DNA from: Clostridiales bacterium FE2011
Lineage (GTDB): Bacteria; Bacillota; Clostridia; Christensenellales; Aristaeellaceae
DNA: 64,000 nucleotides
Reading direction: 5' to 3'
NCBI GenBank assembly: GCA_017569305.1
Contig: CP069418.1
Span: 1,302,001-1,366,000 of the forward strand
Part shown: positions 1-64,000 of the stretch, one piece after another
Layout of the letters: the number at the start of each line of letters is the position of its first letter
Numbering within the stretch: position 1 is the stretch's first letter
Made by a program: the position numbers and the translations under genes
Notes under the pieces: model-generated
The model's input: only the letters and a program-made list of their open reading frames with translations
Databases searched by the model: none
Told to the model about the DNA's origin: nothing

Positions 1-798
1 ATTCTTCTGATCACCATCAGCGCCATCTGGCTGATCCCCTTCTTCTGCATTGTGCTGCAGTCCTTCCGGGTGGAAAGCACCTGGCAGGTGGGCTACGTGA
101 TGCCCAAAGTCTGGGGCCTGGACAACTACCGGAAGCTGTTCTCCTCAGACTTTACCCGCTGGTATACAAACACCTTCATTATTTCCGTCTTTACCGCACT
201 CTTCCAGACGGTCATCGTGCTGTGCATGAGCTACACGCTCAGCCGTTTCCGTTTCAAGATGCGTAAACCCCTGATGAGGTTCATGCTTATCCTGGGCTTC
301 TTCCCCGGCATGCTGACCATGATTATCCTGTACCGCGTGCTGAAGGACCTGGGCCTTACCCAGGCCAACGCAGTTCCCGGTCTGATCCTGGTCTACATCG
401 CCTCCTCCGGTATGGGCTACTATGTGTCCAAAGGTTTCTTTGACACCATCCCCAAATCGCTGGATGAAGCCGCCCGTGTCGACGGGGCGACCCGTTTCCA
501 GGTGCTGAAAAAGATCATCCTGCCGCTCTCCAAGCCCATCGTCATCTACACAGTCCTGACGGCATTCATGGGCCCCTGGGGCGACTACGTCTTTGCCCGC
601 TACATTTCCTTCGGCGCATCCGCCGGTATGAACGTGGCGGTCGGTCTGTACAACTGGCTGACGCCAGACCAGATCAACAACAACTACACCATGTTCTGCG
701 CGGGCGGCGTACTGGTGGCAATCCCTGTTACGCTTCTGTTCCTGTTCTTACAGAAGTACTATGTGGAAGGCGTAACAGGAGGCGCAGTCAAAGGCTAA
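1..798 (+). CDS. Sugar ABC transporter permease, MalG type (5' truncated)
   Basis: The gene enters from the left edge. The frame is open from base 1, so the in-frame GTG at 52 is internal rather than a start. The product is a polytopic inner-membrane permease of the carbohydrate ABC importer family (binding-protein-dependent transport). The cytoplasmic EAA loop that contacts the ATPase is visible as EAARVDGATRFQVLKKIILP, about residues 145-164 of the visible part, with hydrophobic segments on both sides. The MsmK-type ATPase gene follows on the same strand after a long structured gap. The partner permease and the binding protein must lie to the left. The sugar cannot be named. A hairpin (788-809) has the stop codon in its loop. 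Confidence 0.9.
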   Translation: MLLITISAIWLIPFFCIVLQSFRVESTWQVGYVMPKVWGLDNYRKLFSSDFTRWYTNTFIISVFTALFQTVIVLCMSYTLSRFRFKMRKPLMRFMLILGFFPGMLTMIILYRVLKDLGLTQANAVPGLILVYIASSGMGYYVSKGFFDTIPKSLDEAARVDGATRFQVLKKIILPLSKPIVIYTVLTAFMGPWGDYVFARYISFGASAGMNVAVGLYNWLTPDQINNNYTMFCAGGVLVAIPVTLLFLFLQKYYVEGVTGGAVKG

Positions 799-1260
799 AG
801 CCTTTGACAGTGACTCCGAGGTGGGGAGCGAGGGACGCGGTGCCCCAGTGGGGCATTTGCCATAGGCAAAAGCGACCCGGAGTCCTGTCGTGCGCGGTGC
901 GCGGGGTTCGGAACGCCCGGAAAACTGTCCAGTGGACAGTTTTCAGTGGAGAACGGGCGGCAGCCCCGGGCACGAGGAATGCCGCCCGCGGTGCGCGCGC
1001 GAATCCTTGCCGAAACGAGCGGTGAGCGCGCTCCAGGGCGAACCTCTGAGGGCAGCCAGTGGCTGAAATTCCTAAGAGGGTTTGGAGCGCCCGGATAAAG
1101 AGCCAGTGGCTCTTTATCAGCGTAAAACGGGCGGCAGCCCCGAGAGGTCAATCGAAAGGGAGCAAGCTCCACAGTGTGGAGTTGCGACCATTGAGATTGC
1201 GGAAAAGCAGCGACGATTGAGGTTGCGGATGCGGTAAAGGGTAAAATCTTTACCCGCAGC
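788..1260. repeat. Hairpin-rich intergenic region with recurrent AGT/ATA triloops
   Basis: No credible gene lies between 799 and 1361. The space is packed with short perfect inverted repeats, mostly with 3-base loops: GTCAAAGGC/GCCTTTGAC around the stop codon, TGCCCC-AGT-GGGGCA (841-855), TTTGCC-ATA-GGCAAA (856-870), AAACTGTCC-AGT-GGACAGTTT (922-942), ATAAAGAGCC-AGT-GGCTCTTTAT (about 1095-1117), and CTCCAC-AGT-GTGGAG near 1170. A larger nested one is closed by GCGCTCCA/TGGAGCGC (about 1027-1090), with CAGCC-AGT-GGCTG at its tip. None has a U-tract, so these are not ordinary terminators. They lie between two genes of one transporter. Confidence 0.7.
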
Positions 1261-1293
1261 ACCCAGAAACGGGGTTATGAAAAGCAGTCAACT

Positions 1294-1331
1294 ATTAATT
1301 CTGAATTCTTAATTCTGAATTCTGAATTGAA
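1294..1331. repeat. AT-rich 7-base repeats (TTCTGAA type)
   Basis: Short direct repeats of AATTCTG/TTCTGAA units lie just upstream of the ATPase gene. The same degenerate heptamers recur at about 3559, 17191, 26561, 26681, 34994 and 35195, always intergenic and often next to other repeat families. Confidence 0.7.
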
Positions 1332-1361
1332 ATACCGGCGAATGGAAGGAGCAAATATAGT

Positions 1362-2489
1362 ATGGCAAGCGTAAAATTGACTGACGTCAAAAAGATTTAC
1401 GATAACAAAGTCACGGCAGTTCATGACTTTAACCTGGAAATCGCGGACAAGGAGTTTGTGGTCTTCGTCGGACCTTCCGGCTGCGGCAAGTCCACCACCC
1501 TGCGGATGATCGCCGGCCTGGAGGACATCTCCGAAGGCACCCTGGAAATCGACGGCGAGGTCGTCAATGACCTGCAGCCCAAGGACAGGAATATCGCCAT
1601 GGTTTTCCAGAACTACGCCCTGTATCCGCATATGACGGTATACGACAACATCGCTTTCAGCCTGCGGCTGAAGAAGATGCCCGAGGATGAGATCTACGAA
1701 CGCGTCACCAACGCGGCGCAGATTCTGGGCATCACCGAATACCTGACCCGGAAGCCCCGCGCCCTGTCCGGCGGCCAGCGCCAGCGCGTGGCTATCGGCC
1801 GCGCCATGGTCCGGAACGCCAAGGTCTTCCTGATGGACGAACCGCTGTCCAACCTGGACGCTAAGCTGCGCAACCAGATGCGCGCGGAAATCATCCTCCT
1901 CCGTCAGAAGCTGGATACCACCTTCATCTACGTTACCCATGACCAGACGGAAGCCATGACCCTGGGCGACCGGATCGTCATCATGAAGGATGGCTTCATT
2001 GAGCAGGTCGGTACTCCCCAGGAAGTGTTCGATACTCCCGTGAACCTCTTCGTGGCCGGCTTCATCGGCAGCCCCCAGATGAACTTCCTGAAGGCAAACC
2101 TGGAAAAGGCAGCCGGCGGATACGTTGTGGATATTCTCGGTGTCAAACTGCCCCTGAATGAAGAACAGAATGCAGTTCTGGAGCAGAAGGGCGTCGGTTC
2201 CCAGGAAATCATCCTGGGCGTCCGTCCGGAGCATACCAGCGTGTTGTTTGACAACCAGGAAGGCGCTATCGAATGCAAAATCGACGTCAACGAAATGATG
2301 GGCAGCGAGCTGCATCTGCACCTGTCCAGCCAGAACAATGACAAGATCATTGTCCGTCTCCCCACTGTGGACCTGACGAAGGAACAGCGTGAAAGCCTGA
2401 CCTTTGGCAACAAGCTGTACATCACCTTCCCCGCGAAGGTCATGCACCTCTTCGATCCCGCCACAGAAAAGAGTCTCATTGACGGCTAA
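1362..2489 (+). CDS. Sugar ABC transporter ATP-binding protein (MsmK/UgpC family)
   Basis: Cytoplasmic ATPase of 375 aa that energises carbohydrate importers. Walker A is GPSGCGKST near residue 37, the ABC signature LSGGQRQRVAIGRA near 135, and Walker B with the catalytic Glu is VFLMDEPLSNLDAK; the H-loop is YVTHDQTEA. The C-terminal third (from about 240) is the TOBE/OB regulatory extension, with VRPEH, typical of MsmK, UgpC and MalK. The start has GGAAGGA upstream at suitable spacing. The permease that ends at 798 is the likely partner, although MsmK-type ATPases often serve several transporters. A strong terminator follows. Confidence 0.95.
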   Translation: MASVKLTDVKKIYDNKVTAVHDFNLEIADKEFVVFVGPSGCGKSTTLRMIAGLEDISEGTLEIDGEVVNDLQPKDRNIAMVFQNYALYPHMTVYDNIAFSLRLKKMPEDEIYERVTNAAQILGITEYLTRKPRALSGGQRQRVAIGRAMVRNAKVFLMDEPLSNLDAKLRNQMRAEIILLRQKLDTTFIYVTHDQTEAMTLGDRIVIMKDGFIEQVGTPQEVFDTPVNLFVAGFIGSPQMNFLKANLEKAAGGYVVDILGVKLPLNEEQNAVLEQKGVGSQEIILGVRPEHTSVLFDNQEGAIECKIDVNEMMGSELHLHLSSQNNDKIIVRLPTVDLTKEQRESLTFGNKLYITFPAKVMHLFDPATEKSLIDG

Positions 2490-2502
2490 TCTTTCCAAAA
2501 TC

Positions 2503-2540
2503 AAAACCCAGCGGCCTGCTTACAGGCCGCTGGGTTTTTT
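2503..2540 (+). terminator. Intrinsic terminator after the sugar ATPase gene
   Basis: A 12-bp GC-rich stem (CCCAGCGGCCTG / CAGGCCGCTGGG) with a 4-base loop is followed by a T run. Confidence 0.93.
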
Positions 2541-2548
2541 AGTATCTG

Positions 2549-2646
2549 TCACATGCGCCATAGGCGCATATTTCATATCGCGCAAGCGATATTTCACATC
2601 CTGCGAAGCAGGATATTTCACATTGGCCAAAGGCCAATATTTCATT
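2549..2646. repeat. Array of four unrelated hairpins joined by ATTTCAY linkers
   Basis: Four successive perfect hairpins: ATGCGCC-ATA-GGCGCAT, ATCGC-GCAA-GCGAT, ATCCTGC-GAA-GCAGGAT and ATTGGCC-AAA-GGCCAAT. Each is followed by ATTTCAT or ATTTCAC. The stems have nothing in common except their terminal A-T pairs, while the linker is constant. The array lies between the ends of two convergent genes, right after a terminator. The same design recurs at 22403-22496. Confidence 0.85.
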
Positions 2647-2676
2647 GTTCTGATTTCCTTTGCCTTGCAAAGAAAA

Positions 2677-3381
2677 TCAGAACAGCTTCCCATTCATAAT
2701 CGCCAGTATCAGGTTCCCGCTGTTAAACAACGGTGCCAGGGCACTGGCTTCCACCAGCTGGTTCAGGTTATTAACCGGCAGCAGGGTCTGGACCAGGGGC
2801 AGCAGGGCAAAAGCCACAAAGCACAGCAGTGCGCCGCGGATCAACCCGAAGGCACCGCCGGCCAGGGAGTTCAGCTGCTTCAGCACCGGGAACTTGAAGA
2901 CCACTTTCAGGAAGTTGATCACAAAGTGAATCACCAGCAGCAGCGCCAGGAAGCATACAATAAAGCAGATTACATTCAGGATAGCGCCGACAATCGTCTG
3001 GGAAACATAGGTTCCCACGTCTGCGGCCGTACCGTAAACCTGGTTTGTCAGGTTGTTCTGCAGCAGGGTGTTCAGCGGAGCAGGCAGGGATACCTTATTC
3101 AGGATCTCCGTAATGCTGTTCTCAGTCAGGGACGTAACACTGCTTCCTGCCAGGGTCTGGTCGCCCAGCTTCGTTGCTGCGTCAGTATAGGACGCCAGGG
3201 TACGCAGAATTTCAGGATTGTTCTGGATCACTCCTGCCAGCTTCGGACTCAGCCAGAAGCTGAGGCCAAGGGAAAGCAGGCATCCGCCCATGGACGCCAC
3301 AGAAGAGATAAATCCACGGTACAGTCCTACCAGTATACTCAGTCCCAGGATCGCCAGGATCACAATGTCCACAATGTTCAT
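2677..3381 (-). CDS. CvpA-family integral membrane protein
   Basis: A 234-aa polytopic membrane protein of the CvpA (colicin V production) family, whose molecular role is poorly defined. The N-terminus MNIVDIVILAILGLSILVGL begins with the first membrane segment, followed by the family-typical YRGF turn. Further hydrophobic segments lie at about 35-50, 130-160 and 180-210, with the conserved LIRGALL segment near the last one. A longer soluble loop (about 50-125) separates segments 2 and 3. GGAGGA precedes the ATG. It is transcribed toward the terminator and hairpin array at 2503-2646. Confidence 0.8.
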   Translation of the reverse strand: MNIVDIVILAILGLSILVGLYRGFISSVASMGGCLLSLGLSFWLSPKLAGVIQNNPEILRTLASYTDAATKLGDQTLAGSSVTSLTENSITEILNKVSLPAPLNTLLQNNLTNQVYGTAADVGTYVSQTIVGAILNVICFIVCFLALLLVIHFVINFLKVVFKFPVLKQLNSLAGGAFGLIRGALLCFVAFALLPLVQTLLPVNNLNQLVEASALAPLFNSGNLILAIMNGKLF

Positions 3382-3480
3382 CTAATCTCTTCTTCCTCCT
3401 GTTTCCCGGATCATGATAATGTATTCTTCAATAATACAAACTTTCTCCGAATGTTGTCCGGAACATCTGCGTTCCGAACT

Positions 3481-3524
3481 GTCATCTCGACCAAAGGCGC
3501 TTCGCGCCTGCGTGGAGAGATCTC
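3481..3524. repeat. GTCATYTCGAC hairpin repeat, copy 1
   Basis: GTCATCTCGACCAAAG, a variable inner hairpin AGGCGC-TTC-GCGCCT, then GTGGAGAGATCTC. The outer ATCTC and GAGAT can pair. Other copies lie at 6936-6981 and 35077-35123. Confidence 0.7.
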
Positions 3525-3558
3525 GTTTCTTTTCCCCGTCTCAGCGGAACACTCTGTC

Positions 3559-3590
3559 ATTATGCATTATGAATTATGAATTATGCATTG
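3559..3590. repeat. AT-rich 7-base repeats (ATTATGA type)
   Basis: ATTATGC/ATTATGA units in tandem just beyond the 3' end of the penicillin-binding protein gene. Same loose family as 1294-1331. Confidence 0.65.
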
Positions 3591-3609
3591 GAGGAATTTA
3601 TTAATTCCA

Positions 3610-6588
3610 TTAATAAATTCCTCCCAGCGCCTGCGTCAGGGTCTGCATGGCGCTCATCACATCGGACTGATTCGCCCCGCCTCCGCCGATCAGCATCCGC
3701 AGGTAATCCGCCGCGTTCTGGATCGCACGGTACTGCTCGCTGTTCGGGTCCATGGAGGCCATCATGGTCTCCGCCATCGTCAGCACCTGTCTGGCGTCAG
3801 CAAAAGACTGATCGCTACCGCCCTGGTCGTAACCGCCCTGATAGCCGCCCTGGTCATATCCGGGGAACTGATCAGGCATCGTGGGCTGCTGATAGAATCC
3901 GCTGTGCAGGGTACAGACCGTATTGCTTGTCACAGCCGTCGATCCCAGGTATTCCTCAATGACTGACTGGTACTGTCCCAGCAGGTTATACAGGGGATGT
4001 CCTGTCGGGATCGTTACTACGCCGCGTGTCACAGTATACGGACAATTGGGAGAAGGCGGCATTCCGGACTCAGCACAGACTGTCATGTTGGTATGCATCT
4101 GGCAGTTCACAGTCGGTTCGGTTCCCTTAGCCCACCAGTCTGTCACAACACCGTATCCCATTGCGTCGTTCCGGCAGGCTTCCGTAGCCAGCTGGCCGCT
4201 CACCGCACAGGTGGTTACCTTCACCAGGCCGTAATCGGAAGGATTGCCGTCCAGGATATCCTTCTTGTCCAGGCCCTGGTGGATCTTGCTCATGTAGGCC
4301 TGCCACAGCGGCGCGGCCGCGCCGGAACCTGTGGACTTGGAGGACAGTGCCTTATAGTTGTCATGACCGACCCACAGGGCGGAAGCGTAGTATCCGGTCA
4401 TACCGGAGAAGAATACGCCCTTCTGGTCGGAGTTTGTACCGGTCTTACCGCCCACGATCTGTCCGCTGATCTTTGCGCTTGTACCGGTACCGCTTTGTAC
4501 CGCGGTCTTCAGCATGTCTACGATCAGCCAGGAAGTGCTGGGCGAGAAAACCTTGCGCCGTTCCTGGTGCTGGTGTCCATCCCATACCACATGATTTGCG
4601 GAATCGGAAATACCCAGCACGGATATAGGCTCCTGGTAAACGCCGCCGTTGGCCAGTACGCCGAAGGCAACCGTCATCTGCAGCGGGGTAATACCGGAGG
4701 AACCAAGGCTCAGGCCGAAGGGAGTGGCATCGATGTGGCCGTCGTCAATACCCAGCCGGTGCAGGAAGTCCACGCTGCGTTCCACGCCCACATAGGACAT
4801 AAGTGTGGATGCCGCGGATGTATTATGAGACTTGGCCATGGCAGTGCGCAGGGTTTCAGGACCCACATAGCCGCCTCCGCCGTAGTTCTTCGGCCAGGAA
4901 TCGTTTCCCTTGGAATCCTTCCAGCCGGAAATCGGTATCGGCATGTTGTAAACCACCGTGGCCGGGCTGCAGCCCAGTTCCAGGGCCGGTGCGTAAACCG
5001 CAATCGGCTTGATGGAAGAACCGACCGGCATCTTCATGTCCGTAGCCCGGTTCAGGGTCTTCCTTGCTGTCACTTCAGTACGGGAACCGACAATCGCCTT
5101 CAGCTCACCCGTCCGGTAATCCAGCACCGCGCAGGCCGCCTGGGGCTCAATGGTTTCTGTATAGGTGCCGTCGGAGTTCTTTGTCCGGAACACCTTGTCT
5201 GACGGATCCCGCAGGGACGGATACTTGCTCCAGTTCTGCAGCGTGGTTTCCACCGTCTCCTGGATGTTGGGATCAATTGCCAGCCGCACCCTGTAACCGC
5301 CGGTACGGAGCTTGTTTTCCATGGCTGCCCGGTTCGTTGCGTTATCCTCCAGGCCGTTCAGCTCCAGAAAGATGTTTACAACTTCCTTCACAGCGTACTC
5401 CACATAATGGGGATACTTGTACATGCTGTCTCCTGACGACGGAGCCTCCTGCAGGACGTGTGCCGTGGCCGGGTTCAGGGCTTCTTCATACTGTTCCTTA
5501 GTGATGAACTGGTTTTCATACATACACCGGAGCACATAATTCGTCCGGTTGTTGGTTACCGCGGCATAGTCCTTTTCGTCACTCTTGCGGGTATACAGAT
5601 TCCGCCGCGGATTATAGTAGTAAGGGTTGTTGGTCGTACCGGCCAGTATCGCGCATTCCCGGATACTCAGTTCGCCCAGGTTTTTACCGAAATAGCCCTG
5701 TGCCGCCACCTGCACGCCGTAATAGTTTTCACCCAGGAAAATCGTGTTCAGATAGGTTTCCAGGATCTGATCCTTGGTGTACCGGTTTTCCAGCTGCAAG
5801 GCCAGATAGGCCTCCTGGATTTTCCGCTTATAGCTCTGTTCCGAGGAAAGCAGGGTATTCTTGATCAGCTGCTGGGTAATGGTGGAACCGCCCTGTGTGG
5901 AGGAAGAAGTCAGGTTGAACACAAGGGCGCCCACAATACGCTTCAGGTCCACACCGTTATGGGAATAGAAACGGGCGTCTTCCACTGCGATAAAAGCATT
6001 GCGAAGCATCTTGGGCATCGCGGCCAGCGATACCAGCACCCGGTTTTCTGTTCCTTTGTATTCAGTAATCAGATTACCGTTGCAATCATAAATGAAAGAG
6101 GTCTGTGCCTGGGTATCCATTGCCACCAGGTTTAGTTCGGGAGCCGTATCCACATAACCCTTGGCAATTCCGGCCAGTGCGCCCAGTCCGGCCACACCGG
6201 CAAGCACCACAATCACGATCAGCACCCTGATCGTGTTCAGCAGCACACTGACGACAAAATTCGGTTTCCGGGTTTCCGGGCGGAAAATACTGCGGGGTTC
6301 CGGTTTGTCTTCCGGCTCCTCGTCATAATCCTCGTCGTACTCCTCGTCATCCCGCGCCCAGGAAGATTCCTCTTCGTAAGCCTCGTTGTCGTAGGCCTCT
6401 TCTCCGTCGTAGGTTTCCTCGTATTCATCATATCCGGACTCTTCGGGATAATACTCCGCTTCATCCATCGGCTCGTCATACGCATCAGGATCCCTGTTTT
6501 CAGGGAACTGCGGTTCGTAGCCTTCATCGGAAGAATATTCTTCGAATTCTTCGAAGTTATCTTCTTCCCGTTTCTTCTTACCGAACAT
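3610..6588 (-). CDS. Class A penicillin-binding protein (PBP1A type)
   Basis: Bifunctional peptidoglycan synthase (glycosyltransferase and transpeptidase) of 992 aa, anchored in the membrane with its catalytic parts outside. Residues 1-100 are an extremely acidic, Tyr-rich cytoplasmic tail and about 111-140 form the single membrane anchor. The GT51 domain has its catalytic Glu in EDARFYSHNGVD (Glu203) and the GGSTITQQLIKN motif near 233. The transpeptidase has SSIK (Ser524), SHN (587-589) and KTG (715-717). The C-terminus is Gly/Gln/Tyr-rich from about 930, likely flexible in the wall. GGAGGG lies 7 bases before the ATG. It looks monocistronic. Class A enzymes are usually 700-900 aa; the extra length comes from both tails. 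Confidence 0.95.
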   Translation of the reverse strand: MFGKKKREEDNFEEFEEYSSDEGYEPQFPENRDPDAYDEPMDEAEYYPEESGYDEYEETYDGEEAYDNEAYEEESSWARDDEEYDEDYDEEPEDKPEPRSIFRPETRKPNFVVSVLLNTIRVLIVIVVLAGVAGLGALAGIAKGYVDTAPELNLVAMDTQAQTSFIYDCNGNLITEYKGTENRVLVSLAAMPKMLRNAFIAVEDARFYSHNGVDLKRIVGALVFNLTSSSTQGGSTITQQLIKNTLLSSEQSYKRKIQEAYLALQLENRYTKDQILETYLNTIFLGENYYGVQVAAQGYFGKNLGELSIRECAILAGTTNNPYYYNPRRNLYTRKSDEKDYAAVTNNRTNYVLRCMYENQFITKEQYEEALNPATAHVLQEAPSSGDSMYKYPHYVEYAVKEVVNIFLELNGLEDNATNRAAMENKLRTGGYRVRLAIDPNIQETVETTLQNWSKYPSLRDPSDKVFRTKNSDGTYTETIEPQAACAVLDYRTGELKAIVGSRTEVTARKTLNRATDMKMPVGSSIKPIAVYAPALELGCSPATVVYNMPIPISGWKDSKGNDSWPKNYGGGGYVGPETLRTAMAKSHNTSAASTLMSYVGVERSVDFLHRLGIDDGHIDATPFGLSLGSSGITPLQMTVAFGVLANGGVYQEPISVLGISDSANHVVWDGHQHQERRKVFSPSTSWLIVDMLKTAVQSGTGTSAKISGQIVGGKTGTNSDQKGVFFSGMTGYYASALWVGHDNYKALSSKSTGSGAAAPLWQAYMSKIHQGLDKKDILDGNPSDYGLVKVTTCAVSGQLATEACRNDAMGYGVVTDWWAKGTEPTVNCQMHTNMTVCAESGMPPSPNCPYTVTRGVVTIPTGHPLYNLLGQYQSVIEEYLGSTAVTSNTVCTLHSGFYQQPTMPDQFPGYDQGGYQGGYDQGGSDQSFADARQVLTMAETMMASMDPNSEQYRAIQNAADYLRMLIGGGGANQSDVMSAMQTLTQALGGIY

Positions 6589-6646
6589 TCTAACCCTCCG
6601 GTTTGACCGTTTGTCATGGCGCGAAAAGCTTATACCAAGACAGTTT

Positions 6647-6676
6647 ATAATATCATAGATCGCTTTCCTTGTCCAA
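6647..6676 (-). promoter_or_regulatory. Promoter of the penicillin-binding protein gene
   Basis: On the minus strand TTGGAC (6671-6676) and TATTAT (6647-6652) are separated by 18 bases, about 60 bases upstream of the start codon. It resembles a housekeeping sigma promoter. Confidence 0.6.
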
Positions 6677-6840
6677 AAACCATCCTTCCAAAAAACAACG
6701 TCTTTAACTCTTCATTTCTTCCAATTCAACGGATCACCAATGATACAGAGGGGACGGTTCCTCCGGTATCATTTCATTGTTGCTTTACGAATCATGAATC
6801 GTCATCTTTTCTCCGCAAGCAGGAACACCTGCAATCTGGT

Positions 6841-6884
6841 GTCATTCTGAGCAAGCGAATGCAATGAGCGCGTCGAAGAATTCC
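6841..6884. repeat. CCTTCGAC/CAGGATGACA repeat (inverted copy)
   Basis: Read on the minus strand this is TTCTTCGACGCGCTC...CTTGCTCAGAATGAC, a diverged copy of the repeat found at about 36016, 40761, 40921, 41010 and 41180. The space 6589-7247 holds no gene, only repeats and the clpB promoter. Confidence 0.6.
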
Positions 6885-6935
6885 TTACTAAGGCCGCAGG
6901 CCTGATTCAGGAAGGAACACCATTACCTCCACATT

Positions 6936-6981
6936 GTCATCTCGACTAAGGAGCCCAACGGGCTCCGCATGGAGAGATCTC
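6936..6981. repeat. GTCATYTCGAC hairpin repeat, copy 2
   Basis: GTCATCTCGACTAAG, inner hairpin GGAGCCC-AAC-GGGCTCC, then ATGGAGAGATCTC. The inner stem is unrelated to that of the other copies but still pairs perfectly. Confidence 0.7.
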
Positions 6982-7054
6982 CTCCGGGGATGTAGACCTT
7001 CAACACATACGGAACAGTTTCAGCAAAGAGACTATACTAATTCTGAATTGTTGT

Positions 7055-7152
7055 GGAGGCATTCGTGCTTTAGCACGACTAATGCCTCCCATGCTACAGC
7101 CGTCCATTTCTGCAAGCCATTAGCGATGCAGAAATGGAATACGGCGATCGCA
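7055..7152. repeat. Two-domain structured element, copy A
   Basis: Domain 1: GGAGGCATT, inner hairpin CGTGC-TTTA-GCACG, ACT, AATGCCTCC. Constant joint CATGCTACAG. Domain 2: CCGT, inner hairpin CCATTTCTGC/GCAGAAATGG, AAT, ACGG. Constant end CGATCGCA. Copies B (17221-17319) and C (36108-36193) keep the constant parts and change the stems in compensating fashion. This copy ends 17 bases before the clpB -35 box. Confidence 0.8.
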
Positions 7153-7169
7153 GAATTTGTTTTCTCCTC

Positions 7170-7197
7170 TTGACAACAATCATTGCCGGTGTATAAT
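7170..7197 (+). promoter_or_regulatory. clpB promoter
   Basis: A perfect TTGACA (7170-7175) and a perfect TATAAT (7192-7197) are separated by 16 bases, about 50 bases upstream of the clpB start. Confidence 0.93.
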
Positions 7198-7206
7198 ACT
7201 CTTGAA

Positions 7207-7223
7207 GGTCAAAGTTAGTCAAA
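7207..7223 (+). promoter_or_regulatory. CtsR operator of clpB
   Basis: GGTCAAA-GTT-AGTCAAA matches the tandem heptad recognised by the Firmicute heat-shock repressor CtsR. It lies 9 bases after the -10 box, where a bound repressor would block transcription. CtsR itself is not encoded in this window. Confidence 0.88.
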
Positions 7224-7247
7224 TAACCTTCGAAGGAGGTAATCCCT

Positions 7248-9845
7248 ATGAATATGAATCAGTTCACGCAAAAGACAGTCAATGCCCTGCAGCGGGCTCA
7301 GTCTCTTGCCATCGAATATCAGCATATGCAGGTGGAACAGGAGCACCTGATGCTCGCCCTGACCGAGGATGAAAGCGAACTTATCCCCCAGCTTCTCACT
7401 AAGTGCGGCATTTCCGTGCCCGCGTTTGTCAGCGGCCTGAAGGAAAACCTGGACCGTACGCCCCGTGTTTCCGGTTCCGGCCGGGAGCCCGGCAAGGTCT
7501 ACATCGCCAATGATGTGGAGCAGGCCCTGGTGGAAGCGGAAAAGATCGCCCAGCGCATGAAGGACGAGTATCTCTCCGTTGAGCATGTCTGGATGGGACT
7601 TTGTGCCAAGGCTTCTGCCAACGTCAAGCGCCTGCTGAAAGCCCAGGGATACCGCGATGACGCCTTCCTCAAGGCGCTCAGCGAAGTCCGCGGCGCTGCC
7701 CGTGTCACCTCTGACACGCCGGAAGACACCTATGACGCGCTGAAGAAGTACGGCTCCGATCTGGTGGATCTGGCCCGGAAGCAGAAGCTGGATCCGGTCA
7801 TCGGCCGGGACAGTGAAATCCGGAATGTCATCCGTATCCTTTCCCGTAAAACGAAGAACAACCCGGTCCTGATCGGTGAACCCGGTGTCGGTAAAACCGC
7901 CATCGCCGAAGGCCTGGCTCAGCGGATTGTCCGTGGCGACGTACCAGACAGCCTGAAGGATAAGACCATTTTCTCCCTGGATATGGGCAGCCTGATCGCC
8001 GGCGCCAAGTTCCGCGGTGAGTTTGAAGAGCGTCTGAAGGCCGTTCTGGCGGAAATCAAGAAGAGCGACGGCCGCATCATCCTGTTCATCGATGAGCTGC
8101 ACACCATCGTCGGTGCCGGCAAGGCGGACGGCGCCATGGACGCCGGCAACATCCTGAAGCCTATGCTGGCCCGGGGTGAGCTCCACTGTATCGGTGCCAC
8201 CACCCTGAACGAGTACCGTCAGTATATCGAGAAGGATGCCGCCCTGGAACGTCGTTTCCAGCCCGTCATGGTTTCCGAGCCTACCGTTGAAGATACCATC
8301 GCTATCCTGCGCGGTCTGAAGGAACGGTATGAAGTTTTCCATGGCGTCAAGATCCAGGACAATGCCCTGATCGCCGCCGCCACCCTCTCCAACCGCTACA
8401 TTACCGACCGGTTCCTGCCGGATAAGGCCATCGACCTGGTGGATGAAGCCTGCGCTATGATCCGTACGGAGATCGATTCCCTTCCTACCGAGCTGGACGA
8501 TGTCCGCCGTCATATCATGCAGCTGGAGATTGAGGAAGCTGCCCTGAAGAAGGATGACGATCCCCTCTCCCGCGCACACCTGGATGAAGTGCAGAAGGAG
8601 CTGGCGGAGCAGCGGGATCAGTTCAATACCATGAAAGCCCGCTGGGAAGCGGAAAAAGAGGCCATCGGCAAGGTCACCGGCCTGCGCGAGGAAATCGAAC
8701 GCGTCAATGCCGAGATCGAACAGGCCGAGCGTTCCTATGACCTGAATCGCGCCGCGGAACTGAAGTATGGTGAACTGCCGAAACTGAAGCAGGAGCTGGA
8801 AAAGGAAGAAGCCATTGCCGAGGAAAGCAAGGGCGAAAACAGCCTCCTCCGCGACCGGGTAACGGAAGAAGAAATCGCCCGGATCGTCGGCCGCTGGACC
8901 GGTATCCCGGTATCCAAGCTGATGGAAGGCGAGCGCGAGAAGCTGCTCCACCTGGAGGACGTCCTGCATGAGCGGGTCATCGGCCAGGATGAAGCTGTGA
9001 AGAAAGTGTCCGAAGCCATCCTGCGTTCCCGTGCCGGCATTCAGGATCCGAACCGTCCCCTGGGTTCCTTCCTGTTCCTCGGCCCCACCGGTGTCGGTAA
9101 AACCGAGCTGGCCAAAGCCCTGGCACAGGCCCTCTTCGACGATGAAAAGAACATGGTCCGGATCGATATGTCCGAGTACATGGAAAAGTTCAGTGTCTCC
9201 CGGCTGATCGGTGCACCTCCCGGATATGTGGGCTATGATGAAGGCGGCCAGCTGACTGAAGCGGTCCGTCGCCGTCCCTACTGCGTCGTTCTGTTTGATG
9301 AAGTGGAAAAGGCCCACCCGGATGTCTTCAACGTTCTCCTGCAGGTGCTGGATGACGGCCGGATTACCGACAGCCAGGGCCGCACCGTGGACTTCAAGAA
9401 CACCATCCTGATCATGACCAGCAACCTGGGCAGCGAGTTCATCCTCGACGGCATCGCCGATGGTGAAATCACTCCGGAAGCCCGGGAGCAGGTGGACCGC
9501 CTGCTGAAGACCCGCTTCCGTCCCGAGTTCCTGAACCGGATTGACGAAATCGTCTGCTACAAACCCCTGACCCGAAACGAGATCGGTTCCATCGTGGGCC
9601 TGATGATCAAAAACCTGAACCGCCGCCTGGAGGACAAACAGCTGAAGGTCAAACTGACCGACGCCGCCCTGAATGCCGTCATCGACCGGGGCTTCGATCC
9701 CGTCTTCGGTGCCCGTCCCCTTAAGCGTTACCTGCAGAGCAAGGTGGAAACCCTCATTGCCCGTAAAGTCATCGCCGCGGATGTGGCTCCCGGCACCGAG
9801 CTGACCGTGGACCTGGATGCCAATGGCGAAATCGTCATTGCTTAA
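7248..9845 (+). CDS. clpB: ATP-dependent chaperone/disaggregase ClpB
   Basis: Hexameric AAA+ disaggregase that rescues aggregated proteins with DnaK; 865 aa, the usual length. In order: Clp N-domain repeats (about 1-150), AAA-1 with Walker A GEPGVGKT (210-217), the coiled-coil middle domain (about 400-530, Glu/Lys-rich) that separates ClpB from ClpC, and AAA-2 with Walker A GPTGVGKT near 610 and the [20 protein letters not shown] pore region. GGAGGT lies 7 bases before the ATG. It has its own strong promoter and a CtsR box, so heat-shock induction is expected. A terminator follows, and the next gene is convergent. Confidence 0.97.
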
Positions 9846-9874
9846 TCCCAGGGCAAATACAACCTAATTGTATA

Positions 9875-9909
9875 GCGGATACCGCATTTGCGGTATCCGC
9901 TTCATTTTT
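9875..9909 (+). terminator. Terminator after clpB
   Basis: A perfect 12-bp stem GCGGATACCGCA/TGCGGTATCCGC with a 2-base loop, then TTCATTTTT. The convergent gene ends at 9924, so it may act in both directions. Confidence 0.9.
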
Positions 9910-9923
9910 ATAAAAGTTTTCTG

Positions 9924-10889
9924 TTATTTTTTCGGATGGATCACAAACTCCGCAGATCCGGGAATCCCGCTGGTATGCAGTTTACCGCCCATACCATCGG
10001 CATATTCCACAACCTTATAGGTCAACAGGCAGGAAAGTGTATCCCGGCTGATCAGCTTGTCAAAATCATCCTTCCGGTCAGGATATGTTTTTTCAAAATC
10101 CCTTCTGAGCCAATCCAGGTCATATTCCGCCCAGAAATAAACGTCTCCTTCCGTGGTCCGGTACGTATCCCAGCTGCCGTACATGGGAAGCTTCACCGTT
10201 CCTTCCCCGGCTTCACCGGAATCAAGAATCAGATCTGTTGTTCCCTCCCAGTCAATCAGAAGAAGCTGCTTGCTGTTGTCATCCATCATGTCAGCTACCG
10301 GACCAAAGCCGGGAATATGTCCATAGCCCTGCGACATGCCCAGGTCCACGTCAGTCCGCCACAGCCAGTGCATGGAGCGATCCTCGCCATCCTCAGTCGT
10401 TTCAATGGAACTGCTCTCATCAACAGATGCCCCGTCCTCATCCAGATTCAGCATGCTGTGGAGTTCAAAATGCTCCGGTTCCTTCGGTGTGGCTTTAAAG
10501 GAAAAGGTCATCACATTCGCTTCCAGTGCCCAGGATACATCCTGTACAGCAATCTGCACCAGGCTGTGCTCGCCCGGATGCTGTTCGGGATTTTCCGTCA
10601 TATTCGCCATAACGGCATTGTATACTTCGGGATTGTTATCCCTTTCGGGGCTGTTCCGGTTATTCCAGTACCAGTCCTGGTTGTAGATAATCCCGGCCGC
10701 AATCGCAGCAATCGCAATAAAGAGTAAAACAAATACCAGAATCATAGAGGTAGTAATTTTCTTAACCACAGGTTCTTCTCCTTTCGCATTTGCAAGAACC
10801 CGCTGCGTAAGCCATGGATCTTCCTTTACATATGAAAGGGAGTTCCCAACTGCCTTTTGTACTCTTTCCTGTTCTTCATGCAAGGTCAT
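9924..10889 (-). CDS. Single-pass membrane protein paired with an ECF sigma factor (putative anti-sigma)
   Basis: A 321-aa protein with a cytoplasmic N-terminus of about 45 residues, one membrane segment (about 46-68, MILVFVLLFIAIAAIAAGII) and a large acidic extracellular domain. No family is recognised with certainty. The start codon overlaps the sigma-factor stop (ATGA), the classic arrangement of sigma/anti-sigma pairs. The segment around the membrane helix (VLANAKGEEPVVKK then the helix) resembles that of the 16143-17132 protein (VLHALNEEEKPVKK), so the two systems are paralogous. Anti-sigma function is inferred from context; no zinc-finger HxxxCxxC motif is present. Convergent with clpB. 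Confidence 0.75.
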   Translation of the reverse strand: MTLHEEQERVQKAVGNSLSYVKEDPWLTQRVLANAKGEEPVVKKITTSMILVFVLLFIAIAAIAAGIIYNQDWYWNNRNSPERDNNPEVYNAVMANMTENPEQHPGEHSLVQIAVQDVSWALEANVMTFSFKATPKEPEHFELHSMLNLDEDGASVDESSSIETTEDGEDRSMHWLWRTDVDLGMSQGYGHIPGFGPVADMMDDNSKQLLLIDWEGTTDLILDSGEAGEGTVKLPMYGSWDTYRTTEGDVYFWAEYDLDWLRRDFEKTYPDRKDDFDKLISRDTLSCLLTYKVVEYADGMGGKLHTSGIPGSAEFVIHPKK

Positions 10890-11398
10890 GCTTTATCACT
10901 TCCTTCCATAGCAAACCGCAGTTTCCGTCTTGCACGGTTTAGTCTGCTGCCCACAGCCTGTCGGGAGATCCCCAGCATGTCGGCAGCCTCGTCATATGTC
11001 ATTCCCTGCAGCCAGCAGATCAGGGCTGTCTCCCGCAGTTTAACGGGAAGATTCATGATCGCGGTTGTCAGTTCATCGTCGTACTCATCCGCCGGAGCGG
11101 GACGTTCAGCAATCATATCCAGTGTCACTGAACGGTCCATATGTCTGAACCATCCGGACCTGTACATATTCTTGCAGGTATTGATCGCAATCCGGGTCAG
11201 CCAGGTCTTTTCAGACGCGTCATTCCTGAAGCTGTCCAGATTCCGGTATGCTTTGATAAATGTTTCCTGTACCGCATCCTTCGCCTGCTCCTCATCATGC
11301 AGGTACATAATGCACAAACGCAGCAGCGGGAGCTGGTATTGGGTTACCATATGTTCAATTCGTGTTTCCTTGCTGTCAGGGCCCTTGACAGTTTCCAC
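10886..11398 (-). CDS. ECF RNA polymerase sigma factor (module 1)
   Basis: Sigma-70 family extracytoplasmic-function factor of about 170 aa. Region 2 holds DAVQETFIKAYRNLDSFR and WLTRIAINTCKNMYR; region 4 is a helix-turn-helix with MTYDEAADMLGISRQAVGSR. An in-frame GTG exists at 11419, but it lies directly after the putative -10 element. The GTG at 11398 is preceded by GGTGGTGAGG at 5-6 bases and is the better start. The protein resembles the module 3 factor at 15638 (shared DAVQETFI, SEKTWLT and AIN blocks). The overlapping downstream gene encodes its membrane partner. Confidence 0.9.
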   Translation of the reverse strand: METVKGPDSKETRIEHMVTQYQLPLLRLCIMYLHDEEQAKDAVQETFIKAYRNLDSFRNDASEKTWLTRIAINTCKNMYRSGWFRHMDRSVTLDMIAERPAPADEYDDELTTAIMNLPVKLRETALICWLQGMTYDEAADMLGISRQAVGSRLNRARRKLRFAMEGSDKA

Positions 11399-11420
11399 GG
11401 CAGCCTCACCACCTTTCACT

Positions 11421-11450
11421 TATTAGACACAGCGATATCCCTAAAACGCA
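11421..11450 (-). promoter_or_regulatory. Putative ECF-type promoter of module 1
   Basis: On the minus strand TGCGTTTT (about 11443-11450) and GTCTAATA (11421-11428) precede the sigma gene. The same GTCTAATA-RGTGAAAGG block precedes the paralogous sigma gene at 15611. Autoregulation is inferred. Confidence 0.5.
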
Positions 11451-11479
11451 ACATGCATTTTTATTTTTTCCATACTGCG

Positions 11480-12448
11480 TTACCATACCGGTTCGCCCGT
11501 CCAGGCGTCATAGGTTATCTGGTAATGATAAGTATATGAATCACGGTTGTTATTCGCAGGCATATAGCGATCAAAGATATAGGTCCATGCCGGATACGCG
11601 TTCTGTCGTGCGTCAACCATCATTACAAACTGTACCTGCTTCAGGGTAAAGGTCGAACCGGCGTTTTCTCCCGTACAGAACCTGTCCATAATTCTTTCTT
11701 TATCTGCCTCAAGGATTGATTCCCAGTCTCTGATCGGTATCGTGTCATCCAGGCACTCAATTATTTTGACAGGATTCCGGATAATCGCCATTCCCAGTTT
11801 TCCGTCCCGGGTCATCGTCAGGAACGCGCCGGGAGTGGCATCCCCGTTTCCGCCGCCGTTTGAGTAGCGCGTCCATCCGATGGTCGTATTGCAAGGAATA
11901 CCGTCAAGGGTAAGCCGTGCTGCAATTCTGATCAGTTCTGCGTCCCTGCCCTCTTTTCCCATGGGAGCAACCACATAGAACGGATATTCATAAGGGAGCC
12001 CAAGTTCATCCAGGAATGCCCTGGCCGTCATATCCGCAATGCGCAGGCTTTCATCTGTTTCATCCAGCGGTGTATGTAGCGCATCTTCATAACACCAGAA
12101 AGGCCCGTATAAACCGTTTTCCTCGCACCAGATCAGTCCGAAATCCGGATTCAGGCTGCTGCTGATCTCAAATTGCCATGATTCTCCCTTTTGCGGAGCA
12201 GGACGATACTTGTCCAGCACTTCCTTGATTTCTTTCCGTTTAAATCTTACCCGTTCCACCTTTATCTGGGGCACAGTCGCAGGCGGCTCAGCCGGCGCAT
12301 CCACATCAATATCTATGTATGATTCACCCAGGGTTGCAATCCGTTTGCTGATGTGTGTTTCTGCGCCTGCAGTTATTATGCAGCCGCAGACAAGCTGAAT
12401 TGTCAGACCGATCAATAAAGCAGACCAAATGCGAATTTTCCAGGACAC
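11480..12448 (-). CDS. Secreted protein of unknown function, paralogue 1
   Basis: About 322 aa with an N-terminal signal segment (LLIGLTIQLVCGCIITAGAE). The family is not recognised. The mature N-terminus HISKRIATLGESY, the motif AEPPATVP, and later LDELGLPYEYPFYVVAPM and CNTTIGWTR are shared with the next gene, so the two arose by tandem duplication. The open frame reaches 12469, but that ATG has no ribosome site; AAAGGAGAGAGAG lies inside the frame 7 bases before the GTG at 12448, which is the likely start. A CGC motif in the signal region could be a lipobox, weakly. It lies between two ECF sigma modules. Confidence 0.75.
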   Translation of the reverse strand: MSWKIRIWSALLIGLTIQLVCGCIITAGAETHISKRIATLGESYIDIDVDAPAEPPATVPQIKVERVRFKRKEIKEVLDKYRPAPQKGESWQFEISSSLNPDFGLIWCEENGLYGPFWCYEDALHTPLDETDESLRIADMTARAFLDELGLPYEYPFYVVAPMGKEGRDAELIRIAARLTLDGIPCNTTIGWTRYSNGGGNGDATPGAFLTMTRDGKLGMAIIRNPVKIIECLDDTIPIRDWESILEADKERIMDRFCTGENAGSTFTLKQVQFVMMVDARQNAYPAWTYIFDRYMPANNNRDSYTYHYQITYDAWTGEPVW

Positions 12449-12496
12449 TTTCTCTCTCTCCTTTAGCATTCATTTCAACTTTCTGGGAACTCTTAA

Positions 12497-13483
12497 TCAT
12501 TCAATGCATCGCCACACTTCTTGTCCCGTTCCGGCGTTATAGGTCAGTAGTAAGTCGTATGAAAAAGGACCCGAACTGTTTGGATCCGCAGGTACATAGC
12601 AGTCAAAATAATAAGCCCATGCAGGATAAGCTATTTGATGGGCGTCAACCATCAGCACAAATTCAACCTGTTTCAGCGTCAGAGTTGCCCCAGCATCTTC
12701 TCTGGTGCCAAACTGTTCCATGATCAATCCCTTATTATCCTCAAGAACAGCATTCCAACTCTTGATCATTGTTTGGTCTTCCTTAGTTTTGATTACCTTC
12801 ACAGGGTTTCTGATAATAGCCGTTGCCAATTCACCATTTTCAGTCACAATGAAAAAAGCTCCCGGCGTAGGATCTCCATCCCCCATGCTATTAGAATCAC
12901 GCGTCCATCCGATCGTTGTATTACAGGGCATCCCATCAATGGTAAGCCTGGCTACAATTTCTATTAACCGCACATCGCCTGCATTCTCCTCCATCGGGGC
13001 AACATAATAAAATGGATACTCATAGACGAGTCCCAATTCATCTAGGAATGCCTTGACTGTTGCATCAGCCCTACACTGGCCTTCGTCTGTTTCATCCATC
13101 AGAATATGCGGTGCATATAGATCAACAGCTATACTGTCATAAGCACCAGATTCCTCACAGAAATACAATTCATAATCAGGATTCAGTTTGCTTCCGATCT
13201 CACAAACCCATTCTTCTCCCGTTTGAGGAGCAATACTGTACTTTTTGATTAATTCTCTGATTTTGGTTTTATCAAAACAGATTCGTTCCAGTTTCATCCG
13301 GGGCACTGTTGCGGGCGGTTCAGCCGGCACATCCATATCAATATCCATGTATGATTCGCCCAGCGTAGCAATCCGTTTGCTGATATGTTCCTCCGCCCTG
13401 GCGCTCACGATACAGAACGCAAAAACCAGCATCACGCAAAGAAGCAGTGATGCCCGGCAGTGCATTCTTTTGTACCATTTCAT
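12497..13483 (-). CDS. Secreted protein of unknown function, paralogue 2
   Basis: A 328-aa paralogue of the preceding entry, first in a two-gene unit with a 48-base gap. The signal peptide is about 1-30 (LLLCVMLVFAFCIVSARAEE, class I-like cleavage after ARA), then HISKRIATLGESY. The halves with DELGLVYEYPFYYVAPM, CNTTIGWTRDS, TPGAF and FTLKQVEF-like strings align along the full length with paralogue 1. GGAGGG precedes the ATG. The conserved Trp, Tyr and Cys pattern suggests a folded extracellular domain of about 290 residues. Function unknown. A cell-envelope role is possible given the flanking ECF modules. Confidence 0.75.
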   Translation of the reverse strand: MKWYKRMHCRASLLLCVMLVFAFCIVSARAEEHISKRIATLGESYMDIDMDVPAEPPATVPRMKLERICFDKTKIRELIKKYSIAPQTGEEWVCEIGSKLNPDYELYFCEESGAYDSIAVDLYAPHILMDETDEGQCRADATVKAFLDELGLVYEYPFYYVAPMEENAGDVRLIEIVARLTIDGMPCNTTIGWTRDSNSMGDGDPTPGAFFIVTENGELATAIIRNPVKVIKTKEDQTMIKSWNAVLEDNKGLIMEQFGTREDAGATLTLKQVEFVLMVDAHQIAYPAWAYYFDCYVPADPNSSGPFSYDLLLTYNAGTGQEVWRCIE

Positions 13484-13589
13484 CTGTTATTCCCTCCAAC
13501 AATATCCTGCATCTATATAGACAACGAATCTCCCGTCATTTGAAACATGCATTTATGTATTTCAATTGTTTTTTCATCTGCCGTGTCCA

Positions 13590-13634
13590 GCCCAAACCGG
13601 ATACCGCAAATGACGGTATCCGGTTTGGGCTTTT
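13590..13634. terminator. Long hairpin with terminator-like tail, no obvious gene
   Basis: A perfect 17-bp stem GCCCAAACCGGATACCG / CGGTATCCGGTTTGGGC with a 7-base loop, then TTTTG on the plus strand. No plus-strand gene ends here; the neighbours start outward on both sides. Its core CGGATACCGC resembles the clpB terminator stem. It could insulate the two divergent units or be a repeat. Confidence 0.55.
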
Positions 13635-13748
13635 GAATAACAATATCAAAGCACATTTCCGCCTGTTATTGATGTAAGTTCCGCGCAGGCGGAACGCCGG
13701 TAATTCTTCTTTCGTTATCTATCCGGAACAAAAACTTTTTGAAAAATC

Positions 13749-13777
13749 GAACCTTTTCCCCGGTGAATGTGTCTATA
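13749..13777 (+). promoter_or_regulatory. Putative ECF-type promoter of module 2
   Basis: GAACCTTTT (13749-13757) and GTCTATA (13771-13777) stand at the same spacing as the putative -35 and -10 elements of modules 1 and 3. GAAC-type -35 elements are common for ECF sigma factors. Confidence 0.5.
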
Positions 13778-13780
13778 GGG

Positions 13781-13796
13781 TGTATCGGCCGATACA
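13781..13796. promoter_or_regulatory. Perfect 16-bp palindrome in the sigma-factor leader
   Basis: TGTATCGGCCGATACA lies directly after the putative -10 element and just before the AGGAAAGG ribosome site. It could be an operator or a leader hairpin affecting translation. Confidence 0.5.
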
Positions 13797-13814
13797 GGAA
13801 AGGAAAGGGCGCCC

Positions 13815-14291
13815 ATGACTGAATTTGAATTCGAGCAGCAGGTAACCGCACTTACCCAGAAGATGTACCGGGTATCCGCCAGCCTGCTGCACAGCCCCCA
13901 GGACCGGCAGGATGCCGTGCAGGAATGCGTATGGAAAGCCTGGCGCAAGCTCCCGCAGCTGCGCGATGAAAGCCTTTTTAACGCATGGATCATGCGCATC
14001 CTCGTCAACGAATGCAAACGCCTGTGCCGCTCACATTGGCGTGAAGTAACCGTGGAAGAGATTGAGATCGAACAACCGGATGACGTCGACACCCGCCTGC
14101 GGGATGAAGCGCTTCACAGTGCTGTGATGCAGCTTCCCGAAAAGCTGCGGCTCGCCGTTACACTCTACTATATCGACGGCTTTTCCCTGCGTGAAACCGC
14201 GCATATACTTCACTGCCCCGAGGGCACTGTCAAACAGCGATTGCATCGGGCGAGAACCACATTACGCGTTCTGCTGGAAGAGGAGGTGTGA
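13815..14291 (+). CDS. ECF RNA polymerase sigma factor (module 2)
   Basis: A 158-aa sigma factor. Region 2: QDAVQECVWKAWRKL and AWIMRILVNECKRL; region 4: LRETAHILHCPEGTVKQRLH, a clear helix-turn-helix. Cytoplasmic, redirecting RNA polymerase to stress or envelope genes; the target regulon is not visible. It is more distant from the other two sigma factors in the window than they are from each other. AGGAAAGG precedes the ATG. The partner gene starts 3 bases after its stop. Confidence 0.92.
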   Translation: MTEFEFEQQVTALTQKMYRVSASLLHSPQDRQDAVQECVWKAWRKLPQLRDESLFNAWIMRILVNECKRLCRSHWREVTVEEIEIEQPDDVDTRLRDEALHSAVMQLPEKLRLAVTLYYIDGFSLRETAHILHCPEGTVKQRLHRARTTLRVLLEEEV

Positions 14292-14294
14292 AGG

Positions 14295-15422
14295 ATGAAA
14301 GAATTGAATTGGAAAGACTGCTTTGAGCCTGCACCGGAAGCCTTCGAGCGCTCCGTTCAGCGCGCGCTGCAGACAAAAACGGAGGAACATCAAATGAAAC
14401 GCATCATTCCGCGATCCGTAATAATCGCTTTTGCCCTGATTCTTGTCCTGATGGCCACAGCCCTTGCCTTCGGCGGGGACATCCTGAACTTCCTGCACGC
14501 TAAAGACATTGGTGAAGTACAGATTCAGAAACCGGATGTGAAAGTCGATTATGCCAAAACCGGAATTCTGAAAGAGATCCGGGTAGATGAGGCTGTGTGC
14601 GACGGTCGCTCCGTTCATATGCTGGTTACCTGTACTGCTGATCCTGAAAAAGGCTCCCTGCTCTGGGGATTTGACTGGGATAAAGATCTGAGTACCCTGC
14701 CTTTCGCCGCCGAACGTGCGGCAGCCCCGCAGGTGTATGTCCTCAATCCCTCCCAGATGGTTGTTGAAACCGGCGGACAGCGGTATGAAATGATGGAAAA
14801 CCTGGTCAAGCGCTATGATTCAGCTTGCTCCATTTCTATGGATATTACTTTCTTTATTGATGAGATGGAACTTGGCGATTCCATGACAATCTCCGCTGGA
14901 TTCTCGCTTGATGAATTCGTTCTGAATGATGATTTTATCATGCCTGTTGCTGAAACGGTACCCTACAATGTGACTCTGCCCGTCCAGATTGCCAAAGCCC
15001 GTATCTATGAAGCAACCAACCTGCCGATCAAATTGGAAAACTACAAGGTTCTTTCCGCACGGATCACCCGTACAGATATGGGCAGCTACTTTGAAATTGA
15101 AGTGGAAGATGATTATGATCCGGAAGAATATGAAAACTCCATGGTAGAGGATGAGGAAGGCTGTTCAGTTCCTTCCATCACCCTGCCGCTCCACGGCAGT
15201 CCCTGGTTCCACGTGTTGGATCAGGAAGGCAAAGAGCTTCCCTGCATGACAAATGAATGGAAGAATCTGGATAGATTCAGCGATGCTGAAGAATGGATGC
15301 ATCTGCTGATCAGGGAAATGATTCCTATAACTCAGATTGGCAGTAGTTACACCATCCAGCCGCGGGATTCCGGCACAGGAGAACTCTTTACCCCTTATAC
15401 CCTGGAGTTTGTGGAACGCTGA
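14295..15422 (+). CDS. Membrane partner of ECF module 2 (putative anti-sigma, DUF4179-like layout)
   Basis: 375 aa. A short cytoplasmic segment (1-34, with NWKDCFEPAPEAFERSVQRAL), one membrane helix (about 37-58, SVIIAFALILVLMATALAF) and a large extracellular domain rich in beta-type sequence and acidic residues. The layout matches the DUF4179-type proteins often found beside Clostridial ECF sigma genes, but the assignment is by layout rather than a firm family match. The ribosome site GGAGG lies inside the end of the sigma gene, so translation is coupled. A strong terminator follows, which closes a two-gene operon. Confidence 0.75.
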   Translation: MKELNWKDCFEPAPEAFERSVQRALQTKTEEHQMKRIIPRSVIIAFALILVLMATALAFGGDILNFLHAKDIGEVQIQKPDVKVDYAKTGILKEIRVDEAVCDGRSVHMLVTCTADPEKGSLLWGFDWDKDLSTLPFAAERAAAPQVYVLNPSQMVVETGGQRYEMMENLVKRYDSACSISMDITFFIDEMELGDSMTISAGFSLDEFVLNDDFIMPVAETVPYNVTLPVQIAKARIYEATNLPIKLENYKVLSARITRTDMGSYFEIEVEDDYDPEEYENSMVEDEEGCSVPSITLPLHGSPWFHVLDQEGKELPCMTNEWKNLDRFSDAEEWMHLLIREMIPITQIGSSYTIQPRDSGTGELFTPYTLEFVER

Positions 15423-15447
15423 ATCATTCACAAATAAAGGCACTCAA

Positions 15448-15486
15448 AGCCTCATGTTGTTTATTAAACATGAGGCTATTTTTTTA
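15448..15486 (+). terminator. Terminator of ECF module 2
   Basis: Stem AGCCTCATGTT / AACATGAGGCT with an 8-base loop, then ATTTTTTTAA. Confidence 0.92.
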
Positions 15487-15588
15487 ATATCACAAAAAAG
15501 GCAAAAGAATACAACAAAGCCATCCCGGAAGCTGATACACTTCTGTTTCGTTGGGTATAATGCTTTTGAAAAAAGATTCAGGAAAAAA

Positions 15589-15618
15589 TGCAGCTTTATC
15601 GTCCTGCCTCGTCTAATA
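15589..15618 (+). promoter_or_regulatory. Putative ECF-type promoter of module 3
   Basis: TGCAGCTTT (from 15589) and GTCTAATA (15611-15618) match the elements upstream of module 1 in sequence and spacing. Confidence 0.5.
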
Positions 15619-15637
15619 GGTGAAAGGAGTTGGTACT

Positions 15638-16156
15638 GTGTCCCAGGGAATCCAGGAAAGCAGCCGCTTTGAAATCGAGCGGCTGATGGAACAGTACGGC
15701 AGCAGCCTATTGAGAATGTGCGCTCTCTATCTGAAGGACGCGGATCTTGCGCAGGACGCTGTGCAGGAAACATTCATCAGGGCATACCGGCATTCAGACA
15801 ATTATCGCGGAGAGAGTTCAGAAAAGACATGGCTGACAGCCATCGCAATCAACGTCAGCCGTGACATGCTGAAATCCGCCTGGTTCCGCCACCACAGCCG
15901 GTCAACAGATATCGACACGCTGCCCGAACAGCCTGCTGTTTTTGAGTTTCCGGATAACACAGTATTGACCGAGGTCATGCATCTGCCTGCAAAGTACCGG
16001 GAAGTGATCCTTCTCCGGTATTACGAAGGACTCAAACTGAAGGAAGTCGCAAGCGCGCTGGGATTATCCGACGGCAGGGTCCGGTCCCGATTGAATAAAG
16101 CGAATGAACTTTTACGGGACAGGTTAAAGGAGTGGTATTACAATGAAGAACAATGA
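15638..16156 (+). CDS. ECF RNA polymerase sigma factor (module 3)
   Basis: About 172 aa. Region 2: LAQDAVQETFIRAYR and WLTAIAINVSRDML; region 4: LKLKEVASALGLSDGRVRSR. Close paralogue of the module 1 factor. An in-frame GTG at 15620 overlaps the putative -10 element, so it would not be in the mRNA; the GTG at 15638 sits 8 bases after AAAGGAG and is chosen. The partner gene overlaps its 3' end by 14 bases. Confidence 0.9.
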   Translation: MSQGIQESSRFEIERLMEQYGSSLLRMCALYLKDADLAQDAVQETFIRAYRHSDNYRGESSEKTWLTAIAINVSRDMLKSAWFRHHSRSTDIDTLPEQPAVFEFPDNTVLTEVMHLPAKYREVILLRYYEGLKLKEVASALGLSDGRVRSRLNKANELLRDRLKEWYYNEEQ

Positions 16157-17132
16157 ATTTCAGGAGCTCGTTGACCAGAACCTTTCCGGGCTCGTATGGG
16201 ACGAGCGGAAGCGCCAAAGGGTGCTTCATGCTCTCAACGAGGAGGAAAAGCCTGTGAAGAAGTTTTCCACTACATTTATTCTGATCGCCGCGATTGTCTG
16301 CCTGAGCGTAACCGCACTGGCCGCCGGACTGATCTTTTCCCCTAAATATGATGCGGTTCGCATCTCCAATCAGGCTATGGAAGACCAGTATGGTATCACC
16401 CCGGATTTGCTCAGTCTGTTCTGGCGTGACGTAAAAGAGAACGAAGACGGAACAACCACCGTTGTTTACAGCACTACCAATGATGTTGGACCCGTATCCA
16501 GAATCGGTGAATATACTGTGATGGTCGATGGACCCAAAGCAACGGTAAGCTGGTCCAATGAAGGCAAAGATACTTCCGGCGGTCTGTCCGCCGAAGCCTA
16601 TGGCCCCGATCAGCTGCATATAATCTCCTATGATTATGGAAATGCAATGCAGCAGCTCATGGAACTGGGAATCATCCCCAGCCCTGATTACTCACCCAAT
16701 CCCCGCCTGGCAGACGGACAGATTGACGATGAGGAGTGGACAGAAGAGGACCAGGCGGAATGGGAACATGCCTTGGCAGAAGTGGAAGAAGATGAAAAGC
16801 AGCGCCTTGCGGAAATTGCAGAAGCTGAAAGCCGTGGGAAGATCACAGTGGAACAGGCCGCGGATGTCGGAAAAGAAGCCATCATCCAGGAATATACGCT
16901 GACAAAAGAACAGGCCGACAAGCTTGAATATCAACCGGATATGATTTATGCGTCATATGAGAATGATGAACCGCTGATCAATCTCTGTTACTGCCTGTGG
17001 CAGAAAGAGGGTGCCACTTTCTCTGGGGATAATTTTACGGAGAAAGATGGTCAGTATTGGGTAACGATTAATCTGTTAACGGGAGTTATTGAAGACCTGG
17101 TTTATGACTCCGGTCTGGCTGGCAATGGCTGA
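16143..17132 (+). CDS. Membrane partner of ECF module 3 with PepSY-like C-terminus
   Basis: 329 aa: cytoplasmic 1-40 (with VLHALNEEEKPVKK), a membrane helix at about 42-64 and an extracellular remainder. A Glu-rich, probably helical stretch at about 196-240 leads into a region with KITVEQAADVGKEAI and, near the end, WVTINLLTGVIEDLVY, which resembles PepSY-type domains. A putative anti-sigma by context; the N-terminal part resembles the module 1 partner. AAAGGAG lies 10 bases before the ATG within the sigma gene. A terminator follows. Confidence 0.75.
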   Translation: MKNNEFQELVDQNLSGLVWDERKRQRVLHALNEEEKPVKKFSTTFILIAAIVCLSVTALAAGLIFSPKYDAVRISNQAMEDQYGITPDLLSLFWRDVKENEDGTTTVVYSTTNDVGPVSRIGEYTVMVDGPKATVSWSNEGKDTSGGLSAEAYGPDQLHIISYDYGNAMQQLMELGIIPSPDYSPNPRLADGQIDDEEWTEEDQAEWEHALAEVEEDEKQRLAEIAEAESRGKITVEQAADVGKEAIIQEYTLTKEQADKLEYQPDMIYASYENDEPLINLCYCLWQKEGATFSGDNFTEKDGQYWVTINLLTGVIEDLVYDSGLAGNG

Positions 17133-17148
17133 TCCTTCCGTTCAACCG

Positions 17149-17187
17149 AAAAGGCCTTCATGTTTTACCAACATGAGGGCCTTTTCA
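17149..17187 (+). terminator. Terminator of ECF module 3
   Basis: AAAAGGCCTTCATGTT / AACATGAGGGCCTTTT hairpin (16 bp with one G-T pair, 5-base loop) followed by a short T run that is part of the stem. AT-rich 7-base-like repeats (TTCATTC) occupy 17191-17218. Confidence 0.85.
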
Positions 17188-17220
17188 GTATTCATTCTTC
17201 ATTTTACATTCTTCATTTGA

Positions 17221-17319
17221 GCAGCTGTCCAAATCTATGATTTGGGTAACAGCTGCCATGCTACAGCTGTCAAAGTTCCGGAGACACTGTCGAACGGAAC
17301 TTTGTTAACAGCGATCGCA
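17221..17319. repeat. Two-domain structured element, copy B
   Basis: GCAGCTGT, inner hairpin CCAAATC-TAT-GATTTGG, GTA, ACAGCTGC; joint CATGCTACAG; CTGT, inner hairpin CAAAGTTCC/GGAACTTTG, TTA, ACAG; end CGATCGCA. The last 15 bases overlap the 3' end of the methyltransferase gene and supply its stop codon. Confidence 0.8.
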
Positions 17320-17910
17320 ATTCATTGCTTTAAGCACCCAGAATCCCGCTGATTTATCCAGCTTCTCCACACTGTCATACAATGTCTGCAGGTACTTCAT
17401 ACAGCTTTCCGCGCCCTGCTGTTTCCTGATCACCAGATACAGCGCGCCGCCGGGGTTCAGGCTCTTCGCCGCGTCCGCGAACATCTTGTAGATCACCTGT
17501 TTCCCTGCCCGGATCGGCGGGTTGGTCACCACTGCGTCAAAGGTCTGCCCTTCCACGGCCGCCATACCGTCGCTTTCAATACAGGTAACCTCAACCCGGT
17601 TCCGCTTCGCGTTCTCTCGGCTCAGGTCCAGCGCCCTCGTGTTCACGTCCGCCATGGTCACCCGGGTTTCCGGCCATTTTCGCGCAATCGAAATCCCGAT
17701 CACGCCCCAGCCGCAGCCCAGGTCCAGGACATCACCCTTCATTTCTTCCGGCAGCGCCTCCAGCAGCAGCCGCGTACCGGTATCCACTTCTCCCTTGGAG
17801 AATACTCCCGCATCCGTCTGGAAGCTCAGCGGAATCCCCCGGTAGGTATACTCACACCCTACCGGTCTCGATTCGCTCTGCGGCACCCGGGTATAATAAT
17901 GATCGTTCAT
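17305..17910 (-). CDS. Class I SAM-dependent methyltransferase, RsmC/YbxB-like
   Basis: About 201 aa. Probable small-subunit rRNA guanine-N2 methyltransferase of the RsmC type. Motif I is LDLGCGWGVIGISIA near residue 60 and the catalytic motif IV is TNPPIRAGK near 125, the string typical of this family. A longer frame opens upstream, but the ATG at 17910 overlaps the stop of the pseudouridine synthase gene (ATGA) and has GGGGGA just upstream. Two rRNA modification enzymes thus share an operon. The last codons (encoding NCDRC and the stop) lie inside repeat element B. Confidence 0.85.
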   Translation of the reverse strand: MNDHYYTRVPQSESRPVGCEYTYRGIPLSFQTDAGVFSKGEVDTGTRLLLEALPEEMKGDVLDLGCGWGVIGISIARKWPETRVTMADVNTRALDLSRENAKRNRVEVTCIESDGMAAVEGQTFDAVVTNPPIRAGKQVIYKMFADAAKSLNPGGALYLVIRKQQGAESCMKYLQTLYDSVEKLDKSAGFWVLKAMNCDRC

Positions 17911-18629
17911 ACTTCCCCCATGCCTGCGGCCTGCCGCAGGGCTTTCAGCTCCTCGTCTGTCAGTTCCCGCCATTGTCCTTCCGCCAGTTCCGGATCCAGT
18001 TCCAGCGGACCGAAAGCACAGCGGTGCAGTTCCAGCACTTCATGCCCCACCGCGGAGAACATCCGTTTCACCTGGTGGAACTTTCCTTCGGAGATAATCA
18101 CCTCCGCCACGGACGGTCTCAGGATCGTCAGCTTCGCGGGCTGGGCGGTGAAATCTCCCAGATCCATCCCGGAAGCAAAGGTTTCAATATCCTTCTCTTC
18201 CAGTTCGCCTTCCACCAGCGCCCTGTAGCGCTTGTCCACATGGCGTCCCGGGCTCAGCAGCCGGTGGTTCAGTTCCCCGTCGCAGGTCAGCACCAGCAGT
18301 CCGGTAGTGTCCTTGTCCAGCCTGCCCACCGGCATGCATCCAATGCTCCGGTACACCGGCGGCAGCAGGTCCATCACCGTAGGCTGCTTGGCGTCCCGCG
18401 CCGCGGTCAGCAGCCCGGCAGGCTTGTGCAGCATCACATGGCGGACGACCCGTCCGTCCAGTGCTTTGCCGTTCAGCGTCAGGCTGTCCTGTTCCGTCTC
18501 AAAAGAAAGGGCGGGATCCCGGATGACCCGCCCATTCACCGCGGCCTGTCCGCCGCGGATCCATTGTTTAACCTCACTGCGGCTGCCGACGGAAAGCGTA
18601 GCCAGCCAGCGGTCCAGCCTCATTTTCAT
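17907..18629 (-). CDS. rsuA: RsuA-family rRNA pseudouridine synthase
   Basis: 240 aa. Converts a uridine of small-subunit rRNA to pseudouridine (RsuA modifies U516 in E. coli; the exact target here is inferred). An N-terminal S4 RNA-binding domain (MRLDRWLATL...GGQAAVNGRV, 3-50) is followed by the catalytic domain with GRLDKDTTGLLVLTCDG near 102, whose Asp is the nucleophile. KFHQVKRMF near 195 is also conserved. It starts 10 bases after the preceding membrane-protein gene and overlaps the methyltransferase gene by 4 bases. RluB/E/F subfamilies cannot be fully excluded. Confidence 0.88.
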   Translation of the reverse strand: MKMRLDRWLATLSVGSRSEVKQWIRGGQAAVNGRVIRDPALSFETEQDSLTLNGKALDGRVVRHVMLHKPAGLLTAARDAKQPTVMDLLPPVYRSIGCMPVGRLDKDTTGLLVLTCDGELNHRLLSPGRHVDKRYRALVEGELEEKDIETFASGMDLGDFTAQPAKLTILRPSVAEVIISEGKFHQVKRMFSAVGHEVLELHRCAFGPLELDPELAEGQWRELTDEELKALRQAAGMGEV

Positions 18630-18639
18630 GATACCGGTA

Positions 18640-19461
18640 TTACTCCTTCTCCAGTCCGTTCACAAACGCCGCGGGAATCAGGGAACGCAGCGGCAGCAGC
18701 GGAATAGTCAGTACTCCGCCCACAGCCAGGATAATCAGGGACACCTTGGTGGAGGGCAGGCTGACCGTCTTCATCACCAGACCGTTCAGGTCCTGCAGCA
18801 CCGGCAGGTAGCGGATGATCACCGCAACAATCGCAATAATGATCGGCAGCAAGGTAATCAGTGAGCACAGCCAGCACAGGACGATCTTCCCGTGATGGCC
18901 GCGCAGCATCTTCGGATTGTTCCGGATAAACGCGTGCCGGTCTCCGCTGTGGAAAGCGCAGCCAAAGGCCACCAGGAGTACCGCGCCGACAAAAATGGCA
19001 ATCAGGTACAGAACGCCGGTCATCAGTTCCCCGCCGCCGAAGTCCTTAATCCCCCGCAGCAGGGTAAACCCGTCCATATCCCCGGAATAATGAATCTTGG
19101 CGATCACCAGGCAGGCAATCAGCGGCACGCTCCAGAACAACAGCATCAGCATCCGCTTCAGTCCGTATGCCAGCTTCTTTCCATATTCGGAGGGATCAAT
19201 CAGCCGGATGCTGAACAAGCTCCCACCTCTCAGGGCATCCCGCATGGCTGAGGCCGCGTTCACCCGTCCCCAGAAAACCAGCAGCATCCAGAACGGAACA
19301 GCCAGCAGGGCAAACACCATCAGGCTGCTGTCCGTCAGGAACAGCAGCGGCGTCAGGGCCGCCAGGGTAATGCAGGCCTCCACGATCAGGAATTTGACCG
19401 TGTTTCCGAAATGCTCCTTGTATGCCCGAAACGCGTCTTTCAACGCTGCGGAAATCGTCAT
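18640..19461 (-). CDS. Polytopic membrane protein of unknown function
   Basis: 273 aa with about six hydrophobic segments (about 24-42, 44-64, 103-123, 148-170, 195-217 and 238-255). No family is recognised. The N-terminal MTISAALKDAFRAYKEHF is an amphipathic start seen in several uncharacterised Clostridial membrane proteins. It is the first gene of a three-gene unit with the pseudouridine synthase and the methyltransferase (10-base and -4-base spacing). The co-transcription does not reveal its role. Confidence 0.75.
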   Translation of the reverse strand: MTISAALKDAFRAYKEHFGNTVKFLIVEACITLAALTPLLFLTDSSLMVFALLAVPFWMLLVFWGRVNAASAMRDALRGGSLFSIRLIDPSEYGKKLAYGLKRMLMLLFWSVPLIACLVIAKIHYSGDMDGFTLLRGIKDFGGGELMTGVLYLIAIFVGAVLLVAFGCAFHSGDRHAFIRNNPKMLRGHHGKIVLCWLCSLITLLPIIIAIVAVIIRYLPVLQDLNGLVMKTVSLPSTKVSLIILAVGGVLTIPLLPLRSLIPAAFVNGLEKE

Positions 19462-19523
19462 TCAGGTGATCCCTCCTGTCTGTCTTTTCCCGTGTATTAT
19501 ACCGGTTTTGCGGTTTCATTGCA

Positions 19524-19561
19524 ATGAAAACAGGATGCACCGTATATGCGGTGCATCCTGT
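19524..19561 (-). terminator. Terminator of the small secreted-protein gene
   Basis: On the minus strand the stem ACAGGATGCACCG/CGGTGCATCCTGT (13 bp, 6-base loop) is followed by TTTTCATT. Confidence 0.85.
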
Positions 19562-19590
19562 CATAATCAGGTATATGGGATTTGCCTTGC

Positions 19591-20100
19591 TCAGCAGCCC
19601 TGGATGGAGCTCAGGATGATGCCGACCATCTGAGCAAATCCTTCGTTGGACACAGGACCACAGGCCACTTCCAGGATATAACCCATCTCGGTGGTGAAGG
19701 CCACGACGCCGGTGTCCTTATCCTTGATCGCGTAGCTCAGGGCGGGCAGGCCGTTCACGGTACCGGCTTCGATGTCGGAAACTTCGCTGTCTTCCTTCAG
19801 CTGAGCTTCATATTCTTCCAGGCTCATACCTTCCATATTCACGTACTGAACAGCAACAGCAGCACTCTGGTCTTCGGTCATGTAGTAGCCGATGTAGCCG
19901 CTTTCACGGTCTTCATCGCTCAGTTCAACGGCCTGCAGCACTTCGGGGATCCAGATTTTCACGCTGATTTCATCAAAGGTCTTGAATTCACCGGCGATCT
20001 GGGAAGCAGCTTCTTCCACGGAAGCCCAGGTCAGCTCATTCGCGAACGCGACAGAGCACAGCATGCAGAGTGCCAGGATCAGTACAACCAGCTTTTTCAT
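19591..20100 (-). CDS. Small secreted protein, divergent from the LytTR regulator
   Basis: 169 aa with a class I signal peptide (MKKLVVLILALCMLCSVAFA, cut before NE). The mature part is about 149 residues, acidic, with alternating hydrophobic residues that suggest a small mixed alpha/beta domain; a Cys lies at the very C-terminus. No family is recognised. GAGGAAAAC precedes the ATG. Its promoter shares a 177-base divergent region with the LytTR/GHKL pair and abuts the TGGGACGAGTGG repeats, so it is a likely target of that regulator. It is monocistronic, with its own terminator. Confidence 0.75.
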   Translation of the reverse strand: MKKLVVLILALCMLCSVAFANELTWASVEEAASQIAGEFKTFDEISVKIWIPEVLQAVELSDEDRESGYIGYYMTEDQSAAVAVQYVNMEGMSLEEYEAQLKEDSEVSDIEAGTVNGLPALSYAIKDKDTGVVAFTTEMGYILEVACGPVSNEGFAQMVGIILSSIQGC

Positions 20101-20168
20101 TTTGTTTTCCTCTTTCCTTCGGGACCTCGTCCCTTTTTTCGAGCCTTACAGCTCACACAACGGCAAAA

Positions 20169-20197
20169 ATCATACAAAAATCGCTTTCTGAAATCAA
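20169..20197 (-). promoter_or_regulatory. Promoter of the small secreted-protein gene
   Basis: Minus strand TTGATT (20192-20197) and TATGAT (20169-20174), spaced by 17 bases. Confidence 0.7.
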
Positions 20198-20203
20198 TAA
20201 AAA

Positions 20204-20241
20204 TGGGACGAGTGGCAAAAATCTGGGACGAGTGGTATACT
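20204..20241 (+). promoter_or_regulatory. 12-bp direct repeats: candidate LytTR binding site, with -10 box
   Basis: TGGGACGAGTGG occurs at 20204-20215 and 20224-20235, centre to centre 20 bases, about two helical turns. LytTR regulators bind paired direct repeats at such spacing. The second copy abuts TATACT (20236-20241), a -10 box with no good -35 box, as expected for an activated promoter. A related GGGACGAGG lies at about 20125-20133 on the minus strand. Confidence 0.65.
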
Positions 20242-20277
20242 GTCTCCCGTGTGTTTATCGGAGAAGGAGGAAACGGA

Positions 20278-21030
20278 ATGCACATTGCGCTCACAGATGA
20301 CAGGCCGGATGCCCTGGCAAAACTGTCGGAAACCCTGAATGAATACGCCGACAGGAACGGTCTTCATTTTGACCTGCATACATATTCCGGCGGTGAGGAG
20401 CTTCTGGAAGCTCTCTCCTCACAGCATTTTTCTCTTATCTTCCTGGACGTCTACATGAATGGAATCTCAGGGATTGAAACCGCCGCCAGAATCCGCGAAA
20501 TAGACGAGGAGGTCTGCCTGGTTTTCCTGACCACCAGCAATGAGCATCAGGCCGAGGCCATCCACTGGCACGTCTATGACTATATCAACAAGGACGAAGG
20601 ACCTGAGGCCGTTTTCCGGGTCATGGACCGTCTGCTTCGCGGACATATCCGTGATACGTTCCCGACCCTCCGGTTTACCGCCGGCAAAACGGAAATCAGT
20701 CTCCCCTACAGTGACCTGGTCTGTCTTACGGCGGACCGGAACTACCTGGTTATTCACAGCCGCCAGAAAAAAGAATACCGTACCCGGATGACGCTTTCTT
20801 CCGTCTGGTCCAAGCTGGAGCAGGATGGCCGCTTCCTCCAGGTCCTCCGCGGAGTCATCGTCAATATGGACTATATCACTGATATTGCCGACAACACCTG
20901 CTGCCTGCAGGGAGATCTCCGACTTCCCGTCAGCGTCCGGAACCGCGCCACAATTGAGCAGCTCTGGACCGACTATACTTTTTCCAGGATTCGCCGTGAA
21001 AGCATGGCGGAAGGAGGAATCCGCCCGTGA
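20278..21030 (+). CDS. LytTR-family response regulator
   Basis: About 250 aa. Receiver domain (1-125) with the acidic pair DD near residue 7-8, the phospho-acceptor in LIFLDVYMNG (Asp near 60) and the conserved Thr/Lys region; the LytTR DNA-binding domain (about 140-240) carries YSDLVCLTADRNYLVIHS and LQVLRGVIVNMDYI, typical of the AgrA/LytR fold. A much longer open frame exists upstream, but the ATG at 20278 has GGAGAAGGAGG in front and starts exactly at the receiver fold. It overlaps the kinase gene by 4 bases (GTGA). Confidence 0.92.
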   Translation: MHIALTDDRPDALAKLSETLNEYADRNGLHFDLHTYSGGEELLEALSSQHFSLIFLDVYMNGISGIETAARIREIDEEVCLVFLTTSNEHQAEAIHWHVYDYINKDEGPEAVFRVMDRLLRGHIRDTFPTLRFTAGKTEISLPYSDLVCLTADRNYLVIHSRQKKEYRTRMTLSSVWSKLEQDGRFLQVLRGVIVNMDYITDIADNTCCLQGDLRLPVSVRNRATIEQLWTDYTFSRIRRESMAEGGIRP

Positions 21031-22334
21031 TTGCAGCCCTGCTCTCCTTTGTCATGGTACTCCCGGCCCAGGTTCTGTGCCTCCTGCCTATGCGCCATCA
21101 GCTGAAGCCCGGCCAGAAGAAAACCGTCGCCATCCTGGCAGTACTGAACGCGTTCCTTCTTCCCATGGCCGCCTTCGTCACGATCCAGTTCTCGCTGGAT
21201 ATCAACTATGTTCTTTTTCCGATGCTGCTGGTCTTTTTTGTGGTCTATCAGCATATCCTGAAGTGTCCTATCAGCAAGACCCTGGCTGTATTCCTGTCTG
21301 TTTCCGCCCTGATGGCCATTCTCTGCAATCTCACCTGTGCCATCGAGGCCTCTTTCGATCCTGCCTCCGGCGCCAATACCCTCAGCCTGAAGTCGGCCCT
21401 GATCCAATTGGGTGTCAACACTGTCGCCTTGGGGATCCTTTTCTTCCCGTTCTTCCGTCACGGCAGCCGGCTCATCGACGAACTGAAACTGGAAAAGATC
21501 TGGTATATGACTCTGCCCTTTTCCGGTGTCATGATCATCTGCAATTTGTTCATCCGTCCACTGAAATATGAGACCCTTTTTGTCAACAACGTTTTTCGTT
21601 CTTTCCTGTTTTCCATTTTTACCTTCCTTATCCTGTGGAATATGCTCTGTGTCATCTATTACCAGATCGTCATGGGCGCCCTGAATGCTTCCCGTACCCG
21701 GGAGCGGATGAGAATGCTGGAAATGCAGGAAAGTCAGTTCGAGTCCCAGCAGCAGTACATGGAATCCTTCGCCCGCACCCGCCATGACTTCCGCCAGAAT
21801 ATCCTGACGATGAAGAACCTTTATCACGAAGGAAACTATGAACAGCTGGGCCAGTATATTGATGAATATTATGACGCGCTTCCCATTCCGGAAACCCGCC
21901 ATTACTGTTCAAACCGTGCTCTCAATGCCCTGCTGAACTATTATGCGGGCAAGGCAAAGGAAAATGCTATCCCGATTTCCTTCCGCATTGATATCCCGCA
22001 GAAGACTTCCGTCTCGGATGTGGACCTGTGCACCATCATCGGCAACATCCTGGAGAATGCCGTCGCGGCCTCCCTGGAGATTCCCGCCGAAAAACGCAGC
22101 CTGCTGCTTTCCGGCCTGGTACAGAATAACCGGCTGTATATCGTGGCCACCAATTCCTTCAACGGCTTGGTCAAAGAGCGTAACGGCAAATATCTGTCCC
22201 GCCGCCATAGCGGCAGCGGCATCGGTCTGAAGTCCATCCGGACCTCCGCCGAGAAATATCACGGCAAAGCGGAGTTCTCCCATGACGGCTGTGAATTCCA
22301 CAGCGACGTCATGCTCCTTCTCCAGCCGGCATAA
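21027..22334 (+). CDS. GHKL sensor histidine kinase (AgrC/LytS-like)
   Basis: 435 aa with a GTG start overlapping the regulator stop. Six to seven membrane segments occupy residues 1-220, with no extracellular sensor domain of note. A coiled linker leads to the phospho-acceptor box RHDFRQNI (His near 253). The ATPase part has NILENAVAAS (N-box, near 340) and HSGSGIGLKSI (G-box, near 398). The architecture matches kinases that pair with LytTR regulators and often sense peptides or membrane-active compounds; the signal here is unknown and no precursor peptide gene was found. Confidence 0.9.
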   Translation: MIAALLSFVMVLPAQVLCLLPMRHQLKPGQKKTVAILAVLNAFLLPMAAFVTIQFSLDINYVLFPMLLVFFVVYQHILKCPISKTLAVFLSVSALMAILCNLTCAIEASFDPASGANTLSLKSALIQLGVNTVALGILFFPFFRHGSRLIDELKLEKIWYMTLPFSGVMIICNLFIRPLKYETLFVNNVFRSFLFSIFTFLILWNMLCVIYYQIVMGALNASRTRERMRMLEMQESQFESQQQYMESFARTRHDFRQNILTMKNLYHEGNYEQLGQYIDEYYDALPIPETRHYCSNRALNALLNYYAGKAKENAIPISFRIDIPQKTSVSDVDLCTIIGNILENAVAASLEIPAEKRSLLLSGLVQNNRLYIVATNSFNGLVKERNGKYLSRRHSGSGIGLKSIRTSAEKYHGKAEFSHDGCEFHSDVMLLLQPA

Positions 22335-22344
22335 TCTACTGAAT

Positions 22345-22383
22345 AAAAAACACGGACAGGAAATTCTCCCGTCCGTGTTTTTT
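22345..22383 (+). terminator. Terminator after the histidine kinase gene
   Basis: AAAAAACACGGAC / GTCCGTGTTTTTT stem with a 13-base loop; A and T runs on both sides allow bidirectional use. Confidence 0.9.
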
Positions 22384-22402
22384 ATTTGCTTAAAGTATCC
22401 AT

Positions 22403-22496
22403 CACATTCGACGAAGTCGAATATTTCATGTGGCGAAGCCACATTTCACACGGCGAAGCCGTATTTCACATGAGCCTTCAGGCTCATATTTCATTT
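22403..22496. repeat. Array of four unrelated hairpins joined by ATTTCAY linkers (second locus)
   Basis: ATTCGAC-GAA-GTCGAAT, GTGGC-GAA-GCCAC, ACGGC-GAA-GCCGT and ATGAGCC-TTCA-GGCTCAT, each followed by ATTTCAT or ATTTCAC. Same architecture as 2549-2646, with entirely different stems. It again sits between convergent gene ends after a terminator. Confidence 0.85.
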
Positions 22497-22516
22497 AACC
22501 CTTAAACGTCTCCGCA

Positions 22517-24445
22517 TTAAGCATTGGATCTGATGTAGTTGATCAGTCCGCCGGAGAGGATCATGCCCTTCTGGCGCTCGGTCAGCGGCATCTTCACGGC
22601 GTAGGTCTCGCCCTTGGTCTCGTTCTTCAGCACCAGGGTTTCCTCGCCCGCTTCGATCTTTTCCCGGACGCCCGGCAGGCTCAGGGTATCGCCCTGGTCG
22701 ATCCGGTCATAGTCCTTCTCGTCCGCGAAGGTCAGGGGCAGGATGCCGTTGTTGATCAGGTTCGCCTGGTGAATGCGGGCAAAGCTCTTGGCCGCCACGG
22801 CACGGATGCCCAGGTACAGCGGTACCAGTGCGGCGTGCTCACGGCTGGAGCCCTGGCCGTAGTTGGCGCCGGCTACCAGAATACCGCCCTTTTCTTCCTT
22901 GGCCCGTGCCGGGAAGGTTTCGTCCACAGGAGTCAGGCAGAAATCAGCCAGGTGCGGAATGTTGCTGCGGAAGGGCAGCAGTTTCGCGTTGCTGGGCATG
23001 ATATGGTCTGTGGTGATGTTGTCTTCCATCTTCAGCAAGACCTTGCCGCTGACGTCATTCTCCAGGTCGTGTCCCAGCGGGAAGGGCTTGATGTTCGGGC
23101 CGCGAACCACGTCCACAGTATCCTCCTGGCCTTCCGCCACCGGCGGGATCACCAGGTTGTCGTTTACTTCAAACTGCTTCGGCTGTTCCACCGTCAGGTC
23201 CAGGTCCAGCGTCCGGGGATCGGTCAGCACGCCGGTCAGGGCGGTTACCGCCGCGGTTTCGCAGCTGGTCAGGTAGATGCCCGCGGAGGCAGTCCCGCTG
23301 CGGGCGTAGAAGTTCCGGTTGTTGGTCCGCACGGAGACCGCGTTGGTCTTCGGGCTCTGACCCATGCCGATGCAGGGGCCGCAGGCGCTCTCCAGGATCC
23401 GGGCACCGGCACCGAGCATATCCGCCAGCGCGCCGTTGCGGGCCAGCATGGTCAGCACCTGTTTGGATCCGGGTCCGATCACCAGGCTCACGTCCGGATG
23501 CACGGTCTTGCCCTTCAGGATCCGGGCCACCCGCATCATATCCTGATAGCTGGAGTTGGTGCAGCTGCCGATGAACACCTGGTCCACCTTGATCGGTCCG
23601 ATGTTCTTCACGGTGTCCACGTTGTCCGGCATATGGGGCTGAGCCACCAGGGGCTCCAGGGTATTCAGGTCGATATCCACGATATCATCATATTCAGCAT
23701 CCGCGTCCGCAGCCAGTTCCCGGAAATCCGCTTCCCGGCCCTGGGCCTTCAGGAAGGCGCGGGTCACTTCGTCACTGGGGAATACGGAGGTGGTGGCGCC
23801 CAGCTCCGCGCCCATGTTCGCGATGGTGGCGCGTTCCGGTACCGTCAGGGTCTTCACACCCTCGCCGATGTATTCCATTACCTTGCCCACGCCGCCCTTC
23901 ACGGTCAGCCGGCGGAGCACCTCCAGGATGATATCCTTGGCGGCCACACCGTAGGGCAGGCTGCCGCTCAGGCGGATACCGACCACCTTCGGGTAGGTCA
24001 GGTAGTAGGCGCCGCCGCCCATGGCCACCGCCACGTCCAGGCCGCCCGCGCCGATGGCCAGCATGCCGATGCCGCCGCCGGTGGGGGTGTGGCTGTCGCT
24101 GCCCAGCAGGGTCAGTCCCGGTACGCCGAAGCGTTCCAGGTGCACCTGGTGGCAGATGCCGTTGCCGGGCTTGGAGCAGAAGATGCCGTGCTTCTTTGTT
24201 ACGCTCTGGATGTACTGGTGGTCATCCGCGTTTTCAAAGCCGGTCTGCAGGGTATTGTGGTCAATATAGGCTACGCTCTTCATGGTTCTGACCCGGCCGA
24301 TACCCATAGCCTCAAACTGCAGGTAAGCCATGGTTCCCGTGGAGTCCTGCGTCAGGGTCTGGTCAATCCGGATGGAGACCTCTTCGCCTGCCGCGGGTTT
24401 TCCGCTAACCAGGTGGGCATTCAGAATCTTCTGAGTTAAATTCAT
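22517..24445 (-). CDS. acn: Aconitate hydratase
   Basis: About 642 aa, the compact aconitase form with large and small domains in one chain. Interconverts citrate and isocitrate with a [4Fe-4S] cluster. The cluster cysteines are in GSCTNSS and ACGPCIGMG. LLGSDSHTPTGGG and the C-terminal swivel domain (SGKVLLKMEDNITTDHIMPS, ILVAGANYGQGSSREHAAL) are characteristic. The open frame reaches 24529, but the ATG at 24445 has GGAGG 6 bases upstream and begins MNLTQKIL, as the family does. A homoaconitase cannot be excluded. It is divergent from the alanyl-tRNA synthetase gene and no other TCA genes are nearby. Confidence 0.92.
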   Translation of the reverse strand: MNLTQKILNAHLVSGKPAAGEEVSIRIDQTLTQDSTGTMAYLQFEAMGIGRVRTMKSVAYIDHNTLQTGFENADDHQYIQSVTKKHGIFCSKPGNGICHQVHLERFGVPGLTLLGSDSHTPTGGGIGMLAIGAGGLDVAVAMGGGAYYLTYPKVVGIRLSGSLPYGVAAKDIILEVLRRLTVKGGVGKVMEYIGEGVKTLTVPERATIANMGAELGATTSVFPSDEVTRAFLKAQGREADFRELAADADAEYDDIVDIDLNTLEPLVAQPHMPDNVDTVKNIGPIKVDQVFIGSCTNSSYQDMMRVARILKGKTVHPDVSLVIGPGSKQVLTMLARNGALADMLGAGARILESACGPCIGMGQSPKTNAVSVRTNNRNFYARSGTASAGIYLTSCETAAVTALTGVLTDPRTLDLDLTVEQPKQFEVNDNLVIPPVAEGQEDTVDVVRGPNIKPFPLGHDLENDVSGKVLLKMEDNITTDHIMPSNAKLLPFRSNIPHLADFCLTPVDETFPARAKEEKGGILVAGANYGQGSSREHAALVPLYLGIRAVAAKSFARIHQANLINNGILPLTFADEKDYDRIDQGDTLSLPGVREKIEAGEETLVLKNETKGETYAVKMPLTERQKGMILSGGLINYIRSNA

Positions 24446-24595
24446 ACCATTCCTCCGAAAAAAATAACCAGCCACGGCGCTCTGCCGGAGATGCGGCTGA
24501 GCTCTCCGCAACTGTGTTGTTGTTACCATACCATTATCTGCCAGAAACGGTGAAAGTCAACGGATTGAGCACGAAAGAACACAGGAAAAGCAGCC

Positions 24596-24624
24596 TTGCA
24601 AACCGATCCCCTGTTTGCTATAAT
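24596..24624 (+). promoter_or_regulatory. alaS promoter
   Basis: TTGCAA (24596-24601) and a perfect TATAAT (24619-24624), spaced by 17. It leaves a leader of about 95 bases in which I see no T-box signature. Confidence 0.85.
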
Positions 24625-24726
24625 ATTGAAGTTATCGCGCACGTCACGGCGCTCATGCCCGGAAAGGCTGCAGCCCGTGTGGGAAAACGGTTGTATTCTT
24701 CATCACCAAAAGGAGAGTTGGGAGTT

Positions 24727-26562
24727 ATGAAAGGAATCACGTCCAAGGAACTGAGAAATGCCTGGATCCGTTTCTATGAAGAACGGGGACATATCAATAT
24801 CGGAGCCGTCTCGCTGATCGGCGACGGGACCACCGGCGTCATGTTCAACGTGGCTGGCATGCAGCCCCTGATGCCTTATCTGCTGGGCAAGGAGCATCCG
24901 TCCGGAAAGAAGCGCCTGTGCAACGTGCAGGGCTGCGTCCGTACGGTGGATATTGAAAGCGTCGGCGACCCCACCCACTTCACCTTCTTTGAGATGATGG
25001 GCAACTGGTCCCTGGGCGATTATTTCAAACAGGAAAAAACCCAGTGGAGCTACGACCTGCTGACCAAGGTTTTCGGCCTGGACAGCAAGGAAATCTGCTC
25101 CACCGTGTTTGAAGGCAATGACGCCGCTCCCCGGGATGATGAAACCGCAGATCTGCTGAAGAAGGTCGGCATCCTGCCGGAGCACATCTTCTACCTGCCC
25201 AAGAGCGATAACTGGTGGGAGCTGGAAGGCACCACCGGCACCCCCTGCGGTCCCGACAACGAGTGGTTCTACCCCCGTCACAACAAGCCCTGCGGCCCGA
25301 ACTGCGGGCCGGCCTGCGGCTGCGGACGGTATGTCGAGATCGGTAATGACGTTTACATGCAGTACGTCAAGAACGCCGACGGCTATTCTCCCCTGGCGAA
25401 CAAGAACGTGGATACCGGCTTCGGTCTCGACCGTATGCTGGCCTTCCTGAACGGCGTGACCGACGGCTACAAGACCGACCTGTTCATCCCGGTCATCAAG
25501 CACCTGGAAGAAAAGTCCGGCAAGAGCTACGATGATGATCCGGAAGCCCAGAAGGCTATGCGCATCATCGCGGACCATATCCGCACCTCCACCATGCTCA
25601 TCGGCGATGTGAAGGGCATCCTGCCCTCCAACGTGGGCGCCGGTTACATCCTGCGCCGCCTGCTCCGCCGCGCCATCCGCTACACCCGCCAGCTGGGTCT
25701 GGAATCCTCCGTCCTGGCTGAGGTCAGCCGGATCTTCATTGAGCAGATTTACGATGAAGCCTATCCGCTGCTGGTGGAAAAGAAAGACTATATCCTGGAC
25801 GAAATCATGAAGGAAGCCGCCCGCTTCGAAGCGACCCTGGCCACCGGCATGAAGGAGTTCACCAAGTGCATCACCGGCATCCGCCGCAAGAACGAGTTCA
25901 TGGCCCAGAAGGATCCGTCCTACAAGCCGGAAACCGAAATCAGCGGCAAGCAGGCCTTCCGTCTCTACGACACCTACGGTTTCCCGCTGGAACTGACCGA
26001 AGAACTGGCTGCCGAGGAAGGCCTCACCGTGGACGCCAACGGCTTCGCCGAAGCGTTCAAGGAGCACCAGGCCATCAGTAAGCAGGAAGGCGCCGCCAAG
26101 GGCGGTCTGACCGAGCGGAACGAAGAAACCGCCAAGCTGCACACCGCCACCCACCTGCTGCAGGCTGCCCTGCGCAAGGTTCTGGGTGATGAAGTTGCCC
26201 AGAAGGGTTCCAACATCACCACCGAGCGTCTCCGTTTCGACTTCTCCTTCAGCCGGAAGATGACCCCTGAAGAAATCGCCGAAGTGGAACGCCTGGTCAA
26301 TGTGGCCATCGATGCCAAAGTGCCGGTCGTCATGGAAGAGATGACCGTGCAGGAAGCCAAGGAAAAGGGCGCTATCGGCCTGTTCGAGAGCAAGTACGGC
26401 GAGAAGGTCAAGACCTACAAGATGGGCGAGTATTCCTTCGAAATCTGCGGTGGTCCCCACGCTGCCAACACCGGCGACCTGGGCTCCTTCAAGATCCGCA
26501 AGGAAGAATCCTCTTCCGCCGGCGTCCGCCGCATCAAGGCCACGATTGCCCCGAAAGAATAA
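24727..26562 (+). CDS. alaS: Alanyl-tRNA synthetase, short form without C-Ala/DHHA1
   Basis: About 611 aa; full-length AlaRS is about 850-880. Present: the class II catalytic core (GMQPLMPYLLGKEHPSGKKR, FFEMMGNWSLGDYFK, GFGLDRMLAFLNG), the tRNA-recognition part (IIADHIRTSTMLI, LRRLLRRAIRYTR) and the editing domain with metal ligands HTATHLL and CGGPH. The chain stops at GVRRIKATIAPKE, just after the editing domain, so the C-terminal oligomerisation and tRNA-elbow domain is missing by design rather than through a visible frameshift. Short forms are known in Clostridia, sometimes beside a full-length copy. The frame is open from 24514, but the promoter and the ribosome site at 24710-24720 support 24727. 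Confidence 0.9.
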   Translation: MKGITSKELRNAWIRFYEERGHINIGAVSLIGDGTTGVMFNVAGMQPLMPYLLGKEHPSGKKRLCNVQGCVRTVDIESVGDPTHFTFFEMMGNWSLGDYFKQEKTQWSYDLLTKVFGLDSKEICSTVFEGNDAAPRDDETADLLKKVGILPEHIFYLPKSDNWWELEGTTGTPCGPDNEWFYPRHNKPCGPNCGPACGCGRYVEIGNDVYMQYVKNADGYSPLANKNVDTGFGLDRMLAFLNGVTDGYKTDLFIPVIKHLEEKSGKSYDDDPEAQKAMRIIADHIRTSTMLIGDVKGILPSNVGAGYILRRLLRRAIRYTRQLGLESSVLAEVSRIFIEQIYDEAYPLLVEKKDYILDEIMKEAARFEATLATGMKEFTKCITGIRRKNEFMAQKDPSYKPETEISGKQAFRLYDTYGFPLELTEELAAEEGLTVDANGFAEAFKEHQAISKQEGAAKGGLTERNEETAKLHTATHLLQAALRKVLGDEVAQKGSNITTERLRFDFSFSRKMTPEEIAEVERLVNVAIDAKVPVVMEEMTVQEAKEKGAIGLFESKYGEKVKTYKMGEYSFEICGGPHAANTGDLGSFKIRKEESSSAGVRRIKATIAPKE

Positions 26563-26716
26563 TTCATAATTCACAATTCATAATTCATAATGTGATTTGT
26601 GAATTCCGATTCGTTGATTTTATTCATTACGTTTGCACCGTCTCCTGCTCTGTCAGTCAGGGCCGAAGGCCCGTTCAGCCATTAATTCTGAATTATGAAT
26701 TCTGAATTCTGAATTA
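26561..26716. repeat. Two blocks of AT-rich 7-base repeats
   Basis: AATTCATAATTCA-type units at 26561-26592 and AATTCTGAATTATGA-type units at 26681-26716 bracket the gap between alaS and the Nudix gene. The second block ends 7 bases before the Nudix ribosome site. Confidence 0.65.
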
Positions 26717-26728
26717 AAAGGAGCATCC

Positions 26729-27295
26729 ATGCAGTTTGACCTTTCCGGAGAATTTGATCGTCTCTCCGAGACGACCGCCTCCTCCGAGGACATCTTCAAC
26801 GGCATTGTCCTTCACGTGAAGCGGGACACCGTCACCCTTTCCAACGGCAGCAGCGCCATCCGGGAAGTGATCCGCCATATCGGCGCGGTCTGCGTCATCC
26901 CGATCACTGAGAACAACGAAGTGATCATGGAGCGGCAGTACCGTTATCCGCTGGACAAGGTCATCCTGGAGATCCCCGCCGGCAAGCTGGACGCCCCGGA
27001 TGAGGACCGGCTCTCCGCCATCAAGCGGGAGCTGCGGGAGGAAACCGGCTACACCGCGGACGAGTGGACGGAAATCGGCGATTTCCATCCCGCTCCCGCC
27101 TACAGCGACGAGTACATCACCATGTATATGGCCCGGGGACTGCATAAAGGAAAGCAGGACCTGGACGAGGATGAATTCCTGGACGTGTACACCATTCCCC
27201 TTTCCGAACTGGTGGAAGACGTCATGGCCGGAAAGATCTCCGACGCCAAAACCCAGGTCTGTATCCTCAAAGCTGCCCGGATCCTGGGTCTGTAA
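26729..27295 (+). CDS. Nudix hydrolase, ADP-ribose pyrophosphatase-like
   Basis: 188 aa, cytoplasmic; cleaves nucleoside diphosphate-linked compounds, by family most likely ADP-ribose to AMP and ribose-5-phosphate. The Nudix box runs from AGKLDAPDEDRLSAIK to RELREETGY (about residues 84-110); the metal-binding REXXEE core is intact, and the segment between the Gly and the first Glu is one residue longer than the usual box. EYITMYMARGL, typical of ADP-ribose pyrophosphatases, follows. AAAGGAG precedes the ATG. It stands alone, between repeats and a terminator. Confidence 0.88.
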   Translation: MQFDLSGEFDRLSETTASSEDIFNGIVLHVKRDTVTLSNGSSAIREVIRHIGAVCVIPITENNEVIMERQYRYPLDKVILEIPAGKLDAPDEDRLSAIKRELREETGYTADEWTEIGDFHPAPAYSDEYITMYMARGLHKGKQDLDEDEFLDVYTIPLSELVEDVMAGKISDAKTQVCILKAARILGL

Positions 27296-27317
27296 AATAT
27301 CTCCTGTGCAGGAAAAA

Positions 27318-27360
27318 AACAGAGCCGTCACTTGTTCCTGTTCGCCGGCTCTGTTATTTT
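27318..27360 (+). terminator. Terminator after the Nudix gene
   Basis: AACAGAGCCG / CGGCTCTGTT stem with an 18-base loop, then ATTTTATT. Confidence 0.75.
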
Positions 27361-27409
27361 ATTGGCATAACAACTTACTTTTGCGAAGCAGTGGAAAGGA
27401 AGATTGCAA

Positions 27410-28522
27410 ATGAAGATCGGCTGTGTCAAAGAGATTAAGAACAATGAATACCGGGTTGGCCTGACCCCTGACAACGTCCGCGCCTATATCGCAGCAGGAC
27501 ATCATGTGTATATTGAAATGGGTGCCGGCATCGGCTCCGGTTTCACCGACAATGAATATGTGGACGCAGGCGCTTCCCTGATCGACAACGCCGCGGATGT
27601 ATGGCACCTGGTGGATATGATGGTTAAGGTCAAGGAGCCGCTGGAATGCGAATATCCCCTCTTCCGGGACGGCCTGATCCTTTACACCTATCTGCACCTG
27701 GCTGCCGACAAGCAGCAGACCGACGCCCTGCTGAAGGGCAAGGTCAACGCCGTGGCGTATGAAACCCTGCAGGAAAAGGACCGCTCCCTGCCCCTGCTGG
27801 CTCCCATGAGCCAGATCGCCGGCCGCCTGTCCATCCAGGAAGGCGCCAAGTACCTGGAGAAGAAGTTCGGCGGTGAAGGCATCCTGCTGGCCGGCGTGCC
27901 CGGCACCCCCAAGGCCAACGTGGTCATCCTTGGCGGCGGCACCGTGGGTATGAACGCCTGCAAGATCGCCGTCGGCATGGGCGCCAACGTCACCATCCTG
28001 GATATCAGCCTGAAGCGGCTGGAGGAGCTGGACAACATGTTCGGCGCCCATATTCAGACCCTGGTTTCCAATGACAGCAACGTGGAACGCGTGCTGAAGG
28101 ACGCGGACCTGGTCATCGGCTCCGTGCTGATCCCCGGCGGCTCCACCCCGAAGCTGTTCAAGCAGAAATACCTGAAGGAAATGAAGGACGGCGCGGTCTT
28201 CGTCGATGTGGCTATCGACCAGGGCGGCTGCGGCGAATCCTCCCACGTCACCACCCATGACGATCCGGTTTACAAGCTGGACGGCGTGGTTCACTACTGC
28301 GTCGGCAACATGCCCGGCGCCGTACCGCGGACCAGCACCATCGCCCTGACCAACGCCACCGTGAAATACGGCCTGGAGATCGCTGCGGTCGGTCTGGAAG
28401 AAGCCTGCCGGAAGAGCGAAGTGATCCGTTCCGGCGTCAACACCTATGCCGGGAAGCTGACCAACAGGAACGTGGCGGCTGCCCACAGCTATGAATTTAC
28501 AGAATTGCAGGAACTCATCTGA
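27410..28522 (+). CDS. ald: Alanine dehydrogenase
   Basis: 370 aa. NAD-dependent interconversion of L-alanine with pyruvate and ammonia. Starts MKIGCVKEIKNNEYRVGLTP, the family N-terminus, with the conserved Lys of VKVKEPL and the active-site region YLHLAAD. The Rossmann motif is VVILGGGTVGMNA near 170, and VDVAIDQGGCGESS is diagnostic. The ATG at 27410 is 7 bases after AGGAAG; an upstream in-frame TTG is less likely. Only 3 bases separate it from the helicase gene, so the two are co-transcribed. Confidence 0.96.
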   Translation: MKIGCVKEIKNNEYRVGLTPDNVRAYIAAGHHVYIEMGAGIGSGFTDNEYVDAGASLIDNAADVWHLVDMMVKVKEPLECEYPLFRDGLILYTYLHLAADKQQTDALLKGKVNAVAYETLQEKDRSLPLLAPMSQIAGRLSIQEGAKYLEKKFGGEGILLAGVPGTPKANVVILGGGTVGMNACKIAVGMGANVTILDISLKRLEELDNMFGAHIQTLVSNDSNVERVLKDADLVIGSVLIPGGSTPKLFKQKYLKEMKDGAVFVDVAIDQGGCGESSHVTTHDDPVYKLDGVVHYCVGNMPGAVPRTSTIALTNATVKYGLEIAAVGLEEACRKSEVIRSGVNTYAGKLTNRNVAAAHSYEFTELQELI

Positions 28523-28525
28523 TAT

Positions 28526-29962
28526 ATGGAATTTAAAGATCTCGGTTTATCCCCTTCCCTTCTGAAAAACATCCGCGATACCGGTTATGAAACCCCGACC
28601 CCCATCCAGCAGGCTACCATCCCGCTGGTTCTGGAGGGAAAGGACGTCCTGGGCTGCGCCCAGACGGGCACCGGCAAAACTGCCGCCTTCGCCCTGCCCA
28701 TCCTGCAGCGGCTGAAGGAGATCCCCCCGCAGCGGAGCAACGCCAAGGTGATCCGCTGCCTGATCCTCTCCCCCACCCGGGAGCTTGCCATGCAGACCTG
28801 GGAGAACTTCCAGCTCTACGGCAAGGGCGAAGGCCTGGACAGCGCCGTCATCTTCGGCGGCGTCGGCCAGGGCGGCCAGGTGGAAGCCCTCCACCGGGGC
28901 GCGGAAATTGTCATTGCCTGTCCCGGCCGGCTCCTGGACCTGATGGGCCAGGGACTTGTCCGCCTGGACTGGGTGGATATCTTCGTGCTGGATGAAGCTG
29001 ACCGCATGCTGGATATGGGCTTCATCCACGATGTGCGCAAAATCGTCCGTACCCTGCCGGAGGAGCGGCAGACGCTGCTCTTCTCCGCCACCATGCCGCC
29101 GGAAGTGGAAAAGCTTGCCCTGGACCTGCTGACCGATCCGGAGAACGTGAAGGTGGATCCGGTTACCTCCACCGTGGACGCCATTGACCAGTGCCTGTAT
29201 TACGTGGACAAGGTCAACAAAAAGCACCTGCTGGCACAGCTGCTGGAGGACCCGGACGTGGAAAGCGCCCTGGTCTTCTCCCGCACCAAGCACGGGGTGG
29301 ACCGCATCGTCCGGGACCTCAAGCGCAAGGGCATCGAAGCCGCCGGCATTCACGGGGACAAGAGCCAGAACGCTCGCCAGACCGCCCTGAACCTGTTCCG
29401 CAGCGGCAAGTGCAGGGTGCTGGTCGCCACAGACATTGCCGCCCGCGGCATCGACGTGGCCGGCCTCAGCCATGTGTTCAACTATGACATGCCCATGGAA
29501 CCGGAAGCCTATATCCACCGGATCGGCCGTACCGGCCGTGCCGGCAGAACCGGCAAAGCCATCTCCTTCTGCTGCATCGACGAGGTGAAGCAGCTGAACC
29601 AGGTGGAAAAGCTTATCGGCAAGCGCCTGGCCCTGAAGGAAAGCGACTGGCCCATGGAAGTCACCACGCCCACCCCGCCGAAGGTCCGCGAACCCCGGCC
29701 CGCCAGGCTGGACCGGCAGGGCAACGCGCTGGCGGAGCGGAGGCAGGCTGTAGTTGCGGCGTCAAAGCCCGCTTCCCGGCCCGCACGTCCTGCTCATTCC
29801 AGGCCCACGGGTAAAGTGACCATCGGCCGCGACGGACAGGTACACTCCCGCCCCACCGGCAAAGTGACTATAGGCAGAGACGGACAGGTGCATTCCCGCC
29901 CCTCCGGCCATGGCACCGGCCGTCCCGTCCATCGCGTAAATCGTCAAAAACGCCGCGGATAA
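28526..29962 (+). CDS. DEAD-box ATP-dependent RNA helicase
   Basis: 478 aa. Motifs in order: Q-motif TPIQQATIP, I AQTGTGKT, Ia PTRELA, II DEAD (VLDEADRML), III SAT, V ARGIDVAG and VI HRIGRTGRAGRTG. The core ends near 380 and is followed by a basic, Pro/Arg-rich tail that probably binds RNA. The tail carries a tandem repeat of HSRPTGKVTIGRDGQV (two full copies and a partial third, about 432-465). The family is CsdA/RhlE/CshA-like; the exact RNA target (ribosome assembly or cold response) is inferred. Translation is probably coupled to ald. Confidence 0.94.
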   Translation: MEFKDLGLSPSLLKNIRDTGYETPTPIQQATIPLVLEGKDVLGCAQTGTGKTAAFALPILQRLKEIPPQRSNAKVIRCLILSPTRELAMQTWENFQLYGKGEGLDSAVIFGGVGQGGQVEALHRGAEIVIACPGRLLDLMGQGLVRLDWVDIFVLDEADRMLDMGFIHDVRKIVRTLPEERQTLLFSATMPPEVEKLALDLLTDPENVKVDPVTSTVDAIDQCLYYVDKVNKKHLLAQLLEDPDVESALVFSRTKHGVDRIVRDLKRKGIEAAGIHGDKSQNARQTALNLFRSGKCRVLVATDIAARGIDVAGLSHVFNYDMPMEPEAYIHRIGRTGRAGRTGKAISFCCIDEVKQLNQVEKLIGKRLALKESDWPMEVTTPTPPKVREPRPARLDRQGNALAERRQAVVAASKPASRPARPAHSRPTGKVTIGRDGQVHSRPTGKVTIGRDGQVHSRPSGHGTGRPVHRVNRQKRRG

Positions 29963-29965
29963 TCA

Positions 29966-29997
29966 ATCGCGCACCTGAAAGATTTCAGGTGCGCGAT
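29966..29997 (+). terminator. Hairpin after the helicase gene
   Basis: A perfect 15-bp stem ATCGCGCACCTGAAA / TTTCAGGTGCGCGAT with a 2-base loop. The tail ATATATTT is a weak T run. Confidence 0.7.
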
Positions 29998-30048
29998 ATA
30001 TTTAGAATTCATGATTAAAGACAATGTGAAGGCTGCGGAGCGCAGGGA

Positions 30049-30118
30049 TGTGACAGAGGGACAGACCAACTGTCATCATTCCAAAGGAACGTGACAGTTG
30101 GTCTGTCCCTCTGTCACA
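30049..30118. repeat. REP-like palindrome, copy 1
   Basis: TGTGACAGAGGGACAGACCA ... TGGTCTGTCCCTCTGTCACA, nearly perfectly palindromic over 70 bases, with a centre containing ATTCCAAAGGAACG. Further copies at 35944, 40827 and 41085 and a variant at 56569. It resembles REP sequences mobilised by RAYT transposases; no such transposase is in this window. Confidence 0.85.
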
Positions 30119-30164
30119 TTGGCCGCAATCGACTGTATTTCATTACGGAATAAGAACTGCATTC

Positions 30165-31043
30165 TTATTCCATAAACCCCATCACATCAACCACCCTCAC
30201 GCTTCCGCCGGCGAGGGTGGTTATTTTTTTCTTTCCCTGCTTGCGGCTCATCAGGGCATAGCTCTGCCCGCCATCCAGGTTGTAGACCCATTCGGCATTA
30301 AAGTTTTCCAGGAAGAACTTCTGTGCCCTGCGCAGGGATACTCCCTTGCCCTTGGATTTGGTCACCGTCAGGATCAGGTAATTGTTCCGGTCCAGTCGGC
30401 CGATGATCGTCCGGGAGGCCTTCTGGTCCGCAAATTTCCATTCTTCCGGCAGCAGGTCCTCGTTGTTCCGCAGCATCGGGCAGCCCACATAGAAGGACCA
30501 GGTCTGGCTGGGTTCCGTTGCCAGCACTTCCCCGTTGTCCGCGCCGGTATACATCTGCAGTCCGTCCGCATCCAGCGCCAGGCCGTAATACGGCACGCCC
30601 TCCAGGTTGCGGAAAACCTCCCCGTCCGTTACCGTCAGGGAGCCCAGCGGAGTGTAGTAATAATCCTCGCTGGTTCCCGGATAGTTCTCCGGGATCTCCG
30701 GATACAGGGGACTCACAAATCCGCTGCCATTCACCGCCAGCGCTGCTTCCGGAAGCTTTTTGATGATATTCCCGGGTCGGCTGATGTTTTTCTTCCAGGC
30801 CGCCGTGGCTTTCCGGATCTGGCGGGAAGGATCCTGAACCCAGATCCGGCTCAGGTAGCACTTCTCGCCCTCCATGGTAAACCGTTCAATCGTGTATTTC
30901 AGCGTCGGCGAATCATACCGCCGGACAATCCTGCCGACAGTATCCGCCTCAATCTTTTCAAAGAAATCCGCCGTTTCCTCTGCTCCGGCTGTGAAAGGAA
31001 TCAGTGCCAAACACAACAGGAGGCAGAATATCCGTTTTTTCAT
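30165..31043 (-). CDS. Secreted phosphodiester glycosidase-like (NAGPA domain) protein
   Basis: About 292 aa with a class I signal peptide (LLLCLALIPFTAGAEE). The C-terminal half carries the NAGPA hallmark YNLDGGQSYAL near 262, with AVNGSGF and GRLDRNNYLILTV earlier, as in the domain family that includes the lysosomal uncovering enzyme and bacterial exopolysaccharide-associated proteins. The substrate is unknown, probably a cell-surface glycan phosphodiester. The ATG at 31043 has GGAGG 8 bases upstream; the longer open frame is not used. It starts 23 bases after metH, so it may be the last gene of the methionine operon by position only. Confidence 0.82.
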   Translation of the reverse strand: MKKRIFCLLLCLALIPFTAGAEETADFFEKIEADTVGRIVRRYDSPTLKYTIERFTMEGEKCYLSRIWVQDPSRQIRKATAAWKKNISRPGNIIKKLPEAALAVNGSGFVSPLYPEIPENYPGTSEDYYYTPLGSLTVTDGEVFRNLEGVPYYGLALDADGLQMYTGADNGEVLATEPSQTWSFYVGCPMLRNNEDLLPEEWKFADQKASRTIIGRLDRNNYLILTVTKSKGKGVSLRRAQKFFLENFNAEWVYNLDGGQSYALMSRKQGKKKITTLAGGSVRVVDVMGFME

Positions 31044-31066
31044 CCGGAATCCCTCCTTCCGGTCGT

Positions 31067-33481
31067 TCACGCCTGCTCCTGCATATAGCGTTCCGCCAGG
31101 CGTACGGACGCCATCGCGTCCTTTCCGTATCCGTCCGCGCCGATCTCCCGGGCATATTCCTCGGTAAGCACGGCGCCGCCGACCATTACCTTGCACCAGG
31201 GTGCCTTTTCATGCACCAGCTTCACGGTTTCCGCCATGGCCGGTACCGTGGTGGTCATCAGGGCGCTCAGGCCGCAGATCGGTGCATGCAGGCGCTCCAC
31301 AGCCTCCAGCACCGTCTCCGGCGGCACGTCCTTGCCCAGGTCCGCCACAGTAAATCCGTAGTTCTCCAGCAGCAGCTTCACAATATTCTTGCCGATGTCG
31401 TGGATATCGCCCTTCACGGTAGCCAGCACCACGATCCCCTTGGAGGCCTGCGCGTCCTGGTTTGCCGCCTTCTTCTTGATTTCCGCCACGGCCGCCTCCG
31501 CGGCTTCCGCGCTCATCATCAGCTGGGGCAGGAAAATCTTCTTGGCTTCAAAGCCCTGGCCCACCTCGTCCAGGGCCGGGATAATCTCTTCCTTCACCAG
31601 GTCCAGGCTGTCCCGTCCTTCTTCCAGGGCTGTCCGGGTCAGGTTGGCCGCTTCCTTGCACAGGCCCTTCACCACCGCGCGGCGCAGGCCCTTCGCTTCG
31701 GTTTCCTTCGCGCCGCCGGTTGCTCCTGCCGCCGGCGTCACTGCCTGCATGGCGGGCAGATCGTTGGCATACTGGATATAAGCAGCGCAGTTTTCGTCCC
31801 GGCCCGTCAGGGTCCGGAAACTGATCATCGCGCCCATCATCCGCTCATTCAGCGGGTTCATGATCGCGCCGGACAGCCCTCTCTCCAGTGCCAGCGTCAG
31901 GAAGACGCTTCCCAGCACCTCCCGCACCGGCAGGCCGAAGGAGACGTTGCTCACGCCCAGCACTGTTCCGCACCCGGTCTTTTCCCGGATCATTTTCAGC
32001 GCGTCCAGGGTCACCTTCGCGGCGTTCCCGTCCGTGCTGACCGTCATGGTCAGGGTATCAAACAGGATATCCTTCGGGCCGATGCCGTATTTCGCGGCTT
32101 CCTTCAGGATCTTTTCGGCAATGGCCAGCCGGCCTTCCGCCGTGCCGGGAATCCCGTCCTCATCCAGCGTCAGGGCAACCACCGCCCCGCCGTATTTCTT
32201 CACCAGCGGGAAGATGGCGTCCATGACTTCCTGCTTGCCGTTCACAGAGTTGATCAGGGCTTTGCCGTTATATACGCGCAGCGCGCGCCGCATCGCTTCC
32301 GGGTCGGAGGTGTCCAGCTGCAGCGGCAGGTCGGTCACTGCCTGCAGCTCCTGCACCGCCTGTTCCAGCAGGGCCGGCTCATCCACACCCGGTGTGCCTA
32401 CGTTGACGTCCAGCACTTCCGCCCCGTGTTCTTCCTGCACAATGGCCTCGTTCAGCACATAGGCCATGTCGCCCTCTTCCAGGGCTTTGCGCAGCCGCTT
32501 CTTGCCCGTGGGATTGATCCGCTCGCCGATGATCACCGGATCCTTCCCCAGTTCAATGGCGTGCCCCCGGGAAGCAATAATCGTCTTTTCTTTCTTTTCC
32601 ACTGCCGGCGGAACCCTGCCAGCCGAAGCGTTCTTCACCGCCCGGATGAAGTCCGGCGTCGTGCCGCAGCAGCCGCCGATGATCCGCAGGCCTTTTTCGA
32701 TCAGCGGGACGATATCGGCGGAGAATTCCTCCGGTCCCACGTTGTAAACCGTCTTTCCGTCCTTTTCCTGGGGCAGGCCGGCATTGGGCTTCATCAGCAC
32801 CGGGATTGAAGCCGCCGCCAGGTAGCGTTCCACAATCGGCGCCAGCGCGTCCGGTCCCAGGGAGCAGTTGACGCCCACGGCGTCCGCGCCCAGGCTCTCC
32901 AGCATAGCCACAACCGATTCCGGCGTACCGCCGGTCATCAGCTTTCCGTCCGCGCCATAGGCACAGGAAACCAGCACCGGCAGGTCACTGTTTTCCTTCG
33001 CCGCCAGCAAGGCCGCCCGGGCTTCCGCCCCGTCATTCATGGTTTCAATAAACACGCAGTCCGCCCCGTATTTGACGCCCAGGCGCACCACTTCCGCAAA
33101 GCCCTGTACCGCTTCCTCAAAGTCCAGGCTCCCCAGCGGCTTCAGCAGTCTTCCGCAGGGGCCGATATCCAGGGCGACAAACCGTTCCTTCCCGTCGGCG
33201 ATGGCTTTCCGGGCCTTGTCCGCGCAGCCGATGGCCGTCCGGACCATCTCTTCACATTCGGAAAGGCTGTAGCGCAGCGGATGCACGCCAAAGGTGTTGG
33301 TCAGCACCATGTCGGTGCCCGCCTCGTAGTAGCTCCGCTGGATATCGGTGATCACGTCCGGATGGGTCATGCCCCACTTCTCCGGCGCTTCACCCGGCTT
33401 CAGTCCCCTTTCCTGCAGCAGCGTTCCCATGCCGCCGTCCAGGAAGAACGGGCCCTTTTGCAGCAATTCCTTCAGTTTCAT
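31067..33481 (-). CDS. metH: Cobalamin-dependent methionine synthase, without reactivation domain
   Basis: 804 aa. Transfers a methyl group from 5-methyl-tetrahydrofolate through cobalamin to homocysteine. Order: homocysteine-binding barrel (1-290, FLDGGMGTLLQERG, zinc ligands in GVNCS and GGCCGTTP), pterin-binding domain (about 320-590, IIGERINPTGKK, LQLDTSDPEA), cap domain (about 600-680) and B12-binding domain with GDIHDIGKNIV (His is the cobalt ligand) and SALMTTT. The chain ends after the B12 domain; the AdoMet reactivation domain of the classical 1200-aa enzyme is absent and is encoded by the overlapping upstream gene (ATGA). Confidence 0.95.
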   Translation of the reverse strand: MKLKELLQKGPFFLDGGMGTLLQERGLKPGEAPEKWGMTHPDVITDIQRSYYEAGTDMVLTNTFGVHPLRYSLSECEEMVRTAIGCADKARKAIADGKERFVALDIGPCGRLLKPLGSLDFEEAVQGFAEVVRLGVKYGADCVFIETMNDGAEARAALLAAKENSDLPVLVSCAYGADGKLMTGGTPESVVAMLESLGADAVGVNCSLGPDALAPIVERYLAAASIPVLMKPNAGLPQEKDGKTVYNVGPEEFSADIVPLIEKGLRIIGGCCGTTPDFIRAVKNASAGRVPPAVEKKEKTIIASRGHAIELGKDPVIIGERINPTGKKRLRKALEEGDMAYVLNEAIVQEEHGAEVLDVNVGTPGVDEPALLEQAVQELQAVTDLPLQLDTSDPEAMRRALRVYNGKALINSVNGKQEVMDAIFPLVKKYGGAVVALTLDEDGIPGTAEGRLAIAEKILKEAAKYGIGPKDILFDTLTMTVSTDGNAAKVTLDALKMIREKTGCGTVLGVSNVSFGLPVREVLGSVFLTLALERGLSGAIMNPLNERMMGAMISFRTLTGRDENCAAYIQYANDLPAMQAVTPAAGATGGAKETEAKGLRRAVVKGLCKEAANLTRTALEEGRDSLDLVKEEIIPALDEVGQGFEAKKIFLPQLMMSAEAAEAAVAEIKKKAANQDAQASKGIVVLATVKGDIHDIGKNIVKLLLENYGFTVADLGKDVPPETVLEAVERLHAPICGLSALMTTTVPAMAETVKLVHEKAPWCKVMVGGAVLTEEYAREIGADGYGKDAMASVRLAERYMQEQA

Positions 33482-34089
33482 TCAGGCTTTCTCTCTTTCA
33501 TTCCGATGATTGCCGTCACGCTCTTGCTCGGCGTCATCAGCAGGCTGTCCGTCAGGGTGATCCCCACCGTCCGCCCGCAGTCCAGGGCAGTCATTACGTC
33601 CCGCTGCATTTCCAGCGGCAAATCCCCGTATCCCGGGGAATACCGGTCTGTCAGCTGCTTGTCCGGAAACTGCTCTGCCAGCTGCCTGCACAGCCGGTCG
33701 CAGCCGCCTTCCACCTGCTGTGCCCCGATGGCGTGCATCAGCAGTCCCTTGGCCGGGGACTGCAGCTTTGCCCGGGCAATCCGGCGGTCCATTTCCGCGC
33801 CTGCCGTGCAGGCAAACAGGATTATCTCGTCACAGCCCTCCAGGTGCTCTTTCAGCCCCCGGGAGGTTGTCCGGGCAAAGCCCAGGTCCAGTTCCTCCCC
33901 ATCCCGCTTCAGGGGATACCGGCACCAGACCGCCCGGCACTGCACCGCGCCTTTGGCCGCCGCCAGGCATTCCTTCATCGGCAGCTCTTCCGGAGCCGGC
34001 GCGAAGGAGGGCAGCATCGCGTAACGCAGGATTTCTTTTTCATCAAAGGGGATTTCCCCCAGTTCGGCCAGCCGCAGTCCTTCCTTCAT
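33478..34089 (-). CDS. MetH reactivation-domain protein (separate polypeptide)
   Basis: 203 aa. Corresponds to the AdoMet-binding activation domain that reductively re-methylates inactive cob(II)alamin in MetH. The signature RYSPGYGDLPLE is at about 148-159 and ends near MTPSKSVTAIIGM, also typical. It lies between metF and metH with overlaps at both ends (TGATG and ATGA), so the three proteins should be made in matched amounts. It presumably acts in trans on the 804-aa MetH. Confidence 0.9.
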   Translation of the reverse strand: MKEGLRLAELGEIPFDEKEILRYAMLPSFAPAPEELPMKECLAAAKGAVQCRAVWCRYPLKRDGEELDLGFARTTSRGLKEHLEGCDEIILFACTAGAEMDRRIARAKLQSPAKGLLMHAIGAQQVEGGCDRLCRQLAEQFPDKQLTDRYSPGYGDLPLEMQRDVMTALDCGRTVGITLTDSLLMTPSKSVTAIIGMKERKPE

Positions 34090-34970
34090 CAGAAGGTCCT
34101 CCCCAGCATGCCGCTCAGGTGGCTCTGGATGGCCGCCGCCACATCCGGCTTGTTCATTGTGTACACATGCACGTGCCGGATGCCGTTGGCATACAGGTCA
34201 ATAATCTGGTCACAGGCATAGATGATGCCTGCCCGCTGCATGGCTTCGGGGGAAGAGCCGAATTTATCCACCAGGCTGGTAAACCGCCGGGGCATAAAGC
34301 TGCCGGACAGCTTCAGGGCACGCTTCACCTGGTTGGCTTTGGTAATCGGCATGATACCCGGCACCACCGGCACCGTCACGCCCGTCTCCCGCAGCTTGTA
34401 CAGGAAGTTATACAAAAGGTTATTGTCAAAGAACATCTGGGTGGTCAGGAAGTCTGCGCCCGCGTCCACCTTTTCCTTCAGGTAGCGGAGATCCTCCGCC
34501 TGCACGCTGCTTTCAGGATGCACTTCCGGATAGCAGGCCGCGCCGATGCAGAAGTCCCCGGCCTTCCGGATTTCCCGGATCAGGTCGGAAGCATGGGGAT
34601 AGGGACTGTTCTTCATGTCCTCCGGCGTCATGCCTTCCGGCAGGTCGCCGCGCAGCGCCATGATGTTCCGGATGCCGGCAGCCTTCAGGGTCTGCAGGTA
34701 GGAGCTGATGTCTTCCTTTCCCGCGCCGACGCAGGTCAGGTGGGCCAGGGTTTCCACCCCGTCCGTGTTCTGCAGCGTCCGGGCAATTTCCAGGGTGTAT
34801 TTGCCGCCCTTGCCGCCCGCGCCGTAGGTCACGGAGATAAAGGAGGGCTTCAGCGCCGCAATTTCCTCCGTCGCCTTCAGCACTTCCTCAAAGGTCGCGT
34901 CCGTCTTCGGCGGAAACACCTCGAAAGAAAGACTTAAATCCGTACTCCGGACCGTGTCCAGTATTCTCAT
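34089..34970 (-). CDS. metF: Methylenetetrahydrofolate reductase
   Basis: 293 aa TIM-barrel flavoprotein that makes 5-methyl-tetrahydrofolate for MetH. Motifs: SFEVFPPKTDATFEE (catalytic Glu), SVTYGAGG, ALRGDLPEG, GAACYPEVHPES, TTQMFFDN and VPGIMPI. First gene of the operon metF, reactivation protein, metH, NAGPA protein. AGAGGA precedes the ATG. I looked for a SAM or cobalamin riboswitch in the upstream 420 bases and saw none; that stretch is filled with repeats. Confidence 0.95.
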   Translation of the reverse strand: MRILDTVRSTDLSLSFEVFPPKTDATFEEVLKATEEIAALKPSFISVTYGAGGKGGKYTLEIARTLQNTDGVETLAHLTCVGAGKEDISSYLQTLKAAGIRNIMALRGDLPEGMTPEDMKNSPYPHASDLIREIRKAGDFCIGAACYPEVHPESSVQAEDLRYLKEKVDAGADFLTTQMFFDNNLLYNFLYKLRETGVTVPVVPGIMPITKANQVKRALKLSGSFMPRRFTSLVDKFGSSPEAMQRAGIIYACDQIIDLYANGIRHVHVYTMNKPDVAAAIQSHLSGMLGRTF

Positions 34971-34993
34971 AGCTCAGCGTCCTCTCGTAATCT

Positions 34994-35036
34994 TCAATTC
35001 AGAATTCAGAATTCATAATTCATAATTCAGAATTAT
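34994..35036. repeat. AT-rich 7-base repeats upstream of metF
   Basis: AATTCAGAATTCATA-type units. A second block (ATTCTGC units) lies at 35195-35227. The 34971-35346 region holds only these and a GTCATYTCGAC repeat. Confidence 0.65.
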
Positions 35037-35076
35037 TGGAATCCAAGCGCAATGGCTAAACCACTGCCTCCACATT

Positions 35077-35123
35077 GTCATTTCGACCAAAGAATCCGGT
35101 AGGATTCTGCGTGGAGAAATCTC
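35077..35123. repeat. GTCATYTCGAC hairpin repeat, copy 3
   Basis: GTCATTTCGACCAA, inner hairpin AGAATCC-GGTA-GGATTCT, then GTGGAGAAATCTC. Compared with copies 1 and 2, the C to T change in CATYTC is matched by G to A in GARAT, keeping the outer pairing. Confidence 0.7.
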
Positions 35124-35346
35124 CCAGCCCGTCCACGTTCGGGAACCCAATCGGAACTACACCGTTTTCAAAGTGACAGGCGGAAACACTATATCATTCT
35201 GCATTCTGCATTCTGCATTATGCATTTGGCATCGCTTTGCGATGCCACTATCATTGCTATTATATTATACATTGTGAAATGCCGGTGCACAATTCTCCCG
35301 GACGCCGCATCCTGTCTTTCTCTCGTTCCTTCTGCCCATATAAATA

Positions 35347-35370
35347 CCGCCGGAGTATTCACTCCGGCGG
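35347..35370 (-). terminator. Terminator of the Lys/Ala-rich protein gene
   Basis: CCGCCGGAGT-ATTC-ACTCCGGCGG, a perfect 10-bp stem, followed on the minus strand by TATTTATAT. Confidence 0.75.
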
Positions 35371-35393
35371 CATTTGCCAGTCGTTTGAATGTC

Positions 35394-35783
35394 TTAGTCC
35401 CACAGATCAACGCTGCCGACTTCGTCTCCACGGACCCAGTGGGCTTTGTTCTGGTCCACGCGGACGTACACCTTGTCCACCTTGCCGACCTTCTTCAGGA
35501 TCTCTTCGGGGGTGATAATGCCGCCCAGAGGAGACTGGATGATCACTTCGGGAGTCTTTGCGGCCTTCTTGGCAGGCGCGGTTTTCTTCGCGGGAGCCTT
35601 CTTCGCAGGAGCCTTCTTGGCGGGAGCAGCGGCCTTTACAGCCTTCTCCGCAGCCTTCACGGCGGTCTTGGCGGCCTTCACGGCAGCCTTGGGAGCGGCC
35701 TTTGCCGCGGCTTTCTTCACGGTCTTCTTTTCAGCTTCAGTCTTGGGAGCTTCTTTTTTGACGGTTTCTTTCTTCGCGGGCAT
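35394..35783 (-). CDS. Lys/Ala-rich basic protein, DUF6465-like
   Basis: 129 aa. Residues 1-75 are Lys/Ala/Pro repeats (KKAPAKKAPAKKTAPAKK) like histone H1 tails and probably bind nucleic acid. The C-terminal 45 residues (SPLGGIITPEEILKKVGKVD...VDQNKAHWVRGDEVGSVDLW) form the conserved part, recognised as resembling DUF6465 of Clostridia. Function unknown; a nucleoid-associated role is inferred from composition. The ATG at 35783 has GGAAGG 7 bases upstream; the longer frame (to 35843) is rejected. It is monocistronic. Confidence 0.8.
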   Translation of the reverse strand: MPAKKETVKKEAPKTEAEKKTVKKAAAKAAPKAAVKAAKTAVKAAEKAVKAAAPAKKAPAKKAPAKKTAPAKKAAKTPEVIIQSPLGGIITPEEILKKVGKVDKVYVRVDQNKAHWVRGDEVGSVDLWD

Positions 35784-35943
35784 GAACGTCCCTTCCTTTC
35801 CTTTTGTTGTCTGTATCATACCATACAGTTGGCGCGGTGACAACAGTCACCGTCGCAACAACTCTACACTCTTCACTTTTCCGGACAGGGGGCGGTTCCT
35901 CGTCCGGAAGGCAGCGTGGAGGCTGCGGAGCGTGGAAACGGGA

Positions 35944-36014
35944 TGTGACAGCAGGGACAGACCAACTGTCATCATTCCAAAGGAACGTGACAGTTGGTCT
36001 GTCCCTCTGTCACA
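35944..36014. repeat. REP-like palindrome, copy 2
   Basis: Same 70-base palindrome as at 30049, here preceded by GGAGGCTGCGGAGCGTGGAA and followed by a CCTTCGAC repeat (36016-36051). The same flanks occur at the 40.7-41.2 kb copies, so a longer composite unit has been copied. Confidence 0.85.
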
Positions 36015-36107
36015 TTCGTCCTTCGACGCGCTTTGCTTGCTCAGGATGACACCTTTTCGCTGCGAATAATCCCATGCGTCTGGATCCCATTAATTCTGAA
36101 TTGTTGA

Positions 36108-36193
36108 GCAGTTGTCCAAATCTCTGATTTGGGTAACAACTGCCATGCTACAGCCGTCAAAGTGCCATAGGCACTTTGGTAACGGCGATCGCA
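36108..36193. repeat. Two-domain structured element, copy C
   Basis: GCAGTTGT, CCAAATC-TCT-GATTTGG, GTA, ACAACTGC; CATGCTACAG; CCGT, CAAAGTGCC-ATA-GGCACTTTG, GTA, ACGG; CGATCGCA. Against copy B, T to C pairs with A to G in domain 1 and T-A becomes C-G in domain 2. It ends 6 bases before the stop codon of a minus-strand gene. Confidence 0.8.
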
Positions 36194-36199
36194 GAATTG

Positions 36200-37120
36200 T
36201 TAATTGCTTCTGTACCACGCATAAGTCTTCACGTCGCTCAGGTTTACCACCGACAGCACATATCCGCCGTCGTTCATTACAAACCAGTCGTAATCCGTCT
36301 TCTGCACATGCTCATGCACCGGCGCGTCTTCCGGGTTCACTCCCACAATGGAGATGGCCACGCCACCGTCCGTTGTTGTGCAGCCTTCGTACAGATCCGG
36401 GTTTTCATCGATGATCTGCTGAAACCGCTCGCCGAAGAAGGGACTGAGCCCGCAGTGAATGACCAGCGGGTAATCCAGCCATCTGGCAAGTTCCGGTTCG
36501 TCTGTCGTGTTATAGCCGTAATCCCGGAGGGTTCCGATATACATCATCACATGCCGGGTTTCGGAGTTTTCGTGTTTGATGACCAGCAGATCGCCCTCCT
36601 GCAGGGTGTTCTTCAGTTCCGGATAGGGCGGCGCCTCAAACCCTTCACGGCTGTCAAATACATGGAACGGCCGCTGGTCCCAGTTGTTCAGGATTTCCGA
36701 CAGCGGCGGATGCGACTCCCGTCCGCAGGCTTTGAACACATGCCGGGTAAAGCCGGTGCAGTCCAGGCCGTACAGATACGTTTTTCCCCGCTGGAAATAT
36801 CCGGTTTTGGTCTCGCAGGTGATCACGTGATAATTCGGATAGGACATATAAAAATATCCGTTCCACTTGGTCCCGGACAGTCCGCCGAAGTAATAGGGAA
36901 CGCCGTCGGTGTACAGGGTGTTGATCACCCGTCCCGTCAGTTGTTCATACCGGGCAACAAAAGGATTCGCCTCTTCCAGCAGTTCAAACGCCGCCTCCAG
37001 CATTGCCGATTCCTTTACCACCGCCTGCCCGGAACCGGTAAACGTCATCAAAATCACCGTCAGCAGCACTGCGATTCTTCGGACAGTCCTCCTGCCTCGC
37101 AGTATTGTTTTTTCTGTCAT
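36200..37120 (-). CDS. NlpC/P60-like secreted cysteine peptidase
   Basis: 306 aa with an N-terminal signal or anchor (about 15-33). The catalytic Cys is likely in YGLDCTGFTRHVF (near 120) and the His in TRHVMMYIGTL (near 193), in the order and spacing of NlpC/P60 amidases that cut cell-wall peptides. TDGVPYYFGGLSG before the Cys also fits. The fold continues to about 230; the remaining C-terminal 75 residues are unassigned. GAGGAGG precedes the ATG. Divergent from the cysteine synthase gene, with overlapping control regions possible. Confidence 0.75.
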   Translation of the reverse strand: MTEKTILRGRRTVRRIAVLLTVILMTFTGSGQAVVKESAMLEAAFELLEEANPFVARYEQLTGRVINTLYTDGVPYYFGGLSGTKWNGYFYMSYPNYHVITCETKTGYFQRGKTYLYGLDCTGFTRHVFKACGRESHPPLSEILNNWDQRPFHVFDSREGFEAPPYPELKNTLQEGDLLVIKHENSETRHVMMYIGTLRDYGYNTTDEPELARWLDYPLVIHCGLSPFFGERFQQIIDENPDLYEGCTTTDGGVAISIVGVNPEDAPVHEHVQKTDYDWFVMNDGGYVLSVVNLSDVKTYAWYRSN

Positions 37121-37173
37121 GGATAGGGAGCCTCCTCAGTTTGTTCTAAAAGAGTATACCACGAATGATCCTG

Positions 37174-37202
37174 TATACAAAGCACTCTGATTTCGATATA
37201 AT
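37174..37202 (+). promoter_or_regulatory. Promoter of the cysteine synthase gene
   Basis: A perfect TATAAT (37197-37202) with TATACA (37174-37179) 17 bases upstream. Confidence 0.65.
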
Positions 37203-37245
37203 AAACCCTGCATGTTACAGGATAATTCCCGGAGGTGGAACGGTT

Positions 37246-38175
37246 ATGGTATATAATACGATTCTTGAAGCGGTGGGCAACACGCCCATGGTCCGGCTGA
37301 ACCGGATGCCGGAGGAAGGCAGCGCCGAAATCCTGGTCAAGGTGGAGGCCCTGAATGTGGGCGGTTCCATCAAAACCCGCACCGCGCTGAATATGATCGA
37401 GCAGGCGGAAAAGGAAGGCAAGCTCTCCCCTGACAGCATCATCGTGGAGCCCACCAGCGGCAACCAGGGCATCGGCCTGGCGCTGGTCGGCGCGGTCAAG
37501 GGCTACCGGACGATCATCATCATGCCGGACTCTGTGAGCGAAGAGCGCCGTAAGCTCATCCGCCATTACGGAGCGGAAGTCAAGCTGATCCATGACGCCG
37601 GGGACATCGGCAAGTGCATGGAAGAATGCCTGAACTGCGCCATGGAGATGAAGGCGAAGAACCCGAAGGTCTTCGTTCCCCAGCAGTTTGAAAACCCGAA
37701 CAACACCCTGGCCCACAAAAAGCATACCGCCCTTGAGATCATGGCCCAGGTGGCCGGACCGATCCACGGCTACTGCAGCGGCATCGGCACCGGCGGCACC
37801 CTCACCGGCATCGGCGAAGTGCTGAAGGCCCAGTATCCGGATATGGAGATCTGGGCGGTGGAGCCGGAAAACGCCGCCATTCTCGCCGGAGGCACCATCG
37901 GCACCCATATCCAGATGGGCATCGGCGACGGCATCATCCCGGATATCCTGAACCGGGAAATCTATGACGATATCTACGTGGTTACCGACGCGGAAGCCCT
38001 GGAAACCGCCCGACGCCTGGCCAGGGAAGAAGGCCTGGTCTGCGGTATCTCCAGCGGCACCAACGTGGCCGCCGCCCTGAAGCTGGCCAAGAAACTCGGG
38101 CCCGGCAAAACCGTGGTCACCGTGCTTCCCGACACCGCCGAGCGGTATTATTCCACACCCCTCTTCGGCGTATAA
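37246..38175 (+). CDS. cysK: PLP-dependent cysteine synthase-family enzyme
   Basis: 309 aa, fold type II. Makes cysteine from O-acetylserine and sulfide, by family. The PLP lysine lies in NVGGSIKTRTALNMI (near 42), the substrate loop in PTSGNQGIGLA (near 68), the phosphate-binding loop in GIGTGGTLTG (near 176) and the ring-contact Ser in ISSGTNVA. Most CysK proteins have N-P-GGS-V-K-D-R and TSGN-T-G; the V, T and Q here mark a divergent subgroup, so another beta-substituted amino acid or cystathionine-type reaction is possible. GGAGGTGG lies 7 bases before the ATG. It is monocistronic. Confidence 0.85.
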   Translation: MVYNTILEAVGNTPMVRLNRMPEEGSAEILVKVEALNVGGSIKTRTALNMIEQAEKEGKLSPDSIIVEPTSGNQGIGLALVGAVKGYRTIIIMPDSVSEERRKLIRHYGAEVKLIHDAGDIGKCMEECLNCAMEMKAKNPKVFVPQQFENPNNTLAHKKHTALEIMAQVAGPIHGYCSGIGTGGTLTGIGEVLKAQYPDMEIWAVEPENAAILAGGTIGTHIQMGIGDGIIPDILNREIYDDIYVVTDAEALETARRLAREEGLVCGISSGTNVAAALKLAKKLGPGKTVVTVLPDTAERYYSTPLFGV

Positions 38176-38184
38176 TCAATCCCG

Positions 38185-38224
38185 TCAAAAAACCGCCTTC
38201 CGGAAGGAAAGGCGGGTTTTTTTG
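38185..38224 (+). terminator. Terminator between cysteine synthase and antiporter genes
   Basis: AAAAAACCGCC...GGCGGGTTTTTTT, with an inner TTCCGGAAGGAA loop segment. A and T runs on both sides make it usable by both convergent genes. Confidence 0.9.
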
Positions 38225-38234
38225 CTGTCACAGG

Positions 38235-39551
38235 TTATTTCCGGAAGGCGGCAGGCACCGGTTTGGCGGTCTCCTGCAGTTCCTTTTCCCGGCGGGAAGC
38301 GACCTCGTCCGGCATTTTCCGGATATCCCCGGCTTTGGTCAGGGCCCACTTGGTCAGGCTCGGGCCTACCAGTTCATAGACCAGCACGGAGAAAAGCACA
38401 ATATTCCGGACCAGCGTACCCTCCGTGCCGCCCAGCACCCGGTAGGCTGTGGCGCACATGCCCAGGGCCACGCCGGCCTGGGGCAGCAGGGTGATGCCCA
38501 GGTATTTCCGGACCGGTTCGGGACTGTGAACCATGGAGGAGGACAGGCCGGCGCCCAGGTATTTGCCCAGCGACCGGGCAACAATATAGACCACGCCGAT
38601 CAGGAGCACGGCGGGATCGCCGAAGACCTCAAACTTCAGCGCCGCGCCGCTGAGCACAAAGAACAGGGTCACGGCCGGGCCGGACCAGCGGTCCGCCTGC
38701 AGCATCAGGTCCTCGCTGAGGGGGCAGAAGTTGCAGAAAATGGTGCCCAGCATCATGCAGACCAGCAGGGAAGAGAATCCGAAGGTGAAAGGACCCACCG
38801 GGATCTTCAGCTGGCTGACGGCCACCGTCAGGATGACGCTGCCGACAATGAGGGCGTTCCGGTTCCGGTGGGAGTGGAAGAACCGCTCCAGCCAGGTCAG
38901 CACCAGGCCCACCAGTCCGCCGAAGGCGAGGGACAGGAACACCTCCATGAGCGGCTCCAGGATCAGGGCTGCCAGGTTGGTATCCCCGTCTTTCAGGGAC
39001 TGGGCAATGCCGAAGGAGATGGCGAAGATCACCAGGCCTACCGCGTCGTCCAGGGCAACCACCGGCAGCAGCACGTCCGTCACCGGCCCCTTGGCCTTGT
39101 ACTGGCGGACCACCATCAGGGTGGCAGCCGGGGCGGTAGCTGCCGCGATCGCGCCCAGGGTTACAGCCACGGGCATCGGCAGCAGGTCCGGCATGATAAA
39201 GTGCAGGGCAATCAGTGCCGCGTCCACGCACAGGGTGGCAAAGCAGGCCTGGATGATACCGATCACCGTTGCCTGCTTCCCGGTCTGCTTCAGGGCGGAA
39301 AGGCGGAACTCATGGCCGATGGCAAAGGCAATGAAGCCCAGGGCCACGTCCGAAATCATCGAAAGGGAATCCACCTGCTCAAAGGTGTTGAAACCCAGGC
39401 ACGAAACCCCCAGCCGTCCCAGGACGCAGGGGCCGATCAGCACGCCGGTCACCAGGTAGGCGGTAACATCCGGCAGGTGAAACTTATCAAACAGACGGGT
39501 CATCAATAGTCCGGAGAACAGGGCAACCGCAATCAGCAGAAGCGTTTGCAT
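38235..39551 (-). CDS. Cation:proton antiporter (CPA2, Na+/H+ or K+/H+ type)
   Basis: About 438 aa with around 12-13 membrane segments. N-terminal LLIAVALFSGLLMTRLFDKF...PDVTAYLVTGVLIGP is typical of CPA2. The conserved acidic transport site is probably in VVALDDAVGLVIFAI (Asp-Asp near 172), and AIAAATAPAATLMV precedes it. The last 30 residues are charged and cytoplasmic; there is no TrkA-N domain. The start at 39551 follows AAAGGA at long spacing; ATG codons upstream in the frame fall inside the leader terminator region and are unlikely. The gene is controlled by its own promoter and an attenuator-like leader. Confidence 0.85.
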   Translation of the reverse strand: MQTLLLIAVALFSGLLMTRLFDKFHLPDVTAYLVTGVLIGPCVLGRLGVSCLGFNTFEQVDSLSMISDVALGFIAFAIGHEFRLSALKQTGKQATVIGIIQACFATLCVDAALIALHFIMPDLLPMPVAVTLGAIAAATAPAATLMVVRQYKAKGPVTDVLLPVVALDDAVGLVIFAISFGIAQSLKDGDTNLAALILEPLMEVFLSLAFGGLVGLVLTWLERFFHSHRNRNALIVGSVILTVAVSQLKIPVGPFTFGFSSLLVCMMLGTIFCNFCPLSEDLMLQADRWSGPAVTLFFVLSGAALKFEVFGDPAVLLIGVVYIVARSLGKYLGAGLSSSMVHSPEPVRKYLGITLLPQAGVALGMCATAYRVLGGTEGTLVRNIVLFSVLVYELVGPSLTKWALTKAGDIRKMPDEVASRREKELQETAKPVPAAFRK

Positions 39552-39708
39552 AAGTATTGATCGCATCCTTTCATATGAAAAGGCCCACCATGTATCCATG
39601 ATGAGCCGTGATGCCGTTCTGTCTGATCCAGCGATCTGCCGCCCATCCGTTGGTGATGTCTCCTCGAGCACAGGGACGGTGGTTTATTAGATCGCTGTTC
39701 CTTTGTTC
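39552..39708 (-). ncRNA. Riboswitch-like structured leader of the antiporter gene
   Basis: About 157 nt of untranslated RNA on the minus strand. Visible pairings: an outer stem GTGCCG/CGGCAT; a 9-bp stem CAGCGATCT/AGATCGCTG (39689-39697 with 39629-39637); inside it CCGTCC/GGATGG and TGTGCTC/GAGACA. These are followed by a terminator (39582-39607) just before the start codon. Aptamer plus terminator is the layout of a transcriptional riboswitch. By gene context a Na+ (DUF1646 motif) or c-di-AMP (ydaO) class is plausible; I cannot confirm either consensus by eye. Confidence 0.7.
39578..39607 (-). terminator. Attenuator terminator in the antiporter leader
   Basis: Minus strand GGCTCATCATG-GATA-CATGGTGGGCC, 11 pairs including three G-T pairs, followed by TTTTCATAT, and located 30 bases before the start codon. 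Confidence 0.85.
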
Positions 39709-39715
39709 GGCACTT

Positions 39716-39743
39716 ATTATATTCCCGAAAACGGCGCTGTCAA
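39716..39743 (-). promoter_or_regulatory. Promoter of the antiporter transcript
   Basis: A perfect TTGACA (39738-39743) and a perfect TATAAT (39716-39721) spaced by 16 on the minus strand. Transcription should start near 39708, exactly where the structured leader begins. Confidence 0.93.
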
Positions 39744-40016
39744 GGGAGTGTATTGCTTTATTCTCCGTAACTCATCCCCCTTCAGATGAAAAAAATATAT
39801 TGTTTATTTTTATAAAAAAGATCGCAAATTGTAAATACACGTTTGCGCCCCACAGGCATTGAATATCAAAACATCCAGCCTGCATGCGCCCCTCTTCCTG
39901 GCCGGCACATGGAAAAATAGACGGGTTTATTTATCCTGATTCGATCTGTTTTCTGCTTCGGCTGTCAGTTAGGATATGAGCATCGGGAGGCACTTCTCCC
40001 CAAGGAGGATACGGAA

Positions 40017-40661
40017 ATGGAATTCTTAGCCGTCATTATTGGTATTGGTATTGGTCTCGCCCTGTACCGGAAAAACCGCAGCAACCGCAATGAAGACTAT
40101 GACGATGATTATGAGGAAGAGGCCCGGTTTGAGCCCCGGGAACCCGTATACCCGACCCGGAACCTGTCTTATGCAGAGCCCCGGAACACAGATCCCAACG
40201 CGGAAATCCGGGAGATCAACGAAGCCATCCGCGCCGGTGAACAAGCCCTGGACAGCCTGCGGGAAGCCAAGAGCCAGCTGAACTCCGCCCGGAACTGGGG
40301 CATCTATGACATGCTCGGCGGCGGCGTGATCTCCAGCATGATCAAGCACAGCAAAATCGACCAGGCCAATGAATGGATGGATCAGGCCAACCGGGACCTG
40401 CGCCGCTTCGCGAAGGAGCTGCGGGATGTAGACGGCGAAGGCCTGCAGGTCGATACCGGATCGCTGGTCACCATGCTGGATATTTTCTGCGACAACTTCT
40501 TCAGTGATCTGCTGGTGCAGCAGAAAATCAACGACGGCCGTGCCCGGATTGACGCCCTGATCGATAAGATTGAAGGGGTGATGTGGGAACTGAAGCAGAG
40601 AGGCAACAGTATTGGGGAAGAGTACGAAATGAATAATGGAGAATACCGCATGCAGAATTAA
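40017..40661 (+). CDS. Membrane-anchored protein of unknown function
   Basis: 214 aa. One N-terminal membrane segment (MEFLAVIIGIGIGLALY), then a basic/acidic linker (NRSNRNEDYDDDYEEE) and a mostly helical domain. The string NSARNWGIYDMLGGGVISSM with IKHSKIDQAN after it (about 92-120) is a conserved-looking core that I have seen in uncharacterised Firmicute proteins, but no name can be given. The last residues (YEMNNGEYRMQN) read through AT-rich repeat-like DNA and may be a recent 3' extension. AAGGAGG precedes the ATG. No partner genes; the 300 bases upstream hold only AT-rich DNA and the divergent antiporter promoter. Confidence 0.75.
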   Translation: MEFLAVIIGIGIGLALYRKNRSNRNEDYDDDYEEEARFEPREPVYPTRNLSYAEPRNTDPNAEIREINEAIRAGEQALDSLREAKSQLNSARNWGIYDMLGGGVISSMIKHSKIDQANEWMDQANRDLRRFAKELRDVDGEGLQVDTGSLVTMLDIFCDNFFSDLLVQQKINDGRARIDALIDKIEGVMWELKQRGNSIGEEYEMNNGEYRMQN

Positions 40662-40826
40662 TGGGTTCTCTTCGACACTGCTTTGCATTGCTCGGGATGA
40701 CACACTATACTGGACATCGTGAGGTTCCGATTAGGTTCCCGATTACATACAGGCTGGGAGATCCTTCGACTCCGCTGCGCTGCGCTCAGGATGACAGCGT
40801 GGAGGCTGCGGAGCATGGAAACGGGA

Positions 40827-40897
40827 TGTGACAGCAGGGACAGACCAACTGTCATCATTCCAAAGGAACGTGACAGTTGGTCTGTCCCTCTGTCACA
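40827..40897. repeat. REP-like palindrome, copy 3
   Basis: In the first unit of the tandem duplication; same sequence as copy 2. Confidence 0.85.
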
Positions 40898-41084
40898 TTC
40901 ATCCTTCGGACGTAGTAAGGGATCCTTCGACGCGCTTTGCTTGCTCGGGATGACACACTATACTGGACATCGTGAGGTTCCGATCAGGTTCCCGATTACA
41001 TACAGGCTGGGAGATCCTTCGACGCGGGCGCAAGCGCCCTTGCTCAGGATGACAGCGTGGAGGCTGCGGAACGTGGAAACGGGA

Positions 41085-41155
41085 TGTGACAGCAGGGACA
41101 GACCAACTGTCATCATTCCAAAGGAACGTGACAGTTGGTCTGTCCCTCTGTCACA
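41085..41155. repeat. REP-like palindrome, copy 4
   Basis: In the second unit of the tandem duplication; same sequence as copy 3. Confidence 0.85.
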
Positions 41156-41406
41156 TGCGTCCTTCGGACGTAGTAAGGGATCCTTCGACGCGCTTTGCTT
41201 GCTCAGGATGACATCCTGAATGTGCTGCGGGGTTCCGATAAATATTCGAGAAGACTTGCCCTGACATATCTTCCCGAAAAACCAATGAATGATTCGTCGA
41301 TATCTGGTTTCCTGTCCGGCAATCCGGCCGGATGGAGATCGGCTGTCTTCGTATAACCGTTTTTCCCGCATCCGGGAAAACGGAAAAACAAAACGGAGGA
41401 AGAAAG

Positions 41407-44400
41407 ATGAAACGAATACTGTCCCTGTTCCTTGTGCTGGCGCTGGTAGTCAGCACACTGCCCGCCCTGGCGGAACCGGCTCCGTCAGGCGCTGCCGAAG
41501 CGGCCGGCCTGCCGGCCGTGGGCGACGTGGTCGAAGGCTTCGAAGTCAAGGAGCTTCGTCCCTTTGACCTGGTCGGCGCGACCCTGGTGTCCTTTGAGCA
41601 CCAGAAGACAGGCGCGAAGCTTCTTTACATTGCCAATGAAGATACCAACCGCGCCTTCCAGCTGTCCTTCCTGACCCGGCCGATTGACAACACCGGCCTG
41701 CCCCATGTGTTTGAACACAGCACCCTGTCGGGCTCAGAGAAGTATCCCAGCAAAGCCCTGTTTTTCAATCTTCTTTATCAGTCCTATACCACCTTTGTGA
41801 ACGCTTATACCGACGACTATGTGACCTGTTATCCGGTGGGTTCCCTTTCCGAAAAGCAGCTGCTTGCCATGGCAGATCTTTATACAGACTCCTGCCTGCA
41901 TCCGATGATCATGACGGATGAAAGCATCTACCGCACGGAATCCTGGCGGTATGAAATGGCGGATATGGAAAGTCCCCTGACGCTGAACGGTACCGTGTAC
42001 AGTGAAATGACCGGTGCCCTCACGCTGCAGAGAAGCGCCCGTGACAACGCAAGGGCTGCCACCTTCCCCGGTTCCGTGGCGGCTTTTAACTCCGGCGGCA
42101 TTCCCAAATACATTCCGGATATGACCTGGGATTCCCTGAAGGAATACCACAACCGGTTCTATCATCCGTCCAACTGTCTCGCTTACCTGTACGGCTCCTA
42201 TGAGGATTACACCGCTTTCCTGAAGCTGCTGAATGAAGCCTTCGCTCCCTATGAAAAGCAGGACTTCACCTTCACCGACAGCGGCTATACCCGGATCACG
42301 GAGCCTGTGGTCACCAGCGTTCCCTATGCGGTGGCAGAAGGTACGGATACCACCAATCAGTCTTCCGTATATTACTATATCCTCTGCCCCGGCCTGAGGG
42401 AAAACAAGGAAGAACAGCGGATCGTGGATCATGCGGATCTCATGCTGGCCACCACCGGTTCTCTCCTGATTGAAAACCTGAAAAAAGCCTTCCCTGCCGG
42501 AAGCTTCACCTGCTCCCGTGACTCCGTCGGACCCGATGACGCTTTGCTCTTTGCAGCAGACAATGTCAACGCGAATGACGCGGAAACCTTCCGCCAAATC
42601 GTCAACGACTCCCTGAAGCAGATTGTGCAGGACGGTTTTGATCCTGTGCAGGTGGACGCGACCGCAACCCGCCAGGAGCTGACCAATAAGCTGGCAACGG
42701 AAGGCGGCAGCCCGATCATAGGCGTTGTCGCCAAGCTTTCCGACGGCTATGCCCTGACCGGCAATCCCTTTGAATACTGCGAAAACATGGAAGCCCAGAC
42801 CCATATCCGGGAGGAAAATGAAAAAGGTCTCCTCACCGGCGCTATTGAAAAATGGCTGGTGGATCCGGCGCTGTATACCCTGACCACCACCTATCCGGAA
42901 CCCGGCCTGAAGGAACAGCAGGAAGCTGCCCTGGCTGAAAAGCTGGCAGAGATCAAGGCCGGCATGACGGAAGAGGAAAAGCAGGCCGTCATCGATGCCA
43001 CCAATGCGAAGCCCGAAGAGGAAGACACCACTGAAATGGTCGCCTCCCTGACGGCTGTCACCGTGGCTGACCTTCCCGAAGAAGTCCGTGAGATTCCGTA
43101 TACGGATGAAACCGGCGCCGACGGCGTCCGCCGTCTGAACATGACAGCCAACGTGGATGAAATCGGACTGATCGACCTGTTCCTGGACGCCCGCGGTCTT
43201 TCCCAGGAAGACCTGCAGTATGCGCGCCTTTTCTCCCAGCTGCTGGGTCAGCTGGATACTGACGCCCATACCAAGGAAGAGCTTGCCCTGCTCATGGGCC
43301 GTTACCTGACGGGCGGAAGCTACAAAATCCAAACTTTCGATACGGCTGACAAGAACGACGTTACCGCCTACCTGGCGGCCGAGTGGGTCGCCCTGGACAG
43401 GGACCTGCCGGCTGCCTATGACCTCGAACAGGAAATCCTGTTCCATACGCAGTTTACAGACATCCCGACGCTTGCCGAAAAGATCTCAGCCCTGAAATCC
43501 ACTGCCCGCAGCATCATTTCCGCTGCCCCCTATACGGTGGTTTTAGCCCGCCAGGCCGGGCTTGACGATCCCCAGTCCAGGGTGCAGGACTACCTGAGCT
43601 TCACCCCTTATTACACCTTCCTGGAAAACGTGGAGCAGCAGATGGCAGCGGATCCGGAAGCGGTTGTTACCCGCCTGCAGGCGATCCAGTCTTTCCTGGC
43701 CAACCGCAGCGGAGCCATGGCCATCTATGCCGGCAATGAGAACTCCATTGCGCTCAACGCGCCCCTGGTGGATGCTTTCTTCGCGGAGCTCCCCAATGAA
43801 AAGCGGGAGTATCCCGCCTATGACGTGCCGGCAGCCGACAGGAAGGAAGGCCTTTCCGTGGACGGCAACATCCAGTACAACTGCCTGACTGCTTCCTTCC
43901 GGGAGCTCGGCATTGAACCGGATTACACCTTTGACGTCATCGGCTCGATCATCACCGACCAGGTGCTGATTCCCATCCTGCGGGACCAGATGGGCGCCTA
44001 CGGTGCCTCCTGCGGCACAAACGGCGACCTCGGCCTGATGATCTACTCCTACCGGGATCCCAACGTGAAGGCCACCTTTGACCTGTATGATTCCATCCCG
44101 GAAAAGCTGGCCAACATGGAACTGACCCAGGACCAGATCAACGGCTATATCATGCGCCAGTATTCATCCATCGCGACGCCTGCCGGCGAACTGACAGAAG
44201 CCATCCTTAAGATCAACGCAGTCCTGAATGGCCGTCCCGAGGACGAAACGCTGCAGAAGATGCGCGCCTATAAGAGCGTGACGCCTGAAACCGTGAAAAA
44301 CGCGGCGGCCGTCTATGCCCTGCTGGTAGAAAAAGGTGCCCGCGGTACTGCCGGCCCCATCGGTGCCCTGCAGGCCAACAGCGATCTGTATGACACGATC

Positions 44401-44802
44401 CTGAATCCCTTCCATACGGAAGACCTGTCCAAGGTTTCCTTCTCCGACGTGGCGGAAGACAGTGAATATCATGATGCCGTCTATACCGCCTTTGCAGCCG
44501 GCCTGATGCAGCCGAAGGAAGAAGGCCTCTTCGCGCCGGATGAACCCGCCACTGCAGGCGATTTCCTCGGCGGACTGTATATGCTGATCGGCGGCGGAAC
44601 CAATGATCCGGAAGCCTGCAAGGCAGCCCTGAGCGCCAACGGCCTGATCCCCGCGGATCAGGACCTGAACGCAGAAGTGAATGAGGGCTTCCTCGGCGGC
44701 ATCCTGGCCGCCCTGGGTGTTCCCGGTGCCACGGAGACGCCCGATGTGGCTGTCACCCGCGCCGAACTGGCAGCGCTGTTCATCCAGCTCACCGGCAAGT
44801 AA
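41407..44802 (+). CDS. Secreted M16C (insulinase-family) metallopeptidase with SLH-like tail
   Basis: 1131 aa. Class I signal peptide (MKRILSLFLVLALVVSTLPALA). The M16 zinc site is HVFEH near 93 in GLPHVFEHSTLSGSEKYPSK, with the rest of the presequence-protease-type (M16C) chain to about 1010, including the second non-catalytic half. Residues about 1020-1131 contain one recognisable SLH-like repeat (FSDVAEDSEYHDAVYTAFAAG, ending in LFAPDEPAT) and a second with VTRAELAALFIQL, which could fix the enzyme to the cell wall. Start: GGAGGAAGAAAG before the ATG; the frame opens earlier, at 41332, but without a signal. It would degrade peptides outside the cell. It is monocistronic. Confidence 0.92.
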   Translation: MKRILSLFLVLALVVSTLPALAEPAPSGAAEAAGLPAVGDVVEGFEVKELRPFDLVGATLVSFEHQKTGAKLLYIANEDTNRAFQLSFLTRPIDNTGLPHVFEHSTLSGSEKYPSKALFFNLLYQSYTTFVNAYTDDYVTCYPVGSLSEKQLLAMADLYTDSCLHPMIMTDESIYRTESWRYEMADMESPLTLNGTVYSEMTGALTLQRSARDNARAATFPGSVAAFNSGGIPKYIPDMTWDSLKEYHNRFYHPSNCLAYLYGSYEDYTAFLKLLNEAFAPYEKQDFTFTDSGYTRITEPVVTSVPYAVAEGTDTTNQSSVYYYILCPGLRENKEEQRIVDHADLMLATTGSLLIENLKKAFPAGSFTCSRDSVGPDDALLFAADNVNANDAETFRQIVNDSLKQIVQDGFDPVQVDATATRQELTNKLATEGGSPIIGVVAKLSDGYALTGNPFEYCENMEAQTHIREENEKGLLTGAIEKWLVDPALYTLTTTYPEPGLKEQQEAALAEKLAEIKAGMTEEEKQAVIDATNAKPEEEDTTEMVASLTAVTVADLPEEVREIPYTDETGADGVRRLNMTANVDEIGLIDLFLDARGLSQEDLQYARLFSQLLGQLDTDAHTKEELALLMGRYLTGGSYKIQTFDTADKNDVTAYLAAEWVALDRDLPAAYDLEQEILFHTQFTDIPTLAEKISALKSTARSIISAAPYTVVLARQAGLDDPQSRVQDYLSFTPYYTFLENVEQQMAADPEAVVTRLQAIQSFLANRSGAMAIYAGNENSIALNAPLVDAFFAELPNEKREYPAYDVPAADRKEGLSVDGNIQYNCLTASFRELGIEPDYTFDVIGSIITDQVLIPILRDQMGAYGASCGTNGDLGLMIYSYRDPNVKATFDLYDSIPEKLANMELTQDQINGYIMRQYSSIATPAGELTEAILKINAVLNGRPEDETLQKMRAYKSVTPETVKNAAAVYALLVEKGARGTAGPIGALQANSDLYDTILNPFHTEDLSKVSFSDVAEDSEYHDAVYTAFAAGLMQPKEEGLFAPDEPATAGDFLGGLYMLIGGGTNDPEACKAALSANGLIPADQDLNAEVNEGFLGGILAALGVPGATETPDVAVTRAELAALFIQLTGK

Positions 44803-44822
44803 TCTTTCCCAGATATAAAGAA

Positions 44823-44850
44823 GGACTGCTCACCTGAGCAGTCCTTTTTT
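44823..44850 (+). terminator. Terminator after the M16C gene
   Basis: GGACTGCTCA-CC-TGAGCAGTCC, then TTTTTT. The convergent gene ends 2 bases later. Confidence 0.93.
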
Positions 44851-44851
44851 C

Positions 44852-45355
44852 TTATCGTTCATTGGAACACTTTACACCACGCTTTTCCCGGATTCTTCTG
44901 ATCGCCGAATAGAAGACCAGGCACACAGCCCACGGAACAACAGCTCCCATGATCAGTGCAAAAAATACATATGGATCTTTTGTGGGTTCATTGTAATCAA
45001 CCTGGTTTATATAAGGCGACGGCAGATAGATGACACAGTATGACACGATAATCGCCAGTACCGCGGTAAAGCCCGTCGCGGCAATACCTGCTTGTGCTGT
45101 TCTTTTCATTTGGGGATATCTCAGGATTGCCAGTATTGTGGTAACCGCGAACATTATTACACAGCAAACCCCAATCTGGGCATCAAGAATAAAGGGATCA
45201 ATGTCCCATGTCGTCATACCCGGCCTCTCACTGACGAATGCGATAAACAGGAGAAACATGACGCACGAAAGCGTTCCCGATAAAACGAATGCAATCCACC
45301 AGAAAACAAGCCTACCGTTCCGAAACCTTTCCCGGAATGCTGTTACCTCCATCAT
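44852..45355 (-). CDS. Four-helix membrane protein, paralogue of the neighbouring C-terminal half
   Basis: About 167 aa with four hydrophobic segments (about 17-38, 55-75, 85-108, 130-152). Unknown family. The string TTWDIDPFILDAQIGVCCV after segment 1, ISYCVIYLPSP, and the C-terminal IRRIREKRG align with residues 170-336 of the upstream protein, so it is a duplicated domain. The ATG at 45355 overlaps the upstream stop (ATGA) and has GGAGAG 5 bases before it. Confidence 0.72.
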   Translation of the reverse strand: MMEVTAFRERFRNGRLVFWWIAFVLSGTLSCVMFLLFIAFVSERPGMTTWDIDPFILDAQIGVCCVIMFAVTTILAILRYPQMKRTAQAGIAATGFTAVLAIIVSYCVIYLPSPYINQVDYNEPTKDPYVFFALIMGAVVPWAVCLVFYSAIRRIREKRGVKCSNER

Positions 45356-46362
45356 GCGTTCTCTCCTGTCGTCAGCGCGCGCTTTCCCTGTATTCTCCTG
45401 ATAACCAGATACAGTGCCAGGCTTACGGCACATATACCGACCGCTTTCAGGCCAAAGCCCAGGAACATATTGGAATCTCTTGTCGCTTCATGAATCCCTT
45501 CACCCCAGGGCAGCGGCAGGTTTATTACCCGATAGGAAATAATAATCGACAGAACCGCGGCTATAACGGTCATTACGCATGCAGTCTTGGCTACTTTTCT
45601 GATTGCCCGTGGGCCGACAAGTACCAGCTGGGCCAGGATGCCGAATAGTCCTACGCAAATAACCCCGTCCTGTGCCTCCAGCAGAAAAGGATCCGTTTCC
45701 CAGGTCGTTATTTCTGGTTCTCTGCAGAAATGTTCAATGTCGCCACACAAATGCACGCCCGCACACACGGTGATGACGATCATCGCAAATCCCCAGAAAA
45801 CAAGCCAGGCGTCTGTTCGAAGTTCTTTCAGGAATTTTGCCCTTTTTGTCATGTTCATTCCCTCATTTTCAGGAACTGTTTTCCTCTGATGCTTTCTGAT
45901 ATAGAAGAGCGCCATTACCAGACCGATACAGATCAGGCCTCCCCATATATACAGCGGCTCAATCTGATGAATCAGGCAGAACTGTTTCCAACGGAATCCG
46001 ATATTGTGATACTGGGAAAACAGCAGTGATTGATAGGACTCCCTCCTTATCACTTTCCCGTCATCATATTCAGTAAAGATATAAGTAGTATCTTCATCGC
46101 AGCATATGGCATTACTGTTTTTCCAGGCGTAAGCCTTCTTATATTCTTCAATCATCGTCCGGTCTTCTGTAACCCGTACAGGGTCGTTCAACTGTCCTTG
46201 CAAAAAGGGAGTGATCTCCAGCCGGTCGATATCATATTCCTTACTGCCATAACATGCAGTCAGCGGATCAGGTGTTTCTTCCGTCCAGATCCACAAAGCA
46301 GCCATCAGAAGAGCGAGAATACAGAAAGCAATCAGCAGGCCCCTGACAATTTTCCGTGCCAT
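45352..46362 (-). CDS. Membrane protein with a fused duplicated four-helix domain
   Basis: 336 aa. Residues 1-25 are a membrane anchor and about 26-135 an extracellular domain (YGSKEYDIDRLEITPFLQG, with Cys pairs); a second membrane helix is near 138-155, followed by a cytoplasmic link. From about 168 (MNMTKRAKFLKELRTD) to the end is a four-helix domain related to the next gene (TTWETDPFLLEAQDGV, ISYRVINLPLP, IRRIQGKR). The internal MNMTK is preceded in DNA by GAGGG, the trace of a former or still active separate start. Function unknown. Confidence 0.7.
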   Translation of the reverse strand: MARKIVRGLLIAFCILALLMAALWIWTEETPDPLTACYGSKEYDIDRLEITPFLQGQLNDPVRVTEDRTMIEEYKKAYAWKNSNAICCDEDTTYIFTEYDDGKVIRRESYQSLLFSQYHNIGFRWKQFCLIHQIEPLYIWGGLICIGLVMALFYIRKHQRKTVPENEGMNMTKRAKFLKELRTDAWLVFWGFAMIVITVCAGVHLCGDIEHFCREPEITTWETDPFLLEAQDGVICVGLFGILAQLVLVGPRAIRKVAKTACVMTVIAAVLSIIISYRVINLPLPWGEGIHEATRDSNMFLGFGLKAVGICAVSLALYLVIRRIQGKRALTTGENA

Positions 46363-46384
46363 GATACTTCACACTCCCCTGTTA

Positions 46385-46430
46385 CCTTCTCTGTTACTAT
46401 AGAAACGTTGTGGAGCGCCTGCCGGTTCCC
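46385..46430. repeat. Terminator-associated 46-base repeat, copy 1
   Basis: CCTTCTCTGTTACTATAGAA with a conserved continuation ending GCCTGCCGGTTCCC. A close relative with scattered substitutions is at 56651-56696. Both lie on the distal side of a minus-strand terminator. Confidence 0.65.
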
Positions 46431-46452
46431 TTCAGACAGTAATCGTATCATA

Positions 46453-46485
46453 ACAAAAAATCGGTGCCGCATTCTGCGGCGCCGC
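46453..46485 (-). terminator. Terminator of the AEC transporter gene
   Basis: Minus strand CGGCGCCGCA-GAA-TGCGGCACCG (one mismatch), then ATTTTTTG. Confidence 0.8.
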
Positions 46486-46522
46486 AAAAAGGTATGGGGC
46501 AGCCATGATAAATATCTCTTTT

Positions 46523-47452
46523 CTACGCAATGCTGTACGCCGCGACGCCGATAAACAGCAGGATGGAAAGAATCGTTTCCATGGACAGCGTCGTGGAAAT
46601 ATATTCAGCGTCCTCGCCCATATCCGCAAACAGGGGAATAATAAACGGCGCCGGCAGTGACCAGGCCAGCATGAGTGCGGTGAACAGCTGCTTGTCAAAC
46701 GGGATAATGCTGAAAATCAGCAGGGAACTGAGCCCAAGCAATACTGCCGCCACCGCGATCCGCAGTGCGGCGGTGATCAGGACGGGCTTCATCAGTTTCT
46801 TCCTGAAGTTCAGCTCATATCCGACAATCACCAGGATCAGTCCGGATACCGGAGCCGCAATAAAAGAAATAGCGTCAGATACAACTCCTCCGGCCGGAGA
46901 CGACAGCACTGCTTTTCCAATACCTGTGGCACCGAGCAGGACACCCAGCAGAGATCCAATCAATGCCGGGTTGGTCACGGCGCTTTTTGCCAGCGCACGG
47001 GGATTCACTTTGCCGGAGTTCACCGCCTGCATCGTAATCAGGAACACCGTAAATGCATTCAGGGTCTGCCCGATGTCCGCCATGGCGAAGATATGCGTTT
47101 GTCCCGGATACAGCAGGGCAAACAGTGCGTAACCCATCATGCCTCCCTCGAAATTGGTGACCAGGAAGGGCAGGAACCGGCCATGTTTCCCGGCACAGCG
47201 GCGCAGGAGGAAACCGACAGCCAGTCCCAGGGCACAGGCCACATATACGGTACCGAAGGTGAGGGCAATGGTCCCGGAGTATTCCGCGGTAAAAAAGGCG
47301 TTGAACAGCACCACCGGAAGCAGCACGCTACTCACCAGATCCTTGATTCCCTTCAGCCCCTCGGCGCTGATGATCCGCCGCCAGTGGCAGAACCAGCCAA
47401 GCAGGAACATGAGCAGCACCGGCACGACCATCCTGGTAATGGAAAGAAACAT
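46523..47452 (-). CDS. AEC-family (auxin efflux carrier-like) transporter
   Basis: About 309 aa with around ten membrane segments in two inverted halves. LVSSVLLPVVLFNAFF and, in the second half, LMLAWSLPAPFIIPLFADMG are typical of the AEC family, which moves organic acids and other small anions. Two ATGs lie close together; the second, at 47452, is 7 bases from GGAGG and is preferred. The gene follows lsrF on the same strand after 91 bases, in the place where lsrG stands in enteric bacteria. A role in handling an AI-2 breakdown product is speculative. Confidence 0.82.
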   Translation of the reverse strand: MFLSITRMVVPVLLMFLLGWFCHWRRIISAEGLKGIKDLVSSVLLPVVLFNAFFTAEYSGTIALTFGTVYVACALGLAVGFLLRRCAGKHGRFLPFLVTNFEGGMMGYALFALLYPGQTHIFAMADIGQTLNAFTVFLITMQAVNSGKVNPRALAKSAVTNPALIGSLLGVLLGATGIGKAVLSSPAGGVVSDAISFIAAPVSGLILVIVGYELNFRKKLMKPVLITAALRIAVAAVLLGLSSLLIFSIIPFDKQLFTALMLAWSLPAPFIIPLFADMGEDAEYISTTLSMETILSILLFIGVAAYSIA

Positions 47453-47543
47453 GGTCATTCCTCCTTCATCCGGTTGGGTTCAGCAGGATAGTGTGAAAGA
47501 AGCCGGCCCAAAACCGGCCGGCTTCCCCGGAAAATACCCGTGA

Positions 47544-48422
47544 TCAGTGGATCGCATCCTGGAAGAATTCAAAGGCTTCCTTGTCTGTATATCCTTCATG
47601 AACGATCTTCCTGATCGCCTGGCTCATTTCGATGGCGTGGTTGCTCTGGAAAATGTTCCGGCCCATATCGACACCGCGGGCACCGCCCTGGATGGCCTTG
47701 TAAGCCAGGGTCAGAGCTTCATCTTCAGGCAGTTTTTTGCCGCCGGCCACCACGATCGGCACCGGGCATGCCGCAACTACTTCCTCAAAGTTTTCACAGT
47801 AATAGGTTTTGACAATCTGCACGCCCATTTCAGCAATGATCCGCGTGGCCAGTTTGAAGAAGCGGTCGGTTCGCTCCATGTCCTTGCCCACGGCCACCAC
47901 GCCCAGGGTAGGAATGCTGTAACGGAAGCCGGCGTTGATGACCTTGCTCAGGTTATCAATGGAAGCAAGCTGTCCGTCCGCACCGATGAAGGTCTGAACC
48001 GCCATGCAGTCCGCATTCATCCGGATTGCGTCCTCAATGTCCACCGCCACCACTTCATGGCTCAGGTCGTCATTGAGCATGCTGGAGCCGCTGGATACAC
48101 GCAGCGCCACCGCCTTCCGGTTTTCCGGCGGCACGCAGGTACGCAACGCTCCACGGGTGCCCATCAGGCAGTCGATGTTCGGCATGAGCTTTGGCACAAC
48201 CAGGTCCAGCCGTTCCAGGCCCGCGGTAGAGCCCATGAAATAGCCGTGGTCAAAAGCAAACATGACCGTATTGCCGGACTTGGGATCAAAGATATTCGCC
48301 AGGTGCTTTTTCATGCCCCAGTCCAGGTGCTCCGCGCCCTTCACATGGAAGGCACGGTTGTTGGCAAAGGGAGTTTCTGTATGATAGTCTTTCGCGATTT
48401 TCAGGCCGTCTTTATCTGCCAT
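47544..48422 (-). CDS. lsrF: Phospho-AI-2 thiolase (class I aldolase fold)
   Basis: About 292 aa. LsrF transfers the acetyl group of 3-hydroxy-2,4-pentanedione-5-phosphate to CoA, the last step of AI-2 breakdown. The DhnA/FbaB-type barrel shows FAFDHGYFMGST (near 56), MGTRGALR, IADMGVQIVKT-like (ATRIIAEMGVQIVKTYY, Schiff-base Lys region, near 203) and VPIVVAGGKKLPEDEAL, which is nearly diagnostic of LsrF. AAAGGA lies 10 bases before the ATG at 48422; the longer open frame upstream runs through an intergenic hairpin and is rejected. Last canonical gene of the lsr operon. Confidence 0.92.
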   Translation of the reverse strand: MADKDGLKIAKDYHTETPFANNRAFHVKGAEHLDWGMKKHLANIFDPKSGNTVMFAFDHGYFMGSTAGLERLDLVVPKLMPNIDCLMGTRGALRTCVPPENRKAVALRVSSGSSMLNDDLSHEVVAVDIEDAIRMNADCMAVQTFIGADGQLASIDNLSKVINAGFRYSIPTLGVVAVGKDMERTDRFFKLATRIIAEMGVQIVKTYYCENFEEVVAACPVPIVVAGGKKLPEDEALTLAYKAIQGGARGVDMGRNIFQSNHAIEMSQAIRKIVHEGYTDKEAFEFFQDAIH

Positions 48423-48496
48423 AAGAGAATCATCCTTTCCGTACGTTGATGCAAGAAAAGGCAAAAGCCGCGTCATGCCGCAGCTTCCGCCGCAAT

Positions 48497-48522
48497 GGAA
48501 GGAGTCCCGCGGGACTCCTTCC
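48497..48522. repeat. 26-bp perfect palindrome between lsrB and lsrF
   Basis: GGAAGGAGTCCC-GC-GGGACTCCTTCC with no T run. Such hairpins after binding-protein genes often stabilise the upstream mRNA and could make LsrB more abundant than LsrF. Confidence 0.75.
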
Positions 48523-48534
48523 GGAATATGGGGA

Positions 48535-49599
48535 TCAGAAGTTGTACTGTGCAACGTTGTCCTTGGTGAACACAACGCGTTCGGGCAGCAGCACGACGCC
48601 GTTGTTTTCCTCAGCGGTCTCCTGGCCTTCCACCAAATCGCTGTTGGCAAGGATTTCGACTTCGCCGATGCCGGGGATGTCAACCTTGTCGCCCACATGC
48701 ACGGTGTTGCCGGCGGAGATGTAAGCAGCCAGGTAGCAGCCCATGGCGCCCTGGATACCGCAGTCCCACAGACCCCAGCGGGTACAGGCACCGGCTTCCA
48801 GGTACTCGGTCATACCGGAGGGCGGGCAGAAACCGGTGATGGTCACGTTTTCAGCGGTCAGGCCCTTGTTCTGGGCGGCCTTGCACTGTCCGGGCAGCGC
48901 GGTGGAGTCGTTGCAGATGATCAGGTCAACGTCAGGGTTGTCATCCAGCACGGCTTCGCCGATGTTCACGGACTTGGCGGCATCCTGCTCGGAATAGTAG
49001 GGATCATGGATGGCTACCCAGGTGGGATAGGTGGCCTTGATGTATTCTTCGCCAGCTACGTACCAGGAGTTCTGGTCCGCAACGGAGGGGTTGGAATAGT
49101 GCCACACATACTTGACTTCGCCATTCACGTCCACGCCGCGTTCCTTCAGGGATTCAACGCCCATTTCAACGAGCATCGGTCCGAGCACGGCAGCGGTGCC
49201 CTGGGAAACCATCAGCGCACGGGAGTCGGGAGAGACGTCGGAGTCCCAGGTGCTGACATAGATGCCGGCAGCCTGCGCTTCCTGCAGTTTCTCATCCAGC
49301 GCGGTCGCATCAACAGAAGAAATGCTGATAGCGTCCACGCCCTGGTCGATGGCCTGCTGGATCAGGTCCAGCTGGGTGGTAACGGAAGCATCGGGAGAGC
49401 CGATGTACTTCACGGTGAGGCCCCAATCGGCCGCGTACTTCTGGGCACCGTCGTTGGCTGCTTCAAAAAAGCTGTTACCGGATACTTTCGGGATGAAAGC
49501 AACGGTCAGGCCGTCCACAGGGCTCTTGCCATCCGCGAACGCTGCGGAAATGCCAAGGACCAGGCACAGGGCCAGCACAAGAGACAGAATCCTTTTCAT
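48535..49599 (-). CDS. lsrB: AI-2 binding protein LsrB
   Basis: 354 aa extracellular receptor of the AI-2 importer. Signal peptide at about 1-22, class I-like, without a lipobox Cys. Close to enteric LsrB over its length: VAFIPKVSGNSFF, STWDSDVSPDSRA, DQNSWY and the ending GVVLLPERVVFTKDNVAQYNF-like block. By visual alignment the ligand residues Lys35, Asp116, Asp166 and Gln167 of E. coli LsrB match Lys38, Asp119, Asp175 and Gln176, while Pro220 and Ala222 match Asn230 and Ser232. Variation at these positions has been described in Clostridial receptors. Lies between lsrD and lsrF. Confidence 0.92.
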   Translation of the reverse strand: MKRILSLVLALCLVLGISAAFADGKSPVDGLTVAFIPKVSGNSFFEAANDGAQKYAADWGLTVKYIGSPDASVTTQLDLIQQAIDQGVDAISISSVDATALDEKLQEAQAAGIYVSTWDSDVSPDSRALMVSQGTAAVLGPMLVEMGVESLKERGVDVNGEVKYVWHYSNPSVADQNSWYVAGEEYIKATYPTWVAIHDPYYSEQDAAKSVNIGEAVLDDNPDVDLIICNDSTALPGQCKAAQNKGLTAENVTITGFCPPSGMTEYLEAGACTRWGLWDCGIQGAMGCYLAAYISAGNTVHVGDKVDIPGIGEVEILANSDLVEGQETAEENNGVVLLPERVVFTKDNVAQYNF

Positions 49600-49673
49600 G
49601 ATAGGTTCCTCCTATAAAAGTGATTTATTTATCTCCAGGGGTCTCAACAGCCCCGGGAAACAACCGTTTCAGG

Positions 49674-50702
49674 TCAGGCGGACCGGCTTTTCAGCCGCCT
49701 GAACATGGATGAAATCATATGCTTTCCGGCAATCTCCCGTCCGAGCACCACAATGACCAGGATGATGCCGACAGGCAGATCCAGGTTCTGAGTACTGACA
49801 CCGAAGCACAGCGGCAGGCCATAGCGCATGATGCAGATGATCAGGGAAGCCAGGACCGTTCCGAGGATGGTTCCCTTGCCGCCGGTATTGGAAGTGCCGC
49901 CCAGCACAACCGCCGTGATGATGGCCAGCGTATAGCCGCTGCCCAGGTTATACTTGGCGGAGTTGACGTTGGAAGTCAGCAGCGTGCCTGCGATCGCCGC
50001 GCTCACCGCAGCCAGCACATAAGTGCTCATGATCACAGCCCGGGTATTGATACCGGAGTATTCTGCCGCTTCCTTGTTCACACCGATGAGGTACAGCCGC
50101 TCGCCGTACTTGGTACGGTGCAGGAGCCACACGCAGAAGAGGATCAGCACCACATAAATGATGATCTGGAAAGGAATGCCGAAAAGCTCTCCCTTGCCCA
50201 GGAAACGGAAATCAACGAAGATATTTCCCTTGAGCTTTTCCGGGAAGCCGCTGATGCCCTGGTAGGCGGGCGTGGCGGACATGCCGGAAACCAGCAGTGC
50301 CAGGCCGGAATACAGGAAGCTTCCGCCCAGGGTCACAACCATGGGCTGCACGCCGCAATAGGCCACGAAGAAACCGGAGAGCGCGCCGCACAGGGCCGCG
50401 GCAGCCACTGCACACAGCACAGCCGCCCAGATATTGAAACCCGCGTCGCTCCAGAGCACGCCTTCAATGATACTGGTCAGGCCGATGATGGAAGCCACCT
50501 GGATATCAATGCCCCCGCCGATCATGACCATCGTCACGAACAGGGTGATAATGCAGACGCTGATATAGTTCACCACGGCGGTCATAATGGACGCCGGGCG
50601 AAGGAACTTCGGATTGGCCGCGCCGAACACCACAAACTCCAGGATCAGGAAGAGGACCAGGAAAGTTTCCCAGCGTTTCAGGAGTTTTTTCAGGATCGTC
50701 AT
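49674..50702 (-). CDS. lsrD: AI-2 ABC importer permease LsrD
   Basis: 342 aa, with around nine to ten membrane segments. IEFVVFGAANPKFL-like start (LILEFVVFGAANPKFL), TMVMIGGGIDIQVASIIGL, VTLGGSFLYSGLALLVSGM and AIITAVVLGGTSNTGGKGT match the ribose/AI-2 permease family and LsrD in particular. Overlaps lsrC by 4 bases (ATGA). Confidence 0.9.
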   Translation of the reverse strand: MTILKKLLKRWETFLVLFLILEFVVFGAANPKFLRPASIMTAVVNYISVCIITLFVTMVMIGGGIDIQVASIIGLTSIIEGVLWSDAGFNIWAAVLCAVAAAALCGALSGFFVAYCGVQPMVVTLGGSFLYSGLALLVSGMSATPAYQGISGFPEKLKGNIFVDFRFLGKGELFGIPFQIIIYVVLILFCVWLLHRTKYGERLYLIGVNKEAAEYSGINTRAVIMSTYVLAAVSAAIAGTLLTSNVNSAKYNLGSGYTLAIITAVVLGGTSNTGGKGTILGTVLASLIICIMRYGLPLCFGVSTQNLDLPVGIILVIVVLGREIAGKHMISSMFRRLKSRSA

Positions 50703-51715
50703 GCCTTGATCCCTCCTTCCTCCGGTTTGCTTTCCGTCCGGTTCAGGAGCCGCTTGCGGCGGGCCGCTTCAATCGCGCGCCGCTGGGTCAGGGCGTCCAC
50801 CACCACGATGGCAATCAGCATCACGCCGGTAATCGTATTGTCGTAGGTGGACGGCAGGCCGATGAATACCAGCAGCCGGCTGATGGAGGACATGATCACC
50901 GCGCCGATGGCCGCGCCCACCATGTTGCCCAGGCCGCCGCTGAGGGAGATACCGCCCAGCACGCAGGCCGCAATGGCTGTCATTTCATAGCCGTTGCCGG
51001 CCACATTCATCACCTGGCCGTACTTGGAAGCGAACACATAACCAGCGATACCGGCCATGACGCCGCAGATCACATAAGCGGTGATCTTCGTGCGGAGCAC
51101 GGAAATACCTACCAGGGTCGCGCCGCCCGCGTTGTCGCCCACGGCGATGAAGTACTTGCCCCGGCGGGTCCGGGTGGTTACCAGGTGGGCGATCACCACC
51201 AGCACCAGCGCAATCAGGTAATACAGGGAAATCCCTGCGAAAAGCGACATATTGCCATAGACAGCCACGGGGCCGCCGAAGTTTTCAATGGTCCGGCCTT
51301 CGGTGACCATGTAGATGATGCCCCGGAGCACGCCGTTGGTACCCAGGGTGAAAATCAGGGACGGCACACCGAAGAAGGAAACCCCAATGCCGTTGAACAG
51401 TCCCACCGCCGCGCCGATCAGCAGTACGCAGACCAGCATCTTCCCGATGCTGCCGCCCTCCTGGGCGATCATGCCGGTGACCGAAGCCGCCAGTCCCAGT
51501 ACCGCACCGATGGAAACGTCAATTTCCCCTGTCATGATGACGAAGGCGATCCCGATAGCCAGCAGGGTATACATGGTTGCCGTGTTGAAGCAGGCAATGA
51601 TATTGGAGTAGCTCAGGAACGAGGCATTGGCCAGGCCGGTGATCAGGAAGAGGAGAATCAGGAAGATCAGGCTGGAACTCCAGCGGGCCTTCAGCAGTTT
51701 TTTCACGATGCTCAT
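50699..51715 (-). CDS. lsrC: AI-2 ABC importer permease LsrC
   Basis: 338 aa paralogue of LsrD. Conserved GIAFVIMTGEIDVSIGAVLGL (shown from AIGIAFVIMTGEIDVSIGA), FTLGTNGVLRGIIYMVTEG and AIAACVLGGISLSGGLGNM. Overlaps lsrA upstream and lsrD downstream by 4 bases each, so the importer subunits are translationally coupled. The C-terminal 30 residues are basic and cytoplasmic. Confidence 0.9.
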   Translation of the reverse strand: MSIVKKLLKARWSSSLIFLILLFLITGLANASFLSYSNIIACFNTATMYTLLAIGIAFVIMTGEIDVSIGAVLGLAASVTGMIAQEGGSIGKMLVCVLLIGAAVGLFNGIGVSFFGVPSLIFTLGTNGVLRGIIYMVTEGRTIENFGGPVAVYGNMSLFAGISLYYLIALVLVVIAHLVTTRTRRGKYFIAVGDNAGGATLVGISVLRTKITAYVICGVMAGIAGYVFASKYGQVMNVAGNGYEMTAIAACVLGGISLSGGLGNMVGAAIGAVIMSSISRLLVFIGLPSTYDNTITGVMLIAIVVVDALTQRRAIEAARRKRLLNRTESKPEEGGIKA

Positions 51716-53244
51716 TCCGTCACCGCCTTTCTGCCGACGATCCCGAAGGATGCGCTGGTCAGGACGTCCTGGTTGATCTCATCATGGCTGAATTCCCCGT
51801 TGATCCTGCCCTGGAACACCGTGACGGCGCGGTCCGCGATTTCCACCACTTCTTCAATGTCCGAGGAAACCATCAGCACCGCAACTCCCGCCTCTTTCAG
51901 TTGATGAATGATGTTGTAGACGTCGCCGCGGGCACCGGCGTCGATTCCGCGGGTAGGCTCATCCAGAATCACGACCTTGGGCAGCGTGGAAAGTGCCCGG
52001 GCGATAACCACCTTCTGCTGGTTGCCGCCGGAAAGGCTGCCGATCAGGTCTTCCAGGGAAACGATCTTGGTTCGGAAATCGTCCACATATTTCTGTGAAA
52101 TCTGCTTCTGCTTTTTCCGGTTGATATCCACCCGGCCGATCTCCCGGGTATTCAGGAGGGCGGAAGTGGTATTGGAGGAAATGGAGCGGATCTTGAACAG
52201 GCCGTGGTAATGCCGGTCTTCAGGAACGAAGTTGATGCCCGCCCTCAGCAGCTGGCCGGTGGACAGCCCCGTAATATCCTTGCCTTCCAGCAGCACCTTG
52301 CCGGCCAGCGTCTTGTCCCGGCCGAAAATGGTGCTGATCAGTTCCGTGCGTCCCGCGCCGACCACGCCGGCGATGCCCAGGATCTCGCCCGGATAAAGCT
52401 TGAAGGAAATATCCTTGAAACCATAGCCCGTCAGCCCCTGCACTTCCATGACCGGATCCAGGTGTTCGTAATCCACGGGCACATACGCGCATCTGCCGCT
52501 TGTGCACATTTCCACGTCCGAGGGCAGCAGGCCCCGGATCAGCATTTCCTTATTAAACTCCCCTACCGGGCCTTTCAGCGTGATTACACCGTCCCGCATG
52601 ATGGCCACATCCGTTGCCACCTCAAAAACTTCTGTCAGGCGGTGGGTGATGTAGATCATGCTGATGCCCTTGCTCTTCAGGTCCCCGATGACCTTGAACA
52701 GGGACTGTACCTCACCGAAGGTCAGGGCGCTGGTGGGCTCATCCAGGATGAGCACCTTGGCTTCCCGCAGGAGGCCGCGGAGGATTTCCACCAGCTGCTG
52801 CTCCGCAATGGAAAGGGTGTTGGCCTTCCGCTGGAGATTCAGCCGGAAATCCAGTTCCTTCATATGGGTGGCCAGGCGTTTCCGAAGCTCCGGCACCTTA
52901 TCCTTAAATCCCATCAGGATGTTTTCTTCCACCGTCATGTTGGGGAAAAGCATCGGTTCCTGGGGAACCATATAAATACCGGCCGAGAGGGCGGCGGACG
53001 GATTGACCATGTTCACGGGGCAGCCGTCCACTTCAATGGCGCCGCTGTCAGCACGATAGATCCCCATGATGATTTTCATGAGGGTGCTTTTGCCTGCTCC
53101 GTTTCCGCCGATCAGCGCAAGAACCTCTCCGGCCCGGAGGGATATGCTGACGCCCTTCAGCACTTCATTGATGCCGAAGGCCTTCCGGATATTGCTGACC
53201 GAAAGTGTGCAGACAGCACGGCTGTCTGCGTTTACATTAGCCAC
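51712..53244 (-). CDS. lsrA: AI-2 ABC importer ATPase LsrA
   Basis: 510 aa with two fused ABC domains, as in ribose/AI-2 importers. The N-terminal domain has Walker A GGNGAGKST (near 44), a signature-like LSIAEQQLVEI and LILDEPTSAL; the C-terminal domain has a degenerate Walker A GVVGAGRTEL (near 292), LSGGNQQKVVIARAL and VILDEPTRGIDAGA. The start is a GTG at 53244, 7 bases after GGAAAGGAAAG. First gene of the leftward lsrACDBF operon, driven by the promoter at 53315-53343. Confidence 0.92.
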   Translation of the reverse strand: MANVNADSRAVCTLSVSNIRKAFGINEVLKGVSISLRAGEVLALIGGNGAGKSTLMKIIMGIYRADSGAIEVDGCPVNMVNPSAALSAGIYMVPQEPMLFPNMTVEENILMGFKDKVPELRKRLATHMKELDFRLNLQRKANTLSIAEQQLVEILRGLLREAKVLILDEPTSALTFGEVQSLFKVIGDLKSKGISMIYITHRLTEVFEVATDVAIMRDGVITLKGPVGEFNKEMLIRGLLPSDVEMCTSGRCAYVPVDYEHLDPVMEVQGLTGYGFKDISFKLYPGEILGIAGVVGAGRTELISTIFGRDKTLAGKVLLEGKDITGLSTGQLLRAGINFVPEDRHYHGLFKIRSISSNTTSALLNTREIGRVDINRKKQKQISQKYVDDFRTKIVSLEDLIGSLSGGNQQKVVIARALSTLPKVVILDEPTRGIDAGARGDVYNIIHQLKEAGVAVLMVSSDIEEVVEIADRAVTVFQGRINGEFSHDEINQDVLTSASFGIVGRKAVTE

Positions 53245-53292
53245 GGGTTTTCTTTCCTTTCCCAGCGAAGTAGATATTTTATTTCACAACGC

Positions 53293-53302
53293 AACATTTG
53301 TT
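53293..53302. promoter_or_regulatory. Putative LsrR box 1
   Basis: AACATTTGTT in the transcribed leader of lsrA, just downstream of its -10 box. Confidence 0.6.
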
Positions 53303-53314
53303 CACTCACGAAAC

Positions 53315-53343
53315 AGTATATATGCCGGCATAACATTTGTCAA
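53315..53343 (-). promoter_or_regulatory. lsrA promoter with overlapping LsrR box 2
   Basis: Minus strand TTGACA (53338-53343) and TATACT (53315-53320), spaced by 17. AACATTTGTC (53332-53341) overlaps the -35 box. Confidence 0.85.
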
Positions 53344-53431
53344 CAGCTTTTTCCATTATCAGTTTGCGTGCCTTTGATCATTTGTAATTCAATATTTATA
53401 AGGAAATACAGTAAGAAAGTGCTGAATTCCA

Positions 53432-53460
53432 TTGACATCTGCACAGGATGATGCTATACT
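53432..53460 (+). promoter_or_regulatory. lsrR-lsrK promoter
   Basis: TTGACA (53432-53437) and TATACT (53455-53460), spaced by 17. A further CATTTGT core lies at 53379-53385, upstream. Confidence 0.88.
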
Positions 53461-53471
53461 CCATCTTGATT

Positions 53472-53481
53472 AACATTTGTT
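53472..53481. promoter_or_regulatory. Putative LsrR box 3
   Basis: AACATTTGTT at about +6 of the lsrR transcript, in a position for autorepression. Confidence 0.6.
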
Positions 53482-53519
53482 TACAACTTAAACTTTTGTA
53501 TGAAGAGGGCTGAAGCGAT

Positions 53520-54443
53520 ATGGATTATGAAGAAGCGCTGATGGCGAAGGCCGCCTGGTACTACTATTTTGAAAACCTCACTCAGCAGCAGATCTCCGAT
53601 CAGATCGGCGTCACCCGGCTCCGGGTTGTCCGTCTGCTGGAAAAAGCCCGGGAAACCGGCATGATCCAGTTTTCCCTCCGTCGGGGCAGTGAAGACCGGC
53701 TGGAGGCGGAAAAGCGCCTCAAGGAGCGTTACGGCCTGGAGGACGTCTTCCTGGTGCCCGGTCCCGCGGACCCGTCCCGCACCAACGCGAATATCGCCAA
53801 AGCCGCCAGCATGTATATTAATGAACGGCTGAAGGAAAACAGCGTGATCAACATCGGTTACGGGGACACCCCCGGCCGGGTGCTGAACAACCTGGCCACC
53901 ATGGCCGAAAGCACCATCACCTGCGTTTCCCTCACCGGCGGCGTCAGCTATTACCTGCCGAACACCCTCAGCAACGTGTTCAACGCCAAGCTTCACCTGA
54001 TTCCCGCTCCCCTGCTGGCCTCCACCAGCGAGATGGCTGAGGCCATGCGGAAAGAGGAAAGCGTGCAGCAGATCAGCCGGATGATTTCCCATGCGGAGCT
54101 CTCGGTGGTTGGCATCGGCTCCATGGATATGAGCGCCACCATCTTCCATTCCGGCATACTGAACAATAACGACCTGCTCTACCTGTCCATGAAGGGGGCC
54201 AAGGGCGACGTGCTCAGCCATTTCCTGGACAGCGAAGGCAACCCGGTCAGCAGTCCCATCGAGGACCGTCTCATCGCCACCTCCCTGGACAAGCTGCGGA
54301 ACCTGCACCATGTGATCGGCGTCGCGGCGGGCAAGGTCAAGGCGGAAGCAATCCGTTCCGCCCTGAAGGGACACTTCCTGGATATCCTGATCACCGATAC
54401 GGATACCGCGCAGGCCATTCAGGAAATGGATGACGCGGAATAA
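53520..54443 (+). CDS. lsrR: AI-2 responsive repressor LsrR (SorC family)
   Basis: 307 aa. N-terminal helix-turn-helix (AAWYYYFENLTQQQISDQIG then VTRLRVVRLLEKARETG, 12-48) followed by the SorC sugar-binding domain with INIGYGDTPGRVLNNL, TGGVSYYLPN, LIPAPLLAST and VVGIGSMD. In enteric bacteria LsrR represses the lsr operon until phospho-AI-2 binds. Divergent from lsrA over 275 bases that carry two strong promoters and repeated AACATTTGT boxes. AGAGGG precedes the ATG. Same operon as lsrK. Confidence 0.93.
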   Translation: MDYEEALMAKAAWYYYFENLTQQQISDQIGVTRLRVVRLLEKARETGMIQFSLRRGSEDRLEAEKRLKERYGLEDVFLVPGPADPSRTNANIAKAASMYINERLKENSVINIGYGDTPGRVLNNLATMAESTITCVSLTGGVSYYLPNTLSNVFNAKLHLIPAPLLASTSEMAEAMRKEESVQQISRMISHAELSVVGIGSMDMSATIFHSGILNNNDLLYLSMKGAKGDVLSHFLDSEGNPVSSPIEDRLIATSLDKLRNLHHVIGVAAGKVKAEAIRSALKGHFLDILITDTDTAQAIQEMDDAE

Positions 54444-54494
54444 GCAATCTACACAGTACAGATACAGGATCTTTTACGGGAGGGAAAAGCACAG

Positions 54495-56063
54495 ATGGAA
54501 AAACAGTACCTGATGGCGGTGGATGCCGGAACCGGCAGCGTCCGGGCGGTTCTTTTCGACACGGAAGGAAACCAGTTGGGCTGCGTCCAGCAGGAATGGA
54601 CGCACGCGGAAGATCCGCGTTTCCCCGGCAGTATGGATTTTGACTGGAAACACAACTGGGACCTGGCCAGCTCCTGCATCCGCGGTGTGCTGGCGGAAAC
54701 AGGGATTGATCCGAAGGCAATCGCCGCGGTCAGCACCACCTGCATGCGGGAGGGCATTGTGCTGTACAACGCCGCAGGGGAGGAAATCTGGGCCTGCGCC
54801 AATGTGGACGCCCGGAGCAACGACGAGGTTGCCGAGCTGATCCGGATGAACCCCGAACTGGAAAAGGAAATCTATCGGGTATCCGGACAGACCTACGCCC
54901 TGGGTGCCCTGCCCCGTATTCTCTGGGTCAAAAACAAAATGCCGGAGATCTATGAGCAAGTCAAAACCGTGGGCATGTTCAACGACTGGCTGATTTACAA
55001 GCTCACCGGCGTGCTGGCTGTGGAGCCTTCCAACGGCAGCACCACCGGCATTTTCGATCTCCAGAGCCGTTCCTGGGATCCGGAAATCATGCGCAAAGTA
55101 GGCCTGAAGGACGATATTTTCCCGCCCGTAGCTGAATGCGGCCAGGTGATCGGAACGGTCAACGCGAAAGGCGCAGCGGAAACCGGGCTGGCGGAAGGCA
55201 CCCGGGTGGTCACCGGCGGCGGAGACGCCCAGCTGGGCTGCGTGGGCGTCGGCGTGGTGGATCCCGGCCAGGCTGCCATTTTCGGCGGAAGCTTCTGGCA
55301 GTATGAATTCAACACCCCCAACGGAAAGACGGACGAGCAGTGCCGCGTCCGCGTCAACTGCCACGCCGTTCCCAACATGTGGCAGTATGAGGCCCTGGCC
55401 TTCAAGCCCGGCCTGACCATGCGCTGGTACCGTGACGCCTTCTGCCAGGAGGAATGCCGCCTGGCCAAGGAAAAGCGCACCGATCCCTATCAGCTGATGA
55501 ATGAGCAGGCGGAGAAGATTCCCGCCGGCTGCTACGGCATGATGTGCACCTTCAGCGACGTAATGAATTTCATTGCCTGGCGTCATGCGGCACCCACCTT
55601 CACCAATTTCGATTTTGACGCGGAGAAATACAACAAGTACACCTTCTACCGGGCCATCATGGAAAACACCGCCCTGATCGCCCGGGGCCATATGGATCTT
55701 GTTCGGGAATCCACCGGAGGCGCGCCGCAGGAAGTGGTCTTTGCCGGCGGAGCCAGCAAGGGAGATATCTGGTGCCAAATCCTGGCCGACGTCCTCGGTC
55801 TTCCCGTAAAAGTACCTGTTGTGCGGGAAGCCACTGCACTCGGTGCCGCGATTATTGCCGGTTACGGCGCGGGCATCTACAGCGACATCAGCTCCGCCTC
55901 CCGGCAGCTGGTCAAATGGGCCAAGGTGTTTGAACCGAATATGGAAGCCCATCAGGTTTATGACCGGATGTATGGAGTATGGAGAAAGATTTATGACGCA
56001 CAGCTCGCCCTCAGCGACGCCGGCATCACCCGGTATATGTGGGCGGCACCCGGACTTCAGTAA
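54495..56063 (+). CDS. lsrK: AI-2 kinase LsrK
   Basis: 522 aa FGGY-family kinase that phosphorylates imported AI-2, trapping it and creating the LsrR inducer. AVDAGTGSVRAVLFDTEGN at the N-terminus, SMREGIVLYN-like STTCMREGIVLYN, IWACANVDARS, the catalytic Asp in GGGDAQLGCVGVG (near 242) and FAGGASKGDIWCQILADV match E. coli LsrK along the full length. GGAGGG precedes the ATG. It follows lsrR by 51 bases and precedes the cupin gene by 45. Confidence 0.94.
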   Translation: MEKQYLMAVDAGTGSVRAVLFDTEGNQLGCVQQEWTHAEDPRFPGSMDFDWKHNWDLASSCIRGVLAETGIDPKAIAAVSTTCMREGIVLYNAAGEEIWACANVDARSNDEVAELIRMNPELEKEIYRVSGQTYALGALPRILWVKNKMPEIYEQVKTVGMFNDWLIYKLTGVLAVEPSNGSTTGIFDLQSRSWDPEIMRKVGLKDDIFPPVAECGQVIGTVNAKGAAETGLAEGTRVVTGGGDAQLGCVGVGVVDPGQAAIFGGSFWQYEFNTPNGKTDEQCRVRVNCHAVPNMWQYEALAFKPGLTMRWYRDAFCQEECRLAKEKRTDPYQLMNEQAEKIPAGCYGMMCTFSDVMNFIAWRHAAPTFTNFDFDAEKYNKYTFYRAIMENTALIARGHMDLVRESTGGAPQEVVFAGGASKGDIWCQILADVLGLPVKVPVVREATALGAAIIAGYGAGIYSDISSASRQLVKWAKVFEPNMEAHQVYDRMYGVWRKIYDAQLALSDAGITRYMWAAPGLQ

Positions 56064-56108
56064 CCGCTGGCCAGCCATCGGCCGGTATATAGATTTGGAG
56101 GAGCACAT

Positions 56109-56459
56109 ATGTATATTATTCATGAGAACGACAGGGAGTACCGTTTCGGAGACAGCGGCCCGAAGTACCTGATGAAGGGGCCCAGGATGAATTTCGCCAT
56201 CGTCCAGTTCCAGCCGGGACAGGATTTCAAGGCCCACTATCACAACGTCATGGAAGAGAACTTCTTCATCCTGGAAGGTGAAGTCGATGTGATCGTGGAC
56301 GGTGTGGTCAATCACCTCACCCCCGGCCAGCTGATCCACATCGAGCCTGGCGAAATTCACTACGTGCTCAACCGGTACGACAAGCCTGTTAAGATGATTT
56401 CCACCCTGGCACCCTTTACCGACCCGGATAAGGTAAATGTGGAGAACTACACCTGGTAA
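56109..56459 (+). CDS. Small cupin protein, last gene of the lsrRK operon
   Basis: 116 aa, one cupin barrel. Likely metal ligands are the two His and the Glu of HYHNVMEENFF (about 44-54) and the His of PGEIHYVLN (near 89). Single-domain cupins include sugar-phosphate isomerases and small-molecule enzymes. LsrG, which isomerises phospho-AI-2 before LsrF acts, is missing from this locus; this cupin is co-transcribed with the kinase and is a candidate substitute. That role is inference from position. GGAGGAG lies 6 bases before the ATG, and a terminator follows. Confidence 0.85.
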   Translation: MYIIHENDREYRFGDSGPKYLMKGPRMNFAIVQFQPGQDFKAHYHNVMEENFFILEGEVDVIVDGVVNHLTPGQLIHIEPGEIHYVLNRYDKPVKMISTLAPFTDPDKVNVENYTW

Positions 56460-56503
56460 GCACAACAGCTCACCGGCAAATAAGATACCCCAAGGTACAA
56501 CCA

Positions 56504-56531
56504 GGGACTGCCCGCAGGGGCAGTCCTTTTT
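56504..56531 (+). terminator. Terminator of the lsrR-lsrK-cupin operon
   Basis: GGACTGCCC / GGGCAGTCC hairpin with a 4-base loop, then TTTTT. Confidence 0.92.
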
Positions 56532-56568
56532 CGTCCGAAAGCTGCAACACCCCAACGCCCTGCGGGAA

Positions 56569-56634
56569 TGTGACTGCGGGGACAGCACCAAATGTAACGC
56601 GCAGTGTGACATTTGGTCTGTCCCCTCTGTCTCG
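56569..56634. repeat. REP-like palindrome, diverged variant
   Basis: TGTGACTGCGGGGACAGCACCAAATGT..., then TGTGACATTTGGTCTGTCCC: the same outer GGGACAG/CTGTCCC arms as the other REP copies but with AAATGT/ACATTT instead of AACTGTC/GACAGTT inside, so the arms changed together. Confidence 0.7.
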
Positions 56635-56650
56635 TTCCCGCTCTCCGTAG

Positions 56651-56732
56651 CCTTCCCTGTTACTAAACAAACGCAGCGGAACACCTGCCGCTTCCCAAGG
56701 ACAAAAAGACGGTGCTGCATGGTGCAGCACCG
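56651..56732 (-). terminator. Terminator plus 46-base repeat, copy 2
   Basis: Minus strand hairpin CGGTGCTGCA-CCA-TGCAGCACCG (56710-56732) with TCTTTTTG terminates the coiled-coil gene. Beyond it lies the repeat (56651-56696), related to 46385-46430. The remaining gap up to 56951 shows nothing else. Confidence 0.7.
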
Positions 56733-56951
56733 CTAAAGAGGAGTGGGTGTAAACATCTATCTTCAAAACATCACTGCCGGAAACCGGCGGGATGATGTTC
56801 GTCATTGGCGGGAGCCGGCCGCATCTCCCTTTGACATCTGTATCATAACCGGCTTACCTTATCTTCAGCTTATGAATATGTGAATAACGGATGAATAGTG
56901 AGTGTGTTCTTTGGGAATCCGCCGCATAAAACCGTCCTTCACACCATATTT

Positions 56952-58220
56952 TTACTTGCCCTTGATAATATGCTTTGAAAAGACCGTTTTGTGCTGTCTG
57001 AGTGCAGGCAGCCCATCCGCGCCGGCCTCACCGTCATAGATGGAGTACCGGATGATAAAGGCCACTTTCCCTTCGTCCAGCTGTTCCTGCGTCACATCCC
57101 ATTCGCCCGTCCAGCTTCTTGTTTCCCCGGCAGGAAGCCCGTCGTCACCGAATTCCTCCACCTTCTTGTCATCAGGATAATACAGTGTCACAGGCTCATT
57201 CATGTCTTCTTCACCGGCATTGGTCACCGTTATAACGACATGGATTTTTCCGGGCTCGGACAGTGTATTTGTGTCAAAATCCATCGTGACTTTGGGAGGC
57301 AAGGAGGCCATTCCGTTTGTTTCTGCACTCTCCTTATTCTGGTCCTGGTTCTGGGCAAAGGTATTCAGCAGCGTCTGCAGATTCTGGTTTTTCACCTCCA
57401 GGCCCTCAATGGTCTTATCCTTTTCCGCAATACTGTCATTCAGTTCTTTGATGGTCTTCTCTTTCTCAGTCAGCTGCGTCTCCAGCCTTACAACAGTTTC
57501 TTCTTTCCCCTTCAGTTCCGTTTCCAGGTTCTGTATCGTTTCCTTCGTGCTGGCCGCCTCCGCGGTCAGCTCTTCAATCTGGCTGTCCTTGTTCTGGATA
57601 TCCGCGTTTAACGTCTCAATTGACTTCGACTTATCTGCAAGATCCGTACTCAGGGAATTTATCTGCTCCTGTGCTGCAGAAACACTGCCTTCCAGCTCCC
57701 CGCTTTTGTTATCCTTCTCAGAGACCGCAGCTTCCAGCTCACTGATCTTACTGTCCTTTTCAGCAACGGCAGCCTCCAATTCCCCGACTTTGCTGTCCTT
57801 CCCGGCAACAATTGTCTCCAGCTCCCCGATTTTGCCGCTCTTCTCAGTAATGGATGCTTCCAGTTCCCCAATCCGGCTGTCCCTGGAGGATACATCTTCG
57901 CTTAAGGCATTGATACGCTCCACATATTGTTTCGCGTCATCCGTCAGTGCAGTAATCTGCTGTTCCATTTCCTTAACATCGTCTTTCAGATCCTGGATCT
58001 TCCGATCCTTCTCTTCAAGAACGTCTGCCAGTCCCTGGATCCGTTTGTCCTTTTCTGCGATCTCCTCACTGAAAGCACCGTCCATATCATCCCGGATCAG
58101 CATATCCTGCTGCAGTGTTTCAACTTGTTCCTTTTTTTCTTCATACCCTGTATATAAACCAACCGTGGTTATTGCCAGAATACAGATAATCGCAATGAAT
58201 AATGTCGTTCCCTTTTTCAT
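56952..58220 (-). CDS. Membrane-anchored long coiled-coil protein with Ig-like C-terminal domain
   Basis: 422 aa. Membrane anchor 5-25 (LFIAIICILAITTVGLYTG), then about 270 residues of coiled coil (30-300). Around 115-180 the coil is built of near-identical 14-residue units (GELEAAVAEKDSKI and variants), two heptads each. After a short linker, residues about 315-420 look like a beta-sandwich (PPKVTMDFDTNTLSEPGKIHV, then VVITVTNAG), similar to CARDB-type folds. Probably a surface stalk with a binding head. AT-rich neighbours and no operon partners. GGAGGAG precedes the ATG. Confidence 0.75.
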   Translation of the reverse strand: MKKGTTLFIAIICILAITTVGLYTGYEEKKEQVETLQQDMLIRDDMDGAFSEEIAEKDKRIQGLADVLEEKDRKIQDLKDDVKEMEQQITALTDDAKQYVERINALSEDVSSRDSRIGELEASITEKSGKIGELETIVAGKDSKVGELEAAVAEKDSKISELEAAVSEKDNKSGELEGSVSAAQEQINSLSTDLADKSKSIETLNADIQNKDSQIEELTAEAASTKETIQNLETELKGKEETVVRLETQLTEKEKTIKELNDSIAEKDKTIEGLEVKNQNLQTLLNTFAQNQDQNKESAETNGMASLPPKVTMDFDTNTLSEPGKIHVVITVTNAGEEDMNEPVTLYYPDDKKVEEFGDDGLPAGETRSWTGEWDVTQEQLDEGKVAFIIRYSIYDGEAGADGLPALRQHKTVFSKHIIKGK

Positions 58221-58313
58221 TCCGGTCTCCTCCGCTTTTGCAAAATAGATTCTTTCCTTATGCCGGTATCAGCTCATACCCGTTTTTCATGTTTGCAGCT
58301 AATGTTTGCACCT

Positions 58314-58342
58314 ACAATACCATTTTTCAATCCAAGGCGCAA
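58314..58342 (-). promoter_or_regulatory. Possible promoter of the coiled-coil gene
   Basis: Minus strand TTGCGC (58337-58342) and TATTGT (58314-58319), spaced by 17, about 95 bases before the start. The AT-rich stretch 58320-58550 otherwise holds only a short unsupported open frame. Confidence 0.45.
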
Positions 58343-58548
58343 TAACAATAAATGATTATAGAGCAGGGCATGCAGATATTCATTCCTTTGACGCTGCTTA
58401 CCCTTTTCTATAACTACTTTATTTTCTTTTATTTCAGGTATAAATAACCAATTTGGCAAAATGAGCTTTTCTATATCTCTGTTTTTCGCAATTTTCTTTT
58501 TATCGCTGAGAATAGTATGGAAAAAAATCCTGGAAACCGGGAAGTTTC

Positions 58549-58583
58549 AAAAAAGACACGGATCAGTTTGATCCGCGTCTTTA
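58549..58583. terminator. Hairpin between two unassigned stretches
   Basis: AAAGAC-A-CGGATCA-GTT-TGATCCG-C-GTCTTT, 13 pairs and one mismatch. A and T runs on both sides make it bidirectional. Confidence 0.6.
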
Positions 58584-58604
58584 CTATGATTTCCTTCTCT
58601 GCAG

Positions 58605-58809
58605 TTATTCTTTCGTCATCGACTGATTTAGCTCTTTCAGGCTTTGGATAAACTCAGCAGCCTCTTCGGAATTCCTGATCATTCGTCCTTTCCCAGTCTC
58701 CAAAATATGTCTGCCAAAAATAATACTCATTACTGCCATTCATTCCGAATGAACGTATATATTCATGAAAGCACTCACACAGAGGCTTTTTACATAGATT
58801 GAAATCCAT
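58605..58809 (-). pseudogene. Possible frameshifted small ORF
   Basis: The frame starting MDFNLCKKPLCECFHEY ends after 51 codons. A second frame, entered one base later near 58690, continues as MIRNSEEAAEFIQSLKELNQ to a stop at 58605. The total of 205 bases is one more than a multiple of three, as expected for a single-base insertion. There is no ribosome site upstream, and a divergent gene starts 20 bases away. Weak call. Confidence 0.25.
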
Positions 58810-58828
58810 TGCACAGGAGGGAAAGAAA

Positions 58829-58987
58829 ATGAACAGCAACAGTTACGATATGACCCGCGAGGGAACGGATCCCAAACCTCTTACCGATGAGGAATTCACA
58901 GAATTCCAGAAGGCAGAAAAGCGTAAAGAGAGTATAATCGGCGTGATTTCTTCCGCCCTCCTGGACATTATCGACTTCTTCCTTTGA
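58829..58987 (+). CDS. Small protein of 52 aa
   Basis: MNSNSYDMTREGTDPKPLTD, then a charged helix, then IIGVISSALLDIIDFFL. The N-terminal two thirds are acidic and polar; the last 17 residues are a hydrophobic or amphipathic helix that may sit on the membrane. A very good ribosome site (GGAGGGAAAG) and an own terminator support it as a real gene. No family is recognised. Confidence 0.65.
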   Translation: MNSNSYDMTREGTDPKPLTDEEFTEFQKAEKRKESIIGVISSALLDIIDFFL

Positions 58988-59005
58988 TCATACTTTAATA
59001 TATAG

Positions 59006-59041
59006 AAAGATGCGGATTGAGCTTATTCAATCCGCATCTTT
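59006..59041. terminator. Bidirectional terminator
   Basis: A perfect 15-bp stem AAAGATGCGGATTGA / TCAATCCGCATCTTT with a 6-base loop, between the 52-aa protein gene and the convergent regulator gene. Confidence 0.85.
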
Positions 59042-59054
59042 CCTATATCAACCG

Positions 59055-60080
59055 TTATTGTATCAACGCTTCCAGCTGGACAATCTCACGCCTGGGCCAC
59101 TGTACGTCATTGTCCTCTTCTGTCATTCCGTACTCCGTGATCAAGGTTTCCGCAATCAGCTTCCAAGCTCTCTTTGCCTCCGCATACCGTCCCAGCTTCT
59201 TGTACAGGAAAGCCAGGGAGTATACCATGTCCAGCTTGTGCGGTGCTGGCTGGGCGCTATAGGCATTGTTGAAGCATTCAATGGCCTTTTCATACTCGTT
59301 GATCCGGTTGAAGCGCTCACCCGCTTCACTCTGGCCCAGCCAGTCATCCTTGGGGATACCGTTCCAGGTTTCCCTGGCTTTCTGTTCTTCGCCTTTGGCC
59401 AGCAGGATATCGCCGAGGAGGATCTCCTTCATATACCGGTTTTCCCCTTCAAAGGATACCGCGGAGAGCAGTTCCTCCGCCCGGTCAAAGTACTTCTTGC
59501 TGATCATCGCTTCAATCAGCATACGATACAGGTTACTGTTCTGCGGATACTTCCTGGCATAGGGTTCACAGACCCGGATAAACCAGTCGTTACCGCTGTG
59601 CTGCTCATACTCCCCTCCGCCGCGCACGGCCCGGTAGAGGGAGTATACTTCCTCATCCAGCGGGGTTAGCTCCATTGCTTTTTCCAGCAGGCATCCCGCT
59701 GCCAGCAGGTCGGTGTTCGTCTTGGCCAGATAGACGTTTGCGTACCGCTTCATGGCGCCGGTATCCTGCCGGTTTTCCTCCAGGATCCGGTCCAGCACAC
59801 GTTTCGCATAGGCATAATTGGCGTCTGTCATAGTCTCCCGCCTGAGCATATTGTCAATGCGTTCCAGTTCATCCTCGTGAGTCACGGAAAACAATTCGTC
59901 TATCCGGACTCCGAAGAAGGCCGCCAGCCTCGGCAGCAGGGTAATATCCGGCATGGTGGTTCCCGTTTCCCATTTGCTGACTGCCTGGAAAGAGATGCCC
60001 AGGTGTGCAGCCAGTTCCTCCTGGGTGACCGAGTGTTCAGTCCGCAGACGTCGGATGACGTTTCCCATATTTAAATCCAT
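59055..60080 (-). CDS. XRE-family regulator with TPR-like C-terminal region
   Basis: 341 aa. Helix-turn-helix at about 8-62 (LRTEHSVTQEELAAHLGISF then QAVSKWETG). From about 70 on it is all-helical with TPR-like repeats (for example YSLYRAV, FDRAEELLSAV, YEKAIECFNNAYSAQP, YAEAKRAWKL). Such architecture is used by regulators that sense peptides or partner proteins. The region before the gene carries an inverted pair of GGTTGAGTTCC, probably its own operator. No cognate small-peptide gene was found nearby. Monocistronic. Confidence 0.85.
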   Translation of the reverse strand: MDLNMGNVIRRLRTEHSVTQEELAAHLGISFQAVSKWETGTTMPDITLLPRLAAFFGVRIDELFSVTHEDELERIDNMLRRETMTDANYAYAKRVLDRILEENRQDTGAMKRYANVYLAKTNTDLLAAGCLLEKAMELTPLDEEVYSLYRAVRGGGEYEQHSGNDWFIRVCEPYARKYPQNSNLYRMLIEAMISKKYFDRAEELLSAVSFEGENRYMKEILLGDILLAKGEEQKARETWNGIPKDDWLGQSEAGERFNRINEYEKAIECFNNAYSAQPAPHKLDMVYSLAFLYKKLGRYAEAKRAWKLIAETLITEYGMTEEDNDVQWPRREIVQLEALIQ

Positions 60081-60179
60081 GGTTGAGTTCCTCCACAGGT
60101 AGTATTATCAGATGACAGGCTTATCATAGCGTGACCGGGAGGAAATAACAATAACCGGGTTGGTGATGGAACTCAACCA
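60080..60179. promoter_or_regulatory. Widely spaced inverted repeat upstream of the XRE-TPR gene
   Basis: TGGTTGAGTTCC (60080-60091) touches the start codon and GGAACTCAACCA (60168-60179) lies 76 bases away. Twelve of 12 bases match. Possible paired operators for autoregulation with DNA looping. Confidence 0.55.
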
Positions 60180-60209
60180 GTAAGGGAAAATCGTTATGGG
60201 TTTATATCA

Positions 60210-60444
60210 TTATTCTCCATAAAGCTCTTTCAGGTATCCAAGCGCTTCGTTCATATCGAATGGCAATCCCGGTTGCGCGAACGGTATATTTTCTTCCGCA
60301 ATTTCCTCCAGGAATCGTGCGGTATTTGCTCTGACTTGACCCGAACCAGCCACAGGCTGGCTTCTGTCCGCAATCTGAAGGAGCCGGAATACATCATACT
60401 TATGTTTTTTCAGGTCCCTTTCGTTTACATGTTCTCCTCTGATT
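60210..60444 (-). pseudogene. C-terminal fragment of a gene truncated by the IS element
   Basis: About 75 codons on the minus strand, open from the IS junction to a TAA at 60210. It reads ...DLKKHKYDVFRLLQIA ... FLEEIAEENIPFAQ ... NEALGYLKELYGE. KKHKYDVFRL resembles the C-terminal part of AbiEii-type nucleotidyltransferase toxins, which is a guess from one motif. The rest of the gene is not found on the other side of the IS element, so a deletion accompanied the insertion. Confidence 0.5.
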
Positions 60445-60508
60445 TAAAGTGGACACTGGGGACTGATGTGTACCCTCTTTACTGGACACCAGTAAGGAGG
60501 GTATTTTT

Positions 60509-61081
60509 ATGCATTACAGTTATGAGTACAAGAGGAAATGCGTTGAGATGTACAGAGAAGGAAGGTGGCCAGAGACTCCCACAAGTATTAAAGATCCTAA
60601 AAACTTTCACAGGATGATCCTGCGATGGTTCCATGCAGAAGAAGCAAATGGGCCGGAGGTTCTCAAGCGCCGGGGGACTAATAAGGAATGGACTCCAGAA
60701 GAGAAATATGAGCTGGTTGCCAAGGTTATTGCAGGTTCATCAATCCTGTCAGTAGCTAATGAGGCAGGTATACACAACGGCTTACTTTCTCGCTGGGTTC
60801 GCAAATATAAGCTCGAGGGGTATAATGGTCTGGTAAACATGAGAAAAGGCCGACCATCAAAGGAGCCCCATATGAAGAAAATCAATTACAACAACCCTAG
60901 GAAACTCAATGAATCCGAGTATGAAGAGCTTGTGAGACTGAGGGCCGAAAACGCATACATTAAAGCAGAAATCGAAGTCATAAAAAAAGAGATCGCCTTG
61001 AGAGAAGAAAAAGAGGCTGCGCGACTCAAGGCGAAAAAGCAGCGATCATCAAAGAACTTAGAGAAGAAGGATACCAACTGA
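60509..61081 (+). CDS. IS3-family transposase OrfA
   Basis: 190 aa with two helix-turn-helix parts (YSYEYKRKCVEMYREGRW, and IAGSSILSVANEAGIHNGLL then SRWVRKYK) and a C-terminal leucine-zipper-like helix (ENAYIKAEIEVIKKEIALRE), typical of IS150-group OrfA proteins that bind the IS ends. GAAAAAG at 61033-61039 near its end is a plausible -1 slippage site for making the OrfAB transposase. Ribosome site AAGGAGG before the ATG. Confidence 0.9.
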   Translation: MHYSYEYKRKCVEMYREGRWPETPTSIKDPKNFHRMILRWFHAEEANGPEVLKRRGTNKEWTPEEKYELVAKVIAGSSILSVANEAGIHNGLLSRWVRKYKLEGYNGLVNMRKGRPSKEPHMKKINYNNPRKLNESEYEELVRLRAENAYIKAEIEVIKKEIALREEKEAARLKAKKQRSSKNLEKKDTN

Positions 61082-61892
61082 AGTGCCTTCTTAAAGCGAT
61101 GGCCTTTCCAGATCCACGTACTATTACGAAGTTTCAAAAGAAGACGTGGTAGCGAAAAGGAACGAAGCAGTCGCATGTGTGATCAGGGAAATCTTTGAAC
61201 ACAACAAAGGTCGATATGGTGTTCGGAGAGTACACCACGAACTGATCAACAGAGGCTATAAGGTAAACCACAAAAAGGTCCAGCGCTTAATGCATTGCAT
61301 GGACCTTAAAGGTAAACGTCCGAAAGAAAAGTACCATTCTTATCAGGGAGAAGTTGGAAAGGTGGCAGATAACCTCATTAACCGAGACTTTAGTACAACA
61401 AAGCCTTTGCAAAAATGGACAACCGACGTCTCTCAATTCAATTTATCTTGGGGGAAATGCTACCTCTCTCCAATTCTGGATATGCACACAAACGAGGTCA
61501 TCTCATACGATCTTTCGTTAAGTCCAAACATGGAACAGATCCGACGGATGTTGGAGAAAGGATTAAGCAGGTTTTCCTCACTTAATGGTCTGATCTTTCA
61601 TTCTGACCAGGGTTGGCAGTACCAACATGCTTATTTCAGAAATACGATTGAGAAACGTGGCGTTATTCAGTCCATGTCCCGAAAAGGAAACTGTTATGAC
61701 AACAGTATTATGGAGACATTCTTCGGACGACTAAAGAACGAGATGTTTTATGGATGCGAGAAAGACTACAAATCATATGAGGAGTTCTCCTCAGCCATGG
61801 CGAGGTACATTGACTACTACAACAATGAGCGCATCCAGGCAAAAACAAAATGGATGCCACCCGTAAAATACAGGATGGCATCCATGGGTTGA
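61033..61892 (+). pseudogene. IS3-family transposase OrfB, frameshifted
   Basis: The catalytic part (61146-61892) is intact: DDE residues in TTDVSQF, FHSDQGWQY and the Glu of NSIMETFFGRLK, with VRRVHHELINRGY before. The N-terminal part (IIKELREEGYQLKCLLKAMAF), which should be entered by -1 slippage from orfA, is in another frame: after TTTCC near 61110 one base is missing, and the expected RSTYYYEVSKED continues one frame on. As written, no complete OrfAB transposase can be made. Confidence 0.8.
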
Positions 61893-61983
61893 GCCTCGAT
61901 CATAATTCAATGTGTCCAGGAAACTGGGTACATATCAGTCCCCAGTGTCCACTTTAGGATCATTGGGCATGAGGAGCACATAT

Positions 61984-62030
61984 AACAATAATGGGCAGTG
62001 CTTTCCGACTCCTGCCCGTCATTGTTTTTT
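61984..62030. terminator. Terminator beside the IS element
   Basis: AACAATAATGGGCAG / CTGCCCGTCATTGTT stem (two non-Watson-Crick positions) followed by TTTTTT on the plus strand. It probably terminated the plus-strand gene lost at the IS junction; it may also serve the convergent flavin reductase gene. Confidence 0.7.
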
Positions 62031-62031
62031 G

Positions 62032-62580
62032 TTATTTCAGCTTCAGTCCGTCCCGGAAGGCATTTCCGACTGCTTCCCCGACCTCGCGGTATACGTTGAA
62101 GGAAGGATCGAAGATGATCGGTTTCAGTTTTCCCAGATCCACTTTTCCATCTGTCAGAATGCTTTCATCCACCTGGGATGCCACGATCTCACCGATCAGG
62201 TAACCGGTTTCCGGATCCCAGTTCCTGACCTTGCATTCCAGCGTCAGCGGATACTCCTCGATGATCGGCGCGTTCACATGCGCGCTCCTGTGCACATGGC
62301 AGCCGGCTTTTTCAATCTTGTTGACCTTGTTCCCGGTTTCCACGCCGAAATAGTCAGAAATCAGGATCGTGTCCGCTGTACCGAAGGCTACGGTAAAAGC
62401 GCCGGTTTTCTCAAAATTGTCGGTGGTCTTATGCTTCGCGAGCATCAGGGTAATCTCGCCCATATTGCTCTGCATGCCCCAGGCCGCGTTCATGGCGTTC
62501 GGTACACCATTTTCGTCATACGTTCCGATGATAAATACACTCTCCGGGGTAATAACGGATTTCTTGCCTGTGAATTCCAT
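62032..62580 (-). CDS. Flavin reductase-like FMN-binding protein
   Basis: 182 aa split-barrel flavoprotein. The N-terminus TPESVFIIGTYDENGVPNAM and NAAWGMQSN, MLAKHKTTDNFEKTGAFTV and the following SDYFGVETGNKVNKIEKAG are typical of Clostridial flavin reductase-like proteins; the electron partner is unknown. GGAGAG lies 9 bases before the ATG. It follows the aldo/keto reductase gene by 67 bases on the same strand, so the pair may act together in a redox step. Confidence 0.88.
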   Translation of the reverse strand: MEFTGKKSVITPESVFIIGTYDENGVPNAMNAAWGMQSNMGEITLMLAKHKTTDNFEKTGAFTVAFGTADTILISDYFGVETGNKVNKIEKAGCHVHRSAHVNAPIIEEYPLTLECKVRNWDPETGYLIGEIVASQVDESILTDGKVDLGKLKPIIFDPSFNVYREVGEAVGNAFRDGLKLK

Positions 62581-62647
62581 GATTCTTCACTCTCCTTCTT
62601 TGGCTGATAGTTTTATATGCAGGCAGATTGGCACTGCGGCTCTGTTA

Positions 62648-63790
62648 TTATCCGATCCTATTCACAAAATCGGTCATGAAATCAGAAATATGAATCTGCT
62701 GAGGGCAGACCTGTTCACAGCTCTGGCAGTGAAGGCAGGAGACAGGGCGCTTTTCTTCCGGGATTGCCATCAGGGCCATCGGCGCAATGAACGCCATTCC
62801 GCCATCCTCTGCAGTCAGCAGGTGTTCATTGTACAGGGAGATCAGCCGGGGAATATCCAGCCCCTGCGGACAATGGCTCACGCAATAATGGCAGGCGGTA
62901 CAGGGAATGGACTTCCTGGACATCATCCTCTCCGCGACCTTTGACAGGGCTGCGTTTTCTTCTGTTTTCAGCGGTTTCTCTTCTTCAAAGGTCTTCAGGT
63001 TTGCCTGAAGCTGTTCGAAAGTGGACATCCCCGAAAGAATCATCGTCACGCCCGGAACTGACAGCAGAAAGCGGAAGGCCCACGCCGGGATCTCTTCATC
63101 CGGGCGGAGGGCTTTCAGCGTTTTTTCGGATGCTTCATCCAGCTTTGCCAGTTTTCCTCCGCGCAGAGGTTCCATAACCCAAATCGGTATCTTCCATTCG
63201 TTCAGCAAAGCCACTTTTTCTTTTCCGTGCTGGAATTCCCAGTCCAGCCAGTTCAGCTGGATCTGGCAGAATTCCATATGCTCGCCGTAGGCAGCGAGAA
63301 AGCGCTTCAGCACATCCATCTCTCCGTGGCAGGAGAAGCCGAGATGGCGGATGCGTCCTTTACGCTTTTGTTCCATCAGATAATCGAAAATCCCGAATTT
63401 CGGATCCAGATATTCGTTGATGTTCATCTCACAGACATTATGGAACAGATAGAAATCAAAGTATTCCACGCCGGTTTTTTCAAGCTGCTTTTCAAATATC
63501 TCCTTCACTTTCGGCATGTTGGAAACATCATACCCGGGAAACTTTGTGGCGAGATAATAACTGTTCCGGGGATACTTTGCCAGGGCTTCCCCCATGACGA
63601 TCTCCGAGTTTCCCCCATGGTATCCCCATGCGGTATCATAGTAGTTGATCCCCTTCGCCATGGCTTCGTCCACCATGCGGAAGGTTTCTTTTTTGTCAAT
63701 CCGGCTGTCTTTGCCGTCAAGCACCGGCAGGCGCATCGCGCCAAAGCCGAGAGCGGAGAGCGTAAGCTCCTGAAACTGTCTGGTAATCAT
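62648..63790 (-). CDS. Aldo/keto reductase with C-terminal 4Fe-4S ferredoxin domain
   Basis: 380 aa. The barrel has GFGAMRLP, YYDTAWGYHGGNSE (Asp and Tyr of the catalytic tetrad), ATKFPGYD (Lys) and LFHNV. Residues about 295-380 carry cluster cysteines CTACHYCVSHCPQG and CLHCQSCEQVCPQ, two 4Fe-4S sites. Such fusions are common in anaerobes, and the physiological substrate is unknown. The frame starts at 63805, but GAGGAGG there is the ribosome site for the ATG at 63790. Confidence 0.92.
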   Translation of the reverse strand: MITRQFQELTLSALGFGAMRLPVLDGKDSRIDKKETFRMVDEAMAKGINYYDTAWGYHGGNSEIVMGEALAKYPRNSYYLATKFPGYDVSNMPKVKEIFEKQLEKTGVEYFDFYLFHNVCEMNINEYLDPKFGIFDYLMEQKRKGRIRHLGFSCHGEMDVLKRFLAAYGEHMEFCQIQLNWLDWEFQHGKEKVALLNEWKIPIWVMEPLRGGKLAKLDEASEKTLKALRPDEEIPAWAFRFLLSVPGVTMILSGMSTFEQLQANLKTFEEEKPLKTEENAALSKVAERMMSRKSIPCTACHYCVSHCPQGLDIPRLISLYNEHLLTAEDGGMAFIAPMALMAIPEEKRPVSCLHCQSCEQVCPQQIHISDFMTDFVNRIG

Positions 63791-63841
63791 GGCGTTCCTC
63801 CTCATGAGTCATGATCCTTTAAGAATGTTCGTGGTTCTTTG

Positions 63842-63850
63842 ATTATAGCA
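63842..63850 (-). promoter_or_regulatory. -10 element of the aldo/keto reductase gene
   Basis: Minus strand TGCTATAAT, an extended -10 box; no clear -35 box is present. Confidence 0.55.
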
Positions 63851-63876
63851 TAATCCGTCCCGCAAACTCTTTCTTT

Positions 63877-64000
63877 TTACGGATTGACCGAAAGAATGAC
63901 TGTTACATCACCGCTGCCGAGGATGGATTTCAGTTCATCCTGATCCATATCGATATGTCCCAGTCTTGTGAAATTCCAGCGGTTTTCGTCATAATAAATG
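63877..64000 (-). CDS. 3' end of an unidentified gene (cut by the window edge)
   Basis: An open minus-strand frame of about 40 codons enters from the right edge and stops at 63877, reading ...YYDENRWNFTRLGHIDMDQD... to TVILSVNP. It is too short to assign. Codon usage fits the neighbouring genes. Confidence 0.5.
   Translation of the reverse strand, partial: IYYDENRWNFTRLGHIDMDQDELKSILGSGDVTVILSVNP

Follow-up and report, generated by a model that had tools for sequence, protein, structure and literature searches.

What is the two-hairpin sequence that lies three times between the genes of this window (the whole 64,000-nt stretch of DNA that was analysed), and does it move or does it act as an RNA? 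A preliminary description recorded three copies that share constant strings while their stems differ and yet pair, and offered two readings, a structured RNA and a small mobile element of the non-autonomous kind. All three copies are present where it placed them; its starting points (7055, 17221 and 36108) mark where the D1 stem begins in each, directly after a 4-nt leader.

The element has no protein-coding role; linkers that hardly vary join its two bulged hairpins. The unit is about 90-103 nt long and reads as a leader, a D1 hairpin, linker 1 (CATGCTACAG), a D2 hairpin and linker 2 (CGATCGCA). In D1 the outer stem is 8 bp long and the inner one 6-7 bp; a 3-nt bulge lies on the 3' side, and the inner hairpin and bulge alone take up 19-20 nt. 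D2 has a 4-bp outer stem with a flanking G-C pair (in copy 1 this pair lengthens the stem CCGT/ACGG), an inner hairpin of variable length and again a 3-nt 3' bulge. The linkers are structural as well: the TGC of linker 1 pairs with the GCA of linker 2 and closes D2, and in DNA folds this pair encloses a 4x4 internal loop. The two-domain structure of the preliminary description is thus extended by a bulge in each hairpin and by the pairing of the linkers. The leader is TTGA in 82 of 109 simple copies, ATGC in 10, ATGA in 7 and TTGC in 5, with five other types found once each. No inverted repeat is formed by the two ends of the unit, TTGA and CGATCGCA. An inverted-repeat MITE was considered and rejected, because there are no terminal inverted repeats and the apparent repeats in the flanks are the period-7 array around the unit, with no target duplication.

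Coordinates of the three copies and of their period-7 arrays in the window
Feature	Position	Strand	Details and basis
Copy 1, full unit	7051..7152	+	Match of covariance model R1 (G000:C1:1309051-1309152); leader TTGT
Copy 1, D1	7055..7089	+	Outer stem 7055-7062/7082-7089; inner stem 7063-7068/7073-7078
Copy 1, D1 loop and bulge		+	Loop TTTA; bulge CTA 7079-7081; sequence and fold
Copy 1, linker 1 (CATGCTACAG)	7090..7099	+	TGC pairs with GCA of linker 2
Copy 1, D2	7100..7144	+	Outer stem CCGT/ACGG; inner hairpin 7104-7137; bulge AAT 7138-7140
Copy 1, linker 2 (CGATCGCA)	7145..7152	+	Sequence and linker covariation
Copy 2, full unit	17217..17319	+	Leader TTGA; D1 17221-17256; linker 1 17257-17266
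Copy 2, D2 and linker 2	17267-17311; 17312-17319	+	R1 match and fold
Copy 3, full unit	36104..36193	+	Leader TTGA; D1 36108-36143; linker 1 36144-36153
Copy 3, D2 and linker 2	36154-36185; 36186-36193	+	R1 match and fold
Copy 1, period-7 array, left remnant (AATTCTGAATTG)	7039..7050	+	Resumes at 7152-7159
Copy 2, period-7 array, left part (CATTCTT units)	17193..17216	+	Resumes at 17319-17327
Copy 3, period-7 array, left part (AATTCTGAATTG)	36092..36103	+	Resumes at 36193-36205

Taken singly, the constant strings are within chance for the window: CATGCTACAG has three exact matches and one with a single mismatch against 2.93 expected (at up to one mismatch), and CGATCGCA has four against 3.24 expected. 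It is the whole arrangement that holds. In the 3.56-Mb genome there are 28 matches to the combined pattern CATGCTACAG-NNGT-gap-ACNN-CGATCGCA, and there are none when the pattern is read backwards. The claim that the stems differ and still pair is borne out by 21 copies of the source genome, in which 97.5% of 600 cells are paired and both sides have changed in 21 of the 30 pairs. Four of five covariation measures were reached by none of 500 shuffles of these copies; the fifth, the number of pair types, was reached by 97 of the 500 and is no richer than in the shuffles. Sliding the partners out of place leaves 35-45% pairing. Folded as ssDNA, copies 1 to 3 have z-scores of -7.7, -7.6 and -7.3 for the strand as read and of -8.5, -7.0 and -7.5 for its complement, and none of 200 shuffles folds equally well.

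A larger set of 122 copies, drawn by a pattern that requires near-canonical linkers, gives the same picture once 13 copies with a non-simple D1 are omitted and 5 of the remaining 109 are dropped as duplicates. The 104 distinct elements hold 2659 cells, of which 2555 are Watson-Crick and 31 are G-T. Copies with the sequence intact but the pairing broken, which had been named in advance as the result that would count against the structure, are rare (13 A-C cells and 60 'other'), and misregistered long D2 hairpins probably explain part of the 43 'other' cells that fall in D2. The middle pair of the linkers is C-G in 86 of these elements, T-A in 13, C-A in 4 and T-G in 1, and in other species CATGCGCAAG pairs up with CGGACGCA (L078, L079, L081) while TGC/GCA is retained. 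From the sequences compared, it looks like the folded shape, more than the letters, is what is preserved. The share of G-T pairs is 31 of 2659 (1.2%) in the element against 27 of 451 (6.0%) in 21 tRNAs from the sampled loci, a control that holds only pairs accepted by ARAGORN and so limits the comparison to the G-T share. Since G-T is rarer than in tRNAs, a constraint on pairing at the DNA level is favoured. On the read strand G-T nevertheless outnumbers A-C (31 against 13, p 0.0096), which favours either the read strand as the one that folds or a mutational bias.

A covariance model search of the genome and its relatives had been proposed, and it shows that the finding is larger than the three copies first noted. 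The model R1, built from 21 copies of the source genome, has 45 matches there; three are partials nested inside larger copies, so the genome has 42 copies. R1 matches 27 of the 37 genomes of the genus, the source genome counted, and has no match in the other 10, many of which are incomplete assemblies. In the same scan, whose filters were stricter, 24 genomes that belong to other families of its order have no match. Of 290 further genomes, sampled evenly over the class, 10 give weak matches at E <= 0.001, with lower scores of 27.8-64.3 bits; one of the ten belongs to the same order. The best copy in each of these genomes has two hairpins, mostly with the 3-nt bulge, and different linkers. Five stretches of viral contigs show the element pattern, and one of them, L240, has a D2 and right flank identical to those of copy L022 of the source genome. 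The family was not recognised when the window was first read, and it has no match in Rfam 15, whose only matches in the whole window at the gathering score are two to Gut-1; at a lax threshold, copies 1 and 3 have no match near the gathering score. We found no description of the element in the open-licence literature.

The hairpins behave as modules. The D1 inner unit CCAAATCTNNGATTTGG-GTA occurs under many different outer stems, and among the matches listed the outer stem is exactly 8 bp in 67 of 86 distinct occurrences, parsed from 80 listed loci of the at least 116 stretches in a species-wide scan. The record titles of the matches listed are those of Clostridia, Clostridiales, Ruminococcus, Oscillospiraceae, Lachnospiraceae and Subdoligranulum MAGs, many of them from ruminants. 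Inner hairpins are also exchanged, with a D2-type hairpin inside D1 in L082 and a D1 unit inside D2 in L312. The D1 stems of L009 and L028 differ, yet both have the 3-nt bulge replaced by structured inserts that resemble each other. L247 and L263 carry a second two-hairpin unit in the apical part of D1, each hairpin with its 3-nt bulge.

Tandem runs of period 7 number 30 in the 304 kb that were sampled, while each of the periods 4-6 and 8-12 has 0 or 1; at a lower cut-off the same 304 kb hold 38 arrays, 19 of them exactly 32 nt long. Among copies from several species, 55 of 108 have a clear period-7 flank, and none of the 108 has a flank of period 4, 5, 6, 8, 9 or 10. The other 53 are without a clear period-7 flank, and some copies lie in the gap that separates a stop codon from the following gene. 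In the copies inspected the array flanks vary, also on the left, where a fixed target tetranucleotide would be expected. When the flanks are joined at the leader and after CGATCGC, in the 108 of 122 copies that the phase test covered, the fraction of matches at distance 7/14 is 0.529, against 0.22-0.33 for offsets that are not multiples of 7. Dealing the right flanks anew still gives 0.393 at phase 0 because the arrays share types. Given these chosen ends, the joined flanks keep their phase, so the unit would enter the array without altering its 7-nt register.

The period-7 arrays consist of AATTNNN and relatives (in the window and in loci L093-L110), have a modal length of 32 nt and are strand-biased, and extrapolation from the 304 kb, window included, gives about 350 (352) per genome. 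Several are inverted pairs around 100-400 nt. Further arrays in the window lie at 1297-1328, 3558-3589, 26559-26591, 26684-26715, 34996-35034 and 35195-35226. According to PMC4692102, heptameric repeats still lacked any detailed literature in 2015.

Sister genomes were proposed as the place to look for empty sites, and element-free arrays turn up at each of the three sites of the window. At site 1, upstream of clpB, the array is present and element-free in the genomes G001, G008 and G035. In G002 an element precedes the clpB promoter block by about 0.5 kb, off the array position of copy 1. At site 2, G008 has the array without the element and G035, G004 and G009 have neither. At site 3 the source genome (G000) and G008 have a simple copy in common, and G001 and G002 have arrays without an element. 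The copy of G035 at this site agrees with theirs in D2 and in the D1 stem, and its D1 bulge is replaced by a long structured insert. As these loci align, the difference is one of insertion (or loss) of whole units, plus nesting at an orthologous copy. Two other repeats were seen near site 1. Positions 6938-6985 of the window and the orthologous loci L112 (G001) and L111 (G035) hold another dispersed repeat, of the GTCATCTCGACTAAGGAGCCC-GGGCTCCGCATGGAGAGATCTC type, and L114 of G002, upstream of clpB, holds an array of short variable hairpins with the constant linker ATAATTCATAT.

The element also has a direction. Of 20 samples of GC skew, those up to 1.63 Mb are negative and 9 of the 10 from 1.80 Mb on are positive, all three 16S genes are on the plus strand beyond 1.78 Mb, and the origin was set at 1.72 Mb from the skew. 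On this map the orientation of the element agrees with the replichore in 36 of 42 copies (p 2.8e-6), a count in which gene orientation is not separated, and five of the six exceptions lie at 1.82-2.37 Mb. Two sign blocks are also seen in G035 (p 0.003, in 15 of 30 matches listed) and in G002 (p 0.0006, in 18 of 35 matches listed). The gene-orientation counts around the copies were discarded because the ORF caller misplaced clpB at copy 1. The arrays have a strand bias themselves (16:2 on the left, 8:12 on the right), so the element may only inherit the orientation of its array. The best DnaA match is at G000:C1:3135772-3136254 (3.14 Mb), about 1.4 Mb from the switch in skew near 1.72 Mb, and this does not fit a simple replichore map. 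On the skew map the lagging strand carries the element as read, and what its template would expose is the complement; the excess of G-T over A-C runs counter to that complement as the strand that folds, for it favours either the read strand or a mutational bias.

If the unit moves, something must move it. No transposase linked to the element was found. Y1 transposases are known enzymes that move ssDNA (PMC6006769), and across the 37 genomes their genes show no co-occurrence with the element (16/11/7/3, Fisher p 0.71). The source genome has three Y1 genes, each flanked by unrelated palindromes, and the best element score there is 9.5 bits. Since the Y1 genes do not track the element and carry other palindromes, the mover is one that we infer. 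The RVT_1 profile has no match in 6 of 7 element-bearing genomes (G000, G001, G002, G008, G035 and G017) and four in G005, the only one of the seven with any; such a search would miss strongly diverged RTs, and G000 and G035 are complete-looking. Two observations touch on the Y1 genes. In L029, at 395-3330, a Y1 gene lies between inverted copies (890-nt arms, 99%) of what by eye is an apparent IS3-type orf pair. Beside copy 3, at 35942-36020 of the window, there is a long palindrome with GACAG/CTGTC arms that by eye resembles the palindromes flanking the Y1 genes.

Several known systems resemble this element in part. Small dispersed repeats (SDRs) have a common structure with compensatory changes and are known only from a group of cyanobacteria. 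Those of Nostoc and its relatives were reportedly described by Elhai et al. in 2008 as 21-27 nt long, with a shared structure, heptamer arrays, nesting and a connection to HIP1, and an RNA intermediate is said to have been suggested for them. The element here is like the SDRs in its structure with compensatory changes, its heptamer arrays (55 of 108 copies) and its nested insertions. It is unlike them in having 90-103 nt and two hairpins against a reported 21-27 nt, in its host, which is Clostridia (the searches were within Clostridia) against the cyanobacteria of the SDRs, and in the lack of an RVT_1 match in 6 of 7 genomes where an RNA intermediate is said to have been suggested for SDRs. 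PMC3116915 and PMC4390886 cite the SDRs of Nostoc, and the latter has SDR5 inserting between nucleotides 3 and 4 of HIP1, GCGATCGC. This HIP1 sequence is contained in the D2 end and linker 2 of our element, where it is part of the element itself and reads CGATCACA or CGGACGCA in other copies.

The REP and REPIN family is the other neighbour. Going by PMC3116915, PMC6006769 and PMC3733652, the likeness lies in being non-autonomous and intergenic, in a bulged hairpin with compensatory changes and in a proposed ssDNA mechanism. REPs have GTAG or GTGG 0-2 nt 5' of the stem, and long REPs have a basal stem of 7-20 bp, a bulge of 1-3 nt and a second stem of 1-10 bp (PMC6006769). D1 fits this shape (8 bp, 3 nt, 6-7 bp), and the basal stem of D2 is 4-5 bp. 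The element differs from REPs in having no adjacent GTAG or GTGG on the read strand; on the other strand GTAG is 4 nt from D1, only where linker 1 has CTAC. Its hairpins have the same orientation, with the bulge 3' in both, and are not the inverted pair of a REPIN, it is sited in heptamer arrays, and it has no linked RAYT among the three Y1 genes of the source genome. Derivatives of IS200/IS605 (IS608 and ISDra2, as in PMC6006769) are alike in their subterminal hairpins and replication-strand bias (36 of 42 here) and unlike in that, for our element, no autonomous copy was found and the target is an array; no tetranucleotide target was seen in the copies inspected. Gut-1 RNA (RF01706) likewise has variable hairpins between constant linkers, but its model has three hairpins, the linker GUGAAAUA and no 3-nt bulge, and the Rfam model misses the element. 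The Gut-1 matches in the window are at 2565-2647 and 22418-22496 on the minus strand, with constant GTGAAATA linkers. The element is a variant near SDRs and REPINs for which the defining features of both fail, and there is a real chance that it is of its own kind.

Of the two proposals made for the three copies, the mobile one is supported by dispersal, by the element-free arrays of sister genomes and by nesting. The RNA proposal would have the element act as a cis-regulatory or processing RNA that spread by duplication and whose pairs are kept so that the transcript folds. The covariation and the stable RNA folds speak for it, as do the excess of G-T over A-C on the read strand, the one copy that stands before the same start codon in G000, G035 and G008 (L017, L268, L277), and copies of other species that lie in sense between a stop codon and a site like a ribosome-binding site. 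We nevertheless hold it to be unlikely, since the neighbouring genes vary among copies, copies sit within arrays that are element-free in sisters, orientation tracks the replichore, G-T pairs are fewer than in tRNAs and no Rfam family matches at curated thresholds. An RNA copy might instead be reverse transcribed and then inserted, as has reportedly been proposed for cyanobacterial SDRs, which share with the element small size, a stable structure, nesting and a heptamer context; the G-T excess on the read strand would suit this too. The lack of an RVT_1 match in six of the seven genomes, G000 and G035 among them, weakens the idea, and we think it very improbable.

Movement of a REPIN-like element by Y1 (RAYT-type) transposases that the genome itself encodes would explain the fit of D1 to the published long-REP shape (PMC6006769) and could draw on the three Y1 genes of the genome. 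It does not explain a stem with no GTAG or GTGG beside it on the read strand, hairpins that are not an inverted pair, or Y1 genes that have other palindromes at their flanks and do not co-occur with the element, and it strikes us as quite unlikely. The most doubtful of the readings is that quasi-palindrome correction during replication, not selection, maintains the pairing, in copies that are relics without activity. Such correction would leave behind what is seen, Watson-Crick pairing that is nearly perfect and has few intermediates, but it should also remove the 3-nt bulge. Both hairpins retain theirs in the modelled copies, and so do diverged families; nor would correction yield linker covariation across D2. 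Bulge and linker pairs that outlast neutral sites in orthologous copies are suggested as a further point against it.

We believe the best reading is a small non-autonomous mobile element that is moved as folded ssDNA by an enzyme acting in trans, and we consider this probable, though well short of certain. The bulged hairpins, the orientation by replichore, the insertion in register and the absence of RVT_1 from six of seven genomes together fit movement as ssDNA better than as RNA. The two hairpins would be recognised as folded ssDNA where replication forks expose it, an endonuclease or transposase supplied in trans would cut at the leader and after CGATCGC, and the cut unit would be joined into heptamer arrays that are themselves single-stranded. 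A broader version may be put forward tentatively, and we would not expect all of it to hold: modular ssDNA elements across the Clostridia whose shape is the heritable signal, whose units swap and nest at bulges and target 32-nt heptamer arrays one way relative to replication, moved by an undescribed enzyme, with the SDRs as a parallel or as distant relatives.

How tiny structured repeats spread, the cyanobacterial SDRs and heptamer arrays among them, is to our knowledge an unsolved problem. The element brings in a second phylum with the same association of repeat and heptamer, at dozens of copies per genome. With that many copies, arrays of a modal length, and sisters both carrying and lacking the element, the mechanism becomes testable. 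The conserved shape can be used for annotation in the form of a covariance model. If folded ssDNA is indeed the substrate, there would be a new ssDNA recombination enzyme to be discovered.
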